Virus record (IMG/VR): IMGVR_UViG_3300037140_000042
Location: 1-24,749 of that record
From: a virus
DNA: 24,749 bases
Strand: one strand, 5' to 3'
Part shown: positions 1 through 24,749 of the stretch, in pieces
Position numbering within the stretch: position 1 is the first letter of the stretch
Layout of the letters: every line of letters starts with the position of its first letter
Made by a program: the position numbers and the translations under genes
Notes under the pieces: model-generated
Seen by the model: the letters and a program-made list of their open reading frames with translations, nothing else
Database searches by the model: none
Told to the model about the DNA's origin: nothing

Positions 1-246
1 TTGCTTTTCGACTTTGGCGAGAAATTCTTCGTTTGTGATTCCGTAATACCTCTCTCGGTCGTAACCCGGATGCTTGTCGTACCATGCCTTTCGGTAGGAG
101 CGCATCTTCACCGGATTCTCCTTATGGGAGTCATGAGCATACTTACTGCGACACGTCTTGCACCCTCTGAAACCCTTGGGGGACAAGTACAAATTGTCCC
201 CCGAAAGAGGATGGCCGTGCTTACATTGTGCTTGGCATGGTCTCAT
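1..246 (-). CDS. HNH / endonuclease VII-like homing endonuclease, 3' part cut by window edge
   Basis: Reading from an ATG at 246 down to base 1 gives 82 open codons with no stop, so the C-terminus lies outside the window. The visible part has an N-terminal zinc-ribbon-like element (CKHGHPL near residue 8, then CKTC near residue 29) followed by basic linker residues and RYYGITNEEF near residue 66. The same layout precedes the catalytic domain in the HNH gene at 7511-8173, which supports the family call. The Cys/His catalytic core itself is not visible. An SD-like AAAGGA lies six bases before the ATG, 25 bases after the stop of the tail nozzle gene. Such genes are usually selfish mobile nucleases. 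I am fairly sure of the coding frame, less sure of the family. Confidence 0.75.
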   Translation of the reverse strand, partial: MRPCQAQCKHGHPLSGDNLYLSPKGFRGCKTCRSKYAHDSHKENPVKMRSYRKAWYDKHPGYDRERYYGITNEEFLAKVEKQ

Positions 247-271
247 AAATCCTTTAGAATCAATTACTTAC

Positions 272-3200
272 CTACTGCTCTTGAGTATATGATCCGAAGA
301 TTGTGAACGTTTGCAGTTCATTGATCGCGGCCTCTGCGGGCCACTGCACCATTATCTGCAGATCAGTTACCGCTGCTGATTCCGTCGGCATGTCCGACAA
401 ATAGAATCGCTGCGAGTACCATGTTCGGCTGGGCTTCAACTCGGGAGGATCGTTCACCCACTTCTTCAATATTTCGAAGCTGCCTTTGTAATACGGCAGA
501 CCATCATCTAGAAGCAAGCCAAGGATAGCAGGCGAGCCCGTGAGGACAGATTTGAGTGTTATGAACTGAATGTTAGCAACCTGACCGGGTTGCGCCAGTA
601 CGTAGGAACCGAAAACTGCATAAGCAGGATACGGTGTCCCTACGATTCCAGTTCCCGGCACAGAAGTCAGAGTAGGAAAGGTAATCGTTTCGGTCGTAGA
701 CATAGTAACGAACCCTGCGGTTGTCGCTAGTGCACGGCCATTAAGATTCCCACCGCCGAGTGTGATGCCCGAATACGCCATGATCGTTCCGACCATGTTA
801 GATTGGATACCATTCCACACAGAAGTAAATGCAGAACCACACACCCAATAAACGTTACCCGCTTGTGCACCGTTCGCAAGGATTACAGAGGCTCCGCTTT
901 CGAGCGTGATCGTAGAACCTGCGACGAATACAAAGACAGCTTGGGAATTCCCCTGAGCATCTAGTGTAATGCTCGTAGGTATATCAAGACTCGACGAACC
1001 TTTATAAACACCAGCAGTATAAGTGTGGTTGTTAACACCGTTACCGGAAGTGCTTAGGTTACCTAGACCGCTTAGAGTAGCTGGCAAACCGCTGTAATAA
1101 ACAATTGCGGCGGTAAGATCAGTCTGCGCTAATATAGCCGAAGCGTCTGCATAATGGAACACTCCCGGTGATTCTAAAACACTGGGAGGAAAATTGGTTA
1201 TCGACGTAGCATTAGATGGATATATACCAATGTTTCCGCCTGCGACAGTAGAACCTGCACCTGCGCTGCCTGTTATAGCAGAGCCCGCTAGAATGTCAAA
1301 GTTAGCGGCAGTTCCCAAATAAGTTGCTTGGGGTGTTGCAGGAGTTGACACAACTGTCCCGCCATCGGTGCTAGAAAGAACATCGCGATTCAGAATATAA
1401 ACTCCTGAACCTCGCGGTCCAACTAACAAGTGATGGACGCCGGGGGAAGTCTCGACAGATTTAATTGCACCACATCCACCTGTTTCCGCCAGAGTCGCAA
1501 AAGGACTCCATATCATACCTGCGGGTTCGGGTGTAGGCGTACTGATGAGTCGAAACCAACCATTCGTTCCATCTGCTAGGAACCATCCCATGTCTTGTCC
1601 GCTTACATAGTTTGCGACGTAGACGTTAGCTGGGTACCAGTTTTGGCCGGGTGTGCCATTTCTCATGGACAGTTGATCTGCGATTGGGACACTTTCTACT
1701 CCACCACCGACGCCGGGGCTTAGTACTAAGAATTGGCTGTCGGTAGTAAAGAAACCAATAGTAGGTCCGTTCCAATCCAAAGCGTTGTAACTGCTTAATC
1801 CAACACCCGGAATATAGGGGACACTCGGAAGAATGTTTCCGGCCCCGTCGTCAGGAATCTTGTAGACATCCGAAACCGTAAAGACAAGCATGCCAATTGC
1901 GGTAGGCACGAGTCTCTTCACGAGAGAGGGCATCTTATCATAGTTGTTAGGGGCGAATCCATTAATCCCATTACCAATTGGATCAAGGGGTCCGCTGGTC
2001 CAAAACACCGTGTTACCGATGCTGTACCAGAGGCGGTTGAGATGATACGCGAGATTTATCGCACCGGGAAGCGGTGGAGTATTTTCTCCTGCGGCGGGGG
2101 CTGGTGCCTGTATATCTAAACCCACATCCGGCGTCATATCTACATATCCATAAGTCAAGTACGTTGACAGAGGTATGGTATAAATAGTGTTGCCGTTGCC
2201 CGGAATTAACAACTCAGTCGTAAACCCATCAGCAGTGCGGAAGATAGCCACATAATCCGCCTGTGGATCGATTGCCGATTTAATGAGACCTGCACCGGGA
2301 GCGAACGTAATTGTCCCGTTGACTAAGGGTCCGGTCGAGGCACTAACTGGTCCGATGTTGGATACAGTGTTGTCTAATGTGTTCACGAGGGCGATAGCGT
2401 AAATCGCACCCTGAGCACTAGTCAGCGTGATCTTTCCAGCCTGATTTGGCTGGATAGGGATAGCACCTTCATTTATCCACACCAAACTTCCGTTGTCTAA
2501 CGTAAGTGAGTTGAGCCCTCCCGTATTCCACTTAGGAGCGGTAGTTCCGGAGTATCCGGTACTGATTGGTCCTTCTTCATTTCCGTTTGAATCAATGATG
2601 TTTGTGTCGGGTAGAGTATAGTTCTTGCTTGCAAACCACCCGAAGTTTACAACAGGTCCGATGTTAACCCACGTGTACTGTGAGCCATCATGGTTTATGT
2701 CCGCAGTTCCGAATACTATCTCAGACCGCGCTGCATTCCACGTCGCGCCTACAGTCGTAAAGATGTTCCACGCAGGCGGACCCGCGAGTGTCTTTGTGTT
2801 GTCCGGTATAATAGCTATGTTATAACCATTGCAGGTCATAATCATCTGGCCGGGGGTTCCGCCGCCACCATTTCCTTGTGAGTTAGAATAGTCAATCTCG
2901 AATCTTACTGGTCCCGCATTTGCAAAAGACCAAGTTGCCACATCTGTGAAAGGTGTGTTCGCGGGAGAGTTAGCCGAAGTATTGTTATTGTTTCCGCACA
3001 AGTTCACCTGAGTCGCGCCACCCGCATTACCAAACCCTAAAATTGCCGTCTGGATATGGGCAGTAATCAACGCGGTCTCTGTGAAATTCCCAGTTACCTT
3101 AAAATTATTAGCACTCTGATCATCGAATGAGAAGAACGCACCATCATCGTGCAATAGGGAGAATGTATACAGTCCCGGTGCGGGGATAAACATCGTACCT

Positions 3201-5188
3201 GTAATAGCCCACTCGCCTGCATTATTTCCACAAACGTTTATACCTGCACCAATCTGCTCGCCTGCACCGTTGACTGGGTAAGCGTTCATTATTGTTGAGC
3301 CGTTAACTGGGATGCCCGTTGACCATAACAGAGATGGAACCTGAGAATTAAAGGTAGAGCCCGCCCCCGGATAATACTGGTTGAATGCACCCTTCGCATT
3401 ACCCGGTGCATCCGTGTGGTAATAATATTCCAGCACGGGGTCATTCGGATTGGTCGACGAATACAACCATGGCTGGGGCGTCGGGTAGTTATTCTGCTGA
3501 TTCTTCTGTAACTGAAAATAACTAATCGTTCCCGCTGTTGGAGTTGCTTGGATGTAATCGTTCTGGAATTGATGCCTTCCCGGTGCCCATGCCAACGAAG
3601 CAGGCGTCTGGATGCATACCCACACTGCCGCCCCATCAATTTGCGTTGTAGGCGGATGCGGACTCAGCACGTTCTCCACACCATACCCTTCGTCTGGGAG
3701 TAGTGCATAATTTCCGAAAGTGAACGCCGCTTGGAATGTCGTAGTAGACAATCCTGTGGCACTAACGGTTAGATTCAAATTGCTGGTGCTAAAATTCAAG
3801 AAGGACGCAGGACCAAGGAACTGCAGCGTTACTATATCGCCTGCTGTGAGAGTCTGCGCGGATGTAGTGAATGACGCTACGTTCGATGTGATCGCGACAG
3901 ATAGGATGTCGAATTTCTTCTGCGGTGTCGGAGACGCAGGCCATGTTGGTTGAGTTGGCCCAACTAATCCGGGGGTAGAAATCTGCCACAGATAACCACT
4001 GACATTATCCTGATAAATGCTACCGAGGGAATAGTAAGTATTCGCTTGCCATCCGACTGATGTTCCTTGCGCGGTGTATGTCGGTGCAGACGTAGGCGCA
4101 GCTATGCCCCAGTTTTCTACAGGGTTACCCCTGTTGACCCATACTGCGTTACCATCCACAGTTATGCTACCTTGAAAGTTATTAGCGGCTGAGGGTACGG
4201 TCGTACCCCATACAGGTACAGAACCACCCGTAGTCACAATGCTGGTGATGACAACATCACCTATCGCATCCGTGATTCCGCTAGTCACACCGTTTGCAAC
4301 CTGTAAAATCGCGGTCATTCCGGATACAGTGAAATTCGTTGTGGAAACGAATGCGAAAACCATTGTCGTCCCACCCGTATACTGTTGGGTCAGAGCGAGC
4401 GTATTTCCGTTGAGAACGTCTGCGGCTCCCGTGCATTCCCAAAAAGTAAAATACGTACCTACGGCTTGATCTCCTCCTGCCGGAGTTGCATCATATCCAG
4501 CACCGAGGGGTGCCGAGAGAGTAACGGTTAACACGTCCGCAGTGACCGAGACTGCAGTGACTTGCGCGATCTGCACACCTATTAGTTGCTGGATATTATT
4601 GTTCGGATCAAGTAGGTACGTGTCCATGAAAGGATACGCATCGGTGTTGAGGACAGATGAATCATTTGCCGTGTTGCGGACAAAGAGAGACTGTAACCAT
4701 TTCTTCTGGTCAACCCCATTTCCAAAATATAATTCAGAACCGACTTCTTGCATGAAGTCTTGACCCGCCCCATTAGTTTTCGACCACACAAGGCTCTTGG
4801 TATTCGCATTTGTATCCGCGTACAAAGCTGTCTTTGTATCAACCATTACATCGATCTGTTCAATTGCAGTACCCCATATGTCGCTCAGGGACTTGCTGTA
4901 TCTGAATTCATCGAAAGAGAGAATGTCTGTGTATGTATTGGTAGAGTCGTAAACGGGATTTCCCGGGCGACGAGAAAGGGTAAGTCTATTGGTAACTTCA
5001 ACGTTAGACCCTGCGATCATTGCATCGCCAGCAGGTCCATAATATTTTTCAGATATTCGGCCCGTCGCCGCGTCACGCAATGGAGAGCGATTTGTCCAGA
5101 GTCCCGTGGTGTTGCGACCTACATATAGCGGGGTCGCCTTCACTTGTTTATCGGATTGGGCACCGTTGATCTGCAATGCGTTTGACAT
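272..5188 (-). CDS. Giant tail nozzle/hub-like protein (1638 aa) with PA14-like and DUF3494 insertions
   Basis: This is the largest gene and probably forms the distal tail tube (nozzle) of a short-tailed phage. The N-terminus (residues ~20-170) has the LYVGR...NRSPLR...GS/A-N...LSRRPG pattern that resembles podoviral nozzle proteins. Residues ~1040-1270 look like beta-propeller repeats (for example TVFWTSGPLDP, DVYKIPDDG, FFTTDSQFLVLSPG). Residues ~585-800 resemble a PA14 sugar-binding fold (GTMFIPAPGLYTFSLLHDDG). Residues ~1290-1507 are a DUF3494 ice-binding-like domain (LGTAANFDILAG, LDAQGN, FVFVAGSTIT, LGGGNLNGRAL). After it the nozzle sequence resumes with a YPAYAVFGSYVLAQPGQ segment to the end. 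Several modules ending in W-V/I-N-x-G motifs (near 350, 522, 903) suggest added surface domains. The start has AAAGGA upstream. The nozzle assignment is inference from order and partial similarity; the DUF3494 call is strong. Confidence 0.8.
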   Translation of the reverse strand: MSNALQINGAQSDKQVKATPLYVGRNTTGLWTNRSPLRDAATGRISEKYYGPAGDAMIAGSNVEVTNRLTLSRRPGNPVYDSTNTYTDILSFDEFRYSKSLSDIWGTAIEQIDVMVDTKTALYADTNANTKSLVWSKTNGAGQDFMQEVGSELYFGNGVDQKKWLQSLFVRNTANDSSVLNTDAYPFMDTYLLDPNNNIQQLIGVQIAQVTAVSVTADVLTVTLSAPLGAGYDATPAGGDQAVGTYFTFWECTGAADVLNGNTLALTQQYTGGTTMVFAFVSTTNFTVSGMTAILQVANGVTSGITDAIGDVVITSIVTTGGSVPVWGTTVPSAANNFQGSITVDGNAVWVNRGNPVENWGIAAPTSAPTYTAQGTSVGWQANTYYSLGSIYQDNVSGYLWQISTPGLVGPTQPTWPASPTPQKKFDILSVAITSNVASFTTSAQTLTAGDIVTLQFLGPASFLNFSTSNLNLTVSATGLSTTTFQAAFTFGNYALLPDEGYGVENVLSPHPPTTQIDGAAVWVCIQTPASLAWAPGRHQFQNDYIQATPTAGTISYFQLQKNQQNNYPTPQPWLYSSTNPNDPVLEYYYHTDAPGNAKGAFNQYYPGAGSTFNSQVPSLLWSTGIPVNGSTIMNAYPVNGAGEQIGAGINVCGNNAGEWAITGTMFIPAPGLYTFSLLHDDGAFFSFDDQSANNFKVTGNFTETALITAHIQTAILGFGNAGGATQVNLCGNNNNTSANSPANTPFTDVATWSFANAGPVRFEIDYSNSQGNGGGGTPGQMIMTCNGYNIAIIPDNTKTLAGPPAWNIFTTVGATWNAARSEIVFGTADINHDGSQYTWVNIGPVVNFGWFASKNYTLPDTNIIDSNGNEEGPISTGYSGTTAPKWNTGGLNSLTLDNGSLVWINEGAIPIQPNQAGKITLTSAQGAIYAIALVNTLDNTVSNIGPVSASTGPLVNGTITFAPGAGLIKSAIDPQADYVAIFRTADGFTTELLIPGNGNTIYTIPLSTYLTYGYVDMTPDVGLDIQAPAPAAGENTPPLPGAINLAYHLNRLWYSIGNTVFWTSGPLDPIGNGINGFAPNNYDKMPSLVKRLVPTAIGMLVFTVSDVYKIPDDGAGNILPSVPYIPGVGLSSYNALDWNGPTIGFFTTDSQFLVLSPGVGGGVESVPIADQLSMRNGTPGQNWYPANVYVANYVSGQDMGWFLADGTNGWFRLISTPTPEPAGMIWSPFATLAETGGCGAIKSVETSPGVHHLLVGPRGSGVYILNRDVLSSTDGGTVVSTPATPQATYLGTAANFDILAGSAITGSAGAGSTVAGGNIGIYPSNATSITNFPPSVLESPGVFHYADASAILAQTDLTAAIVYYSGLPATLSGLGNLSTSGNGVNNHTYTAGVYKGSSSLDIPTSITLDAQGNSQAVFVFVAGSTITLESGASVILANGAQAGNVYWVCGSAFTSVWNGIQSNMVGTIMAYSGITLGGGNLNGRALATTAGFVTMSTTETITFPTLTSVPGTGIVGTPYPAYAVFGSYVLAQPGQVANIQFITLKSVLTGSPAILGLLLDDGLPYYKGSFEILKKWVNDPPELKPSRTWYSQRFYLSDMPTESAAVTDLQIMVQWPAEAAINELQTFTIFGSYTQEQ

Positions 5189-5211
5189 TGAATTCCTTTA
5201 CTTAATCTAAC

Positions 5212-6351
5212 CTACACGGGGCTGGAGTCGGCGTACATATACTCAACCGTTGTAGACTGGCCGCTACCACTACCGTTGTGACTATATATGGCCATATTTA
5301 AGGCATTCGCAGTCGGTAGGGTAGAGTTGGTAGTAATAGCCGTTCCGTTGATGTATAAGGTTGCCGTACCCGCATTGACAATAATCTTTATGGCGTACCG
5401 AGTACCCTGCACGATGGCAACTCCCGAGTCAACAACGGTCTTGACACCACCCGTGCTAGTCACTAACAGCCAGTTTCCTGCGGATACACCTGAGGCAACA
5501 TAACCAACAAGAATGGAATCTCCCGTCGTGGGGTCAGTAACACCTGATCCGGAGGCTATATTGGTCAAACCCGCGTAGTACAAACTTGTGGCAGTGACGG
5601 TTACCTTAATGGTGGTGAGAAAGTTTATTTTTCTCGTGGGCCAAATAAACCCAGCACCGTTGTAGGCCACGCTGTTATTAATAGTGATTGACACACCACC
5701 GCTAGAGGTGACAGCGTTGTTGGTAGTGCTGCCTCCACCACCCGCACCAGCGTTTATATTATCATCGAAAGGAACCCACGCACTGCCACCGGGAAAGTTT
5801 GCGTACCACATAGCAAAGCGTGATTGATCGGGTGTTGGAAGCCCTGCTGGTGGTGGTGGGGTAATTGGAACTGATGCTGAAATCTGGCCATTACCTATGT
5901 CAGTGAATGTGACATTTCCCGAATTCACGAGGTCTAGTAAGGTCTGGGAACTAAGTGCCGTTCCCGCAACTTCTAGTGAAAGAGGTTGAACAGAAGGCGA
6001 CCAACTGATTACGCTATTCGGAATCCATGAGCCTGCGTCGAAGGTCGGACTGCCTACACATTGTTGGTTATTCGGACCAAAAGATATTTGTCCTGCTGAC
6101 GTATACCCAGTCACTTTGTAATATGAATTAACAGGTAGCATCACATCATTCCCCCATACATACTGGGGGGGACTTGTAATTACATTGCCATTCGCATCAA
6201 GCTGTATAGTGATCTGGATTCCACTACAGATTATACTGTCATTAACTTCTTCATCGGAAGATAACATCATCGTTAAGTAACCATTAGCGAGAACATTTCC
6301 TTGGGGGTCTTGAAACGAACCACCGATCAATTGCACTTTAGATGCTGACAT
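5212..6351 (-). CDS. Tail adhesin-like protein with lectin-like C-terminus (379 aa)
   Basis: The first ~90 residues match the complete neighbouring 98-aa protein (6355-6651) in pattern: a GG-S/N-FQ motif, LA-x-GY-x-T, a D-x-x-I-x-SG stretch, LD-x-NGN, a W-x-ND element and a final Y-x-TA-x-GQ. A Pro-rich linker (ITPPPPAGLPTPDQ, near 165) and a Gly/Ala/Ser stretch lead to a C-terminal beta-rich region of about 170 residues. Its end (YAIKIIVNAGTATLYINGT) resembles concanavalin A/LamG-like jelly rolls. I infer a virion attachment or receptor-binding protein: the N-terminal domain would dock on the tail and the C-terminal domain would bind glycans. SD GGGAG sits before the ATG, directly after the 98-aa gene's stop. 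No catalytic residues were recognised. Confidence 0.7.
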   Translation of the reverse strand: MSASKVQLIGGSFQDPQGNVLANGYLTMMLSSDEEVNDSIICSGIQITIQLDANGNVITSPPQYVWGNDVMLPVNSYYKVTGYTSAGQISFGPNNQQCVGSPTFDAGSWIPNSVISWSPSVQPLSLEVAGTALSSQTLLDLVNSGNVTFTDIGNGQISASVPITPPPPAGLPTPDQSRFAMWYANFPGGSAWVPFDDNINAGAGGGGSTTNNAVTSSGGVSITINNSVAYNGAGFIWPTRKINFLTTIKVTVTATSLYYAGLTNIASGSGVTDPTTGDSILVGYVASGVSAGNWLLVTSTGGVKTVVDSGVAIVQGTRYAIKIIVNAGTATLYINGTAITTNSTLPTANALNMAIYSHNGSGSGQSTTVEYMYADSSPV

Positions 6352-6354
6352 AGA

Positions 6355-6651
6355 CTACTCCCAAACGCTGCCCGACGTAATATGTAGTTGCGCTTCCCAT
6401 ACCATCTGACCTTTTGCTGTGAATGCTTCGACAAAATACACGGTGTTAGCGGGTGTCATCTGATCGTTCGGCCAGATGTAACCCGACAGATTTCCGTTTA
6501 CATCAAGAGGAAAAGTAACCATTCTCCCTGAAGAAATCTGGGAATCCCCTGCCACCGCATCGGTGTTTAACCTAAAGGTCACATACCCGCCTGCTAGCGG
6601 TACACCGCTAGCGGACTGGAAGTTCCCTCCGGTAATTAGAATCTTAGCCAT
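6355..6651 (-). CDS. Stand-alone adhesin docking-domain protein (98 aa)
   Basis: A small beta-rich protein that is homologous to the N-terminal ~90 residues of the 379-aa adhesin immediately downstream: GGNFQ, LAGGYVTFRL, DSQISSGRM, LDVNGN, WPNDQMTP and FTAKGQM all have counterparts there. The upstream gene's stop TAA is followed directly by this gene's ATG, with GAGG a few bases upstream inside the preceding gene, so translation is probably coupled. I infer that it occupies the same type of binding site on the virion as the adhesin's N-terminus, either as a cap or as a shorter fibre. The molecular function is otherwise unknown. Confidence 0.75.
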   Translation of the reverse strand: MAKILITGGNFQSASGVPLAGGYVTFRLNTDAVAGDSQISSGRMVTFPLDVNGNLSGYIWPNDQMTPANTVYFVEAFTAKGQMVWEAQLHITSGSVWE

Positions 6652-7596
6652 TTACACGCCTCGCGCTTGCATTCCTTGGGCGCTTTTTTGGGGGCCCATT
6701 CCAAGTACTGCGTTCCAATTGTTCAGGAAAATATTTTTCTCTTCTTCGGTCAGTCCTTCTGCTCGTGCGAGAAGTCCCGCAGTAAATTTCGAATTGGCGA
6801 TCTGGAATCTGGCGTCATCCGCAAACGCCCAAATCAAAGCTAAAAAACCCCAACTGTAGATGTACTGCATAAAGTCCGGCATCGGAGCCCACGTCTGGTT
6901 GATGCTGGTAATTCGAGGGGCGGCGAGTTGTACGTGTACGCTAACGGGGTACACCGCATTCGGTGATGGCATGACTCGGAAAGTCACATCACCATTTGCA
7001 TCCTCCGCTTGCGGGCCTACGAAAGTGGGCCGGGCATCTCGGGAATCGAGAGCGAGGTCATTCTGAACTTTCAGTTCTACCCAATTCGGCGGGGTACGAG
7101 TCACATCTAATACAGATGCGTGCTCAATATGAGAGAACGCAGGCGCTGCAATCGTGTAATCCTGAGTAGTGCCGTTCGTAAGGGTTCCTGTGTCCACGTG
7201 TGAAGCATATGTCTGAGTGGTGACTGCGGCAGTGATCTGTATAGGACTCGCAGTGAGCACTATGAGAAGCTGGCCGTTGAGAAAGGTTGCGTTCGCTACG
7301 GCTGACGGGATTACAAGATTCCCTACGGCAAAAGTGTTCGCGGTTGTTATCGTGGCGATTCCAGCGGTCACAGAGACGTTAGTAATAGGTGCCGAGTTCG
7401 CAATAGGAGAAGTCGTGAAACTCAATTCCTGTGTGTTCCACCAAAATTCGAAGGGTGGCGCTAAAATCACATCCATGACCATTTGCGCGGAAGTGAGTGC
7501 TGGTTCGAGATTATTTCCTACCGCTGATAGACGATTGAACGATAATTTCTTCGCCCACTCCATTGTCTGCGATATCGTAACTGTTGAGATTGCCAT
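6652..7596 (-). CDS. Neck/adaptor-like structural protein (314 aa), paralogue of the 357-aa protein upstream
   Basis: Likely a head-tail connector or tail-tube protein, judged from its place between the capsid genes and the nozzle. The layout is an N-terminal helix, a segment with PPFEFWWN (near residue 47), a central beta-rich Ala/Thr/Val insertion (about residues 65-145), a WVELKV segment, then FRVMPSP, YPVSVHV, APMPDFMQYIYSWGFLALIWAF, and a helical end with KFTAGLLARAEGLTEEE. The 357-aa protein upstream keeps the same order (FNWKWN, WLES, YPVIVK, KSLSTMLDPIPDDFYTFFKQGF, KFEIEYKLWQQAL). The start at 7596 has AAAGGA about ten bases upstream. The last ~85 bases of the HNH gene overlap its 5' end in another frame. 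Confidence 0.7.
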   Translation of the reverse strand: MAISTVTISQTMEWAKKLSFNRLSAVGNNLEPALTSAQMVMDVILAPPFEFWWNTQELSFTTSPIANSAPITNVSVTAGIATITTANTFAVGNLVIPSAVANATFLNGQLLIVLTASPIQITAAVTTQTYASHVDTGTLTNGTTQDYTIAAPAFSHIEHASVLDVTRTPPNWVELKVQNDLALDSRDARPTFVGPQAEDANGDVTFRVMPSPNAVYPVSVHVQLAAPRITSINQTWAPMPDFMQYIYSWGFLALIWAFADDARFQIANSKFTAGLLARAEGLTEEEKNIFLNNWNAVLGMGPQKSAQGMQARGV

Positions 7597-8173
7597 CGGG
7601 GAGATTCCTTTTGTGCTTGGCGAGATACGCCAAAACCTGATCCATATAGGGCTCTAATTTTCCGAGAGCCAAATTACATGCGGCACACAAGATTCCACGG
7701 TGAGTTCCCTCTTGTCCGTGCTCGTGGTCGATATGCCAAACGTCGTTGAAACCCTTACCCCACGTTAACCCCGTGCGCCCACAGATTGCACAGGCATCGC
7801 CTTGGGATGCGAGCAGTTCGTCCCGCTCTTCTACGGATTCAATACCGTAACGAAGATGCATCTGTGATTCAATACGGGACTTGTACATGTACTCCGGTCG
7901 TTCTTGTGCCCGGACCTTCATTCGCAAATTATGACAAACTCGGCATTTACTGCCGCCGCCCTTACAAGGCATACGGGTCTTGGGGGTTAACTCATGACCG
8001 TGTACACAATGAGAATGCTTAGGCCACCGTATCTCAGGAGGGACGGGTGGGTTGTACCTGCGATATGATTTATTTCGATTGACTCGACGACATTCTTTAC
8101 ACTGTACAACACCCTCGTGCGTGTAGGAATTCTCAGGAGTATATTCATGTCCATGTCTACAGTATTTATCCAT
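7511..8173 (-). CDS. HNH / recombination endonuclease VII-like homing endonuclease (220 aa)
   Basis: Two N-terminal Cys/His zinc-ribbon repeats are visible: CRHGH near residue 5 with CKEC near 25, and CVHGH near 56 with CRVC near 77. A helical linker leads to the catalytic domain: CAIC (128-131), HIDHEHG (147-153), CAACN (163-167). That C-x2-C...DH...C-x2-C-N order is typical of the endonuclease VII/HNH beta-beta-alpha metal fold. I chose the ATG at 8173 rather than the GTG at 8203: neither has an SD, but a promoter whose transcript would begin at about this ATG lies just upstream. The 3' end runs 86 bases into the next gene. The gene separates two paralogous neck genes, as expected for a mobile intronless homing endonuclease. 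Confidence 0.9.
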   Translation of the reverse strand: MDKYCRHGHEYTPENSYTHEGVVQCKECRRVNRNKSYRRYNPPVPPEIRWPKHSHCVHGHELTPKTRMPCKGGGSKCRVCHNLRMKVRAQERPEYMYKSRIESQMHLRYGIESVEERDELLASQGDACAICGRTGLTWGKGFNDVWHIDHEHGQEGTHRGILCAACNLALGKLEPYMDQVLAYLAKHKRNLPDGNLNSYDIADNGVGEEIIVQSSISGRK

Positions 8174-8179
8174 ACCGTA

Positions 8180-8208
8180 ATCATAACCCAAAATAACCAG
8201 CACGTCAA
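8180..8208 (-). promoter_or_regulatory. Sigma70-type promoter for the HNH gene, probably giving a leaderless mRNA
   Basis: On the minus strand TTGACG (8208-8203) is followed after exactly 17 bases by TATGAT (8185-8180). The ATG of the HNH gene starts six bases beyond the -10 box, where transcription normally begins. No SD precedes this ATG, which fits leaderless translation. The consensus match is seen in sequence; activity is inference. Confidence 0.6.
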
Positions 8209-8235
8209 GGAAAATCGTAAGTTATTGATTCTAAA

Positions 8236-9309
8236 CTAGTAAGACCAGGGTCCATACGGGGAAGCAGGACTAATGGGGTTATAGCTGTACCCGGTATCCA
8301 TCACGTTCGTCTGTGGCACAAATCCCCAATCGTCTTCTTGGTTAGCGCCAAACATCATCGCGTTGGTAAGCGCCTGCTGCCAGAGTTTGTATTCAATCTC
8401 GAACTTCGCCCGGACTTCTTTGAGCGGGGAACGACGATAGCACTGGGCAAAAAATCCCTGCTTGAAGAAAGTGTAGAAGTCATCTGGAATCGGGTCGAGC
8501 ATAGTACTAAGCGACTTGATGAATGGCACCTTCATTTGACCGACTGGCTGGATGAACCACACCGGGCCTGTTTGACAAGGCAGTGGGTTGATTCGGTAAC
8601 CTTGGCCTTTCGGATTGACTGCGGTCCATTGGACTGTTCCATCCGTCACAACGGTAGAAACAATGCTCTGATTCTGCACGGTTGGATAGGTTGGATTTTG
8701 ATTCACAAGAAAAGGGTTAGTATTGCCACAGGTTCCGTACCGGGTAAGAGTCCAAAGATTTCCGAAAGCATCTTTGATCGCCGTAGTCGGATTGATGGGC
8801 TGCGCGATTGCAGCGCTAGGATCGTTATACACTACGCCAGGGCCGGGTTGTGATTGCCCGGTCGGAGTCAATTGTGTAGATGCTCCCCACGTGCCCGCCT
8901 GCATAGTATCATTCTGCATCCAGCAAATGCGAGCATCATTGTTCGTCGAAAGATTGAAAGTGATCAGGAGGTCTCGCTTTACGATGACCGGATATACAGG
9001 CTTTGGGAATTGTGTACTGCTATAATTTACAGCCGTGCAACTCTCCAACCAGCCTACCGCTACCTGATTCGGAATGAAATAATCCTGTTGCCAACTGTTA
9101 ATGAAGAACGGAGTCTCTACGGCACGATTCCACTTCCAGTTGAAGGGCTGGCCGTTAGGTCCGCCTGCGAGCATGTTCTGCATTACGTCGTTCGCGATAG
9201 ATAGCGCAGGGGCGTCGGAGAATCCGCCAGCCGGGATGGCAGGTGCGAGTTCACCATTACTGCGAGCGTCATCCACCAAATCCTGTAGCTGTATCGAACT
9301 GTTTCCCAT
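8236..9309 (-). CDS. Neck/adaptor-like structural protein (357 aa), paralogue of the 314-aa protein
   Basis: I place the start at the ATG at 9309, which has AAGGAG seven bases upstream; an in-frame extension to 9372 would run through a structured hairpin. The protein begins with helical residues (SSIQLQDLVDDAR), then FNWKWN, PFFINSWQQDYFIP and WLES, and a central insertion (about 155-245). The insertion contains DGTVQWTAVNP, resembling the W-motif modules of the tail nozzle. Conserved late elements are KSLSTMLDPIPDDFY and a long terminal helix with KFEIEYKLWQQAL. The order of elements parallels the 314-aa protein at 6652-7596, so both are probably rings or subunits of the neck or tail tube. 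Exact role unknown. Confidence 0.72.
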   Translation of the reverse strand: MGNSSIQLQDLVDDARSNGELAPAIPAGGFSDAPALSIANDVMQNMLAGGPNGQPFNWKWNRAVETPFFINSWQQDYFIPNQVAVGWLESCTAVNYSSTQFPKPVYPVIVKRDLLITFNLSTNNDARICWMQNDTMQAGTWGASTQLTPTGQSQPGPGVVYNDPSAAIAQPINPTTAIKDAFGNLWTLTRYGTCGNTNPFLVNQNPTYPTVQNQSIVSTVVTDGTVQWTAVNPKGQGYRINPLPCQTGPVWFIQPVGQMKVPFIKSLSTMLDPIPDDFYTFFKQGFFAQCYRRSPLKEVRAKFEIEYKLWQQALTNAMMFGANQEDDWGFVPQTNVMDTGYSYNPISPASPYGPWSY

Positions 9310-9440
9310 AAATCTCCTTAAACACAAAAATATGAGCCTTGGCGGGTTGTACGAATACAATCCCGCCCACAAACCGGGCTCTGCGGCGATAAGCGTTCCC
9401 CTTGGCGCGGGGCCATCTCCGCGCTCAGCGGCAGTTCGAA
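9310..9440 (-). promoter_or_regulatory. Structured, GC-rich non-coding leader upstream of the neck gene
   Basis: This 131-base gap has no convincing reading frame. On the minus strand, GGCGGGATTGTA (9367-9356) pairs with TACAACCCGCC (9351-9341): 11 base pairs, one bulged A and a TTCG (UUCG) tetraloop. A second stem, GCGCGG/CCGCGC (9424-9419 with 9410-9405), has an eight-base loop. A short T-run (ATTTTTG) follows the first hairpin before the SD of the neck gene. It could be a leaky terminator, an RNA-processing or stability element, or an unrecognised RNA. Confidence 0.5.
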
Positions 9441-9605
9441 TTATCTAGGCTTTCGTTTTTCGGTGGTTGCGAGTTCATTTACTCGCGTCACGAATGCGGG
9501 GTTAGTGGTCACATGCGTTCGATATACGTCAGAAGACATGCGGTCCACATCTGCACTGGTCAACAGTGCTACTTGTTCGGCGGATAGCGATTGTGTCTGG
9601 CTCAT
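9441..9605 (-). CDS. 54-aa stand-alone homologue of the scaffold C-terminus
   Basis: ATG at 9605, TAA at 9441-9443, with GAGG seven bases before the start. The last 40 residues match the end of the scaffold-like protein (15012-15983): this protein has TTNPAFVTRVNELATTEKR where the scaffold has MTNPAFVKRVNELEATRPP, preceded by DRMSSDVYR versus DDMPSEDYR. The DNA of the two is clearly diverged, so the homology is old. In tailed phages the scaffold C-terminus often binds coat protein, so this could be a free coat- or portal-binding peptide; that is inference. Its first 31 codons recur as the start of the neighbouring chimeric gene. Confidence 0.8.
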   Translation of the reverse strand: MSQTQSLSAEQVALLTSADVDRMSSDVYRTHVTTNPAFVTRVNELATTEKRKPR

Positions 9606-10594
9606 GATTACCTCAGGTTCGAATTCTTGACCGCCTGTCGGTAGTCATTCGTCGCGTCCACCCACTGTTCAGACTTCTCATCCCACTTGCTAAATTTGCA
9701 GATGACGGAGCCCGAGGCGGTGTTATTGGTTTCAAAAGCAACTGCCTTACGATATTCCACTTCCGCTGCTGCGAATTTCTCGGGGGAGAATACACCATCC
9801 ACCGGAGCAACAACCTTACCCTTCGCGCTGAAATAGAAGTTATCCTTGACTGGCGGGAGCCACGTCTTACCACAACGGAGACAACGAACCCAGAAGTCGC
9901 CATTAATCATCTGGTGCTTGATTACAGCGTACTGCGGACTGTTACCGCCCGTCAGGTTGCGCTGAGAAACTACGCCACCTTTCTTATGAGTACAGGCGTT
10001 CTGCTTCGCATCGTCTTCACGCTTCTGGGCGGCGAACACTTTACCCTGTGTTCGATATACGTCAGAAGACATGCGGTCCACATCTGCACTGGTCAACAGT
10101 GCTACTTGTTCGGCGGATAGCGATTGTGTCTGGCTCATGATTACCTCAGGTTCGAATTCTTGACCGCCTGTCGGTAGTCATTCGTCGCGTCCACCCACTG
10201 TTCAGACTTCTCATCCCACTTGCTAAATTTGCAGATGACGGAGCCCGAGGCGGTGTTATTGGTTTCAAAAGCAACTGCCTTACGATATTCCACTTCCGCT
10301 GCTGCGAATTTCTCGGGGGAGAATACACCATCCACCGGAGCAACAACCTTACCCTTCGCGCTGAAATAGAAGTTATCCTTGACTGGCGGGAGCCACGTCT
10401 TACCACAACGGAGACAACGAACCCAGAAGTCGCCATTAATCATCTGGTGCTTGATTACAGCGTACTGCGGACTGTTACCGCCCGTGCTGAGAACTTGCAG
10501 GTTGCGCTGAGAAACTACGCCACCTTTCTTATGAGTACAGGCGTTCTGCTTCGCATCGTCTTCACGCTTCTGGGCGGCGAACACTTTACCCTGT
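9517..10594 (-). repeat. Near-perfect tandem duplication, two copies of ~533 and 545 bases
   Basis: Bases 9517-10049 and 10050-10594 are the same by eye along their whole length except for a 12-base in-frame block (10486-10497, coding for four residues) missing from the left copy. The unit contains the start of the 54-aa gene and the C-terminal two thirds of the zinc protein gene. The junction at 10049/10050 shows no microhomology. Identity this high means a very recent event, or an artefact of joining two strain variants during assembly. Confidence 0.95.
9608..10138 (-). CDS. Chimeric duplicate: 54-aa gene N-terminus fused to zinc-protein C-terminus (176 aa)
   Basis: Residues 1-30 are identical to the first 30 residues of the 54-aa peptide (MSQTQSLSAEQ...DVYRT); from about GKVFAAQ onward the sequence is identical to the 215-aa zinc protein, except for the loss of four residues (QVLS). 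The frame is open across the junction and the start keeps the same GAGG SD. It retains the putative zinc ligands: C-T-H near residue 48 and CLRC near residue 85. It is a product of the tandem duplication at 9517-10594, so it may be a new functional gene, a relic, or an assembly artefact. It replaces the coiled coil of the parent with the scaffold-like N-terminal segment. Confidence 0.7.
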   Translation of the reverse strand: MSQTQSLSAEQVALLTSADVDRMSSDVYRTQGKVFAAQKREDDAKQNACTHKKGGVVSQRNLTGGNSPQYAVIKHQMINGDFWVRCLRCGKTWLPPVKDNFYFSAKGKVVAPVDGVFSPEKFAAAEVEYRKAVAFETNNTASGSVICKFSKWDEKSEQWVDATNDYRQAVKNSNLR

Positions 10595-10788
10595 TGCTCG
10601 CGATCCATCGCTTTCTGTTTCTGTTTTGTGACTCGATCCGCGATAGTTCCGCGTTTCTCCTCGATGCTCAACTGTCGTTCTGTCTTCTGGAGTTCAAGAT
10701 CGGCCAACTGCGCCCGCTTGATACTCAGTTCAATCGCTGCGATCTCATCTGCAGCATTGGAATAAACCTTCTGCTTTTGTTCTTCCAT
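10141..10788 (-). CDS. Coiled-coil, zinc-binding phage protein of unknown function (215 aa)
   Basis: Residues 1-70 are a charged helix rich in Glu, Lys, Gln and Leu, likely a coiled coil (AIELSIKRAQLADLELQKTE). The second part has a C-x-H pair (NACTHKKGG, near 83) and a C-x2-C pair (VRCLRCGKTW, near 122), consistent with one zinc site of the C-x-H/C-x2-C type. The C-terminus contains YRKAVAFETNN and VICKFSKWDEK. It sits between a 232-aa unknown gene and the small scaffold-tail peptide, so a structural or assembly role is plausible but not shown. SD GGAGGA precedes the ATG; the same SD and first three codons occur at the 60-aa coiled-coil gene (11878). It is the intact parent of the duplicated 176-aa chimera. 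Confidence 0.8.
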   Translation of the reverse strand: MEEQKQKVYSNAADEIAAIELSIKRAQLADLELQKTERQLSIEEKRGTIADRVTKQKQKAMDREQQGKVFAAQKREDDAKQNACTHKKGGVVSQRNLQVLSTGGNSPQYAVIKHQMINGDFWVRCLRCGKTWLPPVKDNFYFSAKGKVVAPVDGVFSPEKFAAAEVEYRKAVAFETNNTASGSVICKFSKWDEKSEQWVDATNDYRQAVKNSNLR

Positions 10789-10803
10789 ACTTCCTCCTAG
10801 TAT

Positions 10804-11502
10804 TTACTTCTGATTCCTCCACGAATGCACTGTGGTGTTGTAGCGTTCCCATGCGGGTGTCATCTTCGCTGGGCCAAAATATTTTATGATCTGTGCTTCA
10901 GTGATCATTCCTTTAAGCAACATCTGTAGCAAACAGGTTCGATACCCCCGATGACTCTCATTTAAAGGAACGCCATGATCATCAAATCGCATAATACTGA
11001 GTTCAGGCATAAACCCTAGTTGCACCCAACAAGCGACTTCTGCTTCTTGTGTGCCAAACGCTTTTTGTACGAGTAAAGTAATCTTATCTGCATGTGGATG
11101 TGCCCGATACCAGCACTTCAAGCCCACTTTATCCCGCAGTGTATTAATGAACTCGGAAGAATGTAATATCCGACCCATGCGTTCTTCTACATTGTTATAT
11201 TCGTCGGGTGCTACAAACTGATATTCTTTGGCTACTTCCTCATTGCCTTCCTTCCACCGGGCCAATTCTTCTTTGGTCTGGTTGCTGGAATCATCGTGTA
11301 TACGTGTAGAATATTCCGCGATTGCGGCTTCCATCTCGGGAGTTAATTGTTCATCCGCCATGTAAGATTCCCATGGTGCAGATTCGACATTTCTAGTTCC
11401 CTGAACCTGTTTTATTTGCTCGGGTGTGAGATGGCTATCTATCGCTTTCGGTGCGCTAGATTCCCAGCGCTCAAGATACTCCTCATTACTAACGTGCGGC
11501 AT
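10804..11502 (-). CDS. Conserved-looking phage protein of unknown function (232 aa)
   Basis: I chose the ATG at 11502 because GGAGGAG lies directly before it; an in-frame ATG at 11562 lacks an SD. The protein is soluble, acidic and largely helical (NEEYLERWESSAP, LTPEQIKQVQG, ELARWKEGNEEVAKEYQF). The middle (GLKCWYRAHPHADKITLLVQKAFGTQEAE) and the end (RGYRTCLLQMLLKGMITEAQIIKYFGPA) look like compact domains. No catalytic motif was recognised. Its place between decoration proteins and the zinc protein suggests a role in virion assembly or a minor virion component; this is inference from position only. Confidence 0.75.
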   Translation of the reverse strand: MPHVSNEEYLERWESSAPKAIDSHLTPEQIKQVQGTRNVESAPWESYMADEQLTPEMEAAIAEYSTRIHDDSSNQTKEELARWKEGNEEVAKEYQFVAPDEYNNVEERMGRILHSSEFINTLRDKVGLKCWYRAHPHADKITLLVQKAFGTQEAEVACWVQLGFMPELSIMRFDDHGVPLNESHRGYRTCLLQMLLKGMITEAQIIKYFGPAKMTPAWERYNTTVHSWRNQK

Positions 11503-11505
11503 ATT

Positions 11506-11557
11506 CTCCTCCACTTTTCTTAGGCTCAGGCGTCCCTCGTACTCATGGAGGAGCCTA
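11506..11557 (-). promoter_or_regulatory. Possible RNA switch over the RBS of the 232-aa gene
   Basis: On the minus strand CTCCTCCA (11553-11546) is exactly complementary to TGGAGGAG (11513-11506), which holds the SD of the gene starting at 11502. A second stem, TAGGCTC/GAGCCTA (11557-11551 with 11527-11521), shares three bases with the first, so the two cannot form together. This may be chance, since SD-complementary tracts are common. Confidence 0.3.
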
Positions 11558-11589
11558 CGCATGCGCGAAACCCACGTACACGTTACGGA

Positions 11590-11694
11590 TCAGGTAGCGC
11601 AACCATGGACACTTTGTTTGCCTTCTAGACGACAAACGCCATTAGCCATAAGTATAGGGAATAACCCCTCACGCTTACGGCACGTTCGACACAA
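11590..11694 (-). CDS. Possible 34-aa Cys-rich (zinc-binding) peptide with TTG start
   Basis: Two bases after the stop of the 60-aa gene a TTG at 11694 opens a 34-codon frame with Cys-rich spacing: CRTC at the start, GVC near residue 20 and VHGC near residue 31, giving C-x2-C...C...H-x-C. The frame also stays open upstream (CNLC directly before the TTG) but has no ATG or GTG there. An AAGAAG stretch about nine bases before the TTG is only a weak SD. The ordered Cys/His pattern argues for coding; the poor start argues against it. It could be read by re-initiation or by frameshifting from the 60-aa gene. The rest of the 11503-11695 gap holds only the possible RNA switch. Confidence 0.35.
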   Translation of the reverse strand: MCRTCRKREGLFPILMANGVCRLEGKQSVHGCAT

Positions 11695-11695
11695 A

Positions 11696-11878
11696 TTACA
11701 AATCTTCTTGACACATATCGCGGAACGATTGATCGTTTTTATGTTGAATGTTTTTGAGTCTACGTAAATCGCTGACAGTTTTTCTCAGCCTTCCTATCAA
11801 TTTACGTTGTCTCGTGTGCTCGGTTCGCAGTAGTTCTATCGACTCTCGCAAAGCCTTTACGATTGTAAGTTCTTCCAT
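11696..11878 (-). CDS. Small coiled-coil protein (60 aa)
   Basis: Start at 11878 with GGAGGA eight bases upstream; an in-frame extension to 11932 reads through that SD and is rejected. The peptide is one long charged helix (KALRESIELLRTEHTRQRKLIGRLRK is the central part by composition) with leucines at heptad-like spacing, so a coiled coil is likely. Its SD and first codons (ATG GAA GAA C) match those of the 215-aa zinc protein gene. The function is unknown; small helical proteins here may be assembly chaperones or minor virion parts. Confidence 0.7.
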   Translation of the reverse strand: MEELTIVKALRESIELLRTEHTRQRKLIGRLRKTVSDLRRLKNIQHKNDQSFRDMCQEDL

Positions 11879-11936
11879 ACTTCCTCCTCCAAGGAATGAG
11901 AGGGCTAGCCGCAAAGCGAGTAGCCCACCCAAGGTA

Positions 11937-12503
11937 TTACGGGATTACGTTCACCAACACAATCGCGTACAATCGCATTATCGGTTGGCCTTGTGTACCA
12001 GCAATAACGCTGTCAAACGTCGGGAAATGAATCCCGACACCTGTCTGGCCAACGTGGGAAGCAGTGATGAGACCGCTTGCCGATACGCTAGCAATCAGGG
12101 CAGAGTATGCAACCTGATTAGCGAGTAAACCATTGCCACTGATTGCATTGCTAGGATTGTAGAATGCACCCGTTGGATAATCAGACTTGTACGTCGGTGA
12201 ATTGACCGGGGCTGTATAAGTGGTGTTAGCCACATCCTTTATGATGGTTGTAAGTTGGCAAGTGTTACTATATGCCACACCATTGACTGTCTTACTGCCT
12301 AGACTCAGTGTAAGATTATACTGAGCAACGGGGTGCTTAGCAGAAGACACTGCGCCGATACCTTGACCTGTCTGGAACCCGGTCGTACCCTGTGTGGCCC
12401 CTGCGCCACCGCTGTTATTAACAACGTTGGTGCCTGTTACTTGGACATAAGCTGCAACTGCGAGCCCGTCCGTAGGATTGTGCTGTGGATTTGGATTTGC
12501 CAT
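11937..12503 (-). CDS. Capsid decoration-like protein with Ig-like C-terminus (188 aa)
   Basis: The N-terminus (GLAVAAYVQVTGTNVV) matches that of the neighbouring 394-aa protein (GLGVAAAVKLTGTGVV). The C-terminal ~50 residues (VSASGLITASHVGQTGVGIHFP and IMRLYAIVLVNV) resemble a bacterial Ig-like group 2 strand pattern. Low charge, many Thr/Ser/Asn/Val residues and a position downstream of the major capsid gene suggest a head decoration or fibre protein; this is inference. AAAGGA precedes the ATG. It looks like the domain-free version of the 394-aa protein. Confidence 0.7.
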   Translation of the reverse strand: MANPNPQHNPTDGLAVAAYVQVTGTNVVNNSGGAGATQGTTGFQTGQGIGAVSSAKHPVAQYNLTLSLGSKTVNGVAYSNTCQLTTIIKDVANTTYTAPVNSPTYKSDYPTGAFYNPSNAISGNGLLANQVAYSALIASVSASGLITASHVGQTGVGIHFPTFDSVIAGTQGQPIMRLYAIVLVNVIP

Positions 12504-12535
12504 AGATTATTCCTTTTTCTTCGGACTAGCCGAGA

Positions 12536-13720
12536 CTACGATGTACCACCTGTAACCGTGACGATTAGATGCGCGAAAATCGAATCAATCGGAGTTTCAT
12601 CCATAACTGTTGGGGTTCCGTCGTCCCCATAAATCGTTCCAGTCGTATTCAGGAAAGTCGGAATTTGGAATTCAACTACGCACTGTCCCGCTACACGTCC
12701 TCGAACCGTAAATGGGTTACCATCGCTGTCATCAAGAGAAGCGGGGGCCGCAAATGTGTTGCTATATTTATTTGCGTTAGATGGCCGATACCATGCAGGA
12801 TTAGACGAAGGGAAATTGTTATACACAATCGCGTTCCATCCAACCTGAGAAGCCCCTGTTGGTACCGTAATAACTTCGGCAGCCGCTATAGTCACTGCAC
12901 CTGAACTAGTTACGATGCCCGCGAGTGCGCGACCATTCAAAGTGCCGCCGCCTAGGGTGATGCTCGTGTTGGCCAGAATGTTTCCATTCATCAAGGCTCC
13001 GGGGCCAACAGATGTAAAGGAACTTCCTGCGATCCAGAACACGTTACTTGCCTGTGCTCCGTTCTTCAGAGTTACTGTGCCTGCGATTGCCTGCGTAATA
13101 GTCGATGCGGTCGCGTAGAACACGAAGATTGCATTCGGGTTCCCCTGAGCATCCAAAGTAACCGGAGTGGTAATTGCGATGGAACTAGGGCTTACATACT
13201 TACCAGCGAACCAAGTCCCATTAGGTGCGCCTGCGCTGCCTTGTATACCGCTCGATCCGATGTCGGCAGTGGTAAGTGATGCAGTGGTAGGCAGCGCAAG
13301 CAGAGCGTTATACTCGATTAGAGCCGCAGCCAAAGCAGCCTGCGCGTCTGCGTTGTCCACAGTCGCTGGGGGTGGGTTGAAACCTGTGATAGATGTGGTT
13401 GGAAATGATCCAATGACTCCTCCTGCGATGGACGTACTTCCGGTGTTCGTAATTCCTGCGGCTGCAAGGATCGCATAATTCGCGGCGGAACCTAGTGCCA
13501 GATTCCCTGCGGACGATCCGACAGTTGCGCCTGCATCATCGATTGCCGAAGATGTCACGACGACGGACCCGCCAATAGGAACGTTTACGGTGTACTGGGA
13601 GACACCACGCGTGCCCGCTACGGGGGTGCGTGTTTGCACTACGCCCGTTCCAGTCAATTTTACTGCTGCTGCAACGCCGAGACCGCTTGTAGGAACGCCC
13701 CCGACACTTGAGTTACTCAT
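12536..13720 (-). CDS. Decoration-like protein carrying an internal DUF3494 ice-binding-like domain (394 aa)
   Basis: Residues 1-70 and ~290-394 correspond to the two ends of the 188-aa decoration-like protein. Between them, residues ~74-287 form a full DUF3494 domain: LGSAANYAILAAAGITN, SIAGGVIGSFP, LDAQGNPNAIFVFYATASTIT, GAQASNVFWIAGSSFTS, LGGGTLNGRALA. DUF3494 folds into a beta-helix with an alpha helix alongside; characterised members bind ice, and others are thought to be adhesins. The second copy in this window lies in the tail nozzle. Position two places after the capsid gene suggests display on the head surface. SD AAGGAAG precedes the ATG. The DUF3494 call is strong; the decoration role is inferred. 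Confidence 0.85.
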   Translation of the reverse strand: MSNSSVGGVPTSGLGVAAAVKLTGTGVVQTRTPVAGTRGVSQYTVNVPIGGSVVVTSSAIDDAGATVGSSAGNLALGSAANYAILAAAGITNTGSTSIAGGVIGSFPTTSITGFNPPPATVDNADAQAALAAALIEYNALLALPTTASLTTADIGSSGIQGSAGAPNGTWFAGKYVSPSSIAITTPVTLDAQGNPNAIFVFYATASTITQAIAGTVTLKNGAQASNVFWIAGSSFTSVGPGALMNGNILANTSITLGGGTLNGRALAGIVTSSGAVTIAAAEVITVPTGASQVGWNAIVYNNFPSSNPAWYRPSNANKYSNTFAAPASLDDSDGNPFTVRGRVAGQCVVEFQIPTFLNTTGTIYGDDGTPTVMDETPIDSIFAHLIVTVTGGTS

Positions 13721-13801
13721 ATACTTCCTTTTCTGAAAGAGCCGTTACTCTTGTCAATATTTCAGTCACACATGATCACAGACTCAACGGCACGCCTGCT
13801 T

Positions 13802-13887
13802 TTAATCTTCTGCTGCTCGTAACAAATACTCAGCAGCTTTCTTCAAAATCTCAGACAATTGAACAGATCAACAGCTTGTTTAGGCAT
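13802..13887 (-). pseudogene. Frame-broken micro-ORF between capsid and decoration genes
   Basis: An ATG at 13887 with AAGGAG upstream opens only 14 codons (MPKQAVDLFNCLRF, stop at 13843). Re-reading one base after the seventh codon gives a longer frame ending in LSEILKKAAEYLLRAAED with a TAA at 13802, an amphipathic helix. This fits a 28-aa peptide gene that lost one base, a sequencing error, or a -1 frameshift. The remainder of the 13721-13965 gap shows only weak structure apart from the promoter and inverted repeat. Confidence 0.4.
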
Positions 13888-13921
13888 GATATTCTCCTTA
13901 TTTATAGAGAATTATCATGCC
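13883..13921 (-). promoter_or_regulatory. Long inverted repeat masking the micro-ORF's SD and start
   Basis: On the minus strand GGCATGATAATTCTC (13921-13907) pairs with GAGAATATCATGCC (13896-13883): 14 base pairs with one bulged A and a ten-base AT-rich loop. The right arm contains part of the SD and the ATG at 13887; the left arm contains the putative -10 box. In a read-through transcript the start would be locked. Confidence 0.8.
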
Positions 13922-13937
13922 ATAAACTAGTTGTCAA
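13911..13937 (-). promoter_or_regulatory. Candidate promoter downstream of the major capsid gene
   Basis: TTGACA (13937-13932) is followed after 15 bases by GATAAT (13916-13911) on the minus strand. The hexamers are good but the spacer is two bases short of ideal. It would drive the micro-ORF and decoration genes, with a transcript starting inside the hairpin loop. Confidence 0.4.
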
Positions 13938-13965
13938 CACCTAAATTATCTTTATTCTCAATGAC

Positions 13966-14997
13966 TTAGGAGATAGCCGAAGCGGCATCTATCTGACGCT
14001 GACGGATGGTCGTGTCAGGTCCGAGCGATGTCGTGAAGTGCACACGATAGCTGGTCCATCCGGGGATCAACCCTTCAGGATCGGCAACAGTTGGTTCTGC
14101 GTTCTGAACAATATTACATTCGATATTTCGCCATTCACCGTCACCGAATCCGGTGTCACCCTTCGCTCCGAGGTTGATGGAGAAGATACCATCGCGTCCG
14201 AAGATGTAGGTGCGGAGTGCGGTCAGACCCGTGATGCCGCTGTAGTTCGAGGTCTGAGTGACCAAGTTGGTCTGGTAGAAATCCACGCCCGTAGTAGGCA
14301 ACGTGATGACTTCAGTCAGATCAACCGAAACGAGACTGTCCATCTTCATCTGGCCCACCGGGGTGTGCTTCAGAATATCGATTGGGGAATCGTTGCTGTT
14401 ATCAGCAAGGACATCACCCAAAGCGAATGGATGGATCACGCCTGCGAAGCTCTTGGAACCTTCGTCGAACGGTCGAACGCTGCGACCCGCCAGCGACTGA
14501 ACGCTGTTACGAATCTGAGAGAGCGACAGAGCGGTGAAGCTCGAAGTGCTTGAAGCGGCCAGTTCGGTCAAAACACTGGCGTCGATGCTCGATGCACCGT
14601 CGGCAGTTGCACGCACGAGTGCGGACAACGATTCGCCAAGACGGTAAGACATTTCACGAGCAACGTTCTCAACGGTGTTGTCAATCGCGGTAGCGAGAGA
14701 CAGCGAGGAGAAGTTAGCGTAATCGGCATATTCACCGATAGTCGCCGTGGTAGTCAGAACGGAAACGCTCAGAGACGAACCAACAGTCCCTTCTGTAGTC
14801 TGGTTGACGTTTGCAGACAACGGAATATACATGAACATCTCGTACTGGTTACCTGAATTCACTGGCAAGTCGAGACGTTCCGAGCATGCGACGAACGGGG
14901 TTTGTGCCTTCAAATTCTCACGGAACTTTTTGTCAAAAAACTTTACCGTGGATTGAGGCAGGTTGGAAAGCTGGTTACCCGCTGGGGAGAAAGCCAT
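13966..14997 (-). CDS. Major capsid protein, HK97-fold type (343 aa)
   Basis: Likely the main head shell protein. It follows the scaffold gene directly, has typical length, and contains elements common in N4 gp56/P22-like coats: an N-terminal helix (TVKFFDKKFRENLKAQTPF), YEMFMYIPL, the EYADYANFSSLSLATAIDNTVENVAREM segment (P-domain and spine-helix-like), a central VIHPFALGDVL, and RTYIFGRDGIFSINL followed by TSYRVHFTTSLGP near the end. The start at 14997 has only a weak AGGT SD, but the scaffold stop lies 14 bases upstream, so translation may be coupled. High confidence from context and pattern; the exact coat family is not certain. Confidence 0.85.
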   Translation of the reverse strand: MAFSPAGNQLSNLPQSTVKFFDKKFRENLKAQTPFVACSERLDLPVNSGNQYEMFMYIPLSANVNQTTEGTVGSSLSVSVLTTTATIGEYADYANFSSLSLATAIDNTVENVAREMSYRLGESLSALVRATADGASSIDASVLTELAASSTSSFTALSLSQIRNSVQSLAGRSVRPFDEGSKSFAGVIHPFALGDVLADNSNDSPIDILKHTPVGQMKMDSLVSVDLTEVITLPTTGVDFYQTNLVTQTSNYSGITGLTALRTYIFGRDGIFSINLGAKGDTGFGDGEWRNIECNIVQNAEPTVADPEGLIPGWTSYRVHFTTSLGPDTTIRQRQIDAASAIS

Positions 14998-15011
14998 ATT
15001 TTATACCTGTT

Positions 15012-15983
15012 TTATCGACGAGGGCGTGGGGGACGGGTTGCTTCCAACTCGTTCACACGTTTGACAAACGCTGGGTTTGTCATAATCTGCTTCCGGTAAT
15101 CTTCGGAAGGCATATCGTCGATCATTCTCAAAGTCAGTGATTCCATTTCAGTTGTAAGCATCGCGCCACCCACAGGGGCAACACGGTTATTCAAGCCTGA
15201 TGGAACATGACTCTGTCGCTTTTCTTGCGGCACTGGGACTTCGTTAATTCGAACGGGTTCCACTGCTACAGCCTGCGGTTCCGGCTGTATTTCCGCCATG
15301 GGAGCCACAACTGGTGTGACTGCTGGCGGAACCTCACGCACGATAGGAGAAGAAAGAAGCAATCCGGCTTCTTCCATCTTTGCTTGGGCAAATTCAAAAT
15401 TCTTAACGGATGGCTTTAGCCCTGTCTTTGTCATCCATTCACAAACTGTATTAACGTTCTCGGCACACGCATAAAATTCAGGGTGCCGTTCGAGCCAAAC
15501 TTCAGCGTTCTGACGAGCGAGAATCTGCTGCGTCTGTTGCTGTTGTTCGTTTAATGTCTCCCGCAATTGCGCGGGTGGAACGCCTAGCGAGGACTCTAAA
15601 AGTCTATCGCGGGCGGATTCAAACTTCGCCGGATCATTCATGTCCTGAGAGATAGCGTATCGTTCTTCTGTTGTAAGCGGCTTCTCTTTGAACTGTACGA
15701 ACGCCGGAGTCCGTTCTAGCTCCGTTGGTAGAGAGTCTACCTCAGGAGTTCCAAGACGGGCTTTGCGTTTTACATCACGCATGCCAAGGATAGAATTGCT
15801 GTGGGCTGATTCCAGCTTCTGGACAAGTTCTTCCATGGTGGTGTAACTAAAACGTTGTTTGCCGCCGACGGGACGGTTATGTTCGTCCATAGGCTGATAT
15901 TCATGCCATTTCAATTCCGGCGCAACTACGATAGGGGCTACCACAGGCGCGGTTGGTTCAGGTGTAATCACTGGTGTACTCAT
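15012..15983 (-). CDS. Scaffold-like head assembly protein (323 aa)
   Basis: Pro/Val-rich N-terminus (TPVITPEPTAPVVAPIVVAPE), an extended helical middle with a Gln run (LNEQQQQTQQILARQ, near 145), a second Pro/Val-rich linker near 210-255 and a compact basic C-terminus (YRKQIMTNPAFVKRVNEL, ending RPPRPRR). Its low-complexity, helical, charged make-up and location just before the capsid gene are typical of scaffolding proteins, which guide coat assembly and leave the head. The C-terminal ~40 residues are shared with the separate 54-aa peptide at 9441-9605. SD GGAGGAGG precedes the ATG. Scaffold function is inferred. Confidence 0.75.
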   Translation of the reverse strand: MSTPVITPEPTAPVVAPIVVAPELKWHEYQPMDEHNRPVGGKQRFSYTTMEELVQKLESAHSNSILGMRDVKRKARLGTPEVDSLPTELERTPAFVQFKEKPLTTEERYAISQDMNDPAKFESARDRLLESSLGVPPAQLRETLNEQQQQTQQILARQNAEVWLERHPEFYACAENVNTVCEWMTKTGLKPSVKNFEFAQAKMEEAGLLLSSPIVREVPPAVTPVVAPMAEIQPEPQAVAVEPVRINEVPVPQEKRQSHVPSGLNNRVAPVGGAMLTTEMESLTLRMIDDMPSEDYRKQIMTNPAFVKRVNELEATRPPRPRR

Positions 15984-16001
15984 ACAAATCCTCCTCCAAG
16001 G

Positions 16002-16334
16002 TTACTGCAATTCCGGTATATCTGTCGCATCCTCAACTTGTGGTTTACGATTGCTATAAGCGACGATCTGACACTCATACTCGATTTTTTCCATAAGTGC
16101 CGTGTAAAATTGGGCTACGCCTTTTGCGATGAAGTGGGCAGCGAGAACTTCTTCTTGCTTCGAGGGATTAGTATCGAGCAATTTAAAATTGAATTTGCGA
16201 ACTTGATCTTCCATAATTCGCTGCATGATCTCGAAGCCCCGTTGCTTTACGCTTGCGGCTAAGATTCCACGCTCATCGTCGGTGAGTACCAACTCGATGT
16301 CTAACCCTTTTAGTTCGTTAGTTACTTTAAGCAT
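16002..16334 (-). CDS. Small helical protein of unknown function in the head cluster (110 aa)
   Basis: SD GGAGGAG sits right before the ATG at 16334. The protein is mostly helical: an acidic N-terminal stretch (LVLTDDERGILAA), FEIMQRIMEDQVRKFNFKLLDTNP, and EVLAAHFIAKGVAQFYTALMEKIEYE. No enzyme motif, signal peptide or membrane segment is seen. It lies 18 bases before the scaffold gene's start and probably belongs to the same transcript; an assembly-related role is possible from position only. Confidence 0.7.
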   Translation of the reverse strand: MLKVTNELKGLDIELVLTDDERGILAASVKQRGFEIMQRIMEDQVRKFNFKLLDTNPSKQEEVLAAHFIAKGVAQFYTALMEKIEYECQIVAYSNRKPQVEDATDIPELQ

Positions 16335-16351
16335 GTCTCCTCCAAGAGTTG

Positions 16352-17014
16352 CTATCGTGTGGCGGTATCCAGTTGGTCTTGTGTAAAAGCTAAAGGCACA
16401 TCTAAGCTATCTGCGGATTTATCACCCATAGAAGTTACGGCGACAATACTTCCATTCTCGTCAAATACTCCAGAACCGGAGTCTCCCCCAAATGTTGGTA
16501 AAATGAAATTTTCAAACTGGACAGTCAATGCCGGGTCCAAGTCTTTCATAGTGGAATACTTGACAAAATAACCACTACGATAAACGTCGGTGTTATCTCC
16601 CGGCGATCCCCAGACATGAACAGATTCGTTTGCAATAAGTGTTCTTTCATTGATGCTGGCCCACGTCTTGAAAGTCCGATCTACAAGATAAATTACGTGA
16701 TCGTTACCGTCAATTATTGCAGCAACGATTTTAATAGGGTCTTTCTCGGCGTCCAAACGAATCAGATTACTATCCATGAAACAATGTTGAGCGGTCAAAA
16801 TCGCGTGTGGGCCCACAACCGTGCCGGAACAGTGTCCGACTTCCTGATCCCAGTTATCACCTTTTAACAGATCAAAAACGGCAATACGGTGAGTAGTCGC
16901 ATGCTGTTGTTCTACAGCCGTCTTCGTTACAAGGGCAGATACCGGGACAGGTTCGGTCGTAGGGACGGACATGCCTAACGCCAGCATGAGTGCTAGTACA
17001 AAAGATTTCAACAT
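16352..17014 (-). CDS. Secreted trypsin-like (S1-type) serine protease (220 aa)
   Basis: I chose the ATG at 17014 (GGAAAG upstream) because it yields an N-terminal signal peptide, MLKSFVLALMLALGMSVP; an in-frame extension to 17089 would bury it. Mature motifs: HCSGTVVGPHAILTAQHCF (residues 61-79) with the catalytic His77 and a likely Cys62-Cys78 disulfide as in chymotrypsin, and GGDSGSG (176-182) with nucleophile Ser179. The catalytic Asp is less clear; Asp112 (LVDRTF) is the best candidate. The signal peptide implies export from the host cytoplasm, which is odd for a gene between the portal and scaffold. It could act on the cell envelope, or be a cargo gene that arrived beside the GIY-YIG endonuclease. 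Confidence 0.85.
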   Translation of the reverse strand: MLKSFVLALMLALGMSVPTTEPVPVSALVTKTAVEQQHATTHRIAVFDLLKGDNWDQEVGHCSGTVVGPHAILTAQHCFMDSNLIRLDAEKDPIKIVAAIIDGNDHVIYLVDRTFKTWASINERTLIANESVHVWGSPGDNTDVYRSGYFVKYSTMKDLDPALTVQFENFILPTFGGDSGSGVFDENGSIVAVTSMGDKSADSLDVPLAFTQDQLDTATR

Positions 17015-17039
17015 ATAGTCTTTCCGTACAGAGCATTCA

Positions 17040-17501
17040 TTAGGCTGGTTCTCTCGCGAGACCCTCTGTTCCAGCGGCTTTGCACGCAATCTTATTACCC
17101 ATCATTTTCAAGGATAAGAATCTTCGGTACTCAGCACTATATCGCCGCTTAGGGCGAGTTTTAGCTATAACACGTAAGTTGGCTTTAGCAGATTCGGATA
17201 GCCTCCTACCGAGACCACCTTCCCCACCATCAGTAGAATTGTATCCATATAAGCGACTCTTAGCCCGCAAGGCTTCTATGAATAAAATCTCTACAAAATT
17301 ACCCAATTCAGAAACTTCTACTATAACATCAAGAGCAAATGCTTCCATCCCATACTTTCGAACAGCGTTATAGAATCGTGTTCTTTTACCTAACCGGGCT
17401 CGCACACAATGATCCCAATGCCTAACTTTAAGTTCGTTATCCGTTTTCCCCACATATACTTTCCCGTTTACACGGTTTGTATATTTATAAATTATCGTCA
17501 T
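17040..17501 (-). CDS. GIY-YIG homing endonuclease with NUMOD3-like tail (153 aa)
   Basis: The N-terminal nuclease motif is IYKYTNRVNGKVYVGKT (4-20), followed by a conserved-type Arg/His pair (KVRHWDH, near 27), a metal-binding Glu (FIEAL, Glu76) and YNSTDGGEGG (87-96). The basic tail (RRLSESAKANLR, near 99-110) resembles a NUMOD3 DNA-binding repeat. SD AAAGGGG precedes the ATG at 17501. It is intergenic, between portal and protease, and is preceded by two strong hairpins. Family members cut DNA in allele-lacking genomes and spread by repair. Its end is 25 bases from the protease start. Confidence 0.92.
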   Translation of the reverse strand: MTIIYKYTNRVNGKVYVGKTDNELKVRHWDHCVRARLGKRTRFYNAVRKYGMEAFALDVIVEVSELGNFVEILFIEALRAKSRLYGYNSTDGGEGGLGRRLSESAKANLRVIAKTRPKRRYSAEYRRFLSLKMMGNKIACKAAGTEGLAREPA

Positions 17502-17525
17502 AATCCCCTTTCTGATACAAAAGGT

Positions 17526-17550
17526 AGGAGAGTGGTATCAGCACTCTCCT
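17526..17550 (-). terminator. Hairpin 2 after portal, terminator-like
   Basis: On the minus strand AGGAGAGTG (17550-17542) pairs perfectly with CACTCTCCT (17534-17526) around a seven-base loop. ACCTTTTG follows, a weak T-run, so it could be an intrinsic terminator of modest strength. Confidence 0.6.
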
Positions 17551-17551
17551 G

Positions 17552-17576
17552 ATTGACTGATAGCGAATCAGTCAAT
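17552..17576 (-). terminator. Hairpin 1 directly after portal
   Basis: ATTGACTGAT (17576-17567) and ATCAGTCAAT (17561-17552) form a perfect ten-base-pair stem with a five-base loop, six bases after the portal stop codon. There is no T-run, so mRNA 3'-end protection or processing is as likely as termination. Confidence 0.6.
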
Positions 17577-17582
17577 TATAAA

Positions 17583-19712
17583 CTACATAACTTGAGGCTG
17601 TTGTCCTTCGAGACCGCCTGTAGAGGGTTCTCCCTCGACAGTCTCGCTCAACCCTGATGCCTTGGCCGAAGCAATAACGAGATCACGCTTGATACGGTTG
17701 TTAGAGGACTGGTCCTCAAGTTCTTGTTTCTGTACAAACTTCTGCTGTGTACTCTGGTTTGCAGCCTGCATCTTCACCGCGTTCATTGCAGCAGGAGAAT
17801 TAGCTTTCTGCTCTGCGATTTCGTCTGGCGTCATCGGTATGACTATGTCATTGCCGTTTTTCCATTCGCTGGCTTCCATCCACATCTTAAAGATCGTAAG
17901 GAAGTCAATTTTCTTTCCCTGTTTGGCGAGTGACTCCGCTAATTGGGGATTGTCGAGGAATTGGGTAAGCATAGTCATGCTCTGGGCCATAGTACGTTTC
18001 GCGGACATTGCAGCACCCGCTAAAACTTCGAAGTCCATAACAGCATCCCAATATTCTTGCATGCCGATGGATTTCGTTAATGGCTTACCAAGCACTTCAC
18101 CTAAAATGTGGAGGATGGTAGCGTCCGACATTTTCGTGAATACGAGTTCATCCACGATATATAACCATGGTTTGAACACCTGTTCGATGAAGTTGTCTAG
18201 CGGACCATCCAGTCTCGTCGCTGATGCTGACGCCTGTATTGCTGCTCCACCAGAGGTTCTACCCATGCTGGAACGCGGTCCTGATGAACTACCCTGTACT
18301 AACTGTTGATCTGCGCCGGATGAAGATTCAGTCGCCTGTTCGGATTCCTTCAACGCCTGCCAAACATCAGAAGGCACTTTCGGAGTTTCCATCAGTTTGA
18401 ATGCTTTATCCGCTTCTCCATCTACGGTCATGACCTTACCAACGCTGGTCTTAACCATCTGGGTGAAATTGTTTCCGTCACGTCTTTTTAGATAAATCGG
18501 GTTTACGCCGTATGACAAAATCTTGAGAATCGCGTTAATTGTTCCTTGGTCAACTCTCTGATTCTGACCTACGATAAGACCTAGACCCATACCATAAAAC
18601 GACTTCGGTCGGTTCCACCAGTTGGCAGATAAAAACGGCAAACGTTTGAATTCGTTGTCGCCTTTATATAATACTTTCTGGCCTTTTAGGACGATGATCT
18701 TTTGTCGTCCATCCCAGTACTCAAGAACTTCCAACTTAGTCATCAGCGGGTTAGGCGTGATTCCGATATTGGAATCCTGAGCGTGGTGAACCGCGCCCTT
18801 CATGTATAAGGCCTGCTCAACCATCTGGTTCGGTGCTGATGGTGATTGCACTGCCCACATGTCTTTGAGATTATCAGGGAAGGACCAACCTTCCATTACT
18901 GCAGGGTTGTCTTTCGCCTCTAACTCTAACGCAATCCTGATAGCGTCTAAATCGTAGAAGTCCATCGCACGGACATCAATAGCCCATCGCGCTTCTCTAA
19001 TATCTGCGACCGCTAACTTAGGATCGACGAGGACGGCGTCCAAGGGGCGATGCTCGAAGAACGGCATCGGGACAACCTTAGTCGTTGTGACGATATTAGG
19101 AGGTTTATCCTCGGGGATAAGATGAGTGTCAGGCGAATTATCGGGGCCCGTTTTTATGGCAGCAACGGCGGCTTTACGCTTGGATGTAGTAATCTCAGTC
19201 CAATCATATCCCCACTTCCAGATTCCCGTGCCGAGATGGGCCATCGTTTCGAGACCCCATTTCGTCTCTGTTTTAAACTTACTCTTGTCTAATATGTAAG
19301 AGAACAAAGCGGTCTTGGCATCCGTAATCTCCTGCTTGACGCCGGGGCGCGGACGAAGAATCATTGGCGGATCATCGTAAAACATACCCTTATACAATTG
19401 CGGGACAACCGAATTGCAAATCTTAGCAACAGTAAACCGCACCACATTAGGTTCGAGAACATACGTATTCTCGTATACCGTCATGGGGCGTGGTGCTTGA
19501 AACAGCAAGTCCGCATCTCTCCAGAGAAGGTTCCACTGTTTGTTCACAAGAAAATCACGTGCAGCTTGGGCTGATTGAATGACCGTTCCTAGGTGTGCGG
19601 AAAGATCGTCCTTCACTTCTTTTAATTCGCCCGATTTATTGTAGTTCTCGCCAGTAAGTGTTGTATTCGGATTACCGTCGGCCACCAATTGTGAATCAAC
19701 CATTTCGGGCAT
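17583..19712 (-). CDS. Portal protein (709 aa)
   Basis: Likely the dodecameric portal at the head vertex through which DNA is packed and ejected. It follows the large terminase by seven bases, is the right size for podoviral portals, and has the expected internal pattern: FLVNKQWNLLWRDADLLFQAPRP early, NWWNRPKSFYGMGLGLIVGQNQRVDQ in the middle (typical of the portal core), YGVNPIYLKRRDGNN, a Ser/Gly-rich segment (SSGADQQLVQGSSSGP), then ATRLDGPLDNFIEQVFKPWL. The C-terminal tail is helical and Gln-rich (NQSTQQKFVQKQELEDQ). I chose the ATG at 19712 with GGAG upstream; the longer frame to 19739 overlaps terminase and has no SD. Confident. Confidence 0.88.
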   Translation of the reverse strand: MPEMVDSQLVADGNPNTTLTGENYNKSGELKEVKDDLSAHLGTVIQSAQAARDFLVNKQWNLLWRDADLLFQAPRPMTVYENTYVLEPNVVRFTVAKICNSVVPQLYKGMFYDDPPMILRPRPGVKQEITDAKTALFSYILDKSKFKTETKWGLETMAHLGTGIWKWGYDWTEITTSKRKAAVAAIKTGPDNSPDTHLIPEDKPPNIVTTTKVVPMPFFEHRPLDAVLVDPKLAVADIREARWAIDVRAMDFYDLDAIRIALELEAKDNPAVMEGWSFPDNLKDMWAVQSPSAPNQMVEQALYMKGAVHHAQDSNIGITPNPLMTKLEVLEYWDGRQKIIVLKGQKVLYKGDNEFKRLPFLSANWWNRPKSFYGMGLGLIVGQNQRVDQGTINAILKILSYGVNPIYLKRRDGNNFTQMVKTSVGKVMTVDGEADKAFKLMETPKVPSDVWQALKESEQATESSSGADQQLVQGSSSGPRSSMGRTSGGAAIQASASATRLDGPLDNFIEQVFKPWLYIVDELVFTKMSDATILHILGEVLGKPLTKSIGMQEYWDAVMDFEVLAGAAMSAKRTMAQSMTMLTQFLDNPQLAESLAKQGKKIDFLTIFKMWMEASEWKNGNDIVIPMTPDEIAEQKANSPAAMNAVKMQAANQSTQQKFVQKQELEDQSSNNRIKRDLVIASAKASGLSETVEGEPSTGGLEGQQPQVM

Positions 19713-19719
19713 ATCGCTC

Positions 19720-21735
19720 CTAATTGTACAGCCCTGCATCTGCTAACGGGTCACTGTAACTCCCGGCATTTTGATGTTCTTTGACCGCGTCCTGCGTAGA
19801 CTTGTCAGGATGATCCAAAGCTATGTTGAGAGCGTGCTGCTTAAAACACTTATCAAAAGTGCCCTTGCCATAGATATGATCGTACTGCTGCTTCTGTTGT
19901 GAACTAATTACAAAGTCCGGGGAGGCCTCTTGTTTCTTACCTTCCATGTCTGCATAAGAAGAGAACTGGTCAACAAGGATTGAGAGTGCGCTCACAATAT
20001 CGTCATGTGTACTCGCTGCGGTCCCGAAATGGGAGAGTTCTGTGTAGAGTTCTTCGAGCCCGACCATCTGATTAGCAAATAATAATCGGTCATCTCCAAG
20101 GTATCTGAGAACAGGCTTAGCCTTCTGATCTTTGGCCGTAGCCTTACTACCTTTGCCTAGGGGTACAAACTCGATAGGTACACGTACACGCAACTTGTCC
20201 ATTTCCCGGTAAATTTCTTTGCCGAGCCATTTTACACCAACGGATTCTTCGATACACATGCGTGTGGGTCGCCATTGGTTCGCCACAGATGCGATCTTTA
20301 CAGGCAATTCAAACTCGTTCCATTTACCGCGAGCCATGTCGATAATGTAAAACCGCCCACCATAAATCAAGGCAGTTATCATAACGGTGTAGTCCGCCCA
20401 ACTTTTCGTTGAGTACGCTGTATCAATACAGGTGACTACCAACCCGCTCTGGGGGAGTAAATTAGAATGTATTGTCCGGCGTTCGAGCAACTCACGCGGA
20501 AATTTTACCGTGTGTGCTCTCGTCGGATCGTTCAGATATTTAATTGCGAAGCCTTCAGCGTCATGCATCTCTCCGCGAAGGAACTGATAAGTTAATTGGC
20601 CGGGAACATTGAACCATAACTCATAATCCGACTCCGTCATCTCACTTTCAACTTTACCAGCTTTCACTGCGGTAGCATTTGGCCACCAGCAAGGACGCAG
20701 ATAAACTTTCATGTTGATGGGGTCGCCGTTCTTCTCGCAGACCTTTATGTGCTTCATGTCCTGACCGTACGTATCCTCGGAATCGTACCACGTTCCGATT
20801 TTATCGTAGAATCCGTAGGGATGGAGCATCGCTTTGTTGATGCTGACTTGCTTGTTGACGTTGATAATTCTATCTACTGTTCGGCTGTTTTCATTAGTTA
20901 CAACGTCATCTAACTTCATGATGCCCGCGTGCCAACCGGATAAGTTCTGATCTATAGATGCCGCCCAAACGGTGGAACCTGTGCCTTGAACGGAACTGGC
21001 AGGCGTATCAAATTCAGATTCTCGACCATCATCTTTGTCGATACAATGTTCCGCGAATAGGACCTGAAACATGAACGGAGTATCATCGTCTAGAGTTCGA
21101 GGTTTGATAGCTTTCTTCGTCGCAAACAGGTTGACATCATCCATTGTTCCTTCTTCGAGTTTGAAGAAGCCTTTGATTTCGCTGACGAAGTCTTTCGCCA
21201 ATTGCAACACACCTGTGAGGATGATAACCGTTACCTCAGGCCAGCAAATCACATACTGTACCGTATCCGCCATGTCTATTGAACTTTTGAACCCACCACG
21301 AGGAACCAATAATAAACGTTGCTTCTGCTCAACATACTCTTGAGCAAACTGTTTGAAGGTTTTTACTGTTGGGTCTTTTCTTACGAAGAAAGAATTGCAG
21401 ATGCCCTGATGGGTATCATGCGTCGTACCATCGATCCAAGTATATGTTTTGTCGGAACAGTCGCGATACTTTTCCAAAAGATGGCATAGTGCAAAAAGAT
21501 TTGTTTGGGCCATGAATCTGTAACGCAACATGCGATTTAACGTTTCAGGGTCGTCGTCAATGACTACTTTATAGGACCGACAAACGTCGAGTACACGCTG
21601 CTGGTGTACCTGTTTCATCCGGGTAAAACTGGCCAACGCCCCCTTATCCATTTCTTCAGGAGACATTCCTAAATGTTGATAATCCTTATCCAACAGGTGC
21701 TTCTGAAACCAACTCTCCAATTGATCGACCGTCAT
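19720..21735 (-). CDS. terL: Terminase large subunit (671 aa)
   Basis: ATP-driven DNA packaging motor and nuclease. A Walker A-like PRGGFKS lies at 145-151, a Walker B-like IMKLDD at 272-277. The C-terminal RNase H-like nuclease shows VTCIDTAYS (Asp438), an acidic pair near 497-498 (CIEES) and THDDIVSAL (Asp578/579). All three metal-binding positions appear intact. GGGGAGG precedes the ATG at 21735. It is followed at once by the portal, the usual order. An N-terminal ~130-residue helical domain precedes the ATPase. No intein or intron is seen. Confidence 0.95.
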   Translation of the reverse strand: MTVDQLESWFQKHLLDKDYQHLGMSPEEMDKGALASFTRMKQVHQQRVLDVCRSYKVVIDDDPETLNRMLRYRFMAQTNLFALCHLLEKYRDCSDKTYTWIDGTTHDTHQGICNSFFVRKDPTVKTFKQFAQEYVEQKQRLLLVPRGGFKSSIDMADTVQYVICWPEVTVIILTGVLQLAKDFVSEIKGFFKLEEGTMDDVNLFATKKAIKPRTLDDDTPFMFQVLFAEHCIDKDDGRESEFDTPASSVQGTGSTVWAASIDQNLSGWHAGIMKLDDVVTNENSRTVDRIINVNKQVSINKAMLHPYGFYDKIGTWYDSEDTYGQDMKHIKVCEKNGDPINMKVYLRPCWWPNATAVKAGKVESEMTESDYELWFNVPGQLTYQFLRGEMHDAEGFAIKYLNDPTRAHTVKFPRELLERRTIHSNLLPQSGLVVTCIDTAYSTKSWADYTVMITALIYGGRFYIIDMARGKWNEFELPVKIASVANQWRPTRMCIEESVGVKWLGKEIYREMDKLRVRVPIEFVPLGKGSKATAKDQKAKPVLRYLGDDRLLFANQMVGLEELYTELSHFGTAASTHDDIVSALSILVDQFSSYADMEGKKQEASPDFVISSQQKQQYDHIYGKGTFDKCFKQHALNIALDHPDKSTQDAVKEHQNAGSYSDPLADAGLYN

Positions 21736-21780
21736 GAAGGCCTCCCCGCCACTCAGGTAATTAGTCTGGTGGATAAAAAT

Positions 21781-21972
21781 TTATTTCGTTCCGCCCTTGT
21801 ATGCCGGGTTCGCGGTAGGTTCACCGGGGTAGCATGCGTACTTCGGATTACCCGCACGCTTCTCTCCACACTGATCAAACGGCTTTGCTGGACCTGTGTG
21901 AATAGTCGTCATTGGGGCTGTCTTCTGATTAGGCAGAAGATCGTGTTTCTCTGCGGTTTTTGCTTTCGACAT
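21781..21972 (-). CDS. Small basic protein of unknown function (63 aa)
   Basis: AAGGAG precedes the ATG at 21972, nine bases after the stop of the His-rich gene. Lys- and Pro-rich, with two cysteines (FDQCGEKR, KYACYPGEP) and no recognisable fold. Probably disordered. It lies in the packaging-gene transcript just before the terminase; no function can be given. Confidence 0.65.
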   Translation of the reverse strand: MSKAKTAEKHDLLPNQKTAPMTTIHTGPAKPFDQCGEKRAGNPKYACYPGEPTANPAYKGGTK

Positions 21973-21981
21973 AAATTCTCC

Positions 21982-22572
21982 TTATACTGCTACTGGCGGT
22001 GCGCCTGCTGGCGGTCCTGCAGGTGGTGCTCCGGCAGGTGGTGCGCCCGCGTCTTCCCCACCGAGCATAGAAGCGACATGCGCTCCTGCGGCTGCGGCAT
22101 CCGGGGAAGTGTGTTCTTCCATTTTGTGGTGCTCGGGATGTGTGTGATGATGCTCGTGAATAACCCCGCCCGAATGCGCCTTACGGGATCGAATCTCGTG
22201 AACTACTTTCTTGGGCTTCTCTTCAGAGCGGCCCGGAACTAATGCCATAGGGTCCATTTTATTTTCCTCTGCGGTTTTAACCGCTTCGCCTTTATGCAGC
22301 TCGTAGATACCCGTCTTAGGAACGTAATCAGTTCCTGTCTTGAAACTGCCTAGCGGCCTAGTCATCTGGTCTACTGGAATTCGTACTTCACCTTTACGAT
22401 CTCCATACTTCACGTTCTTGTCAATCTTGTCCGGATTCACTTGAGGCGGGGTCGCCTTCGGAAGAGATGAAGATATATCGCCTGCATCTAGTACTGCACT
22501 TGTCTCACGGGCACGTTGGGCCAAACCCGGCCCATCATTCATGATGTCTTGTTGTTTCTGTCTAACAGGCAT
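21982..22572 (-). CDS. His-rich, Pro/Gly-tailed phage protein (196 aa)
   Basis: I chose the ATG at 22572 (AAAGG upstream), one base after the phosphatase stop; the longer frame to 22701 lies inside the phosphatase. Residues ~78-98 carry TGTDYVPKTGIYELHKGEAV, a motif I have seen as a short conserved element in various phage structural proteins. Residues 139-149 are a histidine cluster (HEHHHTHPEHH), a possible metal-binding site. The tail is a run of APPAG-like repeats (176-196). The middle is charged and probably disordered. It may be a minor virion or assembly protein; function not recognised. Confidence 0.7.
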   Translation of the reverse strand: MPVRQKQQDIMNDGPGLAQRARETSAVLDAGDISSSLPKATPPQVNPDKIDKNVKYGDRKGEVRIPVDQMTRPLGSFKTGTDYVPKTGIYELHKGEAVKTAEENKMDPMALVPGRSEEKPKKVVHEIRSRKAHSGGVIHEHHHTHPEHHKMEEHTSPDAAAAGAHVASMLGGEDAGAPPAGAPPAGPPAGAPPVAV

Positions 22573-22573
22573 G

Positions 22574-23062
22574 CTAACCTTTCGGAGCGATCTCATCCCA
22601 CATCTTGCGAGCGGTATACTCCATCCCGTGACCGGGATCATATGGGGGATACAGAGTCGTAAATATTTTCTTTGCCCTATTGAAGGGCTGGGGTAACTCA
22701 CCTATGGATCGCATGAATAACATTGCGGTCGTCGGGCCCCTGCTGTGTCCTGCATTGCAGTGTATCAGTATCTTTTTCCCTTGCGCCCACATCTCTTGCG
22801 CGAATTCGATTCCTTTAAGTATCATCTTCTCGGGAATGAATGCAGGGTCGTCTACGTCAATCAGGTTCATCGCAGCGTGATCACCTTCGCGAGCGAACAA
22901 ATAATCTTTACCTTTAGGTGCGCCCATAGTCGTGTATCCGAGAATCTCTCGGTGACCATCCGGGCCATCTTTTGCAGCGGTCAATCGGGCATACCCACGT
23001 TTTTTAGCTTCCGGCACATCTGCATCACTACCAACCCAGAGGTTTGGAATTACTTGTTCCAT
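22574..23062 (-). CDS. Dual-specificity/tyrosine phosphatase-like protein (162 aa)
   Basis: The signature loop is intact: LIHCNAGHSRGPT (99-111), giving H-C-x5-R with Cys102 as nucleophile and Arg108 as phosphate binder. A general-acid aspartate is plausible in NLIDVDDPAF (Asp69, 71 or 72) about 30 residues earlier, as in compact dual-specificity phosphatases. The N-terminus (MEQVIPNLWVGSDAD) matches the usual start of the fold. GAGGAG precedes the ATG. The substrate is unknown: host phosphoproteins, RNA 5' ends or nucleotides are possible. It lies within the small-gene cluster before the terminase, an unusual spot for such an enzyme. Confidence 0.88.
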   Translation of the reverse strand: MEQVIPNLWVGSDADVPEAKKRGYARLTAAKDGPDGHREILGYTTMGAPKGKDYLFAREGDHAAMNLIDVDDPAFIPEKMILKGIEFAQEMWAQGKKILIHCNAGHSRGPTTAMLFMRSIGELPQPFNRAKKIFTTLYPPYDPGHGMEYTARKMWDEIAPKG

Positions 23063-23397
23063 ACGTTCTCCTCAAATAACGATAGGCCAAGAGACTCGAA
23101 AGCGTCCCTCGTGTGTTCCCTGAAATGGTTGTTATCTTCGCGATTCGCGAATAGCGAGCGGCGGCGTGCAGCAAGTTGGCGTGAATCTTTGCCAAATACA
23201 CTTCGATCCTCACATGGTCGTGCGGGGAAAGCGGCCTGTCGAATAACCGCAGTAGTCGCGTGTTTAATCTTACGATTCCTAGAATCTGGCCCACGTAGCG
23301 CTACGAGAATATCCCAAAGATCAGCACTATACGGCTGTTTGGTCAACAATCTTTGAATCTGATTTAGCGCTCCCCGAAGGGTCTTTGGTGTAGTCAT
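23050..23397 (-). CDS. Conserved-looking phage protein of unknown function (115 aa)
   Basis: Start chosen at the ATG at 23397 with GGAGAGG upstream. Contains an N-terminal helix (LRGALNQIQRLLTK) and ADLWDILVALRGPDSRNRK, with the ALRGPD element that I associate with small phage proteins of unknown role, then a basic part (RQLAARRRS). Its 3' end overlaps the phosphatase start by 13 bases, so the two are probably translationally coupled. Confidence 0.65.
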   Translation of the reverse strand: MTTPKTLRGALNQIQRLLTKQPYSADLWDILVALRGPDSRNRKIKHATTAVIRQAAFPARPCEDRSVFGKDSRQLAARRRSLFANREDNNHFREHTRDAFESLGLSLFEENVWNK

Positions 23398-23524
23398 ACA
23401 AAGCCTCTCCATGCTTCGCGATAAATTGTCGTTTCGTAAGGAAAGCTAAATCCCACGTCATCTGGCTGGTGTTATGGCTGGCTGGGGCCGAAAACTTTGG
23501 CCGCATAAATTGTGTGCCGTTCAT
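23327..23524 (-). CDS. Small protein of unknown function (65 aa)
   Basis: The ATG at 23524 overlaps the stop of the preceding gene as ATGA, a strong sign of coupled translation. The SD is weak (GGTGG). The peptide has an aromatic/basic centre (WDLAFLTKRQFIAKHGEALYDY) and ends 71 bases inside the next gene. No family recognised. The ATGA coupling and regular composition favour a real gene. Confidence 0.55.
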   Translation of the reverse strand: MNGTQFMRPKFSAPASHNTSQMTWDLAFLTKRQFIAKHGEALYDYTKDPSGSAKSDSKIVDQTAV

Positions 23525-23721
23525 TGTAACACCACCTTAGGCTTTGCCGCTTCTGCGGCTTTCTTCATCTGATTCTCGACAAAAGAGGTCACTATAACAT
23601 TAGCAAAATCAGCCGCAAAATTCGCATGTACTTCATCGATAATATGATGTATGTTGCGGTGCTTCCATTGCTTCGCGAAAGCAGATGCCTGTTCTGCGGT
23701 TGCGATTTTAAGTAGTTGCAT
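23521..23721 (-). CDS. Small helical protein of unknown function (66 aa)
   Basis: Mostly helical with alanine-rich ends (TAEQASAFAKQWK, MKKAAEAAKPKVV) and a His/Ile centre (NIHHIIDEVHANFAADFANVIV). It starts 14 bases inside the end of the 89-aa gene; GGGGG-rich sequence (AAGGGGG) lies upstream as SD. Tight overlaps on both sides indicate one polycistronic transcript. No function recognised. Confidence 0.65.
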   Translation of the reverse strand: MQLLKIATAEQASAFAKQWKHRNIHHIIDEVHANFAADFANVIVTSFVENQMKKAAEAAKPKVVLQ

Positions 23722-23977
23722 TTGTATCCCCCTTCATTGCCGCAGTCCGCGCTTTCAAACTTTCTAGCAACGGGTCTGGTCCGGGGGTAGCCGGGATGAG
23801 AGGTTGGCCTGAGTCACCTGTCAACCTTGGAAGGTCATCTACGACCGCGAGTCGGTCTGCTGCTGCCAGCATGACACTCAACTGCGATGCAGAAAACGCT
23901 TCCTTATTTTTTGCGATGGACTTTAGGATGCCGACATAAAAGTCAAGGCTTTGTCCTTTGCGTCTCTTGTTTGGCAT
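23708..23977 (-). CDS. Small protein of unknown function (89 aa)
   Basis: GGGGGAG precedes the ATG at 23977. Basic N-terminus (PNKRRKGQ), a helical middle (LDFYVGILKSIAKNKEAF, LSVMLAAADRL) and a Pro-rich linker (PLIPATPGPDPLLESL). Its position upstream of the terminase would suit a small terminase subunit, but no helix-turn-helix or other terminase feature is recognised, so I leave it unnamed. Confidence 0.65.
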   Translation of the reverse strand: MPNKRRKGQSLDFYVGILKSIAKNKEAFSASQLSVMLAAADRLAVVDDLPRLTGDSGQPLIPATPGPDPLLESLKARTAAMKGDTNATT

Positions 23978-24093
23978 AGCTTTCTCCCCCGAAAGTCTAG
24001 TGCATCTTCTGGTGCTTCTGGTCCTTTGAAATGGTTCACATTTAACAACGGATCTAACAGCGATGAACTCAAATCCCTAGGAAATGTATCCAT
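23923..24093 (-). CDS. Possible small overlapping gene (56 aa)
   Basis: ATG at 24093 with a weak AGAAAG SD; a TTG at 24117 is an alternative start. The frame runs 55 bases into the 89-aa gene. The non-overlapping part (DTFPRDLSSSLLDPLLNVNHFKG) has balanced composition. Without it, 23978-24170 would be a 190-base gap in a dense region, which favours coding, but the long overlap and weak SD keep this uncertain. Confidence 0.4.
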   Translation of the reverse strand: MDTFPRDLSSSLLDPLLNVNHFKGPEAPEDALDFRGRKLCQTRDAKDKALTFMSAS

Positions 24094-24170
24094 ACACTTT
24101 CTTTCTGCCTGATGCAATATGGGGCCGCGTGCAAGTGGCCAAAGGCGCTATTACGAAGCCCCCAAAATTT

Positions 24171-24545
24171 TTACTCTGTCTGCGGTGCGTTCGACAAAGC
24201 CGCCGTATCTAACTGGGATGGATTAACTGCCGGAACCAATCCTGTGCCAGTGGTGCTAGTTAGCGAATTTCCGATTACGCCGGAAGTTGAGTCACATAAA
24301 ATTGCTGCTGCGGCTCTCTGGATGACGCCGCTGACCTGTCGAATTCCCGGTTTGCCCGGGGGAACCGTCCCAATGATATTTAGAACCGGACCGCCGAGAG
24401 TGACTTGCATGCTCGTGTCGGCGGGGTGAATATCCGTTGACGTGGTTTTGTTGGCTGCTGTAGCCGATAACTGATATTGCTGCGTGATGCCCTTTGGCTG
24501 AACGCCCGCCGTTTGGTCGCCCGCAGGCTTCAAAATTGCTGACAT
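24171..24545 (-). CDS. Small structural-type protein of unknown function (124 aa)
   Basis: AAAAGGA precedes the ATG at 24545. Low charge, rich in Thr, Ser, Ala, Gly and Pro with beta-prone stretches (MQVTLGGPVLNIIGTVPPGKPG, SGVIGNSLTSTTGTG), in style like the virion surface proteins further left. A virion component is plausible but nothing specific is recognised. A 77-base gap follows before the next start. Confidence 0.65.
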   Translation of the reverse strand: MSAILKPAGDQTAGVQPKGITQQYQLSATAANKTTSTDIHPADTSMQVTLGGPVLNIIGTVPPGKPGIRQVSGVIQRAAAAILCDSTSGVIGNSLTSTTGTGLVPAVNPSQLDTAALSNAPQTE

Positions 24546-24557
24546 ATATTTCCTTTT

Positions 24558-24749
24558 CTACCGCGAGTGGCGGTCCCACCAATTTGTTACTAAGCCGCCC
24601 GGAGCGTATTTATATGCACTAATATTTCTAGTGAATGGCCGAGACGGTTGTGCAGACTGTATTGGTACAACAGATGTGTCTGAATTCTTGTGAGCGTCAT
24701 ACATCATACTTGGCACATACTTAATAGGGGTATGTGCAAGGTGGGAAGT
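24558..24749 (-). CDS. 5'-truncated gene at right edge, unknown function (last 63 codons)
   Basis: A frame with no stop runs from the window edge to TAG at 24558, 12 bases before the next gene's start. The visible end includes KYVPSMMYDAHKNSD, FTRNISAYKYAPGGL and a terminal WWDRHSR. Tyr/Trp-rich and Ser/Pro-rich; possibly structural. The absence of any stop in 63 codons and the close spacing support coding. The true start may lie outside the window. Confidence 0.6.
   Translation of the reverse strand, partial: TSHLAHTPIKYVPSMMYDAHKNSDTSVVPIQSAQPSRPFTRNISAYKYAPGGLVTNWWDRHSR

Follow-up and report, generated by a model that had tools for sequence, protein, structure and literature searches.

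The stretch of DNA analysed here, called the window in the following, is the viral record IMGVR_UViG_3300037140_000042 of IMG/VR, with a length of 24,749 nucleotides, and belongs to an uncultured tailed phage. The gene of main interest encodes a 394-aa protein, p394, and adjoins the gene of the major head protein. The features considered are listed below with their coordinates in the window, except for the last one, which lies in a longer contig; Tunturi_3 is a cultured phage described further on.

12536..13720, minus strand: p394 (394 aa), an open reading frame with a predicted Ig-like backbone and an inserted DUF3494 domain
13502..13720, minus strand: N-terminal flank of p394, residues 1-73, matching positions 2-71 of the p188-family profile (E 5e-6)
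12857..13495, minus strand: DUF3494 module of p394 (Ice_binding, PF11999), residues 76-288, from Pfam, the structure model and PDB matches
12539..12856, minus strand: C-terminal flank of p394, residues 289-394, matching positions 106-186 of the p188-family profile (E 8e-16)
11937..12503, minus strand: p188 (188 aa), an Ig/BIG2-like protein without insert, from family membership, Big_2 and the structure model
13966..14997, minus strand: major head protein (343 aa), matching phrog_1357, major head protein (E 4e-14)
6652..7596, minus strand: probable tail adaptor, matching SU10_adaptor below the cut-off (E 0.0011) and homologous to Tunturi_3 gp13, 'tail protein'
5212..6351, minus strand: 379-aa protein beside the 1638-aa gene, possibly with a further binding domain (LamG-like, E 0.0018, below the cut-off)
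272..5188, minus strand: open reading frame of a 1638-aa probable short-tail protein with the other DUF3494 domain, homologous to Tunturi_3 gp19
671..1318, minus strand: DUF3494 module of the 1638-aa protein, residues 1291-1506, from PF11999 and alignment
L014 / L295:4176-5231 (in contig G003, outside the window): third DUF3494 protein (351 aa)

Within the window two matches to PF11999 are found by the Pfam search, one in p394 (residues 84-281, E 1.3e-30, 107 bits) and the other in the 1638-aa protein (residues 1299-1499, E 1.6e-33, 116.6 bits), the cut-off being 28.7 bits and both matches spanning positions 1-205 of the 208 positions of the profile; the same search gives no PF11999 match in p188. 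The initial annotation, which had placed a DUF3494 domain of the 394-aa protein at 12860-13501, is thus confirmed, with limits that differ from ours by a few bases. In the AlphaFold model of p394 the solenoid has pLDDT values of mostly 70-92, with the carrier poorly determined, and consists of a helix (residues 123-141) and solenoid strands as in the solved ice-binding proteins. Searched against the PDB, the solenoid model has 31 significant matches (E<=0.001), all of them DUF3494 ice-binding or antifreeze proteins or their mutants, with E from 5e-11 to 1e-6 and TM up to 0.83 of the target. The solved DUF3494 proteins (EfcIBP 6EIO, AnpIBP 7BWX, FfIBP 4NU2 and TisAFP 3VN3) belong to the same family, with profile E down to 1.6e-37, and share with the phage domains the predicted fold and a ladder of Thr and small residues on the presumed ice-binding face. 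They are, however, cellular proteins, whereas the phage domains, which make up a clade of viruses only, are inserts in probable particle proteins. The p394 gene is present in three further contigs (L001-L003) at 99.5-100% identity and in L004 and L005 at 62-63%. Since the three near-identical contigs have the same gene, it is no assembly error, and an assembly chimera as its origin is ruled out.

What carries the domain can be seen from the flanks. The profile of the p188 family, which was built from 28 proteins, recognises both flanks of p394 separately, in order and better than 400 shuffled flanks, the best of which gives E 0.0065. This bears out the earlier view that the 394-aa protein is a protein like its 188-aa neighbour with a domain inserted. 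Members of the p188 family match Big_2 (best E 5.4e-8) and also phrog_215, 'structural protein with Ig domain'. For p188, AlphaFold gives an all-beta model with a mean pLDDT of 69.5 and a core of about 90, and its matches in the PDB, all with modest scores, are best to the phi29 capsid protein (E 4.5e-4) and further to a mycobacteriophage capsid protein and to S-layer/BIG2 domains. Based on these matches, we assign to the family, with moderate confidence, an Ig-like fold of the BIG2 type. The model resembles the Ig-like/BIG2 domains of the capsid proteins of phi29 and mycobacteriophage Douge, with two differences: the fold has here a gene of its own, located downstream of that for the capsid protein, and it carries a solenoid of about 213 residues in a loop. 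In the models the insert of p394 follows the strand pair 42-60, corresponding to the region after strand 85-90 of p188, which is a low-confidence loop in the p188 model.

A second subclass of this head-side family, called class B, provides the relatives with and without the domain, with 18 proteins lacking DUF3494 and two, in L059 and L091, having it, cleanly inserted, at a single point between 'ATSQE' and 'LTYVAY'. Beside this point there is a repeat of about 60 residues, unlike DUF3494 and varying in copy number, and the point resembles a permissive display loop. Because the search with the C-terminal flank found no p394 orthologue without the domain, it is class B and the paralogue p188 that provide the proof of an empty site on the head side. 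It is also observed that the class B repeat, in L059, L091 and the 18 others, reads 'VYTGTITGGGSNAFAGxTFxVAGF...NNGTFxATASSTTTLTL'.

For the 1638-aa protein, which has no PHROG match, the empty site is seen directly. In L299 and L300 the C-terminal region of the protein is 88% identical, the domain is absent, and the sequence reads 'SSTDGG-AAGEYTE-GTPYPAY' where the window carries the insert; in the DNA alignment of the window with L299, no obvious mobile-element signature is found at the insertion. An independent insertion is suggested by L160 and L168, whose domain occupies a different position in that loop and precedes the 'SSDGG' motif instead of following it. A third DUF3494 gene is present in G003, a near-identical longer contig (39.7 kb) that has both window domains as well, so that one genome holds at least these three copies. 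At the place of the third copy, the related contig G004 has a single domain-free protein of 136 aa, 67% identical to the start of the neighbouring 110-aa protein and 74% identical to the end of the 351-aa protein. Note also that residues 662-775 of the 1638-aa protein (window 2864-3205, minus strand) have a weak PA14-like match, with E 2.5e-4, below the Pfam cut-off.

Concerning the place of the two carriers in the particle, the only cultured relative found is the Tunturiibacter phage Tunturi_3 (PP885686.1), whose major head protein is 81% identical to that of the window and which is the only deposited phage found with this major head protein. It is a podovirus with a 77-nm head and a 21-nm tail (PMC11924767). 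It has the same gene order, the adaptor homologue and a homologue of the 1638-aa protein (gp19, 1136 aa); by contrast with the window, its gp7 (class B) and gp19 are both without DUF3494, making it a natural domain-free relative. The N-terminus of the 379-aa protein is homologous to its gp15, annotated as 'tail fiber protein', and the SU10_adaptor-like gene supports the short-tail reading of the region. In most of the loci examined, the 'GLGVAA' gene, i.e., the p188-family gene, is found downstream of that for the major head protein, no more than one or two genes away. From these gene positions, we infer that p394 is on the virion, that its insert is probably exposed, and that the particle would present the domain multivalently. 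Because the GenBank labels of Tunturi_3 run opposite to our assignment (gp7 'tail fiber protein', gp19 'head decoration protein') and the text of the paper describing it (PMC11924767) contains no mention of mass spectrometry or structural proteins, the head or tail identity of each carrier is likewise an inference; our search found no virion proteomics for the group. The earlier proposal that head and tail of one virion both carry the domain agrees with the gene order, the podovirus relative and the Ig-like matches.

The same domain also occurs far beyond these two carriers. In the tree, the viral domains, 59 distinct ones, fall together as a single clade when set against 76 rows from bacteria and the PDB (SH-aLRT 99), and a smaller and more careful tree gives this clade a support of 100/100; in the bacterial rows three phyla are represented, none of them Acidobacteriota, and both sets were picked by similarity. 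A scan with viral-domain patterns over the genomes of 84,980 bacterial and archaeal species gives only three weak relatives. Members of the viral clade sit in many unrelated phage proteins, of the head side, the tail and others; among ten other carrier proteins, only PF11999 is recognised with PHROG and Pfam. Within the clade, the head-side domain of the window groups with domains of unrelated phage proteins (support 100/99), and the tail domain groups with the head-side domains of L004, L032, L049, L058, L102 and L128 (97/93). Placing the window head domain together with the remaining p394-type head domains is rejected by the AU test (p 1.3e-5, for a group chosen post hoc, after alignment).

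With these data, the origin of the two copies can be considered. If one DUF3494 copy had been duplicated inside this phage, giving both the head-side and the tail domains, it would be expected that the two lie in one genome and have common family motifs, as they do. However, they belong to separate, well-supported viral subclades, and the AU test rejects them as sisters with p 4.7e-6. The two window domains are 44-55% identical to each other, the value varying with the alignment. Moreover, the tail domain is 73-74% identical to the relatives' head-side domains and only about 51-55% identical to its own head-side partner. Intragenomic duplication is thus ruled out by the tree and the AU test under the model used, and we consider it extremely improbable.

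Exchange between carriers is seen, instead, from the identities along the gene. Between the window and L004 they are 92% in the N-terminal flank, 56% in the domain and 79% in the C-terminal flank, and between L004 and L032 they are 55%, 83% and 62%, respectively. Because these identities are mosaic, the domain moves independently of its carrier. The initial annotation had considered that one display module was recruited repeatedly, and this is well supported by the single viral clade with many carriers, by the different subclades, and by the relatives with empty sites and swapped domains. It had also expected that the two window domains would not fall into distant clades; they do fall into different ones, but both of these are phage DUF3494, because of which the modular reading is strengthened rather than weakened. 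As for the motifs that it had noted in both copies, SxFTS and LGGGxLNGRAL are indeed typical of the viral clade, whereas LDAQGN and GAQAxNVxW are largely family-wide. The linker 'SPVTT' was considered as a general cassette boundary and rejected; 18 of the 63 viral domains have it, none of the 74 bacterial ones does, and both window copies are without it.

Carriage on both the head side and the tail recurs in at least three further contigs, 017448_000004, 050821_002142 and 050011_000062. Among the 48 related records, which may be incomplete, five have a PF11999 match; since most relatives are without the domain, it is not essential. It is also observed that the 223-kb contig 038465_000091 has several DUF3494 carriers and that each of the 824-840-aa phage proteins L141, L130 and L175 has two DUF3494 domains, on contigs lacking homologues of the head genes of this phage. 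That such an insertion is already documented in isolated phages is not the case in the 50,697 phage records searched, where tblastn with four queries gave no DUF3494 match. Among the viral structures of BFVD, only DUF3494 proteins of Hyperionvirus match at E<=0.001, and these are separate proteins of another virus, without the phage carrier. The literature search, with subscription papers mostly outside its scope, gave no paper naming both DUF3494 and phage. A further likeness is to the vOTUs of the Arctic surface microlayer (PMC11515562), a cold habitat whose viral contigs likewise contain PF11999; in the available portion of that report, the genes are classed as auxiliary genes for cryoprotection of the host, with neither virion context nor module swapping described.

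That classification implies another function, in which the proteins, as products of auxiliary genes, would shield the infected host cell against freezing. For the present phages this is improbable, because the domains form part of proteins encoded in the head-tail block and a signal-like N-terminus is present in only 9 of 60 viral DUF3494 proteins, as compared with 57 of 74 bacterial ones.

What the displayed domain would bind is considered with the face of the solenoid. In TisAFP7 the ice-binding segments are residues 19-25, 38-45, 123-129, 147-153, 174-180, 192-198 and 210-216 (PMC7966756). The seven rungs of the Thr ladder, mapped onto these published segments by alignment rather than on coordinates, are as follows.

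p394: T91, T112, T188, T209, T236, T255, T277
1638-aa protein: T1306, T1331, T1408, T1428, T1455, T1476, T1495

Thus Thr occupies all seven ladder positions in both window domains, as it also does in the third copy; the ladder of EfcIBP has five Thr and one Ser, and a ladder of seven Thr is reached by 13 of the 59 viral domains and by 9 of the 76 others. Over the ladder columns, Ser, Thr, Ala, Gly or Asn is present in 94% of the cases in viruses versus 85% in the other rows. Measured by column entropy, the b-face does not stand out in its conservation from the other parts of the solenoid. Since small and hydroxyl residues are kept at the rungs, the ice-binding face appears, as judged from the alignment, to be intact and compatible with ice binding, which is no proof of it.

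The main rival to ice is that the displayed DUF3494 binds the host exopolysaccharide, the cell surface or soil particles, serving as a co-receptor or a diffusion-limiting anchor by analogy with the Ig, PA14 and LamG domains of phages. Such adhesion would be consistent with the weak PA14 and LamG matches in the neighbouring proteins, with the class B relatives filling the same loop with other repeat modules, with the occurrence of DUF3494 also in ice-free habitats (PMC12337378), and with swapping between proteins, which is presumably usual for phage adhesion modules. If adhesion to such surfaces were the function, it would have to be reconciled with a ladder whose columns are no less strict than the bacterial ones in retaining small and hydroxyl residues and with the PDB matches at E<=0.001 being exclusively DUF3494 ice-binding or antifreeze proteins or mutants. 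We consider it possible but on balance doubtful. Nothing in this analysis points to mucus as the ligand, which had been named as a candidate at the outset.

By contrast, ice is favoured by the conserved face of Thr and small residues and by the tundra host of Tunturi_3. This host, Tunturiibacter psychrotolerans, is a psychrotolerant acidobacterium from tundra at Kilpisjarvi, Finland, and the IMG/VR matches of Tunturi_3 are from permafrost peat of Stordalen Mire and also from non-Arctic soils (PMC11924767).

We thus propose that p394 is a virion surface protein in which DUF3494 is an exchangeable display cassette, with ice as the most likely ligand; to this joint reading we give a probability of roughly 0.55. 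In the model, an Ig-like backbone of the BIG2 type, a paralogue of the p188 family, would hold a complete DUF3494 beta-solenoid in a permissive loop. The phage-borne cassette would be inserted, lost and swapped among head-side, short-tail and other probable particle proteins, so that one particle would present many DUF3494 copies on several of its parts. With the flat Thr-rich b-face, these copies would bind ice or a surface presenting ordered water likewise, for example on particles. The multivalent binding might then hold or concentrate the virions at the ice/brine boundary in seasonally frozen soil, or alternatively blunt the freeze-thaw damage there. More tentatively, it may be that in a widespread group of soil phages the virions are multivalent ice-binding particles, with the head, the short tail and a third protein all equipped from a phage-only cassette pool and with ice used for persistence and for meeting hosts in freeze-thaw soils.

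An important point to note is that known parts, DUF3494 and an Ig-like carrier, are found here in a new arrangement. Ice-binding proteins were known before in microbes, and in viral contigs as putative host-protection genes; if the model is true, a virion with several domains of the ice-binding type would be a new means by which viruses withstand freezing or turn it to advantage. Given the defined domains and a cultured relative that lacks them, the persistence of virions in frozen soils could then be tested directly. In addition, the analysis brings to light an apparently permissive loop of an Ig protein on the head side and, in environmental phages, a pool of solenoids that can be interchanged.

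Finally, we note some other features of the window and its relatives. At 9514-10594 of the window, about 540 bp are duplicated in tandem (98% identity), which gives a second, shortened copy of a 215-aa gene; because it is absent from the near-identical L002 and L003, it is an assembly artefact or very recent. Among the near-identical contigs, L003 has an extra ORF of about 0.7 kb (a 269-aa open frame with an endonuclease-like start) between the major head protein gene (ending at 9062) and the p394 gene (starting at 10001), which neither the window nor L002 has. In L004 (7296-10000), L005, L128, L134-L137 and L102, the major head protein gene itself is interrupted. A search of Rfam gave no known intron family in the interruptions of L004, L137 and L128; homing-endonuclease-like ORFs lie in or beside the gaps, and the interruptions resemble introns.
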